Positions 1 to 64,000 of a stretch of 64,000 nt of DNA are shown here, piece after piece. Position 1 is the first letter of the stretch. Each line of letters begins with the position of its first letter. The translations under genes and the position numbers were made by a program. The stretch is from NCBI RefSeq assembly GCF_002214365.1, contig NZ_CP014854.1, forward strand, positions 558,001 through 622,000, in the 5' to 3' direction. The notes beneath the pieces are model-generated. The model was not told the origin of the DNA. It did not search any database and worked only from the letters and a program-made list of their open reading frames with translations. Source of the stretch: Thermococcus celer Vu 13 = JCM 8558. GTDB lineage: Archaea; Methanobacteriota_B; Thermococci; Thermococcales; Thermococcaceae.

Positions 1-147
1 AAATGCGAACTGTCGAAGTCCTTGTGCCATCCTATCTTCCTCTCGGTCGGATGGAAGTTCACGTCTCTCACCTATAGGTGGTTCGCTGGAGTGGTTATAA
101 CCGTTACTGGAAGGGGAAGGCATATAAACCCCAAAGCTCAATGGCCT

Positions 148-513
148 ATGATAACGATGCCGATGGGGATGGGACCTGGATGGGGGCCCAGACGGGGCAG
201 AAAAAGGAAGATGAGGATGATAGGGGTTATCCCCGAGGTTAGACATTTCTATCCGGCGTTACCGCCGATGGGTCAGCCGAAACCACCGATTTTCATGACC
301 TACGAGGAGTTCGAGGCCCTTCGGCTGGTGGACCACGAGGGTCTAACCCAGGAGGAGGCCGGGAAGAGAATGGGCGTCTCCCGTGGCACCGTGTGGAGGG
401 CCCTGAGCTCGGCCAGAAAAAAAGTGGCACAGATGCTGGTGGAAGGCAGGGAGCTCGTGATACTGCCCCAGGGGAATGAGGTCCCTAGGAGATCGGATGA
501 AGAAGAGCCTTAA
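148..513 (+). CDS. DUF134 (UPF0251) family DNA-binding protein
   Basis: A 121-residue protein with the DUF134 pattern: a basic Gly/Arg/Met-rich N-terminus (PMGMGPGWGPRRGRKRKM), then MIGVIPEVRHFYP, then a sigma-70 region 4-like helix-turn-helix (MTYEEFEALRLVDHEGLTQ, EAGKRMGVSRGTVWRAL). The family is annotated as DNA-binding and some members sit near redox or metal genes; the regulated target is unknown here. The reading frame is open to position 22, but a TATA-like element (CATATAAA, about 121-128) lies 20-25 nt before the ATG at 148, so a leaderless transcript starting at 148 or at the in-frame ATG at 163 is more likely. It is followed by a long AT-rich region without intact genes. Confidence 0.8.
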   Translation: MITMPMGMGPGWGPRRGRKRKMRMIGVIPEVRHFYPALPPMGQPKPPIFMTYEEFEALRLVDHEGLTQEEAGKRMGVSRGTVWRALSSARKKVAQMLVEGRELVILPQGNEVPRRSDEEEP

Positions 514-840
514 TGGATTATTCGTCTTTTTGGAGCTTCTTCTGTCCACTGTTACTTTATCGGGGGTATTTTGGACCTTTTTTGAATTTTAGGTTTCCCT
601 AATTCGCGTCTCCATTTCATCCCTCAAAATTTCCGGTGAATTATTACGTTCTTATAGCAATATAAAACTTTAAACTTAAAATATTACATAAGAATCATTT
701 TAAAATAAAATTTTATATCAAGACTAAACAATCTAAAGACTGTTATAAACTAATATCGCGTTAAAAATACAATTATAAATATTAAAAAATTCCAAAAATT
801 TACTATTCCACATTTAAATATAAACCTTGGATACACATAA

Positions 841-1202
841 TTGGTACTCGATGAAGAGGAGGCGAAAAACTCACCTATGCTAAGGGCCCGAATAAACTCT
901 TTTCCGGCGTATTCAAGAAGATAAACCGACGGGGTTCGGTCGATGAGGGTAATGATGTCCGCTTCCTAAAGGGAAATGGGCCTGAGGAACTGGCCTGGAA
1001 TGTTCTCGTATCTTTGGAGAAAGCCTGCGAACATGTGTCTGTGGAGGGTGGACAACGACCCTGGACGGCCACCCGTGAAGTCCTCGATGTTTATATCAAA
1101 CTTCTCTTTCGAGTTGCCCCCGGCAACATTGTTGTCGCAGGTTTCGAACGTCCGACAGACGCTCATGAAGGTGTCATGAAAGCGTATCCATCGGCACCCT
1201 GA
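841..1202 (+). pseudogene. remnant of an unrecognised gene, frameshifted
   Basis: A TATA-like box (ATTTAAATATAAACC, about 812-826) is followed about 20 nt later by a TTG codon (841) opening a 27-codon frame (LVLDEEEAKNSP...). A second frame, entered near 870, then runs without a stop to 1202 and looks like real protein (KLFSGVFKKINRRGSV, ACEHVSVEGGQRPW, EVLDVYIKLLF), but has no start codon of its own. The simplest reading is one gene with a one-base frameshift and a lost 3' part. I do not recognise the family. Its place next to the dif site suggests cargo left by a past integration. Confidence 0.4.
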
Positions 1203-1278
1203 AAGGCTTCAACGATAGCGGGTCGCTTTCATGGTCCCCCCCAAATCTTTGCCTCTTCGTGATTATTTGTGTGCAGTA

Positions 1279-1310
1279 ATTTTGGATATAATGTACCTTA
1301 TATCCAAAAT
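1279..1310. other. dif: dif chromosome-dimer resolution site (XerA target)
   Basis: Two perfect 13-bp inverted arms, ATTTTGGATATAA (1279-1291) and TTATATCCAAAAT (1298-1310), flank a 6-bp centre TGTACC. Xer sites have this layout: two recombinase-binding arms of about 11 bp around a 6-bp crossover region. The arms GGATATAA...TTATATC match, from memory, the dif site described for Pyrococcus abyssi, where the archaeal tyrosine recombinase XerA resolves chromosome dimers. No xer gene is in the window. A plain transcriptional hairpin is less likely because no gene flanks it closely. Confidence 0.85.
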
Positions 1311-2065
1311 AGGCGCACTAACATGTACATAAAAGGGGACCGTAAGCACCCCCAAGTCTAAACTCAGGGCCCTCATCCCAGATGCCACTAAATCACCGCT
1401 AACCGGCCATCACTCACAATGACGGGCCAAAGGCCGGAAGGTATCCAGAGGCTATACGCTTACAGGGCAGCCCTAAGATCCATCCCCGCAGGGGGTTAAC
1501 AGGATCTTCCTTCAAGATCCCGACCCGTATATATACCACCTTTGATTGTAATCAAATTTTGTCCCATGAAAGCCCGATCTCGGAACAAACTTTTGGCGCT
1601 CTGAGAAACCGGTCGACAACATCGGTACGGCCCTTTAGGGACTTCATACAAAGGAACAGCATCGCGAGGCAACCGTTCTGGCCACTGTATTCTGAAAGTT
1701 TATATTCCATAGTGGATGACTTCCACCCCTCGGTTTTGGGAGGCTTCCCGGGGCATTGATTCACCATGCCTTGTTTCCAGGTCCCGTTGTTTAACCTGAA
1801 CGTTTCTACACACTTAGTCGGGATAATACTCTTGTTGATAGTTAGAAATAGCAAAAATTTAATCTTTTAATACGTATTTTATAACCCATCTTTAATTCTC
1901 AATAAAATGAATATGTTAAATCTTAATAAAATAACTAATAAAATCCATTTAACTAATAACTAATCTAACACGTAACAAATCACCGAAAAATTTGAGAGTC
2001 AGCCGACATCTTACCACCTAAAATCTAAAAGGGATGGAAAATGCCCCAAATAGAGAGAAAAGAGA

Positions 2066-3421
2066 TTAAAAACCTTCTTTCCACTCTTTCTCCTCTATTC
2101 GCGCTATTACATTTTCGACTATCCGTGGCGCGAGGCCTATGTAGTTCTCGGGCTTCAGACCCTCAAAGTCCTCCTCATTGAGGAACTTCTTAACCTCTTC
2201 ACTCTCCTTTGCAACTTCTATTAGGTCCCTTCCCTCCTCAAAAGCCTTCATCGCCAGCTGTCTGACGAGTTCGTGGGCATCCTGCCGCCCCATGCCCTTT
2301 TCGGCCAGCTTCAGCATCAGGGGTTCGGCCATTATCAGGTTGTTGGTCAGGTATAGGTTCTTCTTGATGTTCTCAGGGAAGAACTCCAGGCCGGAGAGAA
2401 CCTTCTTGATGCTCTTGAGTATCTCATCTAAGAGAACGAAGCTCTCGGGAAGGATTACCCGCTCAACGGAGGAGTTAGTGAGGTCCCTCTCGTGCCAGAG
2501 GGGGTTGTTGAGCAGGGCTGGGATCACGTTCGAGTAAAGAACCCTCGCCAGACCGCTCACCTTTTCGCTCCTTACGGGGTTCCTCTTGTGCGGCATCGTC
2601 GACGAACCGACCTGCCTCCTGCCAAAGGGCTCGCTGACCTCGAGTATCTCCGTCCTCTGGAGGTTCCTTATCTCCAGAGCGATCTTGTCGAGGGTCGAGG
2701 CGATCAGCGCGAGGACCATTATGAGCTCCGCGTAGACGTCGCGCTGGATTATCTGGGTGCTTATAACCGCGGGCTTCAGGCCGAGGTCCCCCATGACGAG
2801 GCGCTGTATCTCGAGGCCCTTCTCCCCGAAGCTCGCCATGGTTCCGACGGCCCCGCTCATCTGGCCAACCAGAACCCTTTCTTCCAGTTCCCCTATCCTG
2901 TCAAGGTGCCTCCCCATCTCGTCGAGCCACACCGCGAACTTCATTCCGTATGTCGTCGGAACAGCGTGCTGGCCGTGGGTTCTCCCTATGCACACGGTGT
3001 ACTTGTGCTCCTCCGCGAGCCTTTTGAGGATCGAGATTATCTCCCCGAGGTCCCTCTTCACTATGTTCAAACTCTCCCTTATGAGAAGGGCGTTGGCCGT
3101 GTCGATTATGTCGTTGGAAGTGGCGCCGAGGTGAACGTACTTTCCGTGCTCGCCGCAGACCTCGCTCAGGGCCTTAACGACGGCCATTATATCGTGGTGT
3201 ATCTCGGCCTCTATCTCTTTGACCCGCTCGGGCCTGACCCATTCGGTGCTGGCCCTCTCGCTTATGACCCTCGCGCTCTCCTCGGGGATGTTGCCGACCC
3301 TCGCGTGTGCCCTCGCGAGCGCGGCCTCAACGTCCAGGAGTTTCTGGAGCTTGTTCTCCTCGTCCCATATCCGCCTCATCTCCTCGCTCCCATAACGGTA
3401 GTCAATCGGGTGAACGGCCAT
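2066..3421 (-). CDS. purB: adenylosuccinate lyase
   Basis: 451 residues, normal length for PurB. It cleaves adenylosuccinate to AMP and fumarate, and SAICAR to AICAR, in purine synthesis. The fumarase/aspartase superfamily signature GSSTMPHKRNP is present, together with THGQHAVPTTYG and TSNDIIDTANA, which carry the catalytic His/Ser regions of the tetramer. The frame extends upstream to 3577, but the ATG at 3421 has a good ribosome binding site (GGTGAT, 5 nt away) and starts the normal MAVHPIDYRYG N-terminus. A TATA-like GATTTTAAG lies at about 3454-3463. Confidence 0.97.
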   Translation of the reverse strand: MAVHPIDYRYGSEEMRRIWDEENKLQKLLDVEAALARAHARVGNIPEESARVISERASTEWVRPERVKEIEAEIHHDIMAVVKALSEVCGEHGKYVHLGATSNDIIDTANALLIRESLNIVKRDLGEIISILKRLAEEHKYTVCIGRTHGQHAVPTTYGMKFAVWLDEMGRHLDRIGELEERVLVGQMSGAVGTMASFGEKGLEIQRLVMGDLGLKPAVISTQIIQRDVYAELIMVLALIASTLDKIALEIRNLQRTEILEVSEPFGRRQVGSSTMPHKRNPVRSEKVSGLARVLYSNVIPALLNNPLWHERDLTNSSVERVILPESFVLLDEILKSIKKVLSGLEFFPENIKKNLYLTNNLIMAEPLMLKLAEKGMGRQDAHELVRQLAMKAFEEGRDLIEVAKESEEVKKFLNEEDFEGLKPENYIGLAPRIVENVIARIEEKEWKEGF

Positions 3422-3551
3422 CTTATCACCATCCTTATGGCAATTTTTGACTCTTAAAATCTTTTGGTTGACAGAGATTTGTCGGAGCATGAACGAACAT
3501 TCGATCAATCCTTCGAGGCCACAGGATTGTCCAATAACGCTAAGAGAATAC

Positions 3552-3607
3552 CGAAAAGTATTTAACCGAAACACCACGATAGCCTAACGACAAAACTTCC
3601 GGAGGTG
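3552..3607 (+). promoter_or_regulatory. promoter and ribosome binding site of alba
   Basis: A BRE/TATA-like run CGAAAAGTATTTAAC (3552-3566) lies about 25 nt before the likely transcription start. A strong Shine-Dalgarno GGAGGTG (3601-3607) sits 6 nt before the ATG at 3614. This spacing rules out the in-frame GTG at 3605, which lies inside the ribosome binding site. Confidence 0.6.
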
Positions 3608-3613
3608 CCAGAA

Positions 3614-3889
3614 ATGGCTGAGGAGCACGTCGTCTACGTTGGAAAGAAGCCGGTTATGAACTACGTCCTCGCCGTGATAACACAGTTCAACGAGGGCGCT
3701 AAGGAGGTCAGCGTCAAGGCTCGCGGTAGGGCCATCAGCAGGGCCGTCGATGTCGCCGAGATCGTCAGGAACAGGTTCCTCCCAGAGGTCAGGGTCAAGG
3801 AGATCAAGATCGGCACCGAGGAGCTCCCGACCGCCGACGGCAGAACCGCCAACACCTCGACCATCGAGATCATCCTTGAGAAGCCGTGA
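3614..3889 (+). CDS. albA: chromatin protein Alba
   Basis: 91 residues, the standard Alba length. Alba is a small basic dimer that coats DNA and RNA in most archaea. Recognisable stretches are [15 protein letters not shown] (the GKKP lysines lie in the nucleic-acid binding region), [19 protein letters not shown] and the C-terminal ...[11 protein letters not shown]. It stands alone between divergent purB and a regulator gene. A T-rich stretch just after the stop (about 3898-3913) could end transcription. Confidence 0.96.
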
Positions 3890-4003
3890 GTTTGAGCTTC
3901 CTTTCCTTTTACTCTCACCCACTCATACCATAACTTCAAATGAAGTTAAAGCCGTGGAAAGCTTTAATATATCCGGGCCCTATTCTGCTTTGGGTGGCGT
4001 TGT

Positions 4004-4651
4004 TTGGAGCATAACACCATAGACATCCACGATGAGAAGGCAAAGGAACTGGCCCAGATTCTTATGAACGAGAAGGCGATAGCTATTCTTCACCTCGTGG
4101 AAGACCGGGCCCTCTCGATAAGCGAGATCTCGAGGGAGCTCAACCTCCCGATCTCCACCGTTTCGTACCACATCGATAAGATGCTCAAGGTCGGACTCGT
4201 CGAGGTGGCGGGGAAGAAGTACGGGAAGAGACTGCAGGAGGTCAAGCTCTATCGGGCGTCCAACAAGCCCATCCTCCTGGTTCCAAGGAAGAGCGTCCAC
4301 AGCGTTCGGAAGAAGGCGATACCTGGCCTCGAGATGCTCCACGTTATCAGCCTCGGCTTAGCGGGGCTTATCTCCGCGATGGTGTACGCGGCCTCGAAGA
4401 AGGTGCTGACTCCGGTTGGAATCTCCGGTGCAAACGCCACTTACAAGGGGGGCAACGTGAGCGTGATGTCCACGCCGGAGAGGATGCCTTTCATAGCAAC
4501 CAACACCAGCACGGCGGCCGTTCAAACTGCAACAAACGCAACATCCACCACCCCAGCCTCCAGTGGTTCGGCCCTTCCAGCGGTCCTTGCCGTTGCGGCG
4601 TTTATCTTAACGTTTCTCCTCGCCTCGTACCTCCTGAGGCGCCGTTCCTGA
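4004..4651 (+). CDS. membrane-anchored winged-helix transcription regulator
   Basis: 215 residues with an ArsR-type winged helix at about 20-85 (LSISEISRELNLPISTVSYHIDKMLKVGLVEV), one hydrophobic segment at about 110-130 (MLHVISLGLAGLISAMVYAA), a Ser/Thr/Ala-rich stretch and a second membrane helix near the C-terminus followed by RRRS. The Thr/Ser-rich part probably forms a short external loop between two helices, so DNA binding could be coupled to a signal at the membrane. The start is a TTG (4004) with GGTGG upstream and a TATA-like TTTAATATATCC at about 3963-3974. Target genes and signal are unknown. Confidence 0.8.
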   Translation: MEHNTIDIHDEKAKELAQILMNEKAIAILHLVEDRALSISEISRELNLPISTVSYHIDKMLKVGLVEVAGKKYGKRLQEVKLYRASNKPILLVPRKSVHSVRKKAIPGLEMLHVISLGLAGLISAMVYAASKKVLTPVGISGANATYKGGNVSVMSTPERMPFIATNTSTAAVQTATNATSTTPASSGSALPAVLAVAAFILTFLLASYLLRRRS

Positions 4652-4700
4652 GAAAAGCTTTTTAAGTTTCCTTCCCAACCCCCGCTGCAGAGGTGATAAC

Positions 4701-5240
4701 ATGGCACCCAGGATAGCCGTGGGACAAGTGGTTAAGAGGAAGGCAATCATCGTCAAACCGGACGACACCGTCCACAGGGTCGCCAGGATCCTCTCGAGGA
4801 ACAAGGTTGGGAGTGCGGTCGTCGTTAAGGACGACGAGATAGTCGGAATAATCACGGACCGCGATATACTCGACAAGGTCGTCGCAAAGGGGCGCGATCC
4901 AAAGACCGTTAAGGTTGAGAAGGTCATGACGAAGAACCCCGTAACGATAGAGGACGATTACGACGTCCAGGACGCGATAGACAAGATGATGGACAAGGGC
5001 ATCAGGAGGCTCCTCGTTACGAGACTCGGAAAGCCGATAGGCTTCGTCACTGCGGCCGACCTCCTCGCGGCGTTCAACGCCTACAACAGCGAGGAGGAGG
5101 TGGGCGAGGAAGAGGCCGAAGAGACGGAGGTCTACGGCATCTGCGAGCTCTGCGGCCAGTACGGGCCTCTCTACCGGGTTTACATAGGCGGCGAGGAGAA
5201 GTGGGTGTGCGAGAGCTGTAAGGATGATCTCAACCTCTGA
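4701..5240 (+). CDS. CBS-domain pair protein with C-terminal zinc ribbon
   Basis: 179 residues. Two CBS motifs (about 10-65 and 75-130: KRKAIIVKPDDTVHRVARIL, GIITDRDILDKVV, VMTKNPVTIEDDYDVQDAID, GFVTAADLLAAF) form one Bateman module, which in known families binds adenine nucleotides or SAM and acts as a sensor. An acidic linker (EEEVGEEEAEETE) leads to a four-cysteine zinc ribbon, CELC and CESC. This layout is common in Thermococcales but the regulated partner is not known. The ribosome binding site GAGGTGATAAC precedes the ATG. The 3' end overlaps the convergent THEP1 gene by 11 nt. Confidence 0.85.
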   Translation: MAPRIAVGQVVKRKAIIVKPDDTVHRVARILSRNKVGSAVVVKDDEIVGIITDRDILDKVVAKGRDPKTVKVEKVMTKNPVTIEDDYDVQDAIDKMMDKGIRRLLVTRLGKPIGFVTAADLLAAFNAYNSEEEVGEEEAEETEVYGICELCGQYGPLYRVYIGGEEKWVCESCKDDLNL

Positions 5241-5772
5241 TCCCTTTTAGTTCCCTCATTATCTCATCCAGGATTATTCCAAACTCCGCGTTCCTGTTCG
5301 CGAGGCTCAGCGTGTGGAGCTTTCCCAGCGGCCTGAACCTGTCGACGAACCTCCTGTGGACGACCGCCAGGAGGGGCTTCTCCGACTTCAGGACCTCGCC
5401 GATTGTCCTGACGAATTCGTCACTCCCGTACTCCATCGGGCCGATTTCGTCTACGACTATCAGATCGGCCTCCGTCAGCGCCCGCCTTATCGCGGAGAGG
5501 CCCACGCGCTCGAGCTCGTCCACGTGGACGATGTACCTCCCGAAGGGAACACCCGGAAGGCGGGAGGTCCCCCTGAGGCTGGCGAGGGTTCCCTCTTCTC
5601 CCGTGTCGAGGGCGGTGATTTTAAAACCCACGCGCCTTCCGTTCCGTCTAACCTCCCGGGTTATCATGCCGCCGACGAGGTAACCCCAGCGGTCGGCTTC
5701 TTTAGCGACCCGCTCCACGAGCGTCGTCTTTCCAACGCCCGGCGGACCCGTAACGAATATTCTCAGCGTCAT
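5230..5772 (-). CDS. nucleoside-triphosphatase THEP1
   Basis: 180 residues starting MTLRIFVTGPPGVGKTTLVE: the Walker A GPPGVGKT is right at the N-terminus, and LIVVDEIGPMEYG is the Walker B. THEP1 proteins are thermophilic NTPases related to human NTPCR that hydrolyse all common NTPs slowly; their role is unclear. The open frame runs on to 5985 but there it overlaps the divergent mtnA, so the ATG at 5772 that gives the family N-terminus is preferred. Convergent with the CBS gene. Confidence 0.92.
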   Translation of the reverse strand: MTLRIFVTGPPGVGKTTLVERVAKEADRWGYLVGGMITREVRRNGRRVGFKITALDTGEEGTLASLRGTSRLPGVPFGRYIVHVDELERVGLSAIRRALTEADLIVVDEIGPMEYGSDEFVRTIGEVLKSEKPLLAVVHRRFVDRFRPLGKLHTLSLANRNAEFGIILDEIMRELKGIRG

Positions 5773-5827
5773 CTCAACCACCGAAGGAGATTTAAGTTCC
5801 TCCCTTAAACCCTTTGGGGTGATCATG

Positions 5828-6901
5828 ATGGAGGTAAGGTACAGGCCGGAGGAGCTGACGAGGCTCCCGAGGAGCGTGGAATACGAGAAAGGGAAGGTCA
5901 TCATGATAGACCAGACGTTACTCCCCGCGGAGTTCAAGACGATTGAGCTGAGAACGGTCGACGGGGTGGCGGAAGCGATAGTCACGATGAAGGTTCGCGG
6001 TGCCCCGGCAATAGGCGCCGCCGCGGCCTTTGGACTGGCCCTTTACGCGGACACCACCAAGGCGAGGACGAAGGACGAATTCATGGACGGCTTTTACTCC
6101 GCCTACGAGAGGCTGAAGAACACCCGCCCCACGGCCGTGAACCTCTTCTGGGCCCTCAACCGAATAAAGAGACTCGTCGAGGAGAACCTTGAGAGCCCCC
6201 TCGAGGAAATCAAGGGGCTAATCGTCGAGGAGGCGAGGAGGATAGCGGACGAGGACGTCGAGGCTAACCTGCGGATGGGCCACTACGGCGCCGAGGCCCT
6301 GCCCGCGGGGAACGTCCTCACCCACTGCAACGCCGGAAGCCTGGCGACGGTTCAGCTCGGAACGGTCGGCGCGGTCCTCAGGGTGATGCACAGGGACGGG
6401 AACCTGAAACTTCTGTGGGTGGACGAGACGAGGCCCGTTCTCCAGGGTGCCCGACTGTCAGCCTGGGAGTACGACTACGACGGGATACCGCTCAAGCTGA
6501 TAGCAGATAACGCGGCCGGCTTCGTTATGCAGGGAGGGAAAGTTGACGCGATAATAGTCGGCGCCGACAGGATAGTGGCCAACGGGGACTTCGCCAACAA
6601 GATAGGGACGTACAGCCTCGCGGTTCTCGCTAAGGAGCACGGGATTCCGTTCTTCACCGTTGCGCCGCTCTCCACCATCGACCTCTCGCTCAGGAGCGGG
6701 AAGGAGATACCCATCGAGGAGAGGAGTAGAGAGGAAGTTTTAACCTGCGGAGGGTGCAGGATCGCCCCGGACGTCGACGTCTACAACCCTGCCTTCGACG
6801 TCACGCCGCATAGGTACCTGACGGGGATAATAACTGACAGGGGCGTGGTTTACCCGCCCTTCGAGAGGAACCTGAGGAGGCTTTTCAAAGGGGAGGAATG
6901 A
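5828..6901 (+). CDS. mtnA: S-methyl-5-thioribose-1-phosphate isomerase
   Basis: 357 residues of the aIF2B/MtnA family. MtnA turns methylthioribose-1-phosphate into methylthioribulose-1-phosphate in methionine salvage. Diagnostic stretches are MKVRGAPAIGAAAAFGLAL, THCNAGSLATVQLGTVGAVL (with the catalytic Cys), GARLSAWEYDYDGIP, IIVGADRIVANGDFANKIGTY (with the catalytic Asp) and EEVLTCGG. These separate it from ribose-1,5-bisphosphate isomerase and from aIF2B subunits. GTG (5819) and ATG (5825) are alternative starts; the ATG at 5828 has the best spacing from GGGGTGAT. A MTA/SAH-deaminase-like gene at 61176-62438 may act in the same salvage chemistry. Confidence 0.92.
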   Translation: MEVRYRPEELTRLPRSVEYEKGKVIMIDQTLLPAEFKTIELRTVDGVAEAIVTMKVRGAPAIGAAAAFGLALYADTTKARTKDEFMDGFYSAYERLKNTRPTAVNLFWALNRIKRLVEENLESPLEEIKGLIVEEARRIADEDVEANLRMGHYGAEALPAGNVLTHCNAGSLATVQLGTVGAVLRVMHRDGNLKLLWVDETRPVLQGARLSAWEYDYDGIPLKLIADNAAGFVMQGGKVDAIIVGADRIVANGDFANKIGTYSLAVLAKEHGIPFFTVAPLSTIDLSLRSGKEIPIEERSREEVLTCGGCRIAPDVDVYNPAFDVTPHRYLTGIITDRGVVYPPFERNLRRLFKGEE

Positions 6902-6917
6902 ACCTTTTTTCATTTTC
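6902..6917 (+). terminator. T-rich terminator after mtnA
   Basis: Right after the mtnA stop the sequence reads AACCTTTTTTCATTTT (6902-6917), the oligo-T pattern typical of archaeal termination. It overlaps the last codons of the convergent acetyltransferase gene. Confidence 0.45.
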
Positions 6918-7437
6918 CCTGCGAGTCTTTTTCCCGAGCCTGCAGGGGTTTTTCAAGGATTAATGCCCTCTTCCGGTACCCTCTCTTCAGGTACCACGTG
7001 AGAAACGGGTTGCCGAGTTCCACACGCAGGGAGACCTTTCTGGCGCCCTCCAACCTCGCCCACTCCTCCGCCCGTTCGAGGAGGGCAGATCCTATTCCGA
7101 CCCCCTGTACCAGGGTCTCTATGTCGAGGACGTAGGCAGTCGGCACGAAGTCAACCGCGTCCTCGGTGATGCGAACCCACACGTGGCCGAGGTAGCGGTC
7201 GTACCGGTCGACGGCGACGAAGAACTTGTGAACCCCAAAGGAGAAGAGGTTGTTCACCACCCGCGAGTAGGCCGCTTTGTATTCCTCCTCCGTGAGCTCA
7301 CTCCGGGCGAAGCCCCTGCTGATATCCCTGTCGTGTTCGAATATCTCATCGAGGTAAGGCTCACCGTCAACCACCCTGAAGTCCCTCGCGGTCTCCTCAA
7401 CGGGGGGAAGTCGATTCTTATAACTCCGGCGGAACAT
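6910..7437 (-). CDS. GNAT-family N-acetyltransferase
   Basis: 175 residues. The C-terminal half has the GNAT core: YLGHVWVRITEDAV (beta4), the acetyl-CoA loop LVQGVGIGSALLERAEEWAR (the Q/RxxGxG/A motif as QGVGIG) and VSLRVELGNPFLTWYLKRGY. Substrate is not predictable. Its start overlaps the upstream PP-loop gene by 20 nt, so it is the last gene of the leftward four-gene operon that begins at 10890, and may act on the same product or on a protein partner. Confidence 0.85.
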   Translation of the reverse strand: MFRRSYKNRLPPVEETARDFRVVDGEPYLDEIFEHDRDISRGFARSELTEEEYKAAYSRVVNNLFSFGVHKFFVAVDRYDRYLGHVWVRITEDAVDFVPTAYVLDIETLVQGVGIGSALLERAEEWARLEGARKVSLRVELGNPFLTWYLKRGYRKRALILEKPLQAREKDSQGK

Positions 7438-8869
7438 CCCCCAGTGCCTCCTCGCGCGTTATCCTGATCCACCTATCACCCTTCAGGTAGACGTAACCCT
7501 TCGTGTACCCCTCGAAGATAGAGTAGAGTGCTCCCCTGAACCGCGGGGGAACGTTATCGATGTGGGAGTTCTTCCCATCGAAGTGGATCATCTCGACGTG
7601 CCAGTGGGGCTTTCCCTTGAGCGGAAATTCGGGGAAGTTGCGCTTTATGAGGTGGAGCGAGTGCTCAAGTTCATCCCTGTCGAGGCGGACGAGTCCCTTC
7701 CTCAGCCTATCGGGCAGGGTTGACACGTGCCAGTCCCTGTAACCTATGAGCCCCAGGTCTATCCCGTTGGCGAGGAGGAAGGTCATGATCCCATTGCACT
7801 TGAAGCAGGTCCCGCATGGCAGGTAATCATCTCCCTCTTTATGGACGGAGTGGCAGCTCCTCTGGAGGCGGAAGAGATGGGGGTAGCGGTCATGGAGGAT
7901 CCTCTCGACTATTAGGCCTGTCAGGGGCCTGACGGCGGACCACTGCCTGACTTTGAGTCCCCTCTCGTTGAACCACCGGGTCATGTACTTCTCGAAGTCC
8001 TGGCTCTGGTCGTAGGTGGCGTTGTAGTGCTCTATCCCGTGGAACGGAGCGTACCCCCTGGGATCGTCGTACTCGTTGCCGAAGAGGACGTTTCCGATGC
8101 CGTACTTGTAGATCAGAGGCAGGAAGGCGAAGGCGTACCCCTCAAAGAAGAAGAGCCTTATAGGATAGACCTCCGACTTCCGCTTCCCAACCCCCCTGAG
8201 GATCCTCATGTTGCGCTCTATGAAGCTGTAGAGCCTGTCCACGTTGCTCCAGACCCTTTTAGTGTTCGGTTCGTTCTCTTTGAACCATCTGTAGGCAGGA
8301 ATCGCCACGTGCCAGTGGGCGCCTGACTCGTTGTAGAAGAGGGGATAGACATCATTGCCGAGCTCCTTCATGAGCCCGTAGGTTAAGAGGCTCTCCTTCC
8401 CGCCGCTCAGCATGACGGCGGAGCTTGAAGGGTCTGGCTCAAGATCGAGCCCCTCCTCCTCAACCCCGAGGGGGACGAGCTCCGCCATCGGCTCGGCCAT
8501 CCCGGGACTTAAGCTCTTTGGCACAACCTCGGGCCTTACGAACTCGCTCGGGTTCGCGATCCTGTTAACGAAGATGTCCTTAGCCGTCACCTCCATCATG
8601 TCGCGGAAGAACCTCATGTCACGCGGGTCGAGGGTGAAGTCGAACCTTATCTCCGGGGTGAAGAGGCCGTAGTTTATCGCCGGGACGATGCTCATCAGCT
8701 TCGCGAACGCTTCAATCCTCGGAATTCTCTCCTCGTAGGTATGCATTAGCTTGTAGGCGCGTTCTTCTCCATCGATTCCGAGGACGTAGCGGGCCGAGAT
8801 CCTCCTCGATGAAATTTTCGGGCGTTCGATGAGGAGATAGTCAAAGCACCTCAGCTCTGGAAGGCTCAA
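7418..8869 (-). CDS. PP-loop ATPase-like protein of unknown function
   Basis: 483 residues. A PP-loop SGGKES (155-160) marks an N-type ATP pyrophosphatase fold, as in enzymes that adenylate a carboxyl, carbonyl or nucleic-acid carbon (QueC, NAD synthase and asparagine synthetase superfamily). Two clustered cysteine pairs appear later (CGTCFKCNG), likely a metal site, with many aromatic and His residues around them (CHSVHKEGDD, DWHVS, PHWHVEMIHFDG). The N-terminal 150 residues match nothing I know. It overlaps the DUF1611 gene by 29 nt and the GNAT gene by 20 nt, which implies translational coupling. Enzyme activity is unassigned. Confidence 0.75.
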   Translation of the reverse strand: MSLPELRCFDYLLIERPKISSRRISARYVLGIDGEERAYKLMHTYEERIPRIEAFAKLMSIVPAINYGLFTPEIRFDFTLDPRDMRFFRDMMEVTAKDIFVNRIANPSEFVRPEVVPKSLSPGMAEPMAELVPLGVEEEGLDLEPDPSSSAVMLSGGKESLLTYGLMKELGNDVYPLFYNESGAHWHVAIPAYRWFKENEPNTKRVWSNVDRLYSFIERNMRILRGVGKRKSEVYPIRLFFFEGYAFAFLPLIYKYGIGNVLFGNEYDDPRGYAPFHGIEHYNATYDQSQDFEKYMTRWFNERGLKVRQWSAVRPLTGLIVERILHDRYPHLFRLQRSCHSVHKEGDDYLPCGTCFKCNGIMTFLLANGIDLGLIGYRDWHVSTLPDRLRKGLVRLDRDELEHSLHLIKRNFPEFPLKGKPHWHVEMIHFDGKNSHIDNVPPRFRGALYSIFEGYTKGYVYLKGDRWIRITREEALGDVPPEL

Positions 8870-9935
8870 TGCCCTTCACCTCCACCCTGGATAGGAGCGC
8901 TATCCGCTTTGCAACGTCATCGAGTCCCTGAAGGAAGGGAACGCGGGTCATTATCCCAGTTTCGGCCTCTATCCTGCCGGCCCACTCGAGGGCATCCTCG
9001 TCGCTGAGCCCCTCGGAGTTTATGGTTATCGCAACGGGTTTTTTACCGCTCAGGAGCTGGATGAGCTCTACGTAGGTCTCGAGCGGTGGAATCGGAAAGT
9101 CCGGGAAGTCGTCGAAAGCTTTTCTCGCGGGGGCGTGCTGGAGGACCACGAAGTCCGGTCTCGCCGCGGCCATAAGGTCGAAACCGCCCGGAAACGCCGG
9201 ATGGAGGAGCGAGCCCTCACCGTGGGTCACTATAACATCGGGTCTTTCCTCGACCCATGCCCTGTAAAAGACGTCCTCTATGGCACCGGAAACGAAGTCG
9301 TCTATTATCGAGTCCGTCACTATCGCGTACTTGAAGCCCTGCATCCAACCCGTCTGGCCCATGGCTATGAAGACGCTCCTCAGGCCGAGCCTCCTGAAGG
9401 ACTCGTGGAGCATTATGGCGACGGTTCTCTTGCCGATGGCCGCGTCCGTGCCGAGAACCGCGACCTTGATCGCTTTTACGTCGTTTATCCTGCCCGTGAA
9501 AGGGATCCTCGTGTTGTAGAAGATCTTGCGGACGTCGATTATCCCAACGCCGTAGCGCCTCGCGAGGTGTTTCAGGTAGGGATCGTCGCTGAGGAAGTGG
9601 TGGAGTCCGTTCACAACGCCGAGACCGTTCCTTATCGCCTCGACCACCGTTTCCTTGTAGTCATCGGGAAGTTTTCCGCCCGGCGTTGCAACACCTATTA
9701 TGAGCCACTTCGCGTTGGGGTTCTCCGAGAGGGCCTCCTCGAGGGTGGCGTAAATCGGTATGCCCCTCCTTCTCCCGTCGAGGACCTCCCCGGCGTCGAG
9801 ACCCGCGAGCGTCGAGTCTATGACACCAACTATCCTGAATCTCTTCGAGTAGCGGACGAGGCCGTGGGCGGTCTTTCCGTCGGAGGTTTTGTAACGGCCC
9901 TCTGCGAGGATAAGGGCCTCATCCAACGTGAACAC
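8841..9935 (-). CDS. DUF1611 family protein (DgcN-like)
   Basis: 364 residues from the GTG at 9935 (ribosome binding site GGGGGTG); the frame is open to 9965. DUF1611 has an N-terminal Rossmann-like part (IVGVIDSTLAGLDAGEVLDG, WLIIGVATPGGKLP) and a C-terminal P-loop domain with VAVLGTDAAIGKRT (nucleotide loop at about 159-171), MGQTGWMQG and VTHGEGSLLHPAFPGG. A bacterial member, DgcN, has been reported as an N-acetyltransferase in D-glutamate breakdown working with a dipeptide-epimerase-like partner; no such epimerase lies next to this gene. Overlaps the PLP gene by 17 nt and the PP-loop gene by 29 nt. Confidence 0.85.
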   Translation of the reverse strand: MFTLDEALILAEGRYKTSDGKTAHGLVRYSKRFRIVGVIDSTLAGLDAGEVLDGRRRGIPIYATLEEALSENPNAKWLIIGVATPGGKLPDDYKETVVEAIRNGLGVVNGLHHFLSDDPYLKHLARRYGVGIIDVRKIFYNTRIPFTGRINDVKAIKVAVLGTDAAIGKRTVAIMLHESFRRLGLRSVFIAMGQTGWMQGFKYAIVTDSIIDDFVSGAIEDVFYRAWVEERPDVIVTHGEGSLLHPAFPGGFDLMAAARPDFVVLQHAPARKAFDDFPDFPIPPLETYVELIQLLSGKKPVAITINSEGLSDEDALEWAGRIEAETGIMTRVPFLQGLDDVAKRIALLSRVEVKGIEPSRAEVL

Positions 9936-10890
9936 CCCCTGTAACGACGAGGACGAACCTTCCATCCGTGATACCGAACTTCCGGACGAACTTCACCAGT
10001 CCTGCCAGAACCAGGGCCGAGGCTGGAAGCGGATTAATCCCTGCGGTCGAACGGAGCAACTCGGTGTATCTCAACGCCACGTCATCGGGGAAGCCAAAGA
10101 CGTAGCCGCGGGATTCCTTAATGGCCTCGAGGGCTTCCTCGGCATCGAAGGACCTCTCCGAAACGAGAGGCTCGTTGAAGACCGTCTCGGCGAAGTCCCC
10201 CTCCGATTCGCCGTAGAACCTCCTCAGGATCTCGTTTCCAAAGGCCGTGGTCACCCCCACCATGGTCGGTGTGATTCCCAGTCCCCTGAAGCCCTTCCAG
10301 AGCCCACTCAGGGTCGTTCCGTTGCCGAGGGGTACGAAAACCGCCGTCGGCCTCACCCGGGACGCTATCCCGACCGCCATGTCGGAGTAGGCTTTGAAGT
10401 CGACTTCCCTGTTGCTTCCGGGGTTGGCGTCGTAGAAGCCGGTAAGAAGGGCGAAGTGCCTGCTCGCCTCAACCGCGTCCTCGTAGCTTCCGGGAACCTC
10501 GACGACTTCGGCACCGAGGGACCTCATTTCTGGAAGCCTCGCGTTGGTGTAGCCCGCGGGAACGAATACCACAGCCCTTAACCCGTGAATCGCCGCGTGG
10601 TAAGCGATGGACGCGCCATAGTTCCCGCAGGTGCCGACGGTTATCCCGGAGAAACCTTCCTCAAGGGCCTTCTCAACGTGGGCCCTCGCGATCCTGTCCT
10701 TGTGGGTTCCGGTTGGGTTCCCCCCTTCGTAATCAACGTAGATCTCCCCCACCCCGAGGAGGTCCTCGAGGATGGGAACACGGAAGAGCTTTCCAAGGCC
10801 ACCCGGGGGCTCATCGGCCTCAGAGCCCTCAGCGTAGAGGCCTTTTTTGGACCTATACTCGACAGTCCGGATAGTTTTCACGGTTTCCAT
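9919..10890 (-). CDS. PLP-dependent threonine synthase-like enzyme
   Basis: 323 residues of fold type II (tryptophan synthase beta family). NPTGTHKDRIA contains the PLP lysine (about K64), TVGTCGNYGASIAYHAAIHGL is the substrate/PLP loop, VPLGNGTTLSGLWKGF the phosphate-binding glycine loop and VLVVTGGVHVG the C-terminal strand. It resembles threonine synthase but is shorter and sits with DUF1611 and PP-loop genes, so it may be a lyase, racemase or synthase acting on another amino acid. The TTG at 10938 lies in the TATA box; the ATG at 10890 is the start. First gene of the operon. Confidence 0.85.
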   Translation of the reverse strand: METVKTIRTVEYRSKKGLYAEGSEADEPPGGLGKLFRVPILEDLLGVGEIYVDYEGGNPTGTHKDRIARAHVEKALEEGFSGITVGTCGNYGASIAYHAAIHGLRAVVFVPAGYTNARLPEMRSLGAEVVEVPGSYEDAVEASRHFALLTGFYDANPGSNREVDFKAYSDMAVGIASRVRPTAVFVPLGNGTTLSGLWKGFRGLGITPTMVGVTTAFGNEILRRFYGESEGDFAETVFNEPLVSERSFDAEEALEAIKESRGYVFGFPDDVALRYTELLRSTAGINPLPASALVLAGLVKFVRKFGITDGRFVLVVTGGVHVG

Positions 10891-10935
10891 TGCCTTCTTC
10901 CCCCAATATTTGGAATGGGGCATTGTCAACTTGGG

Positions 10936-10952
10936 CAAAGGTATATAAACCT
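10936..10952 (-). promoter_or_regulatory. promoter of the PLP/DUF1611/PP-loop operon
   Basis: On the minus strand the sequence reads AAAGGTTTATATACCTTTG, a strong TATA box (TTTATATA). It lies 45-60 nt before the ATG at 10890, leaving a short leader with the purine-rich ribosome binding site GGGGGAAG. Confidence 0.6.
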
Positions 10953-11123
10953 TTCTATCGCGAGAACTGCTTAGCCTGTCTCTAAAGACGTTTTTTCGGC
11001 CTAACTATTTTTTCAGCCCATAAATTTTTTAGACAACCTAATTATTGCCGCGAAAATGGAAAAGAAAAGTTTTTAAACTATTATTCGACCATAGGGCGCC
11101 CCAGAAGGGGGCAGGTGATGGAG

Positions 11124-11330
11124 ATGTACCCACCGAAGAAGAAGGTACACCCCAAAGTCGGGGAGGAAGAGGAACTTGAGGAGGAGTTCGACCCACTCAG
11201 CGAAGTTGAGGTGGCCTACGAGGAAGACGAAGAGTGGGAAGAGGAGGAAGGGTGGGACATAGAGGAAGACGAGGAATGGATCCCCGACGAGGACGAGGAA
11301 GACTGGGACGTGGATGATGACGAGGAGTGA
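11124..11330 (+). CDS. small highly acidic protein of unknown function
   Basis: 68 residues. A short basic head (MYPPKKKVHPK) is followed by an almost unbroken run of Glu, Asp and Trp (EEEELEEEFDPLSEVEV, DEEWEEEEGWDIEEDEEW, DEEDWDVDDDEE). No cysteine, no membrane segment; very low pI. The ATG at 11124 follows AGGTGATG at the right distance; GTG 11115 and ATG 11118 are inside the ribosome binding site. A TATA-like TTTTTAAACTATT at about 11069-11081 supports transcription. The acidic, aromatic-dotted tail suggests a binding partner for a basic protein or metal, or a nucleic-acid mimic, but this is only a guess. Confidence 0.65.
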   Translation: MYPPKKKVHPKVGEEEELEEEFDPLSEVEVAYEEDEEWEEEEGWDIEEDEEWIPDEDEEDWDVDDDEE

Positions 11331-11337
11331 TTTCTCT

Positions 11338-11352
11338 TCCCCCGATTTTTTC
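11338..11352 (+). terminator. T-rich terminator after the acidic protein gene
   Basis: Pyrimidine-rich sequence with a T6 run (11346-11351) directly after the stop codon at 11330, the usual archaeal oligo-T termination signal. Confidence 0.4.
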
Positions 11353-11394
11353 ATGGTCATTTCTCCCCTTCTTTACTCATGACACCCGCGGAGG

Positions 11395-12687
11395 ATGGAG
11401 GACTTGAGGGGACATCCCCGGAAAAGAGAGAGGGCGGCGTTGAAGAGCATCGAAAAGGCCAAGCAGATGCGCCGTAGGCCCGATTCCGCCAGGTGGTTCT
11501 ATTCGTTCATCCCCTTCAAGGTATCAACGGGCGGAGCCGCTCCGCTGATACCCCTGCTCACGATGGCCCTCGGTGGCGGTCCGTCCGACGTTGGAATCGT
11601 AAACGCCATTGGAAGTACGGCTTCAATGCTCGGCGGTCTCTTCTGGGGGAAACTCAGCGATAAACTCAACAGGAGGAAGGTGTTTCTCATAGCAGGTTTC
11701 CTGGGGACGGCAATCTCAACCCTTCTGTTCCCCCTCGCCAGAAGTGTGTATCAGGTAATGGCCATCAACGCGGTGTACACCTTTTTCATAGCGGCGACGA
11801 TTCCACTACCCATCCTAATCATCACGAAGGCGTTTCGTCTTGAGGACTGGGACTGGGCGATAGGGCGCTTCAACGAGATAAGTGGATGGGCGTGGGTTGG
11901 GGGAATGGTGACAGGCCTTCTCCTCGGCCAGTTCCTGAGTCTAAGAGGGATATTCGTCTTTCTCGGGGTAATCGGATTGCTCTCGGTTCCTTACGGACTC
12001 CACACCATCAGGGAGGTTCCCCTCCACCTCAGCAGGGAAAAACTCGGTGTTTACACCGGCTACGTGGTGGAGAAGTTCCGCTACATCCCAAACATGATAA
12101 CCCACCTCCCGCGCTTTTCCACGGGTGGCTTTGGGGCCCTGTACCTTTCATCCCTGCTCTTCTGGGTGGGCGCGATGCTCTACTTCACCCAGTTTCCCGT
12201 TCTGCTGAAGGCAAGGGGATTCACCACCTCCGGGATTTACCTGATGAGCATCGGCAACTCCGCCGTCTCGGCGTTCATGTACACGAGGGTTGGAAAAAAG
12301 CTGAGAAACGGGAGCGGCTACGGGGTTCTCATCAGGGGCCTCCTATTACGTGCCCTTGCCTTCGCCCTCGTGCCCCTGGCCATACATCTGGATTCGATGT
12401 TCGGAGTTCTCACCTTCCTTTCCTACCTGCTCGCGGGATACACCTGGGCCTTCATAGGGATATCCACCACGTCCATTATATCGCGCGAGGCAAAACCAAA
12501 GGAGAGGGGTGCCCTCATAGGAACCTACAACATGGTCAGTTCGGTGGGTGCAATCCTCGGGAACTTCGCCAGCGGCTTCGTAACCCAATCCCTCGGGTTC
12601 TCCGCGGAATTTTCCCTGGCTTCCCTGCTCATCGTACTCTCGATAGTCCCACTCCTCTGCGAGAAGGTTAAAAGTCAGGGGGAGTAA
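11395..12687 (+). CDS. MFS transporter
   Basis: 430 residues with about 12 hydrophobic segments after a charged N-terminal arm of about 40 residues. The MFS loop 2-3 signature is seen as GGLFWGKLSDKLNRRKVFLIAGF, and a second-half equivalent around AKPKERGALIGTYNMVSSVGAILGN. Such proteins export drugs or metabolites or take up solutes by ion coupling; the substrate cannot be told. It is followed 18 nt later by the interrupted alcohol dehydrogenase gene, so the two may be cotranscribed. Confidence 0.85.
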   Translation: MEDLRGHPRKRERAALKSIEKAKQMRRRPDSARWFYSFIPFKVSTGGAAPLIPLLTMALGGGPSDVGIVNAIGSTASMLGGLFWGKLSDKLNRRKVFLIAGFLGTAISTLLFPLARSVYQVMAINAVYTFFIAATIPLPILIITKAFRLEDWDWAIGRFNEISGWAWVGGMVTGLLLGQFLSLRGIFVFLGVIGLLSVPYGLHTIREVPLHLSREKLGVYTGYVVEKFRYIPNMITHLPRFSTGGFGALYLSSLLFWVGAMLYFTQFPVLLKARGFTTSGIYLMSIGNSAVSAFMYTRVGKKLRNGSGYGVLIRGLLLRALAFALVPLAIHLDSMFGVLTFLSYLLAGYTWAFIGISTTSIISREAKPKERGALIGTYNMVSSVGAILGNFASGFVTQSLGFSAEFSLASLLIVLSIVPLLCEKVKSQGE

Positions 12688-13268
12688 CTTTAGGTGGTGA
12701 CGTGAATGTTCTGGCTGAAGACGAGGCTCGTTGAGGGGGAGGGGAGCCTGAGCCAGCTCTCCCGGGAGGCCGAAGGACACGAGCGCGTTCTCATACTCTC
12801 CAACAGCTCAATGAAGAGGCACGGTTTCCTGAGCGAGGCCGAGGACTACGTGGAGGATGCGGGCGCCGAGGTCCTCTCGATAGCCGGTCTCCCGGCGGAG
12901 CCGAGAGTCGAGGTCATAGAGGAGTTCCTGCCCAAGGTGCGCGAATTCGAGCCAGACCTGCTCGTGGCCATGGGTGGTGGAAGCGTCATCGACACGGCTA
13001 AGGCCCTGAAGGTCTTCTACGACGCCCCGGAACTGGAGTTTGAGAGGATAGCGTTCATCGACAGGTTCTCGAAGCCGGAGCCCGTCCCGAAGCTGAGGAC
13101 GGGGCTGATAGCCATACCCTCGACCAGCGGGGCTGGGAGCGAGGTGTCCGCCGCGAGCGTGCTGAAGAAGGGCTGTTTCTTGGTTGGTGGTTTTCGTAAC
13201 TTTTGTTGTCTTTCATCACCGCAAGGTTTAAATACTACAACTTAGTATTCCCTTGACGGGTGTTAGTA

Positions 13269-13433
13269 ATGCCTAAAGCGACTTTTGTCATCGACAGTGA
13301 GACGCTTGAAGAATTCAAAAGGCTGGCCAAAGAACGCTATGGGAACAAGAGGGGAGTCCTAAGCATTGCAGTTGAGGAAGCGATAAAAGATTGGATTAAG
13401 AAAACAAGAAAGGAACTCGAAAATGCCGAATGA
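13269..13433 (+). CDS. small ribbon-helix-helix-like protein of the IS element
   Basis: 54 residues: MPKATFVIDSETLEEFKRLA followed by KERYGNKRGVLSIAVEEAI and a basic tail. A short beta strand followed by two helices is the ribbon-helix-helix outline found in small DNA-binding repressors. It overlaps tnpB by 11 nt (ATGCCGAATGA), so the two are translationally coupled. It probably binds element DNA or represses the element. A TATA-like TTTAAATA lies about 40 nt upstream (near 13227). Confidence 0.7.
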   Translation: MPKATFVIDSETLEEFKRLAKERYGNKRGVLSIAVEEAIKDWIKKTRKELENAE

Positions 13434-14565
13434 AACGATAAAACTCGCCGCAAAATTCAAGCTCAAAAACCCTCCAAACGGGTTAGACAACCTCATCCAG
13501 ACTTACCGTGAAATAGTGAACACCCTCATCGCTTACGCTCACGAGAACAACATCACAAGCTTCTACAGGCTGAAAAAAGAAACGTACAAAAGCCTTCGCA
13601 AAGAGTACCCGGAACTACCAAGCCACTACCTCTACACGGCCTGCCAGATGGCCGCGTGGATTTACAAGAGTTACAGGAAGAGGAAGAAGAAGGGAAAGGC
13701 AAAGGGGAGGCCAGTCTTCAGGAAGGAAGTCATAATGCTGGACGACCATCTCTTCAAGCTCGACCTCGACGGAAAGATAATAAAACTCTCCACTCCTAAC
13801 GGGAGGATTTCGCTGGAGTTTTATCCCGCAAGGTACCACGAGAAGTTCCGGGGCTGGAAGGTTGGGCAGGCCTGGTTGGTTAAAACCCCAAAAGGCGTCT
13901 TCGTGAACGTTGTCTTCTCCACGGAAGTTGAAGTTCAGGAACCAAAGTCTTTCGTCGGCGTTGACCTGAACGAGAACAACGTAACCTTAAGCCTTCCAGA
14001 TGGTGAATTCGTGCAAATCATCACTCACGAGCGGGAAGTTAGGACGGGTTATTACGTGAAGAGGAGGAGGATTCAGAGGAAGCTGAAGGCTGGAAAGAGG
14101 CGGGAGAAACTCCTCGAGAAGTATGGGGGAAGAGAAAAGAACCGGCTGAATGACCTTTATCACAAGGTGGCTAATAAGATCGTCGAGCTGGCGGAAGAAT
14201 ACGGTGGGATAGCTTTGGAGGACTTGACGAACATTCGGGATTCGATAAGGTATTCGGCTGAAATGAACGGGAGGCTTCACCGCTGGAGTTTTCGAAAGTT
14301 GCAGTCGATCATCGAGTACAAGGCGAAGTTGAGGGGTGTGAGTGTTGTTTTTGTTGACCCGGCTTACACTTCTTCCCGGTGCCCGGTATGTGGGGGAAAG
14401 TTAAGCCCGAATGGGTACCGGCGGGTGAAGTGTGAGTGCGGTTTTGAGGCGGATAGGGACGTTGTTGGTTCGTGGAATGTTCGTTTAAAAGCCTTGAAGA
14501 TGTGGGGAGTTTCCGTTCCCCGAAAGCCACTCGATGAAGATGGGAGGGTGGAAGGTTGGCCGTAA
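13423..14565 (+). CDS. tnpB: TnpB RNA-guided nuclease of IS200/IS605 element
   Basis: 380 residues, full length. The RuvC-like nuclease residues are in place: VGVDLNENNVTLSL (D181), GIALEDLTNIRDS (E266), FEADRDVVGSWN (D344/D346). The zinc finger is CPVCGGKL (320-323) and CECG (337-340). TnpB proteins are RNA-guided DNA nucleases that keep the element at its donor site, using an RNA made from the right end, and are ancestors of Cas12. Because all catalytic residues survive, the protein is probably active. The stop codon lies within the right-end hairpin. Confidence 0.95.
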   Translation: MPNETIKLAAKFKLKNPPNGLDNLIQTYREIVNTLIAYAHENNITSFYRLKKETYKSLRKEYPELPSHYLYTACQMAAWIYKSYRKRKKKGKAKGRPVFRKEVIMLDDHLFKLDLDGKIIKLSTPNGRISLEFYPARYHEKFRGWKVGQAWLVKTPKGVFVNVVFSTEVEVQEPKSFVGVDLNENNVTLSLPDGEFVQIITHEREVRTGYYVKRRRIQRKLKAGKRREKLLEKYGGREKNRLNDLYHKVANKIVELAEEYGGIALEDLTNIRDSIRYSAEMNGRLHRWSFRKLQSIIEYKAKLRGVSVVFVDPAYTSSRCPVCGGKLSPNGYRRVKCECGFEADRDVVGSWNVRLKALKMWGVSVPRKPLDEDGRVEGWP

Positions 14566-14592
14566 CGATGTTTACAAAAGTTACGGCTAACC
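14554..14592. repeat. right-end hairpin of the IS element
   Basis: GGTTGGCCGTAAC (14554-14566) pairs with GTTACGGCTAACC (14580-14592) apart from one G-T pair, with a 13-nt loop. The stem contains the tnpB stop codon. Subterminal hairpins are what the Y1 transposase recognises in this superfamily, and the same region would form the 3' part of the TnpB guide RNA, with the guide read from the flank after about 14599. Confidence 0.7.
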
Positions 14593-15295
14593 AGAACGGG
14601 ACGTCAAGTACAACGTAGTTACCCCGGAGATAGCGCCCGACGTAGCCATCCTCGACCCGAGGCTCCCGAGAACGATGCCGGCGGAGGTCGCGAGGAACTC
14701 GGGGCTGGACGTTCTCGTCCATGGAATCGAGGCCTACACTACCAAAGTTGCCGGCCCATTCAGTGATGCAATGGCGATTGGGGCGATAAAGACAGTCTAC
14801 CGCTGGCTTCCCCTTTCAGTTAAAGGCGACGGGGAGGCGAGGGCGAAGGTTCACTACGCGGCCACTATGGCCGGAATCGCCTTTCTCAACGCCCGCCTCG
14901 GCCTCTGCCACGCGATGAGCCATAAAGCGGCGTGGATAGGTCCTCACGGCCTTCTGAACGCGATACTCCTCCCCTACGTCATGGAGTTCAACATGAGGAG
15001 CGACTACGCGAGGAGGCGCTACGCGGAGATAGCGAGGGAGCTCGGCTTCCGGACGGCAAAGGACCTCCTCGAAGTTGTTAAGGAGCTCAACGAGATGCTA
15101 AACGTTCCAAAGCTGAACGAACTGGTGGATGAGGAAACCTTCTCCGAGAGGGTCGAGGCGATGGCGGAGAAGGCCTACCGCGACGGGCTCGTCGCCTTCA
15201 ACCCGATCGAGCCGACGCCCGAGGAGATAAGGGAGCTGTACCTGAGGGCTTACAGGGGAGAGTGAAGAAAGGAAGAAACGGGCGAAGGGCGAACC

Positions 15296-16798
15296 TCATT
15301 CGCCGGGCCCGACGGTTATCTCCTTTTCTCCCCCGTTCTCGACCTCGCGTATTTTTCCGCCCTTCATGACCTCGACTATGGCCAGGCTGAGGAGGGCGAG
15401 GAAGAGGTAGATTCCTGCGGAGGTTCCAAAGAGCACCTCGTAGGCCTTCGTGGTGGGTATCCTTATCTGAACCCAGCTCGGGGCACCCGGCGGGTGGAAG
15501 AGGATGTAGTAGGTGCTCATCACTGTTCCGGCTATGGCCGGGCCCCAGGTCGAGCCGAAGTTCCTGAAGAGGCTGTTGGCGCCCGTGGCAACCCCCATGG
15601 ACCTCGGCGGGACGCTGAACACGAGCACGTTTATGAGGGAGATGTTCATGAGGGTTATTCCCGCCCCCACGTAGGTTATGAGGCCGACGAAGGCCCAGAG
15701 GTGGTTGGGTGGAAACTCGGGGGCGTACTTCGCGAGGAGGGCGAGGCCGGAGCTCGCTATGATGGCGCCGGTTATGGCGGTGGGTTTCGCGCCAACCTTC
15801 GGCATCAACCTGCCGCCCAGCGGGGCCACGACCAGCATGACCGCGGCCATCGGGGTCATCAGCAGGCCGCTCTGGAGTATGGTCTTGCCGAACCCGTAGG
15901 GCGGCTTCATCTGGAAGATGTAGGTGTTCGCCTGGCTCATCATGGAGATGCCGAAGGCCGCGAACATTATTCCTATGTTCACTATGGCCGGGTTCCGGGA
16001 GGAGATTATGGAAATGGGTATCAGCGGGTTCTCGGCCCTCTTCTCCCAGAGGTAGAGAGCTATAACCCCAACGATGGAGGTCCCGAAGAGTGCGAGCGTC
16101 TCCCGAGCCCCCCAGCCGACGTTCGGGGCGCGCGTCACCGCAACCAGGGCCGGGACGACCGCCCAGGTGAGGAAGATGGCCCCGGGCCAGTCGAGCTTTC
16201 CGGGGTTGATGTAGCGGCTCTCCCTCAAAACCGCCCAGGCGAGGATGAACATGAGCACCGCGAAGGGGGCGGCGGAGTGGTACGTCCAGCGCCAGCCCCA
16301 GTGCTCGGTGACGTAGGCCCCGAGCGGGAGGGCTATAACCATACCGACGCCGAACATCGCGCTTATCATCCCCTGAACCTCGGGGACCATCTCGGGCGGG
16401 AACTCCTCTCGGACGAGGCTGAAGGCGAGCGGGAATATGGCCATTCCAAAGCCCTGGATGCCCCTGGTGAGGAGAAGCCACTCGAAGCTCGGCGCGAAGC
16501 CGTTGAGGATGACGCCGAGGGTGTAGAAGCCGAGGGCCACCAGAAACATCTTCTTCTTGCCGTACATGTCGCCGAGCTTCCCGAAGATGGCGACGCTCAC
16601 CGTCCCGACGAGGAGGTACATCGTGAGGATCCAGCTGACGTCGTTCGGGTTTATCGCGAACTCCCTCTGTATCGTCGGCAGAGCTGGAGTTAGCATGGCC
16701 TCCGTGTACATGACGAGGAGCGGGAGGATGACCACCACGAGCATAGCCCTCCTGGCGTAGGCGATGTCGTAGGTCTCACCCTTTCTCTCAACCTTCAT
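15296..16798 (-). CDS. MFS transporter, DHA2-like (14 segments)
   Basis: 500 residues with about 14 hydrophobic segments, the count of the DHA2 drug:H+ antiporter family. Conserved parts: PALPTIQREFAINPNDVSWI at helix 1, GKLGDMYGKKKMFL (loop 2-3), LTRGIQGFGMAIFPLAFSLV and the motif-C-like FGVGMVIALPLGAYVTEHWGWRW. Likely an efflux pump or metabolite exporter. TTG 16804 is possible, but ATG 16798 has GGTGAT 5 nt upstream. Its promoter holds a perfect palindrome between TATA box and start codon, suggesting repression by a local regulator. Confidence 0.88.
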   Translation of the reverse strand: MKVERKGETYDIAYARRAMLVVVILPLLVMYTEAMLTPALPTIQREFAINPNDVSWILTMYLLVGTVSVAIFGKLGDMYGKKKMFLVALGFYTLGVILNGFAPSFEWLLLTRGIQGFGMAIFPLAFSLVREEFPPEMVPEVQGMISAMFGVGMVIALPLGAYVTEHWGWRWTYHSAAPFAVLMFILAWAVLRESRYINPGKLDWPGAIFLTWAVVPALVAVTRAPNVGWGARETLALFGTSIVGVIALYLWEKRAENPLIPISIISSRNPAIVNIGIMFAAFGISMMSQANTYIFQMKPPYGFGKTILQSGLLMTPMAAVMLVVAPLGGRLMPKVGAKPTAITGAIIASSGLALLAKYAPEFPPNHLWAFVGLITYVGAGITLMNISLINVLVFSVPPRSMGVATGANSLFRNFGSTWGPAIAGTVMSTYYILFHPPGAPSWVQIRIPTTKAYEVLFGTSAGIYLFLALLSLAIVEVMKGGKIREVENGGEKEITVGPGE

Positions 16799-16810
16799 TT
16801 TCAATCACCA

Positions 16811-16838
16811 ATATATCGAGTGATATATCGTTTATAAA
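16811..16838 (-). promoter_or_regulatory. MFS promoter with operator-like palindrome
   Basis: Read on the plus strand: ATATATC (16811-16817), GAGT, GATATAT (16822-16828), a perfect 7-bp dyad, followed by the TATA box TTTATAAA (16831-16838) for the leftward MFS gene. The dyad covers the expected transcription start (about 25 nt from TATA), the place where archaeal repressors usually block RNA polymerase. Confidence 0.5.
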
Positions 16839-16883
16839 CCTAACGGTGGTTGGCCTTATAAACCATCACCCCCATTCTCCACC

Positions 16884-19667
16884 ATGCACCCCCTCCTCAG
16901 GAAGACCATCAGGGAGCGCTTCAGGAGGCTCAACGACCTTCAGATGAAGGCCTTCCGCGAGGTTAGCTCGGGGAAGAGCGTTCTGATAATAGCCCCCACC
17001 GGCTCAGGAAAGACAGAGGCGGCCGTCCTGCCCGTTTTCAACGAGATCCTCAGGGGCGATCTCAAGCCCATCTCGGCCCTCTACGTAGCCCCCCTGAAGG
17101 CCCTGAACAGGGACCTGCTCGAGAGGCTCGAGTGGTGGGGGGAAAGGTTGGGGATAAGCGTCGAGGTGAGGCACGGCGACACCTCGGCCTACAGGAAGGC
17201 AAAGCAGACCAAGAACCCGCCGCGGATGCTCATCATAACCCCCGAGACCCTCGGCGTTATCCTGACGGTCAAATCCCTAAGGAAGCACCTCGAGAACGTC
17301 AGGTTCGTTATAGTCGACGAGATAGCCGAGCTCGTCGATAACAAGCGGGGGGCCCAGCTTCTTCTGAACCTCGAGCGCCTGGCGGAAATAGCCGACTTCA
17401 GGCGGATAGGCATGACGGCAACCGTCGGCAACGAGGACGAGGTGAGGGAGTGGCTCGGTGCAGACACGATAGTAAAGCCCGGCTGGAGGAAGAACTACCG
17501 CTTCCACGTGCTCTACCCTTCCCCGACGGAGGAAGACGAGAAACTCGGGGAGGAACTGAGCCTCTCTCCCGAGATAGCGGCACGTTTGAGGCTCCTGTGG
17601 GGGATAATCGAGGAGCACGGGAAGGCCCTGATATTCACGAACACGCGCCAGTTCGCCGAGATCCTCGCCCACCGCCTCAAGGCGTGGGAAAAACCCGTGG
17701 AGGTCCACCACGGCTCGCTCTCGAAGGAGGCGCGCGTTAGGGCGGAGAAAGCCCTGAGGGAGGGCAAGATCCAGGCGCTCATCTGCACCTCGTCGATGGA
17801 GCTCGGGATAGACATAGGCGACGTGGATGTGGTGATTCAGTACATGAGCCCCCGCCAGGTTAACCGCCTGGTTCAGCGCGTCGGGAGGGCGAGGCACCGC
17901 ATAAACGAGGTTAGCGAGGGGTACGTCATAACCTCCAACGTGGAGGACTATCTCCAGAGCCTCGTAATAGCGAAGCACGCCCTCGAGGGTCGCTTCGAGG
18001 CGGTCGAGCCCGTCGGGGGCCTCGACGTTCTGGCCCACTTCATAGTTGGCCTTCTGATCGAGTATAAACGCCTGCCCCGGGAGAAGCCCTACGAGATGGC
18101 GAGGAGGGCCTACGTTTACAGGAACCTAAGCTGGGAGGACTACACGGACACCCTGAGGATCCTCGAGGATGCGCGGCTGGTGGGCTACGACGGGGAGAGC
18201 GGCCTTCTCTATCTCAGGAGGGGGGCCTTCAAGTACTACTACGAGAACCTCTCGACGATTCCGGACGAGGTTTCGTGGCGCGTTTTCGACGCCGGGAGCG
18301 GGCACGTGGTCGGGAGGCTCGACGAGCGCTTCGTGATGGATCTCGAGGAGGGCATGGACTTCGTCATGAGCGGGAAGAGCTGGATAGTCCTTAAAATCGA
18401 TGATGAGGCGAAGCTCCTGAAGGTCCGCGAGAGCCGGAGCCTCGAGAGCGCGATACCGAGCTGGGAGGGCGAGATGATCCCGGTTCCCTTCGGCGTGGCC
18501 CTCGAGGTCGGCAGGCTGAAGAGGGAGCTGGCTTTCAACTTCGAGAGGGCCAAAGAACTCCTCGACGGTGTCGAGTTCCGAGAGGATGAACTGAGGAAGG
18601 CCCTCGAGGAGATAAAGGGCGAACCCTTCTCGACCGACAGGGACATCGTAATCGAGAGCACGCCAAAGGCCCTCGTTATCCACGCTGACTTCGGAAACAG
18701 GGCCAACGAGGCCCTCGGGAGGCTGGTTCACTCCTTCCTGATCTCCCGCTACGGGAGGGTCTTCTCGGTCAGGGCGGGGGCCCACGCCGTGGTCTTCAAG
18801 ACACCCTTCCAGCTGAACCCAACGGAAGTGAAGCGCTACCTCTACGCGGAACCTGAGAGTCTGGGGTTCGTGGTCTCCCGCGCGATGAGGGACTCGCACG
18901 CCTACCGCTGGCGGATGCTGAACGTGGCGAAGCGCTTCGGGGCCCTTAGGAGGGACGCGAGGATACGGCGGGTGGAGAGGCTCTTCGAGGGAACGGTGAT
19001 AGAGAGGGAAACCCTGAACGAGCTCTACCACGACAGGGTGGACGTGAGGAAGGCCCAGCTTGTCCTCGAGATGCTCAAGCGGGGCTCCCTCAGGGTGAGA
19101 ACCGAGCTGAGGAGGGAACCATCGAAGCTGGCGAGACTCAACACCACCGTTGGGGGAGAGTTCCTGCTCTCGGGCGTCCTTGAGAGGGACGAGGTTCTGG
19201 AGCTGTTTAAGAACAGGTTGCTCGACCACGAGGTCGTTCTCGTGTGCACCAACTGCGGCTGGCACTCGAAGACGAAGGTCGCGCGCCTGAGGAACGTGGA
19301 GCTCCGCCGCTGTCCGCGGTGCGGCTCGAAGATGCTGGCGGTGGCCCATCCCATAGACGCGGAGGGGTTTCTGCCCGTCCTCGAGAAGGTTCGCCACGGT
19401 GAACCGCTGGAGAGGAAGGAGGAGAGAACCTACAGGAAGCTGTTGAAGGCCGCCGACCTGGTGGATACCTACGGGTTCGAGGCGGTTCTGGCCCTCGCAA
19501 GTTATGGAACCGGGCCGGACACGGCGGCGAGGCTCCTGGGGCAGTACAAGGGGGACGCCCTGCTCGTCGCCCTGATGGAGAGGGAGAGGCAGTTCATAAG
19601 GACGAGACGGTTCTGGGTTGGCGGGAAGGAGGAGACGGAAGGAGAAAAGGGAGGGGCCGGGGGGTAA
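16884..19667 (+). CDS. Lhr-family superfamily 2 helicase
   Basis: 927 residues. Helicase motifs: Walker A APTGSGKT (37-44), motif II VDEIAEL, motif III GMTATVGN, motif IV region ALIFTNTRQFAEILAHRL, motif V SSMELGIDIGDVDVVIQ and motif VI QRVGRARHR. After the two RecA domains come a winged helix and the large Lhr-core region. Near the C-terminus a four-cysteine zinc ribbon follows (CTNCGW ... CPRCGSKM). Archaeal Lhr proteins unwind DNA and RNA-DNA hybrids and are linked to repair and recombination; this one looks like the aLhr2 type. Own TATA (CCTTATAAACC) at about 16854-16864, giving a nearly leaderless mRNA. Confidence 0.9.
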   Translation: MHPLLRKTIRERFRRLNDLQMKAFREVSSGKSVLIIAPTGSGKTEAAVLPVFNEILRGDLKPISALYVAPLKALNRDLLERLEWWGERLGISVEVRHGDTSAYRKAKQTKNPPRMLIITPETLGVILTVKSLRKHLENVRFVIVDEIAELVDNKRGAQLLLNLERLAEIADFRRIGMTATVGNEDEVREWLGADTIVKPGWRKNYRFHVLYPSPTEEDEKLGEELSLSPEIAARLRLLWGIIEEHGKALIFTNTRQFAEILAHRLKAWEKPVEVHHGSLSKEARVRAEKALREGKIQALICTSSMELGIDIGDVDVVIQYMSPRQVNRLVQRVGRARHRINEVSEGYVITSNVEDYLQSLVIAKHALEGRFEAVEPVGGLDVLAHFIVGLLIEYKRLPREKPYEMARRAYVYRNLSWEDYTDTLRILEDARLVGYDGESGLLYLRRGAFKYYYENLSTIPDEVSWRVFDAGSGHVVGRLDERFVMDLEEGMDFVMSGKSWIVLKIDDEAKLLKVRESRSLESAIPSWEGEMIPVPFGVALEVGRLKRELAFNFERAKELLDGVEFREDELRKALEEIKGEPFSTDRDIVIESTPKALVIHADFGNRANEALGRLVHSFLISRYGRVFSVRAGAHAVVFKTPFQLNPTEVKRYLYAEPESLGFVVSRAMRDSHAYRWRMLNVAKRFGALRRDARIRRVERLFEGTVIERETLNELYHDRVDVRKAQLVLEMLKRGSLRVRTELRREPSKLARLNTTVGGEFLLSGVLERDEVLELFKNRLLDHEVVLVCTNCGWHSKTKVARLRNVELRRCPRCGSKMLAVAHPIDAEGFLPVLEKVRHGEPLERKEERTYRKLLKAADLVDTYGFEAVLALASYGTGPDTAARLLGQYKGDALLVALMERERQFIRTRRFWVGGKEETEGEKGGAGG

Positions 19668-19672
19668 CCCGC

Positions 19673-20728
19673 TCATCCGGCCTTGCCGTATATCTCGTTG
19701 AGGGCCTTCAGGAACTCGCTCGCCGTAACGACGTCCCTGACGTCTATGCGCTCGTTCCTGGTGTGGGAGATGTCGAGGTTGCCGGGCCCGAAGACTATCG
19801 TCCTCGTCCCGTTGTACATGAAGTTTATCGCGTCCGTCCAGCTGCGCATTCCCCCGAACTCGTCTATATCCGTAACCTCCATCGCCTTCTTGGCGAGCTG
19901 GACTATCTCCTCGTCGGGGTTGAGCTCGTAGCCGTCCCATATCTCGGTGTACTCGTACCTCAGGGCGTACTCGTCGAATATCGGGTCGAGGAGGTCGAGG
20001 ACGTCTTCAACTTCCTGCTCCGGAAGAAGCCTCGCCTCGAGGCGCCCCCTGCAGAGGGCCGGGATGAGGTAGACAGGGTTCTCGCATACGAGCTCCTGTA
20101 TCCCGATGTGCGGGTCGAAGTACTTTCCCTTGGCGTTGAAGGGCTCGAGCTTCTTCATCTCCTCGAGCATGCGGTAGGTCTCGTCTATGGCGTTGATGCC
20201 GCTCTCGGGGCAGGCTCCGTGCGCCTCCTTGCCGTCGACCTCGAAGGAGGCCTCGATGTTGCCGGCGTGGGCGATGTGAACCTCCAGGTCGGTCGGCTCA
20301 AGAACGACCGCCATCTTCGGCTTGTAGCGCTCCATGAAGAGCGCCGAACCCCTTCCGCCGTACTCCTCGTCGCTGACGAAGACGATTCCAACGTTGAGGT
20401 CCCGCCCCTCCCTGTGGAGGTTCTCGAGCATCAGCAGAATCGCCGCCGCCCCGCCCTTGATGTCGCTCGAACCTGTGCCGTAGACGATGTTTCCCCTCAC
20501 GAAGGGCTCCGCCCTGACGGGTATGGTGTCGACGTGAACCTCGTAGAAGAGGTCGGCCCCGGGGTTCACGACGAGGTCTATTATCTGGCCGTCGCTCTCG
20601 ATGTGGACGTCGTAGTCGAGCCTGTGGAGAAACTCCATGATGTGGAGCATTATCCTGTCCTCCTGACCGGAGGGGGAGGGTATCCTCAGGAGCTGAAGGA
20701 GTATCTCCTTCGCGCGTTCGGTTTTCAT
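19673..20728 (-). CDS. M20-family metallopeptidase (ArgE/DapE type)
   Basis: 351 residues. The zinc ligands of the family are visible: EVHVDTIPV (His), GTGSSDIKGG (bridging Asp), VSDEEYGGRG (general base Glu and Glu ligand), VVLEPTDLEV and DISHTRNERI (last His). These enzymes hydrolyse N-acyl amino acids or short peptides. LysK-like hydrolases are related, but no lysine-synthesis genes are near, so the substrate is open. The frame extends to 20965, yet the ATG at 20728 has GGTGAC at the right spacing and starts a typical MKTERAKEILLQLLRIPS N-terminus. Confidence 0.88.
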   Translation of the reverse strand: MKTERAKEILLQLLRIPSPSGQEDRIMLHIMEFLHRLDYDVHIESDGQIIDLVVNPGADLFYEVHVDTIPVRAEPFVRGNIVYGTGSSDIKGGAAAILLMLENLHREGRDLNVGIVFVSDEEYGGRGSALFMERYKPKMAVVLEPTDLEVHIAHAGNIEASFEVDGKEAHGACPESGINAIDETYRMLEEMKKLEPFNAKGKYFDPHIGIQELVCENPVYLIPALCRGRLEARLLPEQEVEDVLDLLDPIFDEYALRYEYTEIWDGYELNPDEEIVQLAKKAMEVTDIDEFGGMRSWTDAINFMYNGTRTIVFGPGNLDISHTRNERIDVRDVVTASEFLKALNEIYGKAG

Positions 20729-20867
20729 TCGGGTCACCGAATTAATATCGCGGGTTGGGTTTATAAACGTCCCCGCGTAAGGTGGAAGGGCGATGAAGAG
20801 ATTCATCCCTTCCGATGGTTCCCGGATGAGGAGGCGGTCCCCCTCGAGCCCCTTTGGAGGTGAGAGC

Positions 20868-21587
20868 TTGAGGATAGGCTCCCTAAGAGGGTCCACCGCG
20901 CGTGGGGTACCTGTTGAGATCCCCCCGCACACGGTTATGCTGAGGGGAGCCGGGCTGGACTCCAACGTTTACCTGGTGAGGAGCGGAAGGGAAGCGCTGG
21001 TCATAGACACCGGAACCGGCCTCCACTGGCACGCCTACGCTGAGGTATGGAAGAGGGAGGGTTACCTCGACGGCGTTGATAAGGCGATAATCTTCAACAC
21101 CCACGAGCACTTCGACCACGTCGGGGGAAACTGGGCGTTAAAGGGGTGGTTCGAGGGGAGGGGGATCGAGGTTCTCTTCGCGGCCCACGAGGAGACGGCG
21201 AGAACCCTGGAGAGGGGGGACGATTACGTTATTCTATCTCACTTCTACGGGAGGAGATTCGAGCCGCAGAGGGTTGATATCCACCTGAAGGACGGGGATA
21301 ATCTTGAGGTGGGCTCGCTGGAGCTCGAGCTCGTCCACACGCCCGGTCACACGGCGGGGAGCGCCTGCCTCTACCTGAACGGTGAGGTCAAGCTCGCCTT
21401 CACGGGCGACACGCTCTTTAAGGGAACGGCGGGCAGAACCGACCTGCCGACGGGGAACGCTGGGGAGCTTAGGAAGAGCCTCGAACGGCTCCTCGGCTAC
21501 GACGTCGACTTCGGACTGCCCGGCCACGGGTGGGTCATAGAGGACTGGCGGGGAAACCTTGAGGGCGTTCTGAGGTGGCTCCGATGA
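20868..21587 (+). CDS. metallo-beta-lactamase fold hydrolase
   Basis: 239 residues from a TTG at 20868, chosen because a strong GGAGGTGA ends 4 nt before it. Motifs: DTGTGLHWH, the HxHxDH zinc motif as NTHEHFDHVGG, HTPGHTAGS, FTGDTLFKG and LPGHG. This is the glyoxalase II-like branch, which includes thioester hydrolases and many enzymes of unknown substrate. It overlaps the next gene by ATGA and forms a two-gene unit with it. Confidence 0.88.
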   Translation: MRIGSLRGSTARGVPVEIPPHTVMLRGAGLDSNVYLVRSGREALVIDTGTGLHWHAYAEVWKREGYLDGVDKAIIFNTHEHFDHVGGNWALKGWFEGRGIEVLFAAHEETARTLERGDDYVILSHFYGRRFEPQRVDIHLKDGDNLEVGSLELELVHTPGHTAGSACLYLNGEVKLAFTGDTLFKGTAGRTDLPTGNAGELRKSLERLLGYDVDFGLPGHGWVIEDWRGNLEGVLRWLR

Positions 21588-21835
21588 GGAAGGGGTCCGT
21601 CAAGGAGGTTCTGGCCAAGATAAAGTACGACCCGCGGGAGAGGGAGGGCGATTACTACATCGTTATCGAGCACCGCGGGGCCTACGGGGACGTCAAGCGA
21701 ATCCCGGTCGAGATGATAGAGCTCGGCCACGGCTACTTCTTCGTTGATGAGACCCAGATACCCTACCACCGCATCCTCAGGGTCGTGAGGAAGGATGGAA
21801 AGGTGGTCTGGGAAACCAGAAAGCGGGAGTTATGA
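21584..21835 (+). CDS. DUF504 (UPF0248) family protein
   Basis: 83 residues: MRKGSVKEVLAKIKYDP, YYIVIEHRGAYGDVKRIP, QIPYHRILRVVRKDGKVVW. This matches the archaeal DUF504 family, small basic proteins of unknown function, probably nucleic-acid related. It starts inside the stop of the metallo-beta-lactamase gene (ATGA) and its end overlaps the convergent ferritin-DUF835 gene by 6 nt. Confidence 0.85.
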   Translation: MRKGSVKEVLAKIKYDPREREGDYYIVIEHRGAYGDVKRIPVEMIELGHGYFFVDETQIPYHRILRVVRKDGKVVWETRKREL

Positions 21836-22804
21836 GACCCGCCTGAGCTCCGAGGTCAGAAGGGCCCATTCCTTCCGCTCAAAGGAGTCTTTGGGCGCGG
21901 TGGCTATCAGGTAGCCCCCGCCGAGGACCGCGCAGTCCTTCAGGTAGAGGACGACGTCCATCATCCCCTTGAAGCCGAGCTCAACAGCGAGGTAACCGAG
22001 GTTCTGGATGAAGACCGCCCTCTTCTCGCCGGTTTCGAGGCCCTTTCCGATGAAATTGCAGAGCTTCTCCCTGAGGGCCGGCACCTCCGCAGGCGGCACG
22101 GAGTTCCCCATCCCCGTCTTCGTTATCCACAGGACCTTGACGTCGAGTCCGAGAAACATCCTCAGGAACTTCTCGGGGTTCTCCCTGACAAGGGTGTAGA
22201 GCTTCACGCCGCTTCCCGCGAGGTCTATGAGGAAGTACCTCGCCTTCGTCTCGTCGGTGAAGAGGTATCCCCCCGGCTCAAGTTTTGAGGGCGTGATTTT
22301 TTGCTCCTTCTCGGTTATCATGAGCTCGTACATCTTCCGTATCTGCTCGTAGTGCTTCTCTTCCACAGCGGCCAGGGTGAGGGCGAGACCGCGGGTCTCC
22401 TCGTCATCGGCCATCCTCGCCAGAAGCTCGTAGGTCCTCTTCGCGAAGAGCTCGCTCTCCATGCAGTAGTTGAGGGCCGAGAGGTAGTCCTCAACGCTCT
22501 CGAACTCCGGATAAAACGGGGCGACCTCAACGGGCGGAGCGTCGACCTTCACCGGTTCCTCGGCCGGGTACAGCTTTTTAAACAGGTTGTAAAGCCAGTC
22601 ACGGTGGTATTTGCTCTCCTCGCTCATCTTGATGAAAAGCGCTTTGACGCTCGGCCTTCCGGCCTTCTCCGCCAGTTCCGCGTAGTACTTTGCCTCATCC
22701 TTCTCGTTGAAGATGGCGTAGCTCAGGAGCTCCTTCGGGGACTTGTCCCTGAGCTTCTCCACTATCTCCCTCATTATCTCCCCGGGGTCACGATCAATCT
22801 CCAC
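21830..22804 (-). CDS. ferritin-like domain fused to DUF835
   Basis: 324 residues, GTG start. The first 160 residues form a four-helix ferritin-like domain with rubrerythrin-type ligands: AIFNEKDEAKYYAELAEKAG, MSEESKYHRDWLYNLF (ExxxH), CMESELFAKRTYELLARMAD, AAVEEKHYEQIRKMYEL (ExxH), which would hold a di-iron centre. The rest is DUF835 (YLIDLAGSGVKLYTLVRENPEKF, VLWITKTG, VFIQNLGYLAVELGFKGMMDVVLYLKDC), a domain also found fused to archaeal signalling proteins. The fusion suggests an iron or oxygen sensor, or peroxide defence with a partner-binding tail. Confidence 0.8.
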   Translation of the reverse strand: MEIDRDPGEIMREIVEKLRDKSPKELLSYAIFNEKDEAKYYAELAEKAGRPSVKALFIKMSEESKYHRDWLYNLFKKLYPAEEPVKVDAPPVEVAPFYPEFESVEDYLSALNYCMESELFAKRTYELLARMADDEETRGLALTLAAVEEKHYEQIRKMYELMITEKEQKITPSKLEPGGYLFTDETKARYFLIDLAGSGVKLYTLVRENPEKFLRMFLGLDVKVLWITKTGMGNSVPPAEVPALREKLCNFIGKGLETGEKRAVFIQNLGYLAVELGFKGMMDVVLYLKDCAVLGGGYLIATAPKDSFERKEWALLTSELRRVS

Positions 22805-22874
22805 CTTTAACCCTCCACCGATAATAAGCCCTCAACTACGAAAAACTTTTCTGTTCCCCGCGGAACTTGGAAGC

Positions 22875-23633
22875 ATGATAGACGGCCACGCCCACTTCGA
22901 GCTTTACAGGAAGGACGCACCGCGCGTTATAGAGGAATGTCGGGGGAAACTGAAGGCGGTGGTCGACTCGATGACCGAGTACCGCAAGGCCCACGTCTGG
23001 AAGAGCTGGGAGCTTTTAAAGCCTCACTTTGGGTTCGTGGTTCCAACGCTGGGTTACCATCCCAACGAAGCGCGAAGGGGCAACTGGGCGAAAGTTGGGA
23101 GGGTTGAGAACTTCATCCGCGGGCACGCAGAGGAGATAACCGCGGTCGGGGAGATAGGCCTCGACTACCACTACGCCGAGAACGAGGGTCAAAGGGAGAA
23201 CCAGAGGGCAATATTCAAGCACTTCCTGGGGCTCGCGGCCGAACTCGACCTTCCGGTTGTGATACACGCGAGGGAAGCTGAGAGAGAGGCCTTCGAGCTC
23301 GTCCAGAGGTGGGGAGTTAAGGCTTACTTCCACTCCTTTACGGGGAGCGTTGAGCTGGCGAGGGAGATAGCGGAGAACGACCATCCCATCGGAATAAACA
23401 CCGGGATAGTCTTCATTCCGGAGATGAGGGCGGTCGCGGAGGCCCTCGACCTGGAGAGCGTCATCGCGGAGACGGACTCGCCCTACATGAGCCCCGTGAA
23501 GGGGGAGAGGAACACTCCCTGCAACGTGGGGGTCGTCATCGAAGAATTGGCAAAGCTTAAAGGCCTCGACTTCGAGGAGGTCGAGTGGATAACCGAGAGG
23601 AACGCGGTGAAGTTCTTCGGACTGAGGGTTTAA
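22875..23633 (+). CDS. TatD-family metal-dependent hydrolase
   Basis: 252 residues starting MIDGHAHFELY (metal-binding HxH), then PTLGYHPNEARRGNW, VGEIGLDYHYAENEGQRENQ (Glu/Asp), VVIHAREAEREAFEL (His), KAYFHSFTGSVELAREI (His) and VIAETDSPYMSPVKGERNTP (catalytic Asp). TatD proteins are TIM-barrel nucleases or related hydrolases, linked to 3'-5' DNA/RNA processing and repair. The frame extends upstream to 22743, but the ATG at 22875 starts the expected N-terminus. Confidence 0.9.
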   Translation: MIDGHAHFELYRKDAPRVIEECRGKLKAVVDSMTEYRKAHVWKSWELLKPHFGFVVPTLGYHPNEARRGNWAKVGRVENFIRGHAEEITAVGEIGLDYHYAENEGQRENQRAIFKHFLGLAAELDLPVVIHAREAEREAFELVQRWGVKAYFHSFTGSVELAREIAENDHPIGINTGIVFIPEMRAVAEALDLESVIAETDSPYMSPVKGERNTPCNVGVVIEELAKLKGLDFEEVEWITERNAVKFFGLRV

Positions 23634-23669
23634 CGGGTCGAGTTTGATCGATAATTCGGAGGCGATGGC

Positions 23670-23975
23670 ATGGCGGTTGATGTGCCCGAGGTTCAGGAGG
23701 TTAGGGGGTTGCTCGAGGAACTGGGCGAGAGGGCGCTCGTGGCGAGGATCAACTCGTTCGTGAGGCTCAACGAGGGTCTGGAGAGCAAGAGGGGGAAGGA
23801 GTTCATCGAGGTGGCCATCCTCGGGTTCCTCGAGGGGATACTCGTGACCCTTAAGTCAAGGCACCCCTCCGACGAGCGGATAGCGGAGCTCTACGAGAAA
23901 ATTGTCAAGAGGAGGGAGGAGCTGGACGCGCTCTTCAGAAAGCCGAACCCACCGATATTCGAAGACATGGGTTGA
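23670..23975 (+). CDS. DUF3216 family protein
   Basis: 101 residues, mostly helical: VQEVRGLLEELGERALVARI, LESKRGKEFIEVAILGFLEG, DERIAELYEKIVKRREELDA. It fits the Thermococcales-restricted DUF3216 family; no function is known. Ribosome binding site GGAGGCG (23658-23664), ATG at 23670. It could be cotranscribed with the TatD gene 36 nt upstream. Confidence 0.75.
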   Translation: MAVDVPEVQEVRGLLEELGERALVARINSFVRLNEGLESKRGKEFIEVAILGFLEGILVTLKSRHPSDERIAELYEKIVKRREELDALFRKPNPPIFEDMG

Positions 23976-23976
23976 A

Positions 23977-24861
23977 TCAGAGGATCCCCACCTCTTTGAG
24001 CGTTTTCCTTATATCCTCGATGGCTTCCTTCTTCAGAGGCAGGGACGGAAGCCTCGGCCTCCCGGCTTTCCAGCCCCTCAACTCCATGGCGGCCTTTATG
24101 GCGCTCACCTGGCTGTACCTCTTCACGACCACCTCGTTGACGAGGTTTACCTTGAGCTGGAGCTCCCCGGCCTTCTGATGATCTCCTTCCCTGAACGTCC
24201 GGTAAAGCTCGACGCAGAGCTCGGGAACGACGTTCGCAACGGCCACGACAGCTCCCTGCGCACCGAGGAGCCACGAGGGGTACATGACGTCAGCGGTTCC
24301 CGCCAGAACGGCGAACCTGTCACCCATGCGCCTCAGGAGCTCGGCGATCCTTCCAATGTTAGCGCTGGAGTCCTTGATGCCGACCACGTTCGAGTGCTCT
24401 TCTCCAAGTTTCTCGACGACATCCAGAGGAATGTTGAGCCCCGTGAACTTGGGGACGTTGTAGAGGAGTACCTGACTGTCCAGGGAGTCCGCTATAATGG
24501 AGTAGTGGGCGTAGAGCTCCTCCGGAGAGGGTTTGAAGTAGTAGGGCGGGCCGATGAGGAGGGCATCGGCTCCCACCTCGAGCAGTTCCCTCCCGAGGCG
24601 CAGGGTTTCCCTCGTCGAGTTCCCGGTGGCTCCGGCTATCAAAGGAAGCGACGTCTCCTCCCGGACGGTTTCAACGACGCGGATCTTCTCCTCGAAGCTC
24701 AGATAGGGAAACTCGCCATTGCTCCCCAGTGATACCAACCCGTCAAGGCCGGCCTCCTCAAAGGTGTGAACCAGACCTTTCAGGGCCTCCCAATCTACCT
24801 CCCCCTTCCCATCGAAGGGCGTGACGTGAGGAACGAAGACTCCCCTCAGCATAGGCATCAT
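23977..24861 (-). CDS. DapA-family (DHDPS/NAL) aldolase-like enzyme
   Basis: 294 residues, the class I aldolase TIM barrel. Family marks: GVFVPHVTPFDGKGEVDW, LVSLGSNGEFPYLSFEEK, VLLYNVPKFTGLNIP (Tyr) and NVVGIKDSSANIGR with the Schiff-base lysine. DHDPS usually has GTTGES where this protein has GSNGEF, so a role as 2-keto-3-deoxy acid or other pyruvate aldolase is as likely as lysine synthesis. Three ATGs (24861, 24858, 24852) lie together; the longest form is given. Confidence 0.85.
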   Translation of the reverse strand: MMPMLRGVFVPHVTPFDGKGEVDWEALKGLVHTFEEAGLDGLVSLGSNGEFPYLSFEEKIRVVETVREETSLPLIAGATGNSTRETLRLGRELLEVGADALLIGPPYYFKPSPEELYAHYSIIADSLDSQVLLYNVPKFTGLNIPLDVVEKLGEEHSNVVGIKDSSANIGRIAELLRRMGDRFAVLAGTADVMYPSWLLGAQGAVVAVANVVPELCVELYRTFREGDHQKAGELQLKVNLVNEVVVKRYSQVSAIKAAMELRGWKAGRPRLPSLPLKKEAIEDIRKTLKEVGIL

Positions 24862-24882
24862 AGGGAGTTGACCCCTCTGGAG

Positions 24883-26433
24883 TTAAAGGTTGCGATCCTC
24901 GATGTAGAAATCCGGGAAGAGCTCGACCTCCTGGACGTAGCCCCTGCCCAGCCTCAACGCGGTGTAAGCTCGCTCGAGCTCCCTGCCGAGGTAGAAGGCG
25001 TGCCTCGGGGAGATGGGGAAGCGCTCGAGGATGGTATCGATTACCGCGTTCGGCTCGTCCCCCACCACCGTGAGGACAACTTCAGTCCCGCGGTGGGCGT
25101 TGACCCATATTCTGCCGTCCTCGAGCCATACCCTGAAGTAGACCGGCTCGAGCTCCACCTGCTTTTCCCTCGCCTCAACCACTTCCTCAGCCCTCCGGAA
25201 CCTCCAATCGGTCCTTCTCTTCTCCTTCAGGATGAGCAGGTCGAAGCCCAGGTCCTTCGGCGTATCGAAGAGGTTCATGTCGACCGCCCGCCTCAGCTCC
25301 CTCACGGAGCCCCTCGCCTTGGCACTCACCTCCGTCGTCAGCAGGAGGTTTATCGAGAGCTCCTTCGCGATTCCAGCTAACAGGGCGTTCATCCCGACGC
25401 TGTCGGCGTCGTAGAGCTCCACCACGTTCCCTACTCCAGCGAGGAGAACGTCATTCGGGTTCCTCTCGCGGTATAGCTGGAAGGCGGTTACGGAGCGGGC
25501 CAGATGGGGAACGCTTTCAAGGATTAAGTCCGGAATCACCGTTTTGTAGCCCAGACCGAGGGCCCTCTCCTTCAGCCCCTCGAGGAAACGGACCCGCTCG
25601 TCGGGTTTTGCCGGGAAGAAACCCTTTTTCTGGTCCGTTGGGATCAGCACGACGGGCTTGTCGGTAACGAGCTCTTCGAGGTTGCCAGCGTCGATGCTCA
25701 GGAAGAGGTCGGCGTGATCGAGGGCCGTCTCGAGTTCAGCTGTGTTGAGGGAGTCGAAGCTCAGGGGGACGTCGAAACCCCTCTCCCTGAGCGCATCCCG
25801 GATTTTGGGAATCTCCTCGACGAAGTCAAGGTTCCCCTCTCCAGCCACCATGCCGATGTCGATTACGTCCGCCCCCTCGCGGAGGTAGTAGAGGGCCTTC
25901 TCGACGACTCCCTTGGGGCCGAGCCTTGGCGCGTCGACGACCTCCGCGAGTATCCTCGCCGGGAAGTCCCTCCCAGCTGGAAGGTTGCCGATGAGGACGT
26001 TCCACGGTCTTTTGAGGGCCTTCTCGATGTACCTTTTGTCACGGGTTTTGTTCCTGATGTCCTCGACGCGCTTCAGCGAGTCAAGGGAGAAGAGGTCGTC
26101 TGCCGGAACATCCCTGCTGAGCCTGAAACCTTCCCTTATTGCCCTGAGCGTCTGCGGGAGGTCCATCGCGTTCCTCGGCCCCTTGAAAGTGGGGATTCCG
26201 AGCTCGTCCTCGATGATTTGAGCCGAGCCCCTCACGAGGCCGGGGATGAGGACGAGGTCGTAGTCGTCGCTCTTCACCCCGGCCTTCTTCAGGTAGCGGG
26301 CTATTAGGCCCGGGGTGAGGAAGGCGGCGACGCTAACCGGCGTGACGAAGACGTCGCAACCCTCCCCGTACTTCCTCACGAGGGGCTCGGCGAGCCTTCC
26401 GGTGACGAGGAGAATTCTCAGAGATTGCCCCAT
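24883..26433 (-). CDS. dihydropteroate synthase-related protein
   Basis: 516 residues. The central barrel carries DHPS-like parts (ADVIDIGMVAGEGN, PLSFDSLNTAELETALDHADLF, LSIDAGNLEE), preceded by an N-terminal domain (RILLVTGRLAEPLVRKYG) and followed by a C-terminal extension. This is the archaeal DHPS-related family of methanogens and Thermococcales, thought to act in modified folate or methanopterin biosynthesis. Reaction and substrate are inferred only from the family. It lies 21 nt upstream of the DapA-like gene on the same strand. Confidence 0.82.
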   Translation of the reverse strand: MGQSLRILLVTGRLAEPLVRKYGEGCDVFVTPVSVAAFLTPGLIARYLKKAGVKSDDYDLVLIPGLVRGSAQIIEDELGIPTFKGPRNAMDLPQTLRAIREGFRLSRDVPADDLFSLDSLKRVEDIRNKTRDKRYIEKALKRPWNVLIGNLPAGRDFPARILAEVVDAPRLGPKGVVEKALYYLREGADVIDIGMVAGEGNLDFVEEIPKIRDALRERGFDVPLSFDSLNTAELETALDHADLFLSIDAGNLEELVTDKPVVLIPTDQKKGFFPAKPDERVRFLEGLKERALGLGYKTVIPDLILESVPHLARSVTAFQLYRERNPNDVLLAGVGNVVELYDADSVGMNALLAGIAKELSINLLLTTEVSAKARGSVRELRRAVDMNLFDTPKDLGFDLLILKEKRRTDWRFRRAEEVVEAREKQVELEPVYFRVWLEDGRIWVNAHRGTEVVLTVVGDEPNAVIDTILERFPISPRHAFYLGRELERAYTALRLGRGYVQEVELFPDFYIEDRNL

Positions 26434-26508
26434 GAGGTTAAGTTATCCCGAAGGTATTTAGGCTTTTGGAAGGGGCCGTAAGTGGATGCACTCGCAGGTG
26501 GAACAAAA

Positions 26509-27774
26509 TTAAGTTCCCTTCCACAGAGTTTTATTGAGGCTCTCGCCTGCCAGTTTAAGGAGATCACGGGGTGTCAGGACTTCAATTCCAGAGGGTTCCC
26601 TTTCAAGAACTCCGTAATCCGGAACGACGAGAACTCTTCTGCAGTCAAAACGGGAGAGCTTTTCCTCGATTTTCCGGATCTCTTCCCTACTTACTCCTTC
26701 TTTCCATTTTACCTCACCGACGAGCTCGATCCGTTTGAAACCTTTGAGGACTATGTCCAGCTCAAGCTCTGGGAGCTCAACGCTTACCCGCCTCAATCCG
26801 TAAACCCTCGCGAGGAGGTCGGCGATGAAGTCTTCCACGTGTCTCGGGAGCTTCTGATCCACCGCTTTTCGAATGAACTCCCTGGATGTTTCAAGCTCCG
26901 TGTAGGCGTACTTTGTCTCGAGGTAGAAGTGCAGATCGAGGAGGGGGGATGCATGCCTGTAAACGAACTTTTTACGTCTCTTCCCGTGGACCAGGAACTT
27001 TCGCAGGATGCCCATGTCCGTCAGTATCGAGAGGTACTTCTGGAGGGTTCCGGGGTTGTCTTTCTCCAGCAGGCCCCTTGAGAAGAGCGCCGAGGAGAGT
27101 TCCGTGCTCGTCCCCTTTCCGTTGGCCACTTCCATCATTATTCCGAGGTAAACCCTCGTTAACTCACGGCCCTCTTCTCCGAAAGTTTCCCAGACGAGCT
27201 CGCTCACAAAGGGGCCCGACGAGAACAGGAACCCGGACAGGAACTCCCGGAGCGGGGGAGAGTAGAGGGGTACGAGGAGGGGCTCCCTGAGATAAACCGC
27301 AGCCTCGATCAACTCCTTTCCCTTCAGTTCCTTCGACAGTTCAACCAGGATCTCGCGCTCATCAATGAGTCCAACTCTTACGGGGGAAACCACTCCGAGG
27401 AGGGGGCTTTCCGCCATGGAGAGGAGTCTCTGAGCAAGCCAGAGCGTGGACGTTATCAGGATGACCTCACCCTTTGCCTTCGTTGAGTGTGCGTGGAGCA
27501 GATCAAGAAACTCCCCAGGAAGACGGTGAAATTCATCTATGACGACTTTTCTTTCAAGGAGCCTTGGAAAAAGCCTCGCAAACTCGGAGTAGGTCATTTT
27601 CTCGCCGTTCAGCCTGTCGTGAACCGTTCCGTCCCTGTTCACGAAGAAGAACTCATCGTAGTCGATGAAATGGTCCACCAAAAAAGTCTTGCCCGTTTTC
27701 CTCCTGCCGTACAGCATCTTCCACCCGGGGCCGCTTAGTTTGTCCAGTTCTATTCTTCTGGGAATTATTCTCAT
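26509..27774 (-). CDS. archaeal ATPase with C-terminal DUF234/PD-(D/E)XK domain
   Basis: 421 residues. Walker A MLYGRRKTGKTF (about 20-31), Walker B VVIDEFHRL, a sensor ITSTLWLAQRLL, a winged-helix region (LLEKDNPGTLQKYLSILTDM) and a C-terminal nuclease-like core, ELDIVLKG ... ELVGEVKW (D and E-x-K of PD-(D/E)XK). These STAND-related archaeal ATPases are abundant in hyperthermophiles and mobile; their function is unknown. A TATA box (CTTTATAAC, minus strand, 27797-27804) lies about 25 nt before the ATG at 27774, so the mRNA is probably leaderless. A perfect 10-bp dyad covers the start codon. Confidence 0.85.
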   Translation of the reverse strand: MRIIPRRIELDKLSGPGWKMLYGRRKTGKTFLVDHFIDYDEFFFVNRDGTVHDRLNGEKMTYSEFARLFPRLLERKVVIDEFHRLPGEFLDLLHAHSTKAKGEVILITSTLWLAQRLLSMAESPLLGVVSPVRVGLIDEREILVELSKELKGKELIEAAVYLREPLLVPLYSPPLREFLSGFLFSSGPFVSELVWETFGEEGRELTRVYLGIMMEVANGKGTSTELSSALFSRGLLEKDNPGTLQKYLSILTDMGILRKFLVHGKRRKKFVYRHASPLLDLHFYLETKYAYTELETSREFIRKAVDQKLPRHVEDFIADLLARVYGLRRVSVELPELELDIVLKGFKRIELVGEVKWKEGVSREEIRKIEEKLSRFDCRRVLVVPDYGVLEREPSGIEVLTPRDLLKLAGESLNKTLWKGT

Positions 27775-27786
27775 GGGAATAATTCC
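27761..27786. promoter_or_regulatory. palindrome over the ATPase start site
   Basis: GGAATTATTC (27761-27770), TCATGG, GAATAATTCC (27777-27786): perfect 10-bp inverted repeats with a 6-bp spacer that contains the start codon (CAT, minus strand) of the ATPase at 27774. It lies directly downstream of its TATA box, a repressor position. Confidence 0.55.
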
Positions 27787-27888
27787 TGCTGGAATAGTTA
27801 TAAAGGTTTCGGACGGGGTAACTCTACCGCAACGTACGACAAAAAGCAGGGAAAGGTAGCGGAGAGGCTCGGTAAAAGTCATCATCCC

Positions 27889-28893
27889 TTAGTCGAACCC
27901 CGGTTTCCTGACCTCAACCACCTCCCGGTTGACAAGCGTCGGGGGAATCTCACCGTTCTTGAAGGCTATGAGGTTTACCGCCACAAGCTCGGCCATACCC
28001 TCCCTCGCGCCGTGGGTGGCGCTCCCGATGTGAGGCGCCAGAACGACGTTCTCCATGGCAAAGAGCTCCCCGTTGTAGTAGGGCTCCTCCTCGTAGACGT
28101 CGAGGCCTGCCCCCGCGATCCATCCTTCCTTGAGGGCCTTCACGAGGGCTTTCGTGTCGACGACCTTTCCCCTCGCGATGTTCACCAGGATCGCCGTCCT
28201 CTTCATGAGCCTCAGGCGTTCCTCGTTGATCAGGTGATAAGTCTCCTCCGTCAGCGGGACGGCCAGAACCACGAAATCGCTCTCGCGCAGGAGCCCTTCC
28301 AGGGACCTGAACTCCGCTCCGAGTTCTTTCTCAGCCTCGGGCTTCCTCGTGCGTGAGTTGTAGAGTATTCTCATCCCGAAGCCCCCGGCCCTTCTGGCTA
28401 TCGCCTTCCCTATCCTGCCGAGGCCGACTATCCCTATCGTCTTCCCGTAGACGTCTCTACCGAGGAACATCAGCGGATGCCAGGCAACGCCGCGCCTCTT
28501 CCACTCCCCGGAGCGGGTAAACGCGTCCGCCTCCACGAGCCTCCTCGCGGTGGCGAGGAGAAGGGCCCACGCGAAGTCCGCCGTCGCGTTGGTGAGAACG
28601 TCCGGCGTGTTGGTCACGTAGATCCCCCGCCGCGTTGCCTCCTCGACGTCTATGTTGTCGTAGCCGACGGCGTAGTTGGCCACCATCCTCAACTTCGGCG
28701 CCGAGTCCATCAGCTCCGCGTCTATCCGCTCGCTGACCATCGTGACCAGCGCATCGACGTCGCGGACCCTCTCGAGCAGAACCTCCCGCGGGATCTCGCG
28801 CTCATCCTCCCAGACCTCAACGTCGAAGTGCTCCCGCAGGAGCTCAAGGCCGTTCTCCGGAATCCTCCGCGTCACCAGAACCTTCGGTCTCAT
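27889..28893 (-). CDS. gyaR: D-2-hydroxyacid dehydrogenase (glyoxylate reductase type)
   Basis: 334 residues. NAD(P)-binding [20 protein letters not shown], the family signatures [19 protein letters not shown] and [19 protein letters not shown], and the catalytic His in [16 protein letters not shown] with Arg in VNIARG and Glu in EEEP. It is very like the Thermococcus/Pyrococcus glyoxylate reductases, which reduce glyoxylate or hydroxypyruvate. ATG 28893 has GGGTGGT upstream; a TATA box (GATATATAAACC on the minus strand) lies at about 28908-28921. Confidence 0.9.
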
Positions 28894-28967
28894 GGTACCA
28901 CCCAAACAGGTTTATATATCATTTCGACGTAAATTTAAATGTCGAGGTTCACGTTGAGGTGAGGTAC

Positions 28968-30182
28968 ATGGATCAGATAAAGTTTCTGGCCGGAAGGGCC
29001 AACTGGATTAGGGGGTCGGCTCTGGCGGAGGTCATGAAGAAAGCCGCGGAGCTCAGGGCACAGGGAAGGCACCTCATAAGCCTCTCAGCGGGCGACCCGG
29101 ATCCTAACCTCATACCCCGCGAGGCTCTCGGTGAGCTCGCCGGAGAGATCCTCCAGGAGATCCCCCAATCTGTGATGTACACTCCTGCAAACGGTATCCC
29201 TGAGCTGAGGGAAGAACTCTCGAGCTTCCTTAAGAAGTACGAGGGTTACACGACGGATCCGTCCGAGATAATCATCACCGTTGGAGGAACCGGCGCGATA
29301 GACCTCCTGGGAAGGGTTCTGCTTGATCCCGGCGATGTGGTCATAACCGAGAACCCGAGCTACATCAACAGCCTCCTCGCCTTCGAGCAGCTCGGAGCAA
29401 AGGTCGTCGGAATCCCTGTTGATGGGGAGGGTATGAAGGTCGAGATGCTGGAGGAAAAGCTCAGGGAGCTCGAAAACCGGGGGGAGAAGGTTAAATTCAT
29501 CTACACCATCCCCACGGGACAGAACCCCCTGGGAATCACGATGAGCCTGGAGCGGAGAAAGGCCCTTCTTGATGTGGCGAAGGAACACGACCTCCTCATC
29601 GTGGAGGACTCGGCCTACAACTTCATGCGCTACGAGGGTGAGGCTAGGCCCCTAAAAGCCCTCGACGATGAAGGGCGGGTTATCGTGGTCGGGACGTTCA
29701 GCAAGATCATGGGGACGGGGTTCAGGGTCGGCTGGCTCATAGCTGGGAACGTCATAGGAAAGAAGGTTCTCATGGAGAAGTCTCCCATAGACTTCTGCGC
29801 CCCGACGATTTCCCAATACATAGCCCTTGAGTACCTCAGGCGTGGCTACTTCGAGGAGTACCACCTCAAAAGGGCACTGCCGGGATACAGGAAAAAGAGG
29901 GACGCCATGCTGAATGCCCTTAAGGATAACCTGCCGGACGCTGAGTTCACGAGACCCATAGCCGGGATGTTTATTATGCTCTTTCTCCCCGAGGGGGCCG
30001 ATGGGATGGCCTTTGCCACGGAGCTTATGCAGGAAACCGGCGTCGTGGTGGTGCCAGGGAAGCCGTTTTACACGGACGGGAGCGGGGAAAACGCGCTTCG
30101 CCTGAATTTCTCCCGGCCGGAGGAGGAAGAGATACTGGAGGGCATAGAGAGGCTTGCGGCGTTCTATCGCCGGAAGTTCTGA
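28968..30182 (+). CDS. class I/II aminotransferase (aromatic or 2-aminoadipate type)
   Basis: 404 residues of fold type I PLP enzymes. SLSAGDPDPNLIP, YTPANGIPELREELS, ITVGGTGAIDLLGRVLLDPGD (PLP phosphate loop), YTIPTGQNPLG (Asn), IVEDSAYNFMRY (Asp/Tyr), TFSKIMGTGFRVGW (Schiff-base Lys) and ENALRLNFSRP (Arg for the carboxylate). It resembles the broad-specificity aromatic/2-aminoadipate transaminases of Thermococcales. ATG 28968 is preferred over GTG 28959 because GAGGTGA (28956-28962) is the ribosome binding site. Confidence 0.9.
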   Translation: MDQIKFLAGRANWIRGSALAEVMKKAAELRAQGRHLISLSAGDPDPNLIPREALGELAGEILQEIPQSVMYTPANGIPELREELSSFLKKYEGYTTDPSEIIITVGGTGAIDLLGRVLLDPGDVVITENPSYINSLLAFEQLGAKVVGIPVDGEGMKVEMLEEKLRELENRGEKVKFIYTIPTGQNPLGITMSLERRKALLDVAKEHDLLIVEDSAYNFMRYEGEARPLKALDDEGRVIVVGTFSKIMGTGFRVGWLIAGNVIGKKVLMEKSPIDFCAPTISQYIALEYLRRGYFEEYHLKRALPGYRKKRDAMLNALKDNLPDAEFTRPIAGMFIMLFLPEGADGMAFATELMQETGVVVVPGKPFYTDGSGENALRLNFSRPEEEEILEGIERLAAFYRRKF

Positions 30183-30247
30183 TGGCTTTTCCTTTATTCT
30201 CTCCGTCCCGGGAAACCCTCTTAAAGCTTGGGGGATAGGAGCAGGCC

Positions 30248-31507
30248 ATGAGGGCGGGCAGGATAGGGGACGTCAGCACCGACGGCCTCGGCGTGCTAAG
30301 GGAAAACGGCCGGACCGTTTACGTGCCCTTCACCTATCCGGGTGATGTGGTGAGGGTTGAGAGAACGAAACGGCGCTTTGGCAGGGGAATCGCGACGGAC
30401 TTCGAGGTTCTCGAGCCCTCCCCGTTCAGGCAAAAACCCCGGTGCCCGCACTTCGGAACCTGCGGCGGCTGTCTCTGGCAGGGGCTAAAGTACAGGGAAC
30501 AGCTTCGCCTTAAGGCCGAACTCTTCGAGCGGGTAACCGGCATAAGCGCGCCCATCAGGGGCTCGCCGAGGGTCTGGGGGTTCAGGAACGTGAGCAACTT
30601 CATCGTAACGACCGCGGGAATCGGCCTCAAGGAGTACGGCAACCCCATCGGCGTGGCCGGTCTCTCCGAATGCCCCGTCTTCTCGAAGAGGACTCCGGAG
30701 TACCTCCGCGCCCTGAGGGCCTTTTTGGACGAAACCGGTTTACGGCCGTGGGATTTAAGGAAGAAGAAAGGTGATGTCCACTACCTCCAGGTCAGGGAGG
30801 GCAAGTTCACGGGCGAGGTCATGGTGAACCTCGTGGCCCATTTGAAACCGTCGGAGGACGTAGCCGGGGCGTTCCGGGACTACTTCTCCTTCGCCGACTC
30901 CCTCTACTGGAGCGTTAAAGGAGATGGGAGGGACGACCCGCGCGGGGAACCCGGGCTCATCGCCGGAAAACCTCTGGTACGCGAGAGGATCGGCGACGTC
31001 ACCTACCTCGTCCACCCGAACGGCTTCTTCCAGACGAACAGCTACGCCCTCAAATCCCTCCTCCGCTCCGTCGAGGATTTCACGGACGGCGAAAGGGTTC
31101 TCGACCTCTACTCGGGCGTTGGGACCTTCGGCGTTCACCTGGCGAGGAGGGGTTTTAAGGTCGAGGGGGTCGAGGTCAACCCCTTCGCGGTCGAAATGGC
31201 AAATAAGAACGCCGAACTCAACAACGCCGAAGCGACCTTCAAGGTTGGAAGGGCCGAGGAAACTCCCCTCGGCGACTACGACACCGTAATAGTCGACCCG
31301 CCGAGGAGGGGACTGAGGGAGGCGGGGGAGCTCCTCGTGAGGAGCAACGTCGAGCGGATCGTCTACGTCTCCTGCAACCCGGAGGCCTTCAGGCGCGACT
31401 ACGAGAACCACCTGAGGAAGGCCTACAGGCTCAAAGATGCGGTCCTGGTGGACATGTTCCCGCACACGCCGCACGTTGAGGCGGTCGTCCTGCTCGAAAG
31501 GGTCTAA
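30248..31507 (+). CDS. TrmA/RumA-type RNA m5U methyltransferase with TRAM domain
   Basis: 419 residues. N-terminal TRAM domain (GRIGDVSTDGLGVLRENGRT, YPGDVVRVERTKRRFGRG), an Fe-S cluster motif CPHFGTCGGCLWQ, then a SAM domain with VLDLYSGVGTFGVHLARRG, VEVNPFAVEMANKNAELNNA, VIVDPPRRGL and the nucleophile loop VYVSCNPEAFRRDY. Thermococcales have two such enzymes, one for U54 of tRNA and one for 23S rRNA; sequence alone does not decide which this is. It is preceded by a short spacer after the aminotransferase gene. Confidence 0.9.
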   Translation: MRAGRIGDVSTDGLGVLRENGRTVYVPFTYPGDVVRVERTKRRFGRGIATDFEVLEPSPFRQKPRCPHFGTCGGCLWQGLKYREQLRLKAELFERVTGISAPIRGSPRVWGFRNVSNFIVTTAGIGLKEYGNPIGVAGLSECPVFSKRTPEYLRALRAFLDETGLRPWDLRKKKGDVHYLQVREGKFTGEVMVNLVAHLKPSEDVAGAFRDYFSFADSLYWSVKGDGRDDPRGEPGLIAGKPLVRERIGDVTYLVHPNGFFQTNSYALKSLLRSVEDFTDGERVLDLYSGVGTFGVHLARRGFKVEGVEVNPFAVEMANKNAELNNAEATFKVGRAEETPLGDYDTVIVDPPRRGLREAGELLVRSNVERIVYVSCNPEAFRRDYENHLRKAYRLKDAVLVDMFPHTPHVEAVVLLERV

Positions 31508-31588
31508 GGGCGACCGGATGGAACAGCGAGAAAGACTAAGGGGCGTGGAAACCCGCCGAGAAATGGGGAAGAGTGGATAAACGGCGGG

Positions 31589-34500
31589 TCAGACCGCCTT
31601 CCAGAAGGGGTCCTTCTGGGCCTTGACCTTCGCCGTCATCTTGAGGGCCTTTATATCGGTCTCGTCCAGCTCGTCCCTCAACTGCTTGGCGAGGATGACG
31701 ACGTCGTTCTTGCTCAGGTCGACGTAGAGCGTCTCACCGGGGTGGATGTGCCTGCCCACCATCGCCCCCTCGATGGCCACCGCGACGGCGTCCCCCCTCC
31801 TGGCCTCCTGGACGAAGTCCTTGCCGCTCTTGATGGACTTTATCACGCCGACCTTCTGGCCGTTCTGCTTGATGAGCGTTACTCCGGGTTTAATTCTACC
31901 CTCGACCACCTCGACGCCGACTATCGCGGGGTGGCTCCTCCTGAAGACGTAGCGCTCGTCCGGGTAGAGCCTTATGACGCCCGGGAAGGTTACCCCCTTA
32001 AGGAGCTCGCGCTTCTTCCTCTCCTCCTCAGCCTTCACCCAGGCCTCGTAGTCTTCTATCAGCTTGTAGATGACGTTGCCCGTGAACACCGGCACACCCT
32101 TGGCCTTGGCGACCTCTTGAGCGTCCTCGTTGACCTTCACGTTGAAGCCGAGGACAACGCCGTACTTGGGCTCCTCCTCGCGGACGCTCAAAGCCTCCAT
32201 GACGTCCGTTTTGCTCACGTTCCCGACGTCGGCCTTCCTTATGGGTATCCCCTTCTCCTGCAGTTCCTTGCTGATGGCCTCGAGGCTCCCGAGGGTGTCG
32301 GCCTTGACTATGACGCCGACCTTCCCGGTGCTCACGACGACGCTCTCTATCTGGCTCAGTATCTCCCGCTTTGCCCTCTCGATCTCTTCCTCGTTCCTGG
32401 CCGCTATGACCGGAGAGCCCGCCAGCGCTTCATCGAGACCCGGGGCGGCTATCTTGATGCCCGCGGCCGCCACCACTTCATCCACCTGGTCGAAGCGGAA
32501 CCTCGGGTCCCTTATCTCGTCAAGGGGTTTGGGCTTCAGAAGGGCACGGATTCTGGTGACTATGGCCTTATCCTTGCCTCCAACCACTATCGTGTCGTCC
32601 CTGCGGAGGGTTCCGTCGTAGACGATGACGTCTATCGTTGTCCCGAGGCCGACCTCCTCCCTGACCTCAAGGATGGTGCCCCTGGCCGGGCCCTCGACCT
32701 CTATCTTGAGCTTCTCCTCGAGGTACTTCTGGCTCAGGCCGGCGATGAGGACGAGGAGCTCGGGAACGCCTATCCCGTACTTGGCGGAGATGGGTACGAT
32801 GGCGAGCTCCCTCGTGAAGTTCTGAACCCTGTCGAAGCGGTTGGCCTGGAAACCCATCTCGTAGAACTTCCCTATAAGCTCCCAGAGCTTGGTCTCGAGC
32901 TCGTTCTGCGCCCTCTGGTCCTGCTTCTTGATGTTGACGAGGAAGGGCTCGTCCTCTTTAACCTTCCAGCCCTTTATCCTGTCTATCTTGTTGGCGGCGA
33001 CTATGAAGGGCGTCCTGTTCTTCCGGAGTATCTCGATGCTCTCTATCGTCTGCGGCTGGAAGCCCTCGTTGATATCAACGATTAAAACCGCGAGATCGGC
33101 CAGGCTCCCTCCCCTCGCGCGCAGGCTCGTGAAGGCCTCGTGGCCGGGGGTGTCTATGAAGAGCAGACCGGGGAGCTTTATCTCGCCCTTCCATATCTTG
33201 ATGAGCGGGCCGGCCAGTTCCTTAACGACCTCTATCGGAACCTCGGTCGCGCCTATGTGCTGGGTTATTCCACCCGCTTCCTTCCCGGCGACGTTCGTCC
33301 GCCTTATGCGGTCGAGGAGCGTGGTGTTGTGGACCAGCACGCCGTTCGCGACGAAGCTGTGGGTCTCCGTCGTCAGGTCGTAGACGTAGCCGTCGTAGTT
33401 GAACTCCTCGATCTCCTCAACTGGGACAAAGATGAGGTTCTCGGCGATGTTGCGAACGTACCCAACGTCCCTCGAGTCAAACTCCCTGTTGCGCCATACC
33501 TCGAGGAGTTCCCTCCCGAGTTCGGTTGGCCTTCCGTCCTTCAGGAGACCGTCCTTCTCGAGGGCCATGAGGTAGTTGCGGTCTCCGCTCCTCCCCTCGA
33601 GCACGGCGAGCTTTCTATGGAGCGTTGGTGAACCCCTCTCAATCGCGTCGAGGATCCTCATCAGGGTCTCGTAGCTCGGGGCCTCGCTCGACTCGTACTT
33701 CGAGTAGAACGGCACGTAAGCGTTGAGCTCGGTCCGCGTAAACCCGAAGAGGAGCCTAAGCCTCTTGAGCTCCTCGTGGATGGGATAAACCTCGCTCTTC
33801 CTGCTTCTCTCGATTATCTTTCCAAGGTCCTCCGCCTTCTTCTCGACGGTGAATCCGATGAAACGCTCGAAGGCCCTCAGGTTCCTCCTGCCGGAGATCA
33901 CGAGGGTCGTGTAGTCGGAACGGTAGAGCTTTGAGACTATGCCGAACCTCAGTAAGAGGAGCGAGAGGCCCTCTATGAACTCCCTCGAGGCGCTTGTAGC
34001 CTCTATTCTAACGCTCCCCGTGTTAACGTACCCGTCCGTGTCGAAGTACCCCCTGATGAACTCGGCCACGTACTCGCGCGGTGCAACGAAGAGAACCTCA
34101 GGGACTCTGATGTTCTTTGCCTTTTGCTTCTCGGGATAGTCAAAGAGAATGTGGAGGAGCCTTATTAAAGCGTTGCCACCCTTCCTGATCTCGATCTCCC
34201 ACGAGGTCGTCCGCCTGACGCGTTTCAGCTCGACGCCCAGAGACTCGATTCTCCTGAGGCGCTCGAAGACCTCGACGTCGTTGTTTGCTATCTTCCCCTG
34301 ACTCCCGTCGCCGAACATAACGCCGGCGAAGTAGAACAGCGATTTCCACTCCTCGTCCGTTTTCGGGAGCCTGATGTAGTAAAGGGGCTTTCCGGAGCGA
34401 TGAACCCTCGGGGTGAACGCTATCCTCTCGACCCTATCCCAGAGGTTGAACCCCTCGATGTCCTTCACCCTGAAGACGTTTCTCCGGACTTTGTAATCCC

Positions 34501-35014
34501 TGGCCCCTTTGAAGTGCTCCCTGAGTTCCTCAAGGTGCTCCGGGTTCAGTCTCGCTATGAGCTCCTCCACCGCAAGCTTTCTCCTGACGAAGCCCTCAAA
34601 GTCCCCCGCCGTATCAGGGATCTTCCTCGGAACCGCGATGTAATCGCCGGGTTTGAGCTCATCGGCCCTTACCCAGCCCCGCGTGGTGAGGAACGGGTGC
34701 TCGGGCGTCACGCTGACCGAGTGCCAGTTCCTTAATTTCACCCTGAGCATCTTCCCCCTGTGCCTGAGGCGCCAGACGTGCGTCCCCTGCACGATACCAA
34801 TCTCGCCGCTGGAAACGGCCCCCGGAACGGGCAACTCCAGCCTCCGGATCTCCTTCTCGGAGTCCCTGTGGACGACTTCCCCCGAGCGCTCGAAGAGCTT
34901 CTCAAGCTCCACCGAACCAATGCCCGGCAGAAGAACCCTCTCGTCCGGCATGAGGCACTTGCCGTGATCTACATGTCCGAGAACCGCTATGATCGGCTGT
35001 CTAATCCTCTTCAT
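31589..35014 (-). CDS. infB: translation initiation factor aIF5B (IF2) with intein
   Basis: 1141 residues as translated, 597 after splicing. aIF5B is the GTPase that promotes subunit joining. The extein begins MKRIRQPIIAVLGHVDHGK, is interrupted by the intein, and resumes TTLLDRIRRTNVAGKEAGGI. G motifs: LLFIDTPGHEAF (G3), VAANKIDRIKGW (G4), VPISAKYGIG (G5); domains II-IV follow. ATG 35014 has GGGTGAG upstream and gives the normal N-terminus, although the frame is open to 35086. Last gene of the rpl7ae-rps28e-rpl24e-ndk-infB cluster. Expression requires intein splicing because the P-loop itself is split. Confidence 0.97.
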   Translation of the reverse strand: MKRIRQPIIAVLGHVDHGKCLMPDERVLLPGIGSVELEKLFERSGEVVHRDSEKEIRRLELPVPGAVSSGEIGIVQGTHVWRLRHRGKMLRVKLRNWHSVSVTPEHPFLTTRGWVRADELKPGDYIAVPRKIPDTAGDFEGFVRRKLAVEELIARLNPEHLEELREHFKGARDYKVRRNVFRVKDIEGFNLWDRVERIAFTPRVHRSGKPLYYIRLPKTDEEWKSLFYFAGVMFGDGSQGKIANNDVEVFERLRRIESLGVELKRVRRTTSWEIEIRKGGNALIRLLHILFDYPEKQKAKNIRVPEVLFVAPREYVAEFIRGYFDTDGYVNTGSVRIEATSASREFIEGLSLLLLRFGIVSKLYRSDYTTLVISGRRNLRAFERFIGFTVEKKAEDLGKIIERSRKSEVYPIHEELKRLRLLFGFTRTELNAYVPFYSKYESSEAPSYETLMRILDAIERGSPTLHRKLAVLEGRSGDRNYLMALEKDGLLKDGRPTELGRELLEVWRNREFDSRDVGYVRNIAENLIFVPVEEIEEFNYDGYVYDLTTETHSFVANGVLVHNTTLLDRIRRTNVAGKEAGGITQHIGATEVPIEVVKELAGPLIKIWKGEIKLPGLLFIDTPGHEAFTSLRARGGSLADLAVLIVDINEGFQPQTIESIEILRKNRTPFIVAANKIDRIKGWKVKEDEPFLVNIKKQDQRAQNELETKLWELIGKFYEMGFQANRFDRVQNFTRELAIVPISAKYGIGVPELLVLIAGLSQKYLEEKLKIEVEGPARGTILEVREEVGLGTTIDVIVYDGTLRRDDTIVVGGKDKAIVTRIRALLKPKPLDEIRDPRFRFDQVDEVVAAAGIKIAAPGLDEALAGSPVIAARNEEEIERAKREILSQIESVVVSTGKVGVIVKADTLGSLEAISKELQEKGIPIRKADVGNVSKTDVMEALSVREEEPKYGVVLGFNVKVNEDAQEVAKAKGVPVFTGNVIYKLIEDYEAWVKAEEERKKRELLKGVTFPGVIRLYPDERYVFRRSHPAIVGVEVVEGRIKPGVTLIKQNGQKVGVIKSIKSGKDFVQEARRGDAVAVAIEGAMVGRHIHPGETLYVDLSKNDVVILAKQLRDELDETDIKALKMTAKVKAQKDPFWKAV
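33326..34957 (-). mobile_element. IF2 intein with LAGLIDADG homing endonuclease
   Basis: 544 residues inserted after the last Lys of the P-loop (GHVDHGK / TTLLD). It starts with Cys (CLMPDERVLLPG), has block B (VTPEHPFLTT) and ends ETHSFVANGVLVHN with the His-Asn splice pair; the +1 residue is Thr. The endonuclease motifs AGVMFGDGS (intein residues 211-219) and IRGYFDTDGYV (301-311) keep their acidic residues, so homing may still work. IF2 inteins at this site are known from Pyrococcus and Thermococcus. Confidence 0.95.
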
Positions 35015-35167
35015 CCTTCTCACCCTGAGCTTAACTCCGGCGTGGCCTTTTAAAGGGTTCGGCGATGTGAGGGAATAACACTCCATGGGGCGACTGGGTA
35101 ACGAACGAAATACAACGAGAGAAAAGGAGTTAAAAGTCGGATCAGTCCAAAAGTGATCCGAATATCA

Positions 35168-35671
35168 TCATTCCATGTACTCCTTCCTTCCATTCGCGTG
35201 GGTGCGGTAGAACCAGTCCGCCGCCTTCCAGTACTCGAAGAGTTCCTCGGGCCTGAAGTAGAGGGCAATTTCACGCTCAGCGCTCTCCGGGCTGTCGGAG
35301 GCGTGGACGACGTTGTAGATCGCGTCGCCGACGTCGAGGCCGTAGTCGCCCCTGATGCTTCCCGGCTCCGCGTCCTTCGGGTCGGTGGCACCGGCCATCT
35401 TCCTGACGACGCTTATTGCGTAGCGGCCCTCGACGACCATGACGACGCTCGGGGCCTTGGTGATGTAGTCTATCAGGCCCTCGAAGAAGGGCTTGCCCCT
35501 GTGCTCCTCGTAGTGCCTCTCCGCCAGCTCCCTGTCTATCCATATCATCTTCATTCCTACGATTTTGAGCCCGCGTTTCTCGAAGCGGCTTATGATTTCG
35601 CCCATCAGACCCCTGACGACCGCGTCGGGCTTTAGAATAACGAGGGTTCGCTCTATCCTGTCCTCCGCCAT
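35168..35671 (-). CDS. ndk: nucleoside diphosphate kinase
   Basis: 167 residues. It exchanges gamma-phosphates between NTPs and NDPs. Conserved: [20 protein letters not shown] (nucleotide Lys), [18 protein letters not shown], the phosphate-binding Arg region ([18 protein letters not shown]) and [16 protein letters not shown] with the phosphohistidine. ATG 35671 (MAEDRIER) has GGTGTT upstream and is preferred to 35680. It sits between rpl24e and infB in the classic archaeal ribosomal cluster. Confidence 0.96.
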
Positions 35672-35768
35672 CGGCAACACCGGGGGATGATGGGTAATGG
35701 GGTTAATAGGGTTTTTGGAGGTATCACCGTAGAAACGACGAACCGAAACTGGAAAGGAAAGAAAGAGA

Positions 35769-35975
35769 TCACTTCGTCCTCTTGGCCCTCTGGAGCCTTG
35801 CCTCCTGGAAGGCCTTGGTCCACTTGAGCTTCCTCGGGTTTCTGCCCATGAAGTAGTACTTCTCGCACTTGCTGGAGCAGAAGAACAGGACCCTGCCGTC
35901 GTTTCTGACGTACATCTTGCCCGTCCCCGGCTCGAACTCCTTTCCGCAGTAGGAGCAGACGTTCCACCTGGCCAT
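35769..35975 (-). CDS. rpl24e: 50S ribosomal protein eL24
   Basis: 68 residues with the four zinc cysteines CSYCGKEF and CSSKCEKYY, and the basic C-terminal [20 protein letters not shown] component of the large ribosomal subunit. Second ribosomal gene after rps28e, 5 nt apart. Confidence 0.97.
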
Positions 35976-35980
35976 CGCGA

Positions 35981-36193
35981 TTACCTCCTCGCCCTGATCT
36001 CCCTCGCCTCACGCTCGGTCTCCCTGAGTATGACTATGTCACCGACGCGGACGGGGCCCTTGACGTTCCTCCTTATGACGCGCCCCTTGTCGCGTCCTTC
36101 TAAGATTCTGACCTTTACCTGAGTAACGCCACCTGTGACGCCGGTTCTGGCAACGATCTCAATAACCTCAGCCGGGTATCCTTCGTCGCTCAT
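35981..36193 (-). CDS. rps28e: 30S ribosomal protein eS28
   Basis: 70 residues: [56 protein letters not shown], the OB-fold eS28 sequence with its typical C-terminal ETEREAR motif. Lies between rpl7ae and rpl24e on the same strand. Confidence 0.97.
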
Positions 36194-36268
36194 TTCTCAC
36201 ACCCCTTAACCTAAGAATCCCTCGCCCTGCTTAACTTAAACCTTTTCGTTGAAGGAAGGAAAAGGAGC

Positions 36269-36640
36269 TCACTTCATGAGCTCCCTGACCTTCGCGGCGA
36301 TGTCCTCAACGAGCTCACGGCCCTTACCGGGCTCGAGGATGGCGACGCTCGCGGCCGGAACTTCGATGCCGGCGGCGGCGCCGAGCTCCTTCTTGCTCGG
36401 GACGTATATGTACGGGATCTCCTTCTCCTCGCACAGCGGCGGGAGGTGGGCAACTATCTCCTCCGGGTCAACGTCCTCGGCGATGACAACGAGCTTGGCC
36501 TGACCCCTCTCAACGGCCTTGGTGGTCTCGTTGGTGCCCTTCCTTATCCTTCCGGTGTCGCGGGCGAGCTCAACGGCCTCAAGGGCCTTCTCGGCAAGCT
36601 CCGCTGGAACCTCAAACTTGACGTAGCTTGGCTTCGCCAT
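36269..36640 (-). CDS. rpl7ae: 50S ribosomal protein eL8 (L7Ae), kink-turn binding
   Basis: 123 residues. L7Ae binds kink-turns in rRNA, C/D and H/ACA guide RNAs and RNase P. Motifs: [20 protein letters not shown] (RNA-contacting GTNE), [40 protein letters not shown]. First gene of the leftward operon; a TATA-like CTTTTAAAG lies about 60 nt upstream (near 36702-36710). Confidence 0.97.
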
Positions 36641-36797
36641 CTTTCATCCCTCCGAAACCTCATCGTTCATCGAGTTTGCGTGCTGAGTTCTGGGGGATGC
36701 TTTAAAAGGATTTCGATGAAAGAGAAATCTCGCTCCATCAAATCCCTGACACGACGTATTCGCCCAAAGGTTCCCTACCGGACCGTGAGAACTGTTG

Positions 36798-36826
36798 ATT
36801 CTCGACATTTACAAACCTTCGAGAAT
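36798..36826. promoter_or_regulatory. inverted repeat upstream of the decayed ATPase gene
   Basis: ATTCTCGA (36798-36805), a 13-nt spacer, TCGAGAAT (36819-36826): perfect 8-bp arms, followed by an AT-rich AATTAATAATC stretch. It lies 22 nt before the start codon of the ATPase remnant, in the promoter position. Confidence 0.45.
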
Positions 36827-36847
36827 TAATAATCCTCATGTGGTTGG

Positions 36848-37315
36848 ATGAAGCTCGGCGACCTCTCCCGTATGAACCCGTGGTGGGAAGGAGGAGAGGA
36901 CTACCCCGTGAGGTGCTGAGCAGAGGGTTCGCTGGGTGCCGGGATGGATAAAAAGGCTTTCCCTTGAGCCGTTCTCCCTTAACTTCGTTCTCGGACCGGG
37001 CAGGTTGGAAAAACCACAGGGGGATAAAGCTCCGAGTGGATGGTGCGGGAGCACTTATACCGGAGGTCTGGGGAGGTTTACCATTACCGCAACGGCTACG
37101 GGGTGGGCGCAATAGCGGGTGAAATAAGGATAGAGGTCAAAGCCGGAAAGGCCCATCGAAGATACCAAAAACGTTAAGGTGCTGGAGAGAGACGAGATCC
37201 CGTTTTTTCTTCTCACGCTCCATGGGGATTGGATGCTCCTAGGCCCATTCTCACCTGTTCCGGTCGTGATGGTCTGCATATACGGGATGCCTTCCGTTGG
37301 CCCGCATCCCAATAG
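36848..37315 (+). pseudogene. decayed archaeal AAA ATPase (DUF4143-like) gene
   Basis: Pieces of one ATPase are found in order but in shifting frames. An N-terminal piece starts at ATG 36848 and reads LSRMNPWWEGGEDYPVR before a stop (36919). Then LSLEPFSLNFVLGPG (36957-37001) leads, after a lost base, to QVGKTTG (37001 on), the Walker A. A C-terminal piece reads YHYRNGYGVGAIAG and RIEVKAGKAHRRY (37076-37170), typical of the nuclease-like end with its E-V-K, then a one-base shift to NVKVLERDEIPFFLL, and a stop at 37312. Only about 155 of some 430 codons remain, so most of the middle is deleted. Confidence 0.75.
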
Positions 37316-37318
37316 TTT

Positions 37319-37930
37319 TCAGCCCGATTCCTTTGAATAACCCCTGTATATCTCCAGCTTCCGTCTGGCGCGGGCGCGCGGGATGTGGTGGCCCATTATC
37401 GCCACTATCTCGTCCGCCTTCGCCTTCCCGTGGTGGAGCATCTTCCGCTCGGTCTTTATCTTCTCCACCCTGAAGGTGTAACCCCCAACCTCGAGGACCT
37501 CACCGACCACGAACTCCTCGTCCCGCGGAACCTTAACCTTAAACGCCTGCGTCGTTCCTCCCGATAAGTAGATGGAGGCTTTTATGACCTTGGGGTAGGT
37601 CAGGCTCTCGCCCCAGAGGGTCTTTATCTCACCGGTTACGGCCCTCTCCACCCGCTTATCGCCCTCGAGCTCTATCCCTGTTATTCTGACCTCGTCGTCC
37701 TCGGTCTCGACGATGTCCCCGACCTTAATCTCCTCACCTCCGGGGAGCTCTACGGAGGTCTTAAAGCTCCTCTCGTGCTTGCTGACGATGAGCGGGACCT
37801 TGATGGGCTTCGGGAGGGTGACCATCCAGACGTTGCCGCACTCGTTGCACCTCAGCGTTACCTCCCTTCCCCTCTCCCTGATGACCTCGACGTCGTCGCT
37901 ACCGCACTCGGGACACGTGAACCACTCCAT
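37319..37930 (-). CDS. zinc-finger protein, HVO_0476-like family
   Basis: 203 residues. An N-terminal zinc ribbon MEWFTCPECGSDDVEVI ... LRCNECGNVW is followed by beta-rich domains (SVELPGGEEIKVGDIVETED, FKVKVPRDEEFVVGEVLEVG) that look like small barrel modules for RNA or protein contact. The family is conserved in euryarchaea without assigned function. ATG 37930 has GGTGAGAG upstream; the longer frame to 37978 would run into the adjacent ATPase gene. Confidence 0.8.
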   Translation of the reverse strand: MEWFTCPECGSDDVEVIRERGREVTLRCNECGNVWMVTLPKPIKVPLIVSKHERSFKTSVELPGGEEIKVGDIVETEDDEVRITGIELEGDKRVERAVTGEIKTLWGESLTYPKVIKASIYLSGGTTQAFKVKVPRDEEFVVGEVLEVGGYTFRVEKIKTERKMLHHGKAKADEIVAIMGHHIPRARARRKLEIYRGYSKESG

Positions 37931-37980
37931 ATCTCTCACCGGATGGGGAAGGAAAAAGGCGTTTATAAAGGTGTGCACCT

Positions 37981-39270
37981 TCAGGTTTTGAGGAGCCAGC
38001 GCCAGAGGGGGACGAAATCAACGGTTTTTCCGTCGATGGTGAGGACGTCGTCGTGGTCCCACGTTACAACGGTCAGTTTTTCAGCCCCCAGGGAATCGGC
38101 GGCCCTGATGAGAGCCTTCAGCTCGCGGTTCATCGTCGTGGAGTCCTCAACGTCGTAGCTGACCTGGATGAGTTCTGTGACGTTGAATCCCCTCGAGACC
38201 ACGAAATCCACCTCGCCCCTCCCGTCGTCCCAGTAGTGAACCTCAAGCAGGGGGTCGTGGTAATGCTTCCTCCTCAGGAGCTCCGTCGCCACTATGTTCT
38301 CCACCCTGTAACCGATGTCCTCCACGCCGAACACGCTCGCAAAGCCGACATCGGCGAGGTATAACTTTGGGGTACTCCTCAGCGACTCCACTTCGCTCGG
38401 ATGGTACTTCCTTATCGGGATCACAAAACCCACGTCTTCGAGATAGGAGAAGTACTCAGAGGTCGTTGGCCTGCTCAGCTTTGCCCCCGTCGAGGCAAGG
38501 AGACCGTTGAGTTTTCTCATCGAGAGCTTCCTGGCAAAGTTCTTCACGAGAACACGAATCAGGGCCTTCATCGCGCCGGTTTTTTCAATTCCGTACCTCT
38601 CTATCAAATCGCGGTAGATCACGAGGTCGAGGTACTCCTGAACGGTTCTGATTTTCATGAGCCCTGGATAATCGACTATCCCCGGAAAACCACCGTATCT
38701 GATGTATTCCTCCAGAAGGCCCTTCAACCTGCCCCGCCTGGCCTCGGTCAGAGGTCCCGAGTAATCGAAGCCCTTGAAGGAGAGGAACTCCCTAAACGAC
38801 AGGGGAAACAGCTGGAAGCTCAGACTCCTTCCCCTTAGCGATGTGGCCATCTCCCTCGAGAGGAGCCTGGATGAAGAACCCGTCAGAAACACCTTCGCCC
38901 TCTTCCCCTCGAGGAGCCTCCTCACGAATCTCTCCCAGCCCTCTACCTCCTGAACCTCATCGAGGAACAGGTACATGACGTCAGCATCGGGATTCAGCTT
39001 GTAGTACAGCTCCACAACCCTGGAGAGGTCATCGGCTTTTAACCCGCTAAGCCTCTCATCCTCGAAGTTGATGTAGAATAGCCTCCTAATGGGCAGTCCC
39101 TGCTCAAGGAGCTTTTTCATGATGTTGTACAGAAAATGGGTTTTCCCGACCCTTCTTAAACCGTACAAAACAACAGCCAAGTCCATGTTAGTGGGTACCT
39201 CAAGCTCCCTCTCCTTCGTCTCCGGTATCCCGAGCTCATGGAACTCAACCACAACTTCCTCAAGGGACAT
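37981..39270 (-). CDS. archaeal AAA ATPase with DUF4143 domain
   Basis: 429 residues. Walker A VVLYGLRRVGKTHFL (GLRRVGKT at 37-44), Walker B MYLFLDEVQEVEGWERFV, sensor VFLTGSSSRLLSREMATSLRG, the GGFPGIVD turn, and a C-terminal nuclease-like part (GRGEVDFVVSRG ... ELIQVSYD, where the usual E-x-K is Q-V-S). These ATPases are often mobile or variable between strains; function unknown. GTG 39279 is an alternative start. The promoter (TATA TTTTTAAATATGG, minus strand, about 39299-39311) is embedded in a four-copy repeat array. Confidence 0.88.
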   Translation of the reverse strand: MSLEEVVVEFHELGIPETKERELEVPTNMDLAVVLYGLRRVGKTHFLYNIMKKLLEQGLPIRRLFYINFEDERLSGLKADDLSRVVELYYKLNPDADVMYLFLDEVQEVEGWERFVRRLLEGKRAKVFLTGSSSRLLSREMATSLRGRSLSFQLFPLSFREFLSFKGFDYSGPLTEARRGRLKGLLEEYIRYGGFPGIVDYPGLMKIRTVQEYLDLVIYRDLIERYGIEKTGAMKALIRVLVKNFARKLSMRKLNGLLASTGAKLSRPTTSEYFSYLEDVGFVIPIRKYHPSEVESLRSTPKLYLADVGFASVFGVEDIGYRVENIVATELLRRKHYHDPLLEVHYWDDGRGEVDFVVSRGFNVTELIQVSYDVEDSTTMNRELKALIRAADSLGAEKLTVVTWDHDDVLTIDGKTVDFVPLWRWLLKT

Positions 39271-39280
39271 TGCCGCCACG

Positions 39281-39400
39281 TGGCAAACTCAACTTTACCA
39301 TATTTAAAAATTTTGGTAAAGCTAACCTCACAGCTTTACGCCAATTTTGGTCAACTTAATTTTATCACATTAAAAAATTTTGGCAAACTCGACTTTACCA
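39281..39400. repeat. four direct repeats, 33-34 bp period, in ATPase promoter
   Basis: Copies on the plus strand: TGGCAAACTCAACTTTACCA (39281), TGGTAAAGCTAACCTCACAG (39314), TGGTCAACTTAATTTTATCA (39348) and TGGCAAACTCGACTTTACCA (39381), spaced 33, 34 and 33 bp. Copies 1 and 4 differ at one base. Each is itself roughly dyad-symmetric (TGGyAAA ... TTTrCCA), and AT-rich TTAAAAATTT lies between copies. The period equals about three helix turns, so bound proteins would sit on one face of the DNA. Confidence 0.7.
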
Positions 39401-39408
39401 TTTTCGCA

Positions 39409-40371
39409 TCATTCCCTCAGGAAGACCCTGTAGGTTCTCCCCTCCTTCACGCGGGTTATCAGGCCCTTCTCCTCCATCTCGCGGAGGGTTATGCTGACCT
39501 TGGCCTTCGAAACGCCCAGCTTCTCGGCCAGCTCGCTCTGGAGAACCGGGCCCTCCCTCAGGATGGCGAGTATCTTCTCCTCGTCGCTCCTCAGGTGGCC
39601 GGATTCTTCCCTGAGCTTCCGCTCGCGGTAGAGGAGGTACCCGTAAACGCCCCCGCCACCGGTTAGGAGGCCGATGAGGAAAACGCCGACGTAGAGCCAC
39701 GGTGAAGGTGCTTCCGGAACCACTATCTCCCCGGAGAAGCCGACCACGAAGTAGAACTCGTCCCCGGACTGAACGTCCTCCCTCTGCCACTCAAGCAGAA
39801 GCCTGTCGGTTGAGCTCTCAACCCTGTCCGGCGAGGGAATTATCGGCGAGAGAACCGCGTAGCCCTTCGGGACGAGCAGCTGCATGTGGAAAACTCCCAC
39901 CGGCTGGCTGAACTTTACGTAATAGGCGAACTGGCTCTTTCCGTTGCTTTCGGTCACCATGCCCCGCGTCGTGAAGCTCAGGCTTATCCTCCCGCTCTGG
40001 CCGGGCTTGAGGACCGGAAAGCTCAGGTAAACCGCGTTTGTTCCCCCCAATACCTTCCTGACGGTAACGTTGACCCTTTCCACGGTGCCGCCGAGGTCGA
40101 TCACGGCGCTCGCGTTCTCCACAGGGTAGTCCGTGTAGATGACGTAGCGGGTGAGGTTGGTGTGGGACGTCAGGTCTATCTCGATGTTCTCCTTCACGTT
40201 GTCCGGGCTCGTTACCTCAAAGTAGAGCGCGTAGGCGTTTATCGTGTAGTCGTACTCCTGCGCACCCGCCGGCGGAAAGAAACAGAGGGACAGAACCAGA
40301 AACAGAATCAGGAATAACCCGATTACAGCTGGCTTCCTTCCTCTGGATTTTTGATCTTCAGGAGCGGGCAT
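39409..40371 (-). CDS. membrane-anchored winged-helix regulator with external domain
   Basis: 320 residues. A hydrophobic signal segment (PAVIGLFLILFLVLSLCFF), an external beta-rich domain of about 190 residues (YDYTINAYALYFEVTSPDNV, SGRISLSFTTRGMVTESNG, VFHMQLLVPKGYAVLSPI), one membrane helix (WLYVGVFLIGLLTGGGGVYGY), then a cytoplasmic MarR-like winged helix (KILAILREGPVLQSELAEKL, VSKAKVSITLREMEEKGLIT). It should pass an outside signal to DNA. The start ATG 40371 overlaps the upstream PP-loop gene by 49 nt, suggesting coexpression. Confidence 0.8.
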   Translation of the reverse strand: MPAPEDQKSRGRKPAVIGLFLILFLVLSLCFFPPAGAQEYDYTINAYALYFEVTSPDNVKENIEIDLTSHTNLTRYVIYTDYPVENASAVIDLGGTVERVNVTVRKVLGGTNAVYLSFPVLKPGQSGRISLSFTTRGMVTESNGKSQFAYYVKFSQPVGVFHMQLLVPKGYAVLSPIIPSPDRVESSTDRLLLEWQREDVQSGDEFYFVVGFSGEIVVPEAPSPWLYVGVFLIGLLTGGGGVYGYLLYRERKLREESGHLRSDEEKILAILREGPVLQSELAEKLGVSKAKVSITLREMEEKGLITRVKEGRTYRVFLRE

Positions 40372-42209
40372 ACTTCCATACACTCCCCGCAGTGAATGCA
40401 CGAGTCGTAGTTCACGACGATTTTTCTGCTCCTCGGGTCGATGCTGAGCGCCCCCTCGGGGCACTTCCCGACGCAGACGCCGCAGCCGACACATTCATAG
40501 GCCCTCTTGACGAGATAGTAGGCCTGAATTGCCTCTTCTGGGTCGTCCGTGTAGGCGCCATCCGGTTTAAACGTAACGTCGCTCGCTCTTATGTAGTTTT
40601 CGCCCTCCTCGACCTCACCGAGGATGGAGGCGACCTCCCGAATCCTCTTCAGGTTCACGACGGTGTTGAAACGAACCGCAAAGCCCTCGTCGGTCTCCTC
40701 GATTGAGTACTTCACCGGCTCCCAGGAGCGCTTCTCCGGAACCTCAACGCCGAGCTCCCTCGCGAGCGCCTTCTCACCCCTGCTCAGCTCCTTCCAGCGC
40801 CAGAAACCGTAGGTTATCCATTCCTCCGGCATCCCGAAGCGCCTCTGCCAGACCCTGAGTTCCCTCTCCCACTTCTCCCACAGCTCGGGTTTTTCCTCCT
40901 TCAGCGTGTAGATCTCGGCCAGGGATGAGCTCGGGCAGAGGAAACAGCCGATCCTGTCGAGGCGGTCCTCGTAGAGCGGGTTGTAGGGCAGGCCACGGCT
41001 GAAGATGTAGAGCCAGACCTCGAGGGCACGCCAGTGGAATATCGGAGACGCCCCCGTCTCGTTCGGCACCCACGGGTTCTTCCACACCCTCGGCTGTTTG
41101 AAACGCTTTATGCTCTCGTACTTCCTCTGGCCGACGAACATCAGCACTCCAGACGGATAGTTCTCCTTTATCGCGAGGGTGATCGGCCCGAGCTTGGTGA
41201 CCTTACAGCACCAGCGGTAATCGCGACCGGGCGGAGAGAAGACGTGGATGGCGCGCCAGAACGCGTCCCCGGCATCCGCAACTATGAACTTAACGCCCTT
41301 CGGTTCGAGTTCTTTCCTGAGTTCTTCGACGTATTCAAGCGTCTCGGGAAACTCTATGCCCGTGTTGTTGAAGAAGACGGTGAAATCTCCCCCAAACTCC
41401 TCCAGTGCCAAACCGAGGACCGCCAGGCTGTCCTTTCCGCCGGAGAAGGCCACCGCCACCGGGAGGTTGTGTTTTTCTGAAACCCTCCGCATGAAGCGCC
41501 TCGCCTCCTCGACCTTCCTCTCGAGTTCCGCCGAGTTGGCGCGGAGGACGTCCTCCATCGTGGCCTTCCGTCCCTCGCGGTAGTGGACGTTCCTTTGCCG
41601 CCTGACCTTAACGCCGGTTCCGCGCTCCCCCTTAGCGAGCCCCTCGTAGTCCTTCTTGGCTATTCCGGTGGCTATAACTTCCCCGTCTTCCGAGACGAGG
41701 ATCACGTCGTCGTTTCTCCGTATGCTCGGCTCGGCCTCGATTATCCCGACCGGGAGAAGGTTTGAGCCGTTGAGGATGGGCTCCACGGCCCCGTTATCGA
41801 TTATAACCCATTTCCTCATGGATTTGCCGAAGCGCTTCCAGAGGGCTACGGCACCTTCGACCTTCAGGCCGGGCTTCCACCTCAGCTCGAGCGGGTCAAA
41901 GCGCACCCAGCCGAAGACGTAGCCGTCGAGGATTATCTCGTAAACGTCGTCCTCTCCGGGCGTCTTGTTGAGGAGAACCACCTTGCCGTCGAAAAGCTCC
42001 CCGACGTCAACGCCGTAGTGCTCCCCAAAGACGGAGCGGATGAACTCGATGTCCTTCTCGAAGGCGAACCTCAGATCGCCGGGCGGGGTGATGTTGAGGC
42101 GAAACACTCCTTCCTTCCCGTGAATCGCGCAGCTATCACCGATGAGCGGGACGTTGCACTTCTCGCACCAGTTTACGTACGCCTTACCGAGGTAGACTGG
42201 CCTCCCCAT
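40323..42209 (-). CDS. PAPS-reductase-like PP-loop protein with PUA and 2x[4Fe-4S] domains
   Basis: 628 residues, four parts: an N-terminal zinc ribbon (NWCEKCNVPLIGDSCAIHG), a PUA-like region (VIIDNGAVEPILNGSNLLPV), the PP-loop domain (PVAVAFSGGKDSLAVLGLAL, with FFNNTGIEFPETLEYVEEL and RIGCFLCPSSS) and a bacterial-type ferredoxin end (CVGCGVCVGKCPEGAL, CIHCGECMEVCPLLKI). It belongs to the PAPS/APS reductase superfamily, but PUA and zinc ribbon point to an RNA substrate, such as tRNA thiolation, rather than sulfate assimilation. The ferredoxin part could supply electrons. Confidence 0.85.
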   Translation of the reverse strand: MGRPVYLGKAYVNWCEKCNVPLIGDSCAIHGKEGVFRLNITPPGDLRFAFEKDIEFIRSVFGEHYGVDVGELFDGKVVLLNKTPGEDDVYEIILDGYVFGWVRFDPLELRWKPGLKVEGAVALWKRFGKSMRKWVIIDNGAVEPILNGSNLLPVGIIEAEPSIRRNDDVILVSEDGEVIATGIAKKDYEGLAKGERGTGVKVRRQRNVHYREGRKATMEDVLRANSAELERKVEEARRFMRRVSEKHNLPVAVAFSGGKDSLAVLGLALEEFGGDFTVFFNNTGIEFPETLEYVEELRKELEPKGVKFIVADAGDAFWRAIHVFSPPGRDYRWCCKVTKLGPITLAIKENYPSGVLMFVGQRKYESIKRFKQPRVWKNPWVPNETGASPIFHWRALEVWLYIFSRGLPYNPLYEDRLDRIGCFLCPSSSLAEIYTLKEEKPELWEKWERELRVWQRRFGMPEEWITYGFWRWKELSRGEKALARELGVEVPEKRSWEPVKYSIEETDEGFAVRFNTVVNLKRIREVASILGEVEEGENYIRASDVTFKPDGAYTDDPEEAIQAYYLVKRAYECVGCGVCVGKCPEGALSIDPRSRKIVVNYDSCIHCGECMEVCPLLKIKNPEEGSQL

Positions 42210-42450
42210 TCTTCTCTCACCGGGCTTAAGAGGGGGCGAGGGTTTATAAAGGCGAGCCCAGCCGGTCAGAACTGCATGCGATAACGTTGAGGAATGAATT
42301 GAAGACTGGAGTCGAGATCACACCAACCCAAAACCTGTGGACTGCCCAATCTGGTTGTTTTTGACATCCTGCGAAGACCGCTGATTGAAGAACCAGCCGA
42401 AAGGTTTAATATCACAGAAGACACTAAAGCCCGGATAGAGGTGATGATTG

Positions 42451-42660
42451 TTGAAACCTTACCATGTGTTGTTGTTCCTCATGACGTGGTTCCTTGTGCT
42501 ATCCTTCCTGAGCCTGGTGGCCCTCAGACACGAGGCGGGCTCACCTCCCTTCGTGGCGGCGTTGACGACTTTTTCGCTGTCCCTCGGGGGAATGGCGTGG
42601 GCCTTAATAAAAATAAGAAAAAAGCTAATAGAGGAACTAATCCTGGAGGAGGGGCCTTAA
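42451..42660 (+). CDS. small two-helix membrane protein
   Basis: 69 residues: YHVLLFLMTWFLVLSFLSLV and FVAALTTFSLSLGGMAWALI are two membrane segments joined by a short loop, then a charged tail KIRKKLIEELILEEGP. No family recognised. A TTG at 42451 is the likely start since GAGGTGATG (42438-42446) is the ribosome binding site; TTG 42448 is the alternative. TATA-like GGTTTAATATCAC at about 42402-42414. The last 24 nt overlap the convergent celB gene. Confidence 0.6.
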   Translation: MKPYHVLLFLMTWFLVLSFLSLVALRHEAGSPPFVAALTTFSLSLGGMAWALIKIRKKLIEELILEEGP

Positions 42661-44103
42661 ATCGGACAGGTGGCTCAATTCCTCGGGAATCGCTTTTTGA
42701 GTTGCTATCTCTTTGAAGACGAGAGCGCTCGGCCTGATGTATCGCCTCTTGGACTCCCAATCGACCTTCAACAGTCCGAACTTCATCTGAAATCCTTTGG
42801 CCCACTCATAGTTGTCGGTTAGCGACCAGTGGAGGTATCCCCTGATGTCGGCGCCGGCCTCGATGGCGCTGTGAATTGCCCTGAGGTGGCTCACAAGGTA
42901 GTAGGATCTATACCTGTCTGCCTCATCGGCCATCCCGTTCTCGGTTATCATCATTGGAAGCCCGTACCTCTCGTTGAGCTCCCTGAGGAGTTTTTCCAGG
43001 CCCTCTGGATAGATTTCCCATCCGAAATCGCTGCAGGGCCTTCCGGATTTTGCATAGCCCTTTCTAACCCCTGAAAATCCGTATCCAGGTAGGGGTACTA
43101 CGTGTCCGTTTACTCTATCGAAGGCTATCCTTGAGTAGTAGTTCACTCCAAGCCAGTCAACCCTTCCCTTCAACTCTTCCCGTCCCTCGCCGACGGTTCT
43201 TGATTCACCAAAGTGAACTGAATCGACGAAGCTGTATAGCTCATTCTCCCGTATCTTCCTAACGTCTTCGGCAATTTCCTCGCTGAGGGGGTCGAGCCAG
43301 GTGTAGGCGTAGATTACCCCGACCGGCTTTTCTGAGAACTCCTTTATCGCATCGTACGCCCTTGCATGGGCGTATATGAGGTTGAGCTTTGCCTTCTCTA
43401 CCGCCTCAAAGCTAAGGTACCCCGGAGGAAATCCCGAGTTGGGCCGGCCGTAGCCGTTTTCGTAGACCACGTTCGGTTCGTTCATGGTGCTCCACGAATC
43501 CACGAAATCGTTTAGGTGGTAAGCCACGAAAGCCGCAAACTTCGCGAACTCGACGACGCTCCTATCGTCAAGCCACCCGCTTGGAGCCCTATCCGGTCCG
43601 AACCTGCGTACCTTTATCGGGTCGTGGAGCCACAGAGGAAGGGGCCAGTGGTAGAGGTTCAGGATGAAGACCTTTCCCCTCTCCCTCCAGTCCGAGTAGA
43701 TCCTTTTATAGTGCTCGAGGGCCTCCAAGTTTGCCCTCTTTTCAAGCTCTTCTATCGCGCTCTCCGGGACGTCAACGGATGTTATCCTGCCCTCCTCGTC
43801 CCTCTCCACGGTGACCCTCACGTCGAAGGTCGGCTCCGGAAAGATGCGCGCCCACTCTATTCCTCCCCTTATGGCGTCCATGCCGAGCTTCTCCGCCATG
43901 TCGTGGTCCTTGGAGTAAAGATGCCAGTAGGCGGGCCCGTTTTCCGGCAAATCTCCACTTACCAACCCCGTCATTATGTTCTCCATGTCATGAACCCAGA
44001 CCCACCAATCACTGTTGGGGACTTCGCTTCCTTTCAGGCCCATCTCGAACTGGAAACCCGACCAGGAGTAGCCGAACACAAAATCCCTGGGGAACTTATA
44101 CAT
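42637..44103 (-). CDS. celB: GH1 beta-glucosidase, CelB type
   Basis: 488 residues, closely following the Pyrococcus furiosus CelB sequence (MYKFPRDFVFGYSWSGFQFE, SDWWVWVHDMENI, GLVSGDLPENGPAYWHLY). Acid/base Glu in STMNEPNVVYENGYG, nucleophile Glu in PMMITENGMADEADRY. CelB hydrolyses cellobiose, laminaribiose and other beta-glucosides or galactosides in the cytoplasm; no signal peptide is seen. It is the last gene of the leftward ABC operon (3 nt after oppF), so it probably splits imported oligosaccharides. Confidence 0.95.
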   Translation of the reverse strand: MYKFPRDFVFGYSWSGFQFEMGLKGSEVPNSDWWVWVHDMENIMTGLVSGDLPENGPAYWHLYSKDHDMAEKLGMDAIRGGIEWARIFPEPTFDVRVTVERDEEGRITSVDVPESAIEELEKRANLEALEHYKRIYSDWRERGKVFILNLYHWPLPLWLHDPIKVRRFGPDRAPSGWLDDRSVVEFAKFAAFVAYHLNDFVDSWSTMNEPNVVYENGYGRPNSGFPPGYLSFEAVEKAKLNLIYAHARAYDAIKEFSEKPVGVIYAYTWLDPLSEEIAEDVRKIRENELYSFVDSVHFGESRTVGEGREELKGRVDWLGVNYYSRIAFDRVNGHVVPLPGYGFSGVRKGYAKSGRPCSDFGWEIYPEGLEKLLRELNERYGLPMMITENGMADEADRYRSYYLVSHLRAIHSAIEAGADIRGYLHWSLTDNYEWAKGFQMKFGLLKVDWESKRRYIRPSALVFKEIATQKAIPEELSHLSDLRPLLQD

Positions 44104-44106
44104 CTT

Positions 44107-44913
44107 TCACACCTCCTCAAAGTCCTCCCATCTCCTATAAATCGTGGGGACACTCTCAATCAGGAGCCGGGTGTAGTCCTCCTTCGGGTTGTCAATGACC
44201 TCCTGCGGGGTTCCCCTTTCGACGATTTTTCCCTTGTACATTATGAACAGTCTGTCGGAGATGAAATAGGAGAGACCTATGTCGTGGGAGATGAAGATGA
44301 TGGAACTGCCCAGTTTGTTCCTGAACTCGTTGAATATCTCCATTATCTTACCCCTCGTGGAAACGTCGAGCATTGAGACCGCCTCATCGGCTATTAGGAG
44401 CTTGGGTTTGAGGATCCAGCTCCTGGCTATCATGATGCGCTGGAGCTGTCCTCCCGAAAGCTGGTGGGGGTACTTTCCAAGTATCTCGTCAGGGTTCAGG
44501 TCAACGGCCTCCAGAGCCTTTGCTTTGAGTTCCTTTCCCTCTTCAGACTTTGGCTCGATCTCCAGGAGTTCCAGGGCTTGATCCAGAACCCTATCAATCT
44601 TGTAAAACGGGTTGAAGCTTCCCATCGGGTTCTGGAAAATTGCGTGGACCTGCCTCCAGTAATCCTTGAGTTCCTCCCTCTTCTTTATATCCTTCCATAT
44701 GTCCCTGCCGTAGAACAGTATCCTCCCCGAGGTGGGTGGGAGCAGTCTGAGTATCATCCTGCCAAGGGTGGTTTTACCCGAGCCACTCTGGCCGACGAGC
44801 GAGATTATCTCGCCTTCCCTGACGGTAAACGAGACGTCGTCAACGGCTTTTACGGTTATCTTGCTGAGGAAGCCAGAGGTAAAGACTTTGCTGACGTTCT
44901 CGCAGACCAGCAT
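44107..44913 (-). CDS. oligosaccharide/oligopeptide ABC transporter ATPase (OppF type)
   Basis: 268 residues. Walker A SLVGQSGSGKTTLGRMIL, Q-loop HAIFQNPMGSFNPFY, signature HQLSGGQLQRIMIARSW, Walker B LLIADEAVSMLDVS, H-loop FISHDIGLSYF. Second ATPase of an Opp/Dpp transporter; in Thermococcales such systems often import beta-oligosaccharides (for example the Cbt cellobiose system). ATG 44913 lies 4 nt after the oppD stop; a longer start at 44934 is possible. Fifth gene of the operon. Confidence 0.9.
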   Translation of the reverse strand: MLVCENVSKVFTSGFLSKITVKAVDDVSFTVREGEIISLVGQSGSGKTTLGRMILRLLPPTSGRILFYGRDIWKDIKKREELKDYWRQVHAIFQNPMGSFNPFYKIDRVLDQALELLEIEPKSEEGKELKAKALEAVDLNPDEILGKYPHQLSGGQLQRIMIARSWILKPKLLIADEAVSMLDVSTRGKIMEIFNEFRNKLGSSIIFISHDIGLSYFISDRLFIMYKGKIVERGTPQEVIDNPKEDYTRLLIESVPTIYRRWEDFEEV

Positions 44914-44917
44914 TTCT

Positions 44918-45934
44918 TTACTCACCCTTCTCACCCCCGTAGAGCCAGCAAGCCACTATACGATTCCCGTTAATTTTCATGAGCGGGGGAGCTTCCTTTC
45001 TGCAGATATCCATGGCGTGGGGGCACCTCGGATGGAACCTGCAACCGGCGGGGGGATTGATCAGATTGGGGGGATGGCCAGGAATGTAAGAGATGCCTTT
45101 CTCCTTGCCCTCCAGCTCTATCGATGGCACAGAGTGGATGAGACCCTCGGTGTAGGGGTGTAAGGGCTCGTTTATTACCTGCTCTGTAGAGCCAACCTCG
45201 ACTATCCTGCCCGCGTACATGACGGCTATGCGGTTGGCTATCTGTCTCACCGTTGAGATGTCGTGGGTTATGAAGACGATGCTATCCACAAAGCCGAGCT
45301 TTTTGAGCTGAACCAGTGCCTTCAGCACTATCTTTTGCGTGATAACATCCAGTGCCGAGGTTGGCTCGTCCACTATCAGAACTTCTGGAGTTAGCAGGGT
45401 CGTCATCGCCAGAACTACCCTCTGCCTCATCCCACCGCTCAGCTGGAAGGGATAGACGTCGATAACGTACTCTGGAAGGTCGAGCTCGGCCAGCCTTTCC
45501 TTCAACAGTTCAATGGTCTTCTTCAGTGTGATGCCCTTTTCATGAGACCTGAGGATGTCGTAGGCTATTTTCTTGATCTTTATAGTCGGCATCAGGGCGT
45601 TGAGTGCATCCTGGGGGACGTAGGCTATATGCTTCCCCCAGAGGGTCTTCTTCACCGTATCTATGCCCTTAAACTGGGACGCGTTGAACCTCTTCCCATC
45701 CCGGGTGATCAACTCAATCCGCCCGCCCTTGAACTCAAGGGGTGGATGGAAATCGAACATGAGTGCCTTCGCGAGGGTTGACTTCCCGCAGCCGCTCTCT
45801 CCCACGAGGCCTATGATATCTCCATCGTATATGGTGAAGTTAACCCCATCGACGGCCTTCACAAAGTACTCAGTGGTCCCCTTAAGCTGTCTGTAGTAGG
45901 CCCTCACGTTTTCTAAAATCATCCTCTCGGACAT
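44918..45934 (-). CDS. oligosaccharide/oligopeptide ABC transporter ATPase (OppD type)
   Basis: 338 residues. Walker A GLVGESGCGKSTLAKALM, Q-loop IAYVPQDALNALMPTI, signature FQLSGGMRQRVVLAMT, Walker B VLIVDEPTSALDV, H-loop FITHDISTV. The C-terminal oligopeptide/dipeptide-type extension has the cysteine motif CRFHPRCPHAMDIC ... C, which in relatives can bind an Fe-S cluster. Pairs with OppF to drive the two permeases. Confidence 0.92.
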   Translation of the reverse strand: MSERMILENVRAYYRQLKGTTEYFVKAVDGVNFTIYDGDIIGLVGESGCGKSTLAKALMFDFHPPLEFKGGRIELITRDGKRFNASQFKGIDTVKKTLWGKHIAYVPQDALNALMPTIKIKKIAYDILRSHEKGITLKKTIELLKERLAELDLPEYVIDVYPFQLSGGMRQRVVLAMTTLLTPEVLIVDEPTSALDVITQKIVLKALVQLKKLGFVDSIVFITHDISTVRQIANRIAVMYAGRIVEVGSTEQVINEPLHPYTEGLIHSVPSIELEGKEKGISYIPGHPPNLINPPAGCRFHPRCPHAMDICRKEAPPLMKINGNRIVACWLYGGEKGE

Positions 45935-45938
45935 GTCG

Positions 45939-46787
45939 CTATACCTCCCTCAGTCTTGGGTTGAACACCTGCTCTATACCCTGGGATATCAGGAGCAGTG
46001 CCGTGGAGAGTGCCACGAGAAGAATTCCCGGGGGTATGAACACCCACCACTGGCCCAGGAAGTAGGCCTGGGTGACCGCCGCAAAGTAGAGCATTTTTCC
46101 AAGCGTCATTATCTTTATTGGCGTCAGTCCGAGTATGCTCAGGCCGACCTCGGCATTTATGCCTATGTTCATGAACGTGACAAAGGACACCACTATGTAG
46201 GTGGCAACCTGGGGAAGAATATCGAACACGGCTATTTTTATGTCACCGTAACCTGCCATCTTGGAAAAGCTGACAAAGTCCCTTTCTCTAAGGCTCAGGA
46301 ACTGAGCTCTGATTGCCCGCCCAAACCAGGGCCAGGCCGTCAGGGATATTATGACCGCAACCACGGTCAAACCAGACTTCTCCAGACCGAGGTAGGTTGC
46401 TATTATTATTGCCAGCAGGACGTTGGGTATGGTGATCACCACGTTGGTAAATGCCATGAGGCTCTCGTCTGTAAGCCCTCCCTTTATTCCAGCCACAGCT
46501 CCTATAATTAAACCTATGAGGACCGAGAAGATGCCCGTCAATACGCCCACGTAAAGGGAGTTCCTTATGCCTATGATGATCTGTGCCAGAATGTCCCTGC
46601 CAAACTGGTCCGTTCCGAGGAGGTACTGAGTGCTTGGGGGGACCGCCGGGGGCCCGGATGGGGCGAAGGGATCAACAGGATACATATATGCTCCAAAGAT
46701 CGACAGCATGAATTCAAACATCAATATGCTGAGTCCCAGTGTAAATCGCTTGTTTCTGAATAGAACGTAGAGTATTTCCTTGTCCAT
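45939..46787 (-). CDS. ABC transporter permease (OppC type)
   Basis: 282 residues, about six membrane helices. N-terminal OppC region RFTLGLSILMFEFMLSIFGA, the substrate gate motif LLGTDQFGRDILAQIIIGIR, and the EAA-like loop RAQFLSLRERDFVSFSKMAG that touches the ATPases. Works with OppB as a heterodimeric channel. Confidence 0.92.
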   Translation of the reverse strand: MDKEILYVLFRNKRFTLGLSILMFEFMLSIFGAYMYPVDPFAPSGPPAVPPSTQYLLGTDQFGRDILAQIIIGIRNSLYVGVLTGIFSVLIGLIIGAVAGIKGGLTDESLMAFTNVVITIPNVLLAIIIATYLGLEKSGLTVVAVIISLTAWPWFGRAIRAQFLSLRERDFVSFSKMAGYGDIKIAVFDILPQVATYIVVSFVTFMNIGINAEVGLSILGLTPIKIMTLGKMLYFAAVTQAYFLGQWWVFIPPGILLVALSTALLLISQGIEQVFNPRLREV

Positions 46788-46796
46788 AGTCTCACC

Positions 46797-47807
46797 TCAT
46801 TCCTCTCTTGCTCCAAGCCTTATTCTCGGGTCTATCAGCACGTACAGGAATTCCACAATGAAGTTAGCAATCAGCAGGGTTCCGATTAATATAAGGAATA
46901 TACCCTGTATCATTGGGTAGTCCCTCGATCCGAGGGCCCTGGCCAGCAGAATGCCCATTCCCTGGTAATTGAATATCTGTTCCGTGATTATCTGCCCGGC
47001 CATGACGGTTCCAAGCTGTATTGCAATTCCAGTAATCTGCGGGAGCAGGGAATTCCTCAGGACGTACCTGAATATTATCTCACTATTAACGTTAAGTCTC
47101 TCAGCAAACGTAACGTAGGTCGAACCCAGCTCCATGGCCGCCAGAACCCTCATGCCGATGATCCAGCCTCCGGTGCTTACCAGCGCTATGGAGAGGAACG
47201 GCAGTATGTAGTGGTAGAGGTAGCTCTTTAGGAACGTCCAGCTCAGGGAGGGGGTGAGTGTGGGGTCGTATGCCGAGCCCGTGGGGAGCCAGCCCAGCTT
47301 TATTGCGAATACGTATATCAGCACCATCGCCATCCAGTAGTAGGGTATCTGAGAGAGCACTATTCCCGTTGAAACGATGCTTTTCTCAAAGAGGGTGCCC
47401 CTCCTGTAGGCCGCCCTTGCTCCAAGGTAGTTGCCGATGGTCCAAGAGACGAGAGTAGCCGGCACAAGCAAGAGAAGGGTCCAGGGCAGGTGCCATGCTA
47501 TGAGGTCTGTGACGGGCTGCCGGAAGGAGGATATCGAATACCCCAGGTTCCCTGAAAATGCATTTTTGAGGAATTCAAGGTATTGAACGTGGAGGGGCTT
47601 GTTCAGCCCGAACTCCTCTATGAGTCGTCTCTGGTAGTCACTCAGAAGTTCCGGTGAGATGGAACCCTGGGAGTATTGTGCTATTATCTGCTGCACCGGG
47701 TTTCCAGGTGCTATCCTAGGAAGCAGAAAAGCTAGACTCGTTGCAACAAAATAAGTGGCGAGTAAAAAAGAAATTTTAATGAGGAGATACCTGTATACTG
47801 GCCTCAC
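46797..47807 (-). CDS. ABC transporter permease (OppB type)
   Basis: 336 residues, about six membrane helices, GTG start with GGAGGG upstream. Family parts: SLAFLLPRIAPGNPVQQIIA, EEFGLNKPLHVQYLEFLKNA, LGYSISSFRQPVTDLI and the EAA loop GMRVLAAMELGSTYVTFAER. Second gene of the operon, 15 nt after the binding-protein gene. Confidence 0.92.
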   Translation of the reverse strand: MRPVYRYLLIKISFLLATYFVATSLAFLLPRIAPGNPVQQIIAQYSQGSISPELLSDYQRRLIEEFGLNKPLHVQYLEFLKNAFSGNLGYSISSFRQPVTDLIAWHLPWTLLLLVPATLVSWTIGNYLGARAAYRRGTLFEKSIVSTGIVLSQIPYYWMAMVLIYVFAIKLGWLPTGSAYDPTLTPSLSWTFLKSYLYHYILPFLSIALVSTGGWIIGMRVLAAMELGSTYVTFAERLNVNSEIIFRYVLRNSLLPQITGIAIQLGTVMAGQIITEQIFNYQGMGILLARALGSRDYPMIQGIFLILIGTLLIANFIVEFLYVLIDPRIRLGAREE

Positions 47808-47822
47808 TTCGTTTCCCTCCTA

Positions 47823-49880
47823 TCACTTCAGGACCTTTCTAATGCCTACCATTACGGCAACGACCAGGAGGATAATTATTCCGAGCCCAATCAGGAACCT
47901 CGAGCTGTTTACTCCTCCTCCAGTCGTGGTGGTTGTTGATGGTGAAGAAATGGTTTCAGAGGGCGTTGACGTTTCCATGGTTTCGGTCACGTTGAAAGTC
48001 GGCACGAAGGCTCCCGAGATCTGGGAAAAGACCTCTGTATTCGGTATCAGCAAGCCACCTTCGTCGACCGGCTTTGCCCACTCCGGAGCTTTGACCGTCT
48101 CCCCTGCCTTTGAGAGTCCAAAGAGCAGCCACAATGCAAGAGAATACTCCCTGTACGGTGCCACTTCCGTCCACCACGGGTTATTCTCATTGGGCCAGCC
48201 CTTCCAGTATCTCTCACTGTAGGCGTACCACTGAACGGAATATGCGATTGGGACGGATGGTACTTCCTCGTAAATGAGCCTCTGGATCTTCGTGTAGTAA
48301 TTCATAAGTTCATCCTCTGATTTGGCCTTCGAAGCATTAACGAGTAAATTCAAAGCCTGCGAGTTGTTGTAGTACTCCCAGTTTCCCGTCGGAGGGGCTA
48401 ACCTGGGATCCAGGACGTACCTGTAGGTATCCCATGGATGGTAAAATGAGGGGGATGCCGTCCATCCAAGTGCTAAGGTGTAGTCCCCACCCTGTATGTA
48501 GCCCCAGTACGCACCGTAATCAACGGGGTTTGCGACAACGTTTAGCCCAATATTCTGGAGATCGCTGGCGATGAGGTCAGCGGCAATCATCCAGTCGGTC
48601 CATCCAGTGGGGATTATTATGTTGAGTTCGATCTTTTTCCCGTCGGGCGTCTCCAGGAAGCCATCCCCATCAACATCTTTGTAGCCTGCCTTCTGAAGTA
48701 TCTGCTTGGCTTTCTCCGTATCAGTCAGAACCTTGCCCTCTGGGTTTCCCCAGTACTCTTTAGCCAGGGTGGTGTTAAGCCACCTCCGGTAATGCGGGAA
48801 GACGGTAAAGACCAGTGACATGGAGGGCTGCTCCGAATAACCGTAGAAGGCTTTGGTGAGGACCTCCTGGTAGTCTATGGCATAAGCTATTGCTTTTCTG
48901 AGGTTTTTATCGCTTAGAATCTCGTTCTTGTTGTTCATGTAAAGCATCACAAAGGCTCCCGGCCTGAAATAGGGTGGACTCTTATAGAAGGTCCCAACCT
49001 CCTTGAATTTCCCGACGTTTGGTATGAATATTCCGGACCAATCAACGTTGCCTTGTCTCAGATCCAGAAGGGCCTGCTCGTTGCTCAGGTATATCCTGTG
49101 AACGAGATACTTTGGAGCTGGCAGTCCAAAGATCTCCTTGCCCCACCAGTCGTCGATCCTCTCGTAGACTATCCTGAGCTCATCGAAGTAGTACAGCTTA
49201 TAAGGGCCAGAAACAACCTGGGGAAGGTTCATTGCCACGTCCCCTTCGTCGGTAGAAACCACGTCGTTACAGACGTTCCCGCAGTTCCTCCAGTTTATTA
49301 CGTATGATCCCAATTTTTCGTAAGCTTTCTCATAGACGTGCTTTGGAGCCGGGGCTAACTGAAGGGAGTACTGAAGGAACATGGGTAAGTTGCCCTCAGG
49401 ACCGATTGTAAACTCAACCGTATGTTCGTCTATGGCCTTCACATCACCTATGTAGGGCTCGGAACCTGCCGCAGGACCGGAGCCGAGTTCTCTTGACATT
49501 TGGAAAGTCCAAACCACATCCTGAGCGGTTATGGGTGTCCCATCACTCCATTTTGCTTCGGGGCGCAGGTGGACTATCAGACTCGTCTGGTTCACAAGTG
49601 TGAAGTCTTTCCCTATTATTGGTAGCCATAAGTTCAGGCCTGCGATATACTGGAACAGCGGTAGGTACATAAAACCGCCGGTAAAGTAGGTGCCCCATGT
49701 CTGGGAAGGTGAAAGCAGGTTCCATGTGGATGCAGGAGCCCACTGTGCTCCGGTAACGAAAACTGTGTCCTCTCTGGGCAGGGAAATCTGAGCGCTTGCC
49801 TGGGGAAGCGTTGCGAGAAACCCCATAAGCAAAACAAAAATCACCATAAAGCTCGCGATTTTTTCTAATTTTCCGGGCAT
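47823..49880 (-). CDS. extracellular oligosaccharide-binding protein (SBP family 5)
   Basis: 685 residues. N-terminal signal (IASFMVIFVLLMGFLATLP, cut near ASA-QI), the large SBP_5 body (FTLVNQTSLIVHLRPEAKWS, DGTPITAQDVVWTF), a Ser/Thr-rich stalk (ETSTPSETISSPSTTTTTGG) and a C-terminal membrane anchor (LIGLGIIILLVVAVMVGI). This stalk-and-anchor form is typical of archaeal sugar-binding proteins such as CbtA. With celB at the other end of the operon the ligand is probably a beta-glucan oligosaccharide. Ribosome binding site GGAGG, ATG 49880. Confidence 0.92.
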   Translation of the reverse strand: MPGKLEKIASFMVIFVLLMGFLATLPQASAQISLPREDTVFVTGAQWAPASTWNLLSPSQTWGTYFTGGFMYLPLFQYIAGLNLWLPIIGKDFTLVNQTSLIVHLRPEAKWSDGTPITAQDVVWTFQMSRELGSGPAAGSEPYIGDVKAIDEHTVEFTIGPEGNLPMFLQYSLQLAPAPKHVYEKAYEKLGSYVINWRNCGNVCNDVVSTDEGDVAMNLPQVVSGPYKLYYFDELRIVYERIDDWWGKEIFGLPAPKYLVHRIYLSNEQALLDLRQGNVDWSGIFIPNVGKFKEVGTFYKSPPYFRPGAFVMLYMNNKNEILSDKNLRKAIAYAIDYQEVLTKAFYGYSEQPSMSLVFTVFPHYRRWLNTTLAKEYWGNPEGKVLTDTEKAKQILQKAGYKDVDGDGFLETPDGKKIELNIIIPTGWTDWMIAADLIASDLQNIGLNVVANPVDYGAYWGYIQGGDYTLALGWTASPSFYHPWDTYRYVLDPRLAPPTGNWEYYNNSQALNLLVNASKAKSEDELMNYYTKIQRLIYEEVPSVPIAYSVQWYAYSERYWKGWPNENNPWWTEVAPYREYSLALWLLFGLSKAGETVKAPEWAKPVDEGGLLIPNTEVFSQISGAFVPTFNVTETMETSTPSETISSPSTTTTTGGGVNSSRFLIGLGIIILLVVAVMVGIRKVLK

Positions 49881-49930
49881 GGTTAAGCCTCCAGTTGCTT
49901 TTTATACTTCATCCTATCCATTATATCTTA

Positions 49931-49999
49931 GTGGTTACTTATAAGTATTTCGTGTAGCCACACAATTATACAAATAGAAAAATATTTATATGTAGCCAC
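49931..49999. promoter_or_regulatory. divergent promoter of the glucan locus with repeated GTGGYTAC sites
   Basis: Between the two divergent operons: GTGGTTAC (49931-49938), then TGTAGCCAC twice (49953-49961 and 49991-49999), the last two in inverse orientation to the first. The leftward TATA is the palindrome ACTTATAAGT (49937-49946); the rightward TATA is AATATTTATATG (about 49981-49992). The motifs overlap both TATA elements, so one regulator could control both operons. It differs from the Thermococcales glycolytic motif TATCAC-N5-GTGATA. Confidence 0.5.
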
Positions 50000-50022
50000 C
50001 CATGTTATTAACGGGTGATCCC

Positions 50023-51001
50023 ATGACAAGAGCAGGAAAACTGTTGGTGGCAGTTTTTGTTTTTGTGATTTTTCTTTCGGGCTACGCCTCGGCGATGTCA
50101 CTTTCCGAGATAAGGGACGTTGCAGCGGCTCCCGCCCAGGAAGGGGACGTGCAGTTCACCTGGTGGGACCAGTACCTTAATAACAGCATTCAGTTGGGCG
50201 ATGGTAGAACAGTGTGGATGCAGACCAACTTCTGGAACATCGTTGGCGGAGATGGAGAAGTGTTTATGAAGTTCACAAAGTCCACGGAAGACTTCGCCTT
50301 CTACGTTAACCTGAAGAACGTCAAGACCCAGTGGGGAGGGATAGCCTGGGCTACTCCCGAAGTCATAATAGACGGAAGGGCCCCCGCCCAGTGGTGGGGT
50401 GACAAGCCCCCGGTCGGCGGTTACGATTACGCCCAGCTTCCAATGCCCGCCTCCAACCTGTCTAACTATGACCACATCTGGGTAAAGGTGAAGTACGACA
50501 TCGCTAAAGACAACAATGCACTCGTGAGATTTGGAATAAACATCTGGTTCGAGAGTACCGAGGGAGCACCGCTCGGAGAGGTCTATGTACCCTTCATGGA
50601 TGACTTTGGAGGTATAGTTGGGGACAGAACAGAGGTGGGAGAGCTCACCTCCACCGTAATAGTCAACGGAAAGCTTTCAAACATGAAGTTCACAATCCAA
50701 AGGGCGCTCTCAGGCGGTGGATGGGGAGTGCTTCTCTTCATGCCGGAGGAGCAGCTGCCGGCCTCAGGAGAAGTGTTAATTGACATTGCACCTATGGTGA
50801 AGAAAGTTTCGGAACAGCTCGCTGATTTCTTTGGAATACCCGTCGAGAACCAGGCTTGGGCTTCGATATCCATTGGTTCTTACAGCGGTGGAAGTTACTG
50901 AAACCACCACGGAGACGACAACGGCCGGAGGAGGAATATGCGGTCCGGGAATCATAGTGGCCCTCGCAGTGGTGCCTCTCCTCTTGAGGAGGAGAAGGTG
51001 A
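50023..51001 (+). pseudogene. secreted GH12-like protein with frameshifted CGP-CTERM tail
   Basis: The main frame (50023-50901, 292 codons) has a signal peptide (LLVAVFVFVIFLSGYASA) and a beta-sandwich body with GH12-like stretches (VWMQTNFWNIVGGDGEVFMK, LPMPASNLSNYDHIWVKVKY, STVIVNGKLSNMKFTIQRA), as in Pyrococcus EglA. It stops at 50901. The next frame continues without a gap as VEVTETTTETTTAGGG, then ICGPGIIVALAVVPLLLRRRR to a stop at 51001, a perfect Thermococcaceae CGP-CTERM anchor. So one base too many (or two missing) near 50860-50900 cuts off the anchor. The expected acid/base Glu of GH12 (GTEFG in EglA) aligns with GSYSG here, so activity is doubtful. Confidence 0.65.
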
Positions 51002-51031
51002 TCTCCCTTTATTTATTTTTACGGTGATATT

Positions 51032-52522
51032 ATGGAGAGAAAGCTCTATAGCATGGTTATGGCCCTCACGATCATCATTGTATTCCTCTCAGCGTGCATA
51101 GGGGGCACTCCGAAGGGGGGTTCCCCCACCTCCCCCATTAACCAGACCTCTACCGTAGGCAGGGAGGTTGAGACCTCAAACTCGACAACCCCATCCGGAG
51201 AGGATGTTATGAAGCCGAAACTTAATTTTCCCGAGGGATACTCCGATTTTGGCGGCTGGGAAGAGAAAAAGTTTAAAGCCAGTGGTTACTTTAGGGTCGA
51301 GATGGATGAAAACGGCGTTTACTGGCTCGTTGATCCCGAAGGTTATGCCTTCGTCTCAAAGGGCGTTAATGCCGTCAATTACATGGGTGACTATTCGCCA
51401 GCCATTGGCTACGCTCCCTACTACTCCAACGTTTTGAGGAAGTACGGGGGCATTGATGAGTGGGTTAACTTGACCTCTCGCAGGCTTGTTGAGTGGGGTT
51501 TTAATACCGTTGGGTCTTGGTCATCAAAAGAGTTGTACTACCTGTTTCCCAGCACCCCAGTCCTGGATATTGGGGCAAACTACGGCTTTAACTGGGAACA
51601 TGGAACCATGCCGGACATATTTGGAGAGGATTTTGAGGAATACGTGAGGAAGTTTGTCTATTTCAACATTGAGTCGATGAAGGACAACCCCCTGATAATT
51701 GGATATTTCACCGATAACGAGCTCCGTTGGGGCCCTGATTGGAGATCCGGAAACCATCTGCTGGACGATTTTATAAAGCTTTCACCCGATGCGCCCGGGA
51801 AGAAGGTGGCCGTCGAGGTGCTGGAGGACGTTTTCGACGGGGACATAGGTCGGCTGAATCGGGAGCTAAAAACTGAATACAAGAGTTTTGATGAGCTCTT
51901 GAATTACACCGGAGAGCTTCCATCAACGGAGGTTTTCAACGAAGCCCGGAGGGAATTCGCCAGAAGGTACGCCGAGAGGTATTTCAGTGTGATAACGGGT
52001 GAGATCAGGAAAGTTGATCCGAACCACCTTATTCTGGGGGTGAGGTTTGCGGTTTCTCCTTTCATCAGGCCTCCTGAGGTGGTCTTTGAAGTTGCCGGGA
52101 AATACGTGGATGTCATATCCCTGAACCTCTACAATTTCCAGGTGGCGCCGAAGGATTACCTCGACCGCATCCACGAACTCTCGGGGAAGCCCATAATGAT
52201 AACGGAGTTCTCCTTCAGGGCCATGGATTCAGGTCTTCCAAACACGAAAGGAGCGGGGATAACGGTACAGACCCAGAAGGAAAGAGCTGAATATACAAAG
52301 AGGTTCATAGAGAGCTTGATGGAGCTCCCATATGTGGTTGGCTACCACTGGTTCAAATACGCCGATGAACCTAAGGAAGGAAGGTGGGACGGAGAAAACA
52401 GCAACTACGGGCTCGTAAATATTGAGGATGAACCCTACGAAGAGATGGTGGTTATGTTCAGTGAGCTGAACAGAAACGTTGAAAAACTGCACTCTGAAGG
52501 GAAAACGGAGGGTGAAAAATGA
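51032..52522 (+). CDS. clan GH-A glycoside hydrolase lipoprotein (agarase/GH50-like)
   Basis: 496 residues. Lipoprotein signal with lipobox FLSAC (Cys22), a Ser/Thr-rich linker, then a TIM-barrel hydrolase: GVYWLVDPEGYAFVSKGVNA, WGFNTVGSWSSKELYYLF, the probable acid/base IIGYFTDNELRWG and the probable nucleophile KPIMITEFSFRAMDSGLPN. This arrangement recalls beta-agarase-related GH50-like enzymes of clan GH-A; given the neighbours, the substrate is more likely a beta-glucan. It would act on the outer face of the membrane. Overlaps the next gene by ATGA. Confidence 0.75.
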   Translation: MERKLYSMVMALTIIIVFLSACIGGTPKGGSPTSPINQTSTVGREVETSNSTTPSGEDVMKPKLNFPEGYSDFGGWEEKKFKASGYFRVEMDENGVYWLVDPEGYAFVSKGVNAVNYMGDYSPAIGYAPYYSNVLRKYGGIDEWVNLTSRRLVEWGFNTVGSWSSKELYYLFPSTPVLDIGANYGFNWEHGTMPDIFGEDFEEYVRKFVYFNIESMKDNPLIIGYFTDNELRWGPDWRSGNHLLDDFIKLSPDAPGKKVAVEVLEDVFDGDIGRLNRELKTEYKSFDELLNYTGELPSTEVFNEARREFARRYAERYFSVITGEIRKVDPNHLILGVRFAVSPFIRPPEVVFEVAGKYVDVISLNLYNFQVAPKDYLDRIHELSGKPIMITEFSFRAMDSGLPNTKGAGITVQTQKERAEYTKRFIESLMELPYVVGYHWFKYADEPKEGRWDGENSNYGLVNIEDEPYEEMVVMFSELNRNVEKLHSEGKTEGEK

Positions 52523-54027
52523 AGGAATTTTTCTGGGGCGTTTCACAATCCGCATTCCAGTTTGAGATGGGTGATATCTTCCACAGAAACATAGACACCC
52601 GTAGCGACTGGTGGACGTGGGTCAGGGATCCTATAAACCTGAAAACGGGCCTCGTGAGTGGCGATCTCCCGGAGGAGGGCATCAACAACTACGAACTTTA
52701 CCCACTGGACCATTCCCTCGCCAAAGGTCTCGGCCTTAACGCTTATTCGTTGAGCGTGGAGTGGAGTAGAATCTTTCCGTGTCCGACCTATGGGGTGGAG
52801 GTTGAGTACGAGACGGATGGGAACGGTCTCATCAAGGCGATAAAGATAACTAAGGATCACTTAGAAGAACTCGACAGGATTGCAAACAGGAAGGAAGTGG
52901 AGCATTACAGGGAGGTGCTCTTGAACCTTAAGAAACTGGGGTTTAAGGTCTTCCTGACATTGATACACTACAGCCTTCCCGTATGGCTTCATGACCCGGT
53001 GGAATCCCGCGAGAGAAATCTCGAAAACGAAAATAATGGGTGGGTCAACCAGAGGGCGGTACTGGAGCTGGCCAAGTTCGCGGCTTATATGGCATACCGC
53101 TTCGGTGACCTCATCGACATGTGGGCCACCTTCAACGAGCCGGCAGTGATGGTTGAGCTGGGCTATCTGGCGCCCTATTCCGGTTTCCCCCCAGGTGTGA
53201 GCAATCCCGCAGGGGCAAAGAAGGCGATTATAAACATAGTGAACGCCCATGCGAGAGCTTACGATGCTATAAAACAGTTCTCCGGAAAAGATGCCAGAGT
53301 CGGGATAATAATGAACAACATCCACACCACCTACCCCAAAGACCCCGACGACCCAAGGGATGTTAAGGCGGCAGAGATGAGCAACTTCTTCAACAGCGGC
53401 TTCGTCCTTGAGGCCATAACCAAGGGTAACCTCAACGCTGAATTCGACATGGAAACCATGACAAAAGTGCCCCATCTAAAGGGACTTGACTGGATAGGGA
53501 TGACCTATTATTCGAGGGACGTTGTAACCCATTCTGAGGTTAGATTCAAGGAGATACCGATAACCGCCTTCAAGGGGGTTCCCGGGTACGGGTATTCATG
53601 CCTGCCGAACACACTCTCGGCCGATGGGAGATACGTGAGCGAGCTTGGCTGGGAAGTGTTCCCTGAGGGACTCTACAACAGCCTCGAAGCGGCCTCCGCC
53701 CATGGGTTGCCCATTTACATCATGGAAAACGGGGTAGCGGACTCAAAAGACATCCTGAGGCCGTACTTCATAGCCGCTCACGTAGCTCAAGTTGAGCGAG
53801 CCATTGAGTCAGGCATTGACGTGAGGGGATACTTCCACTGGTCTCTGCTGGACAACTATGAGTGGGGAATGGGGTTTGGGATGCGGTTTGGCCTCTACAA
53901 GGTCGATCTGATAACAAAGGAAAGGATTCCAAGGAAGGAGAGCGTGAACCTTTACCGGGAGATCGTGAAGAATAACGGGCTGACCAGAAGGATTAGAGAG
54001 AACTATCTCGGAGGTGGTAAACCTTGA
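52519..54027 (+). CDS. GH1 beta-glycosidase (beta-mannosidase/beta-glucosidase type)
   Basis: 502 residues, cytoplasmic. Acid/base Glu in WATFNEPAVMVELGYLAPYS, nucleophile Glu in PIYIMENGVADSKDILRP. It is closer to the P. furiosus BmnA (PF1208) beta-mannosidase group (FWGVSQSAFQFEMGD, NIDTRSDWWTWVRD, SKDILRPYFIAAHV) than to CelB, so it may cleave beta-mannosides or short beta-glucosides. In P. furiosus the related gene also lies beside an Opp-type sugar transporter. Coupled to the upstream and downstream genes by 4-nt overlaps. Confidence 0.92.
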   Translation: MKEFFWGVSQSAFQFEMGDIFHRNIDTRSDWWTWVRDPINLKTGLVSGDLPEEGINNYELYPLDHSLAKGLGLNAYSLSVEWSRIFPCPTYGVEVEYETDGNGLIKAIKITKDHLEELDRIANRKEVEHYREVLLNLKKLGFKVFLTLIHYSLPVWLHDPVESRERNLENENNGWVNQRAVLELAKFAAYMAYRFGDLIDMWATFNEPAVMVELGYLAPYSGFPPGVSNPAGAKKAIINIVNAHARAYDAIKQFSGKDARVGIIMNNIHTTYPKDPDDPRDVKAAEMSNFFNSGFVLEAITKGNLNAEFDMETMTKVPHLKGLDWIGMTYYSRDVVTHSEVRFKEIPITAFKGVPGYGYSCLPNTLSADGRYVSELGWEVFPEGLYNSLEAASAHGLPIYIMENGVADSKDILRPYFIAAHVAQVERAIESGIDVRGYFHWSLLDNYEWGMGFGMRFGLYKVDLITKERIPRKESVNLYREIVKNNGLTRRIRENYLGGGKP

Positions 54028-54230
54028 AGACCATAGCGGTTGATGAGGACACCTGGAAGGCCATAAAGAAGCTCAAAAGAAAACTGGATGTTAATTCCTA
54101 TGACACTGTGATTAAGATCCTGCTGAAGAAGTGGCACTCCAGTGAACTGGAAGAAAAGCTTGATGAGATGGGCCTCGATGAGGAGGAGAGCGAAACGGCC
54201 CAAGAGTTGCTGAACATGCTGAAGGGGTAA
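54024..54230 (+). CDS. VapB-like antitoxin
   Basis: 68 residues, TTG start overlapping the GH1 stop; GGAGGTGG upstream. MKTIAVDEDTWKAIKKLKRK then DVNSYDTVIKILLKKWH is the strand-helix-helix of small DNA-binding antitoxins; the acidic C-terminus (ELEEKLDEMGLDEEESET) would bind the toxin. Followed 12 nt later by a PIN-domain gene, the usual antitoxin-toxin order. Confidence 0.75.
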   Translation: MKTIAVDEDTWKAIKKLKRKLDVNSYDTVIKILLKKWHSSELEEKLDEMGLDEEESETAQELLNMLKG

Positions 54231-54242
54231 GGAGTTGATGTT

Positions 54243-54716
54243 ATGGTAGTGTCAGAAAAGATAATGTTCGACAGTTCCGTCCTTTTGAAAATACACACAA
54301 AGAAGAACAGCCCCCTGCTTGAGATGGTACTGCTAAAATTCGAGCCGTTAGTCTCTGAAATCACCCTCTACGAGTACCTTTCCACGAAAGCCGCCCTTGG
54401 AAAGGACCCTTACAAGCAGCTTCTGATACTGAAAGAGATGTACCAGATACTCCCGCTGGATGAGAAGATAATAGTTAAAGCCAGTGTGATAACAGGGAAA
54501 CTCCTGAGGAAGAGGGTGAAACTCCACACAAACGATGTTCTTGTCGGCGTGACGGCAATAGTCCATGACGCCCTGCTCGTGGTCGATGAGCCCGGGAGAT
54601 ATAAGCCGCTGAGGAAGTACGGGCTCGATTTAATAGATTTTAACAGTTTTGCCCGGGAAATGGAGCATCTTGCAGAGGACTTTACAGAATCCAAAGAGAC
54701 TCAGGGGGTGTACTGA
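54243..54716 (+). CDS. VapC-like PIN-domain ribonuclease toxin
   Basis: 157 residues with the four acidic PIN residues: IMFDSSVLL (D10), EITLYEYL (E44), LHTNDVLVGVTAIV (D98) and LLVVDEPGRY (D115). PIN toxins cut RNA (tRNA, rRNA or mRNA) in a Mg-dependent way. It is located inside the glucan operon between the GH1 and laminarinase genes, on the same strand and with operon spacing. All four residues survive, so it is probably functional. Confidence 0.82.
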   Translation: MVVSEKIMFDSSVLLKIHTKKNSPLLEMVLLKFEPLVSEITLYEYLSTKAALGKDPYKQLLILKEMYQILPLDEKIIVKASVITGKLLRKRVKLHTNDVLVGVTAIVHDALLVVDEPGRYKPLRKYGLDLIDFNSFAREMEHLAEDFTESKETQGVY

Positions 54717-54718
54717 CT

Positions 54719-55690
54719 ATGAATAAAAGAACCGTGGCACTTTCGATGGTCTTAATGTTGTTGATGACCGTGGTGGCGGGTTGCATAACATCTCCCCAGT
54801 CCCAATCAACATCAACGATGGAACCTTCCCAGACCGGAACCTCGATAACTCAAACATCCTCCCAGGTTCAGAACACGACTGAAACAACCCCGGTAGAGGA
54901 AGTTCCCCAAGTCCTGCATGAGGGCAACAGGACGTGGGAGCTGATATGGCACGATGAGTTCAACGGGAATGCAGTAAACGAGGAATACTGGACCTTTGAG
55001 ATAGGAAACGGTCAGGCCTACGGAGTACCCGGCTGGGGAAACAACGAGCTTGAATACTACACCCCGAACAACACGGTGATAGAAAATGGTGTGCTCGTGA
55101 TAGAGGCAAGGAAAGAATGGGTAACCGACCAGTACGGCACCTACATGTACACTTCCTCCAGAATGAAGACCGAAGGAAAAGTCGAGTTCGAACCTCCGGT
55201 GAGAATAGAAGCAAGGATGAAGTTTCCCAAGGGCAAGGGGCTCTGGCCGGCCTTTTGGTTGCTGGGAGCGAACATTGGAGAGGTTGGATGGCCCCAGTGC
55301 GGGGAGATAGACATAATGGAGTTTCTCGGTCATGAACTCAAAACAGTGCACGGAACGATCCACGGGCCCGGGTATTCTGGTTCTAAGGGGATAACCAAGA
55401 GCTACACTCTACCGGAGGGGGTTCCGGATTTCACGGAGGATTTCCACGTCTTTGCCATTGACTGGTTCCCGGACAGGATAGAATGGTACGTTGATGGGCA
55501 TCTCTACCACGTGGTGACGAGGAAACAGGTTGAGGATATGGGGCATGAATGGGTCTTCGATGGGCCCTTCTACATCATACTCAACCTCGCCGTTGGCGGG
55601 AACTGGCCCGGTAGGCCGACCGCCACCACCAAATTCCCCGCGAGGATGTACGTTGACTACGTTAGGGTTTACAGGCTGGTTGAGGGGTGA
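54719..55690 (+). CDS. lamA: GH16 endo-beta-1,3-glucanase (laminarinase) lipoprotein
   Basis: 323 residues. Lipobox VVAGC (Cys22) and a Ser/Thr-rich linker, then the GH16 domain: WELIWHDEFNGNAVNEEYW, RIEARMKFPKGKGLWPAFW, catalytic GEIDIMEFLG (nucleophile and acid/base Glu), VHGTIHGPGYSG, FAIDWFPDRIEWYVDG and the C-terminal YVDYVRVYR. It matches P. furiosus LamA in layout. Anchored outside the cell, it would cut laminarin-type beta-1,3-glucans to oligosaccharides for the ABC transporter. Confidence 0.95.
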   Translation: MNKRTVALSMVLMLLMTVVAGCITSPQSQSTSTMEPSQTGTSITQTSSQVQNTTETTPVEEVPQVLHEGNRTWELIWHDEFNGNAVNEEYWTFEIGNGQAYGVPGWGNNELEYYTPNNTVIENGVLVIEARKEWVTDQYGTYMYTSSRMKTEGKVEFEPPVRIEARMKFPKGKGLWPAFWLLGANIGEVGWPQCGEIDIMEFLGHELKTVHGTIHGPGYSGSKGITKSYTLPEGVPDFTEDFHVFAIDWFPDRIEWYVDGHLYHVVTRKQVEDMGHEWVFDGPFYIILNLAVGGNWPGRPTATTKFPARMYVDYVRVYRLVEG

Positions 55691-55695
55691 AGGCC

Positions 55696-58600
55696 ATGAA
55701 GCCCGGGAACTTTGATGAAGAGGGTAGATTCGTGATGGAGAACTACAACTCCTCAAGGCCCTTCGCAAGCTTTTTACCGGGCATAGGGGGTAAAAAGAGC
55801 ATCCCCATGTGGGTTTTCTACGTCAACAGGGCCCAGTGCGTCACCTCTTTTGGCATAAGCGACAAGGATCACGCCATAATGGAGTTCAACTCGGCGGTCA
55901 AAGCCTATCAGTCCGTGAGGACTCTGGGTTTTAGGACGTTCATAAAACTTCCCTCTGAAGGAGTTTTTTACGAGCCCTTCACTCTTCAAGAGAGCGAAAA
56001 GGTTATCCAGAGGATGTACATCGGTAGAAACGAGCTTGAGATAGAGGAAATCAACGAAGAGCTCGGTCTGAAGATAAACGTCCTCTACTACACGATACCG
56101 AACGAAAGAATCTCCGCACTGGTCAGGAGGACCACGATTAAAAACATCTCCGGATTAACCAGAGAGCTCGAGATGCTCGACGGGATGCCCATTGTGGTTC
56201 CTTATGGCACAAACGACTTCGTGCTGAAGAACATCCTGACGACGATAAAGGCATGGATGGAAGTCTACAACCTCGAAAACAACATGCCCTTCTTCAAGCT
56301 CAAATCCTCAACCGAGGACGTTCCAAAGGTTGAGGAGCTCACCGAGGGCACTTTTTACATAACGTTCGTGAAGAAAGGCGGAAAGAGCCGGCTGGTCAGG
56401 CCGATAGTTGACCCTGAAATCGTCTTTGGGCCCGACACCTCCTACCTAAGACCGGAGGAGTTCATCAAAAAGCCCTTGTCCGATCTCACCGAAGCCGAAC
56501 AGGCAACGTTCAACAAAATCCCCTCAGCCTTCACGCCGCTTAAAATCGACCTCAGCCCGGGTGAAGAGGTGACGATATACTCCGTGATAGGTTTCGCCCC
56601 CCACATCTCCCTCCTGGATGAATATTCCCGCAAGTTCGCGGACGAGGAATACCTGAGAAGAAAATACGAGGAAGCCCAGGAAGTGATAGAGGAAATCGTG
56701 GAGGATATCCACACGGAAACCTCTTCCAGACTTTTTGACGAGTATTCCAAGCAGTGCTACCTTGACAACGTCCTCAGGGGAGGTTATCCCCTCATCATGG
56801 AGTCATCAAAGCCACTGGTTTATTACATCTACCTGAGGAGGCACGGTGACCAGGAGAGGGACTACAATTACTTTGTGCTGACGCCTGAGTACTACTCGAG
56901 CGGCAACGGCAGCTACCGTGATGTCAACCAGAACAGAAGGGAGGACGTTTTCTTCCATCCCGGGGTAAAGGAGTACGACGTTAAGTTCTTCGTGAGCCTG
57001 ATACAGGCCGACGGTTACAACCCGCTTTTAATAAACGGCGTAAGGTACCGTCTGAAGGACTCCCCGGAGTTTTTGGATCGTCTCGTGGATAAGAGCGAGG
57101 AGCTGAGGGAGTTCCTTAAGGAACCATTTACCCCTGGAAAGCTGATAATGTTCATGGAGGAGAAGGGCATAAACCTGAAGGTTTCGGAGGAGAAGTTTTT
57201 CGAAGAACTCCTTGGACACTGCGAGGAGGAGGTCATCGCGGAGCACGGGGAAGGGTACTGGTGTGACCACTGGACCTACAACCTCGACCTCATCGAGAGC
57301 TACCTCGGGGTGTACCCGGAAAACAAGAGGAAACTCTTCTTCGAAGACCATGATTACACTTACTACGACAATTACATGGTGGTCCTTCCGAGGGGCAAGA
57401 GATACGTGGTTGAAAAGGGGAGGGTCAGGCAGTACAACTCACTGGCCCCGGATGAGGAAAAGAGGGCTCTGATAGAGTCCAGAAATGAACCCAAACACCT
57501 CATGAGGACCAAAAAAGGTAAAGGGGAGATTTACAGGACCAACCTCGCAACAAAACTCCTCAACCTTGCCCTGATAAAGTTCGCCACCCTCGACCCTGAG
57601 GGAATAGGAATAGAGATGGAGGCAGGAAAACCGGGGTGGTACGATGCCCTCAACGGGCTCCCGGGGCTCTTCGGCTCGTCGGTAGGGGAAAGCGTCGAGC
57701 TCGTGAGGCTCCTTAACCTGCTCATGGGCGTATTTCAGGAATTCCCGGAGGAGACCCTCAGGGTTCCCGAGGAAGTCTGGTGGCTTTTCAGAGAGGAGCT
57801 CAGACTCGTTGGGGAGTATCTTGAGAGAGGAGATCCTGGGAGGGATCATTGGCTTTGGAATGCCCTCTCCACTCTGAGGGAGGAGTACAGGGAGAGGACA
57901 AGGCTGGGATTCGAGGGCTCGGAGGTTGAAGTCAGGGCGGGTGACCTCCTCGATGGGCTGAGAACCCTGAGGGAAAAACTGATGGGGAAGCTCGAAGAGG
58001 TCATCAAAGAGAACAATGGACTGATGCCGATGTATTTCTACTACGAGCCCATTGAATGGGAAATCGGTGAAGACAGTGAAGTGAGAATCCTCAGGTTCAG
58101 GAGAAAGGGAATGCCGCTCTTTTTGGAGGGCATCGTCAAACAGTTCAGGCTATTCAGGGAAGACAAAGGCTACCTCAAGGAGCTCTATAAAAAAGTTAAG
58201 GAGAGTGACCTTTACGACAGGAAGCTAAAAATGTACAAGCTCAACTCCTCCCTGAAGGATCAGCCGATTGAGATAGGGAGGGCAAAGGCCTTCCCCCCCG
58301 GCTGGCTGGAGAACGAGTCCATCTGGCTCCACATGGAATACAAGTACATGCTCGAGCTCATAAAGAGCGGTCTGTTCGAGGAGTTCTACGAGGACTTCAG
58401 GAACGTCATCGTGGCCTTCCTTGACCCCCAGATTTATGGAAGGAGCCCGCTCGAGAACTCGTCCTTTATAGTCAGCAGCGCCTACCCGGATGAGAAGCTC
58501 CACGGGGGCGGCTTTGTTGCAAGGCTAACCGGGGCAAACGCCGAATTCCTGAGCATGTGGAAAATTATGTTCATCGGTAAGGGGCCCTTCAGGCTGGAAA

Positions 58601-58890
58601 ACGGCGAAATAGCGCTCGTCTTTAGCCCGACCCTTCCGGGGTGGCTTTTTGATGAGGAGGGCAGGGTGGCGTTTAACCTGTTCGGGAGGGTCAGGGTCGT
58701 TTATCACAACCCCTCCCGGAGGAACACCTGGGAGATGCCGCTCGAGGAGTCAACCGTGGTGATTGACACCGGGAAGGAGAAGATAACGGTGGAGGGCAAC
58801 AAAATCAAAGGAAAATACGCCGAGATGGTAAGATCCGGTGACGTTAGGAGGATCGATGTGTATTTCCCTGGAGAGGAGGTGGAAAAATGA
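55696..58890 (+). CDS. large GH94/GH161-type protein, probable beta-1,3-glucan phosphorylase
   Basis: 1064 residues, no signal peptide, so cytoplasmic. The barrel region has the phosphorylase-like stretch AGKPGWYDALNGLPGLFGSS and YWCDHWTYNLDLIESYLGVY. The N-terminal third is beta-rich (VFYVNRAQCVTSFGISDKDH, LVRRTTIKNISGLTRELEML), as in the supersandwich domain of GH94. The size exceeds GH94 (about 800) and fits GH161, the beta-1,3-oligoglucan phosphorylases described in Thermosipho and others. With laminarinase next door, phosphorolysis of imported laminari-oligosaccharides to glucose-1-phosphate is a good inference. ATG 55696 is preferred over GTG 55687. Confidence 0.75.
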   Translation: MKPGNFDEEGRFVMENYNSSRPFASFLPGIGGKKSIPMWVFYVNRAQCVTSFGISDKDHAIMEFNSAVKAYQSVRTLGFRTFIKLPSEGVFYEPFTLQESEKVIQRMYIGRNELEIEEINEELGLKINVLYYTIPNERISALVRRTTIKNISGLTRELEMLDGMPIVVPYGTNDFVLKNILTTIKAWMEVYNLENNMPFFKLKSSTEDVPKVEELTEGTFYITFVKKGGKSRLVRPIVDPEIVFGPDTSYLRPEEFIKKPLSDLTEAEQATFNKIPSAFTPLKIDLSPGEEVTIYSVIGFAPHISLLDEYSRKFADEEYLRRKYEEAQEVIEEIVEDIHTETSSRLFDEYSKQCYLDNVLRGGYPLIMESSKPLVYYIYLRRHGDQERDYNYFVLTPEYYSSGNGSYRDVNQNRREDVFFHPGVKEYDVKFFVSLIQADGYNPLLINGVRYRLKDSPEFLDRLVDKSEELREFLKEPFTPGKLIMFMEEKGINLKVSEEKFFEELLGHCEEEVIAEHGEGYWCDHWTYNLDLIESYLGVYPENKRKLFFEDHDYTYYDNYMVVLPRGKRYVVEKGRVRQYNSLAPDEEKRALIESRNEPKHLMRTKKGKGEIYRTNLATKLLNLALIKFATLDPEGIGIEMEAGKPGWYDALNGLPGLFGSSVGESVELVRLLNLLMGVFQEFPEETLRVPEEVWWLFREELRLVGEYLERGDPGRDHWLWNALSTLREEYRERTRLGFEGSEVEVRAGDLLDGLRTLREKLMGKLEEVIKENNGLMPMYFYYEPIEWEIGEDSEVRILRFRRKGMPLFLEGIVKQFRLFREDKGYLKELYKKVKESDLYDRKLKMYKLNSSLKDQPIEIGRAKAFPPGWLENESIWLHMEYKYMLELIKSGLFEEFYEDFRNVIVAFLDPQIYGRSPLENSSFIVSSAYPDEKLHGGGFVARLTGANAEFLSMWKIMFIGKGPFRLENGEIALVFSPTLPGWLFDEEGRVAFNLFGRVRVVYHNPSRRNTWEMPLEESTVVIDTGKEKITVEGNKIKGKYAEMVRSGDVRRIDVYFPGEEVEK

Positions 58891-59579
58891 AGGTTGCCGT
58901 CGTTACCGGGGCCTCGAGGGGGATAGGTGAAGCCATAGCCCGGGCCCTGGCGGAGGAAGGCTACGCCCTCGCCATTGGGGCGAGGAGCGTTGAGAGACTC
59001 AAAAAACTGGCGGAAGAGCTTGGAGGGGAGGTCTTCTACCACCACTTAGACGTCTCCAGGCCGGAGAGCGTCGAAGAGTTCGCAAACAAAACCATAGAAC
59101 GCTTTGGGAAGGTGGACGTGGTCGTGGCGAACGCCGGGCTTGGGTACTTTGGCAGACTCGAGGAGCTCGGGGAAGAGGAGTTCCACGAGATGATAGAGGT
59201 CAACCTGCTCGGGATGTGGAGGACGATCAAAGCCTTTCTCAGGAACCTGAAGGAGACCAACGGGGTCGTTGTGGCGGTTACCTCCGACGTCTCTGCAAGG
59301 CTATTGCCCTACGGGGGCGGCTACACGGCCACCAAGTGGGCAGCCAGAGCCCTCGTAAAGACCTTCCAGATCGAGAACCCCGACGTAAGGTTCTTTGAGT
59401 TGAGGCCCGGGGCAGTGGATACCTACTTCGGCGGAAGCAAACCGGGTAAGCCAAAGGAGAAGGGCTTCCTCAAGCCGGAGGAGGTTGCCGAGGCCGTGAA
59501 GTACCTCCTGAGGCTTCCAAAGGACGTAAGAGTCGAGGAGCTCATGCTCCGTTCGATGTATCAGAAGCCGGAGTACTGA
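58887..59579 (+). CDS. short-chain dehydrogenase/reductase
   Basis: 230 residues, classical SDR. NAD(P) motif VTGASRGIGEAIARALAEEG, VVVANAGLGYFG, catalytic Ser (TSDVSARLLP), YTATKWAARALVKTF (YxxxK as Tyr-Thr-Ala-Thr-Lys) and the RPGAVDT turn. P. furiosus has an SDR alcohol dehydrogenase gene (adhA) between celB and lamA, so an SDR in this setting is conserved. The reaction may reduce a sugar-derived carbonyl or alcohol. Overlaps the phosphorylase gene by ATGA; last gene of the operon. Confidence 0.92.
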   Translation: MKVAVVTGASRGIGEAIARALAEEGYALAIGARSVERLKKLAEELGGEVFYHHLDVSRPESVEEFANKTIERFGKVDVVVANAGLGYFGRLEELGEEEFHEMIEVNLLGMWRTIKAFLRNLKETNGVVVAVTSDVSARLLPYGGGYTATKWAARALVKTFQIENPDVRFFELRPGAVDTYFGGSKPGKPKEKGFLKPEEVAEAVKYLLRLPKDVRVEELMLRSMYQKPEY

Positions 59580-59583
59580 GCCC

Positions 59584-59599
59584 CGTTCTTTTTTTATTT
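59584..59599 (+). terminator. T-rich terminator of the glucan operon
   Basis: A T7 run (59589-59595) followed by ATTTG lies 5-20 nt after the SDR stop codon, a typical archaeal oligo-T terminator at the end of the rightward operon. Confidence 0.5.
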
Positions 59600-59800
59600 G
59601 AACAACAATTCACGCCCAGTTGGCCAAAAATTAATTCTGGAGCATCCTCAGGTATCGACGATTCTCGCGTTATCTTCGGCGCTCCGGGGTGTCGATGCCG
59701 TCCAGTTGTGTATCTGGCCCCAACTGGCCCGCTAATGCAGGGCAACATTTATAAGGACTTCAACCCTCCAAAATTTGAATAATGACTGGAGGCGATGGTA

Positions 59801-60766
59801 ATGGAACCCTTCGCAGGTGCGGCTTTGCTGATACTGGGCGTTTTTCTTTTGCTGATGCTCCTGCTGAGCGTAAAGGTGATACGGCCCTACCAGAAGGGAC
59901 TCGTCGAACGCCTCGGAAAGTTCAACAGGATCCTCGAGCCGGGCATACACTTCATAGTCCCCTTCATGGAACGCGTCAAGGTCGTGGACATGCGCGAGCA
60001 CGTCGTCGACGTCCCGCCGCAGGAGGTCATCTGTAAGGACAACGTCGTGGTAACCGTCGATGCCGTTGTCTACTACCAGATACTCGACCCGGTCAAGGTG
60101 GTCTACAACGTCAGCAACTTCCTCATGGCGATAATCAAGCTGGCCCAGACGAACCTCCGTGCCATCATAGGCGAGATGGAGCTCGACGAGACCCTCTCGG
60201 GCAGGGACATAATCAACGCCCGCCTCAGGGAGGAGCTCGACAAGACGACCGACCGCTGGGGCGTCAAGATAACCCGCGTCGAGATACAGCGTATAGACCC
60301 GCCGAGGGACATCCAGGACGCGATGGCCAAGCAGATGACGGCCGAGCGTGAGAAGAGGGCCATGATACTCCTCGCCGAGGGTAAGAAGGAGTCGGCCATC
60401 AAGGAGGCGGAGGGCCAGAAGCAGGCGGCCATACTCCAGGCGGAGGGTGAGAAGCAGAGGCAGATACTCGTGGCGGAGGGTCAGGCCGAGGCCATAAGGA
60501 AGGTCCTCGAGGCGCTGAGCCGGGCCGACGAGAAGTACCTGACGCTCCAGTACATCGAGAAGATGCCCGAGCTCGCCAAGTACGGCAACCTGATCGTCCC
60601 GTACGACACGGAAGCGCTGATAGGCCTGCTGAGGATCCTCCAGAAGGTGAGGGAGACGCCCCTTCCCGGGTCCAGACCGCCGGAGGAAGGGAAATCCTGG
60701 GATGGGGATGAAGGAGCGGCCCTTTCCGAGGAAGAGCTGAAAAAGCTCAAGGACATGACGGAGTGA
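59801..60766 (+). CDS. stomatin-like SPFH protein
   Basis: 321 residues. One N-terminal membrane helix (ALLILGVFLLLMLLLSVKVI), then the SPFH/band 7 domain: RPYQKGLVERLGKFNRILEP, VVDMREHVVDVPPQEVICKD, NLRAIIGEMELDETLSGRDI, ITRVEIQRIDPPRDIQDAM, and a long coiled coil rich in Ala/Glu/Lys (EAEGQKQAAILQAEGEKQRQ). It scaffolds membrane microdomains and partners a NfeD protein. ATG 59801 fits GGAGG (59788-59792) better than 59795. The next gene is the partner. Confidence 0.93.
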   Translation: MEPFAGAALLILGVFLLLMLLLSVKVIRPYQKGLVERLGKFNRILEPGIHFIVPFMERVKVVDMREHVVDVPPQEVICKDNVVVTVDAVVYYQILDPVKVVYNVSNFLMAIIKLAQTNLRAIIGEMELDETLSGRDIINARLREELDKTTDRWGVKITRVEIQRIDPPRDIQDAMAKQMTAEREKRAMILLAEGKKESAIKEAEGQKQAAILQAEGEKQRQILVAEGQAEAIRKVLEALSRADEKYLTLQYIEKMPELAKYGNLIVPYDTEALIGLLRILQKVRETPLPGSRPPEEGKSWDGDEGAALSEEELKKLKDMTE

Positions 60767-60781
60767 TGGGAGGTGGAGGGG

Positions 60782-61195
60782 ATGGACCTCCTCCCGATTT
60801 CCCTTTTGATCCTCGGGTTGCTAACCATAGCACTCGACATGATGGTGACGGCCTTCATAACTCCCATCGGCGTTGCCCTGGCCTTGATGGGGCTCCTCCT
60901 TGGATTCGGCGTCGGCTTTGAGGAGAGCCTCGTGGTGGGCCTCATAGCGGCAGTGGTCACTTATATGGCTGTGGGCAGGTACGTAAAGAGGGACGTTCAG
61001 GACGCTGGAAAGGCCAAGTACACCTTCGAACTGAAGGGCAAGCGCGGGAAGGTGGTGAAAATAGGCAGGGAGAACTACATAGTCGAGCTTGAGGGGGACA
61101 GGTGGATAGCCCTCAGCGACGATGAGTTGAAGATAGACGATACCGTTGAGGTCGTTGACGTCGACGGCGTCAAGCTCATCGTTCGGAGGGTCTGA
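60782..61195 (+). CDS. NfeD-family short membrane protein
   Basis: 137 residues: three to four membrane segments ([58 protein letters not shown]) and a C-terminal OB-fold ([35 protein letters not shown]). This is the short NfeD type without the serine protease domain. It belongs with the stomatin gene 15 nt upstream. Overlaps the convergent amidohydrolase gene by 20 nt. ATG 60782 is preferred to GTG 60773. Confidence 0.9.
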
Positions 61196-62438
61196 ACCCC
61201 TCCCACAGCTCCTCCAGCGTTTTTCCAAGCGTTACCAGCGTTCCGTTTTTGTAAACGATCTCACCGTTAACCATGACAAGCTCGACGTCGCTTCCCCTCG
61301 TGGAGTAAACGACCTGGGAGTAGGGGTCTTTGCCCGGGAGAAACTGGAGCTTCCTCGCGTTTACCAAGACGAGGTCGGCGAGGTAGCCGGGCTTTATCAG
61401 TCCCGCTTTCAGCTTCAACGCCCGCGCACCTCCCAGCGTTGCCCAGCCGAAGACCTCCCCCGCGGTGGCAACGTCCGTCCTCCTCCGCCAGACCTTGTTG
61501 AGGACCGCGGCAAAGCGCATCTCCTCGAAGGGATCCATCAGCCCGACCGGGTTGGGCGAGTCGTTACCGAGGGCTATGTTGGTTCCCCTCTCCGCCAGCT
61601 CGATTACCGGCGCGACCCTTCCCTCGAGCTTCGCCATGCTCAGGGAGCAGTGGACGAGCGTCGCCCCGCTTTTTGCGTAGAGGTTTACCTCACCGGGAGA
61701 GAGGTAGATCCCGTGCACCCCTACGAGGTCCTCACCGAGAACGCCCGCCCTCTCGAGGTACTCAACCGGGGAAAGGCCGTAGCGTCTTTTTACCTCCCGC
61801 ACCTCCCCCGTGCTCTGGGATACGTGGACGTGGATGATGGCGTTCCTCTCGCGGGCGAACTCACCTATCTCCTTCATCAGCTCGAGGGAAACCGTGTTCG
61901 TGGCGTGGGGTGCCAAAGTCGGGCGGACGAGCTCGTCTTTCCCCTTCCAGCGTTCGAAGAACCTGAAGCCCTCTTCGGGCCTGGCTATAGGGAAATCCAC
62001 TAAATCCATTACGGTCTGGCCGATGAAGGCCCTGATTCCGAGTTTTCTCGCCGCTTCGGCTATCTCATCGGCGAAGAAGTAGTGGTCGTTTATCGTCGTC
62101 GAGCCGTTGGATAGGGCCTCGGCCATGCCGAGAAGGGCCCAGCGGCCTATCTCCTCTGGCGTCCACTCGAGTTCCGCCGGCCAGATAACGTCCTTGAGCC
62201 ACCGTTCGGTTGGAAGGTCCTCGCCGAGCCCTCTGAGTTTCGCCATCGCCACGTGGGTGTGGGCGTTGACCAATCCCGGCAGAATTAGATAACCGGTTCC
62301 GCCGTAGGTTTCATCAACATCGTAATCGCCGAGCCTCTCGACGGGAACAACGCCCCTTATCGTGGGGCCATCTATCAAAACCGCGGAGTTCTTCCTAAAG
62401 CCTTCCGGGTCCACGACGGTTCCGACGAGTGCCTTCAT
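61176..62438 (-). CDS. amidohydrolase, MTA/SAH deaminase-like
   Basis: 420 residues of the TRZ/ATZ amidohydrolase family. [20 protein letters not shown] (metal HxH), [29 protein letters not shown] (metal/substrate His), [33 protein letters not shown] (catalytic Asp) and the C-terminal [12 protein letters not shown]. It fits 5-methylthioadenosine/S-adenosylhomocysteine deaminases, which convert these to inosine analogues, and would complement mtnA in salvage; cytosine or guanine deaminase activity is possible. GGAG lies just upstream of ATG 62438; GTG 62447 is the alternative. Confidence 0.88.
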
Positions 62439-62806
62439 TTTCTCCACTTCTCCACAATAACTGATTCAGTTGGGAGTTAGATTAAAGTTTCGGTCGTTGC
62501 CCCGCCCTTACCCGTTGTTCCCACGCGGTAAAACCCTCCGCGCGTCGTATTTCTGAACTTATCCGATAGTCGATGGAGAGGTGTGTTGTCATAATTGAAC
62601 CAAAAAAAACCAATTTTATGATAAAATGACAATCAAACCGGCAAAGAATTTAAATTGGGCCTTTCGAAACCCCTCCCATGCCCCTCCTCATAGTGATCAG
62701 ACAAAGGATTGGAGCGTTTCCGCTCTGGATGAATTGACGCTCTTCTGGTCAGTCCTCAATCGCTACCGTTATAAAGGCCGTTTCAAAGCCCCTGGAGGTG
62801 GTAAGG
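62439..62806. other. 368-bp intergenic region before asnS
   Basis: AT-rich for its first half. It has two TATA-like elements: AATTTAAATTGGG (about 62647-62659) and CCGTTATAAAGG (about 62765-62776); the second fits the asnS promoter. The first lies 20-30 nt before an ATG (62678) opening a 19-codon frame MPLLIVIRQRIGAFPLWMN, which could be a leaderless small peptide, a leader or chance. A small hairpin GAGCG-TTTC-CGCTC lies near 62711-62724. No clear sRNA boxes found. Confidence 0.4.
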
Positions 62807-64000
62807 ATGATCGATAAGGTTTATTGCGCCGACGTTCGGCCCGATATGGAAGGTAAGCGCGTTAAACTCGCCGGATGGGTTTACAGGAAGAGGGAAGTCG
62901 GAAAGAAGGTCTTCATAGTCCTCCGCGATTCAAGCGGTGTGGTTCAGACCGTCTTTAAGAGGGAAGCCAGCGAGGAGGCCTACGCCGAGGCCAAAAAGGT
63001 TGGCATCGAATCGAGTGTCATCATCGAGGGAACGGTCAAGGCCGACCCCCGTGCGCCCGGCGGCGCGGAGGTTCAGGCAGATAAAATGGAGATCGTCCAG
63101 AACGTTGACTTCTTCCCGATAACGAAGGACGCGAGCGACGAGTTCCTGCTCGACGTCAGACACCTGCACCTGCACTCGCCGAAGGTCTCCTCCATAATGA
63201 AGGTCAAAGGGACGATGATGGCGGCCGCCCGCGAGTGGCTCCTTCAGAACGGCTGGTACGAGGTTTTCCCGCCGATACTCGTGACCGGAGCGGTAGAGGG
63301 CGGCTCGACGCTCTTCAAGCTCAAGTACTTCGACAGGACAGCCTACCTGAGCCAGTCCGCCCAGCTGTACCTCGAAGCGGCAATCTTCGGCCTTGAGAAG
63401 GTGTGGTCGCTAACGCCGAGTTTCAGGGCCGAGAAGAGCAGGACGAGGAGGCACCTAACGGAGTTCTGGCACCTTGAACTCGAGGCCGCCTGGATGGACC
63501 TCAACGACATCCTGAAGGTGGAGGAGGAACTTGTGAGCTACATGGTGCAGAGGACGCTCGAGCTCAGGAGAAAGGACGTGGAGACCTTCAGGAAGGACTT
63601 GAAGACGCTCAGGAACACCGTCCCGCCGTTCCCGAGGATAAGTTACGACGAGGCTATAGAGATCCTGCAGAGCAAGGGCGTGGAGATAGAGTGGGGCGAG
63701 GACATGGGTGCCGACGAGGAGAGGATCTTAACCCAGGAGTTCGAGAGCCCGTTCTTCGTCTACGGCTACCCCAAGCACATCAAGGCCTTCTACATGAAGG
63801 AGGACCCCGAGGACCCGCGGAAGGTTCTCGCGGCCGACATGCTCGCGCCCGAGGGGTACGGTGAGGTCATCGGCGGCTCCCAGCGTGAAGACAGCTACGA
63901 GAAGCTCGTCCAGCGCATCCTTGAGGAGGGCATGGACCCGAAGGACTACGAGTGGTACCTCGACCTGAGGAAGTACGGCAGCGTTCCGCACAGCGGCTTC
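62807..64000 (+). CDS. asnS: asparaginyl-tRNA synthetase (3' end beyond window)
   Basis: 398 codons in the window, open at the right edge; full proteins are about 430 residues. The N-terminal OB-fold binds the anticodon (VKLAGWVYRKREVGKKVFIV, VVQTVFKREAS), followed by the class II core: VRHLHLHSPKVSSIMKVKGT, PPILVTGAVEGGSTLFKLKY, YLSQSAQLYLEAAIFGLEKV, motif 2 FRAEKSRTRRHLTEFWHLE. It matches the P. horikoshii AsnRS pattern; the archaeal AspRS is more divergent. GGAGGTGG precedes the ATG at 62807 by 5 nt. Confidence 0.93.
   Translation, partial: MIDKVYCADVRPDMEGKRVKLAGWVYRKREVGKKVFIVLRDSSGVVQTVFKREASEEAYAEAKKVGIESSVIIEGTVKADPRAPGGAEVQADKMEIVQNVDFFPITKDASDEFLLDVRHLHLHSPKVSSIMKVKGTMMAAAREWLLQNGWYEVFPPILVTGAVEGGSTLFKLKYFDRTAYLSQSAQLYLEAAIFGLEKVWSLTPSFRAEKSRTRRHLTEFWHLELEAAWMDLNDILKVEEELVSYMVQRTLELRRKDVETFRKDLKTLRNTVPPFPRISYDEAIEILQSKGVEIEWGEDMGADEERILTQEFESPFFVYGYPKHIKAFYMKEDPEDPRKVLAADMLAPEGYGEVIGGSQREDSYEKLVQRILEEGMDPKDYEWYLDLRKYGSVPHSGF

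Follow-up and report, generated by a model that had tools for sequence, protein, structure and literature searches.

The DUF1611 protein DgcN acts with DgcA in the utilization of D-glutamate (PMC12363236, PMC10845958), and a module of DUF1611 plus an epimerase is already known. Among annotated plasmid loci, DUF1611 adjoins dgcA in some. On Haladaptatus plasmids it lies between two dipeptide epimerases near a D-aminoacylase, the four genes forming one run (L156:690-5569 and L157:615-5569), and a dipeptide epimerase lies near DUF1611 in one further locus. On Vibrio and Ruegeria plasmids it adjoins an alanine/ornithine-racemase-type gene in two-gene units (L088:4875-7159, L154:3393-6035 and L089:4875-7192), and the Vibrio unit is followed by gspS2. 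No epimerase was found beside DUF1611 in five other loci that we inspected.

A different solution to amino acid inversion is MurL, described as the first ATP-consuming epimerase (PMC8788868). It consumes one ATP, yields AMP and works from L to D only (PMC8788868, PMC5808125), and adenylation of the alpha-carboxylate has been proposed for it (PMC5808125, PMC8788868). Here we describe a four-gene block of Thermococcus celer in which features of both systems appear to meet. The window that we analyzed is a stretch of 64,000 nucleotides, part of a 1.87-Mb genome.

Layout, control region and conservation of the block

Four co-directional genes run on the minus strand from 10890 down to 6910. The first (9919..10890, ATG start) encodes a PLP-dependent fold type II enzyme, threonine-synthase-like and of the PRK06381 type, and the second (8841..9935, GTG start, alternative ATG at 9965) a DUF1611 protein related to DgcN. 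The third (7418..8869, TTG start with GGAGGTG upstream) encodes a 483-aa PP-loop protein of the QueC-like superfamily, which is a candidate ATP-dependent epimerase by MurL profile similarity, AlphaFold2/Foldseek comparison and motifs, and the fourth (6910..7437) a GNAT acetyltransferase. The PLP and DUF1611 genes overlap by 17 nt with the GTG start at 9935, or by 47 nt if DUF1611 starts at ATG 9965; the DUF1611 and PP-loop genes overlap by 29 nt and the PP-loop and GNAT genes by 20 nt. A first-pass annotation of this DNA had proposed four genes of this kind on one strand with overlaps of 17-29 nt, and we recovered the same overlaps and, by Pfam, NCBIfam and motif analysis, the same gene content.

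Since the genes overlap, there is no intergenic room for internal promoters within the block. Upstream of the ATG at 10890 we found a single putative archaeal BRE/TATA element, recognized by its consensus, at about 10939..10955 of the minus strand (AGAAAGGTTTATATACC), which reads AGAAAGG-TTTATATA and is conserved across 19 aligned loci from three genera. This agrees with the common promoter suggested in the first-pass annotation, and the four genes are probably co-transcribed as one unit.

The first-pass annotation had missed a small acidic ORF and an MFS transporter gene that share this control region. Both are divergent from the operon, from which a conserved stretch of about 170 bp separates them, and have their own TATA. 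Alignment of the 19 loci places a CCTAAC element, a TAAAAT-NN-TTAG dyad and the TATA of the opposite transcript (AAGTTTTTAAA) at 10990..11085. The dyad was too degenerate to serve as a search query for the operator of a known regulator, and a literature search on its regulator gave no lead. The acidic ORF (11118..11330, plus strand; 70 aa, MEMYPPKKKVHPK... followed by a W/D/E-rich tail) was present in the 19 aligned loci and had no match in Pfam or NCBIfam; its homologues combine a conserved YPPKKK head with a W/D/E repeat tail of variable length. The MFS gene (11395..12687, plus strand; MFS_1, 100 bits) adjoins the block in nearly all loci, and an ortholog is also found in seven genomes that lack the block. 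The acidic ORF is kept in four of these seven loci and is only 28 aa long in L054, where the MFS gene is lost and the operon is intact. Because it is kept without the operon and shortened where the MFS gene is lost, the acidic ORF tracks the MFS gene and not the operon.

Two other features of these neighborhoods were noted. In the genome G034 (L146:8600-8900), CRISPR-like direct repeats of ~30 nt with spacers lie directly upstream of the acidic ORF, in the place that the operon occupies in other genomes. In the window, a TnpB-like ORF (13423-14565) interrupts an alcohol-dehydrogenase-like gene, whose parts lie at 12706-13173 and 14603-15250 and share about 82% identity with an unbroken relative in L148.

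The PP-loop gene occurred in 27 of 94 Thermococcales genomes, where it was full-length in 21, cut by contig ends in two, broken in two (split in G026, with several stops and shifts in G028) and reduced to a short remnant in two, both of genus g3. DUF1611 was found in 24 of the 94, each with a PP-loop match and none without the PP-loop gene, and a PRK06381-type PLP enzyme above the family cut-off in 20, all at the block locus, counts that come from related genomes and are therefore not independent samples of co-occurrence. No intact copy of the block lacked the GNAT gene. Among 20 loci read, in three genera with differing flanks, all those of sufficient length showed an identical order, PLP-DUF1611-PP-loop-GNAT. 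The intact order is kept in about 20 Thermococcaceae genomes, and other genomes show the block decaying as a unit, as in G028; G089 has a degraded PLP gene beside the three other genes. Repeated loss of the whole block fits a dispensable but coherent pathway.

The suspicion that the genes might not be neighbors in any other genome did not hold, as they adjoin in other Thermococcaceae. The expected conservation of gene order beyond this genome was borne out within that family and in no other family among the 115 genomes of the phylum. Likewise, no relative of the PP-loop protein outside Thermococcaceae was found in viral contigs, plasmids or the 115 genomes of the GTDB phylum, and a genome-wide scan with a single PP-loop query sequence returned Thermococcaceae loci only. 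PADLOC gave no match of note that would favor a defense system, and our literature search found no paper describing this four-gene operon.

The PP-loop protein beside MurL and QueC

Neither Pfam nor NCBIfam gave a significant match for the PP-loop protein. In an alignment of 18 homologues, SGGKES and the cysteines C339, C352, C355 and C358 were invariant (C-x12-C-x2-C-x2-C), in keeping with the cysteine metal site predicted earlier, as was YPIR at 235-238. We compared its profile with that of MurL, using as references murL of Xanthomonas sacchari, which is annotated as such and adjoins murD, and three Pseudonocardia plasmid proteins. Hhalign aligned 184 co-linear columns at P 1.8e-4, and the alignment spanned the PP-loop, N-E, R-P-L-x-x-L and S-C...CxxCxxC in order. 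The score was 40.8, and none of 200 column shuffles reached it (mean 16.4, maximum 28.4). Against Thermococcales QueC, the score was 24.5 and 2/200 shuffles reached it, while MurL against QueC scored 36.8 and was reached by 0/200 shuffles. By these sequence profiles the three proteins look related, and the PP-loop protein appears nearer to MurL than to QueC in the shuffle-controlled test, although the alignments of all three are shallow. The N-terminal domain resembled that of MurL by eye, but its match was not significant.

The AlphaFold2 model of the PP-loop protein (pLDDT 84.9) matched QatC, QueC and Cap9 best in a Foldseek search of the PDB. Searches of PDB sequences with the PP-loop or MurL profile returned no relative, and there seems to be no solved MurL structure. 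The overall fold and the Cys4 site are thus shared with the QueC/QatC/Cap9 family (PF06508). However, the Pfam QueC profile gave no match even at E 10, the protein has SGGKES in place of SGGxDS and C-x12 in place of the C-x8-CxxCxxC spacing of QueC, and no qat or CBASS genes lie near the block.

The likeness to MurL comprises the PP-loop, N-E, R-P-L and Cys4 motifs, with SGGxxS and S-C...CxxCxxC among them, in the same order, and a similar length (451 aa in MurL). The differences are a core identity of ~22%, a block without MurD2 and a host without peptidoglycan. We did not file the protein as MurL because no MurD2 or other Mur ligase is encoded in the block or its neighbors. The MurL-like genes on the Pseudonocardia plasmids (L085, L086 and L087:2551-3950) also have no MurD neighbor and may differ from MurL in function; each faces a large WD40-type or hypothetical gene.

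The DUF1611, PLP and GNAT proteins

Both DUF1611 domains were recognized by Pfam (DUF1611_C, 198 bits; DUF1611_N, 105 bits), forming a Rossmann-like N domain and a P-loop C domain with GTDAAIGKRT, and the PDB relatives were 2g0t, 2obn and 7xrj. Against the NCBIfam DgcN equivalog, the protein scored 148.7 bits, below the cut-off of 480, and it does not belong to DgcN by this model. Like the DgcN/DgcA system, the locus has both DUF1611 domains, the P-loop GTDxxxGK and, as a candidate, an epimerase-type neighbor; in contrast to that system, an unrelated PP-loop enzyme takes the place of DgcA, the enolase-superfamily epimerase that is absent from the window locus, and PLP and GNAT genes are added. 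The closest DUF1611 proteins that we found (about 41% identity) were of the racemase-linked type from the Vibrio and Ruegeria pairs, where the gene likewise adjoins a racemase, although that racemase has the alanine-racemase fold and the PP-loop, PLP fold II and GNAT genes are missing. The D-amino acid link of DUF1611 raised in the first-pass annotation is supported by the DgcN papers and by the dgcA, epimerase and racemase neighbors. Its statement that an epimerase partner is lacking is probably mistaken, as MurL, an ATP-dependent epimerase, is what the PP-loop protein resembles most. Because DUF1611 homologues elsewhere often neighbor an epimerase or racemase, the PP-loop protein is probably this missing epimerase, and it is likely, if not certain, that it fills the epimerase slot beside DUF1611.

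The PLP enzyme matched Pfam PALP with 180 bits and passed the NCBIfam PRK06381 threonine synthase model (NF004996) with 358 bits against a cut-off of 266, the activity being predicted. In Thermococcales, enzymes of this type are found only with the operon. The genome can do without it as a housekeeping threonine synthase, since another of its proteins passes the TIGR00260 thrC model. The GNAT protein (Pfam Acetyltransf_1, 32 bits) is a close relative of the uncharacterized solved structure 1vkc.

A possible inversion pathway and its alternatives

We tentatively favor, at somewhat less than even confidence, the reading that the four genes encode a pathway that inverts an N-acyl amino acid, or else a short peptide. 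Gene content and order, co-occurrence, the promoter element, the protein families and the remote MurL similarity are its observed basis, from which we infer enzyme activities, substrate, direction and export. The PLP enzyme would supply the pathway by making or remodeling an amino acid. Its amino group would then be blocked by acetylation, through DUF1611 as a DgcN-like D-amino-acid N-acetyltransferase, through the GNAT protein, or through both. The PP-loop protein could adenylate the free alpha-carboxylate with ATP, releasing AMP and PPi, and adenylation would acidify the alpha-carbon, leading to one-way L-to-D inversion and then hydrolysis, the course proposed for MurL. Export of the product may fall to the MFS transporter, a guess based on where its divergent gene lies and on its likeness to drug exporters. 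Several observations count against inversion: the MurL similarity is remote and confined to the PP-loop core, the five DUF1611 loci mentioned above lack an epimerase, the DUF1611 protein falls below the DgcN cut-off, Foldseek ranks QatC and QueC, the block has no MurD2 homologue, and the substrate of MurL is a peptidoglycan precursor, which archaea lack.

The Foldseek ranking of QatC and QueC makes amidation or protein conjugation possible for the PP-loop protein, and it could instead be an ATP-dependent enzyme that, in the manner of QueC, amidates or ligates, with the operon making the amide of an acetylated amino acid, or a small peptide, and no D-amino acid. The invariant YPIR resembles the QueC VPxRN motif (PMC13329287) and the C-x12-C-x2-C-x2-C site is QueC-like, but the weak QueC profile match, attained by 2 of 200 shuffles, the lack of a Pfam QueC match and a DUF1611 context that points to stereochemistry lead us to regard amidation or ligation as rather doubtful. 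That same context, through the role of the DgcN family in D-Glu utilization (PMC12363236, PMC10845958), could also suit catabolic scavenging resembling DgcN-DgcA, in which DUF1611 would N-acetylate a D-amino acid entering the cell, another enzyme would invert it, the product would be deacetylated and consumed, and the MFS protein would act as importer. Patchy presence and repeated loss suit such a dispensable trait. However, MurL-type inversion runs from L to D only, no deacylase is encoded in the block and drug-exporter models give the MFS protein its highest scores, making scavenging unlikely.

Lastly, the acidic ORF, with its YPPKKK head and variable W/D/E tail, faces the operon over the control region that they share and adjoins the exporter-like MFS gene, as might a RiPP precursor that the four enzymes modify and the MFS protein exports. 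We dropped this as the leading explanation because the pair of acidic ORF and MFS gene persists in four genomes without the operon, whereas a RiPP precursor would be kept with its maturation genes; for the same reason, it is improbable that the acidic protein serves as a peptide substrate. The truncated ORF beside the intact operon of L054 and a C-terminal residue that varies (E, D, W, Y, H) further argue against a precursor, and we consider a RiPP system improbable. Pathways other than inversion, amidation, scavenging and RiPP maturation take up the remaining probability.

Returning to the inversion pathway that we favor, the first-pass view of an uncharacterized pathway is supported, and the gene set is real, conserved and probably co-transcribed. 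More specifically, an archaeal ATP-consuming one-way epimerase of MurL ancestry might replace the enolase-type racemase beside DUF1611 and so irreversibly give D-amino acids, or their N-acetyl forms, in a cell without peptidoglycan, a proposal that we put forward as possible yet on balance unlikely. In the literature that we searched, we found no description of a MurL-like ATP-dependent candidate in the epimerase slot, accompanied in archaea by PLP and GNAT genes. The mechanism of MurL is unsolved, and a heat-stable relative from archaea, encoded in a compact operon, would be a tractable protein on which to study this chemistry. Such a reading would give a PP-loop family that is still unclassified a role, and DUF1611 proteins one beyond D-glutamate, and an archaeal relative of MurL would suggest that ATP-driven epimerization is not limited to peptidoglycan.
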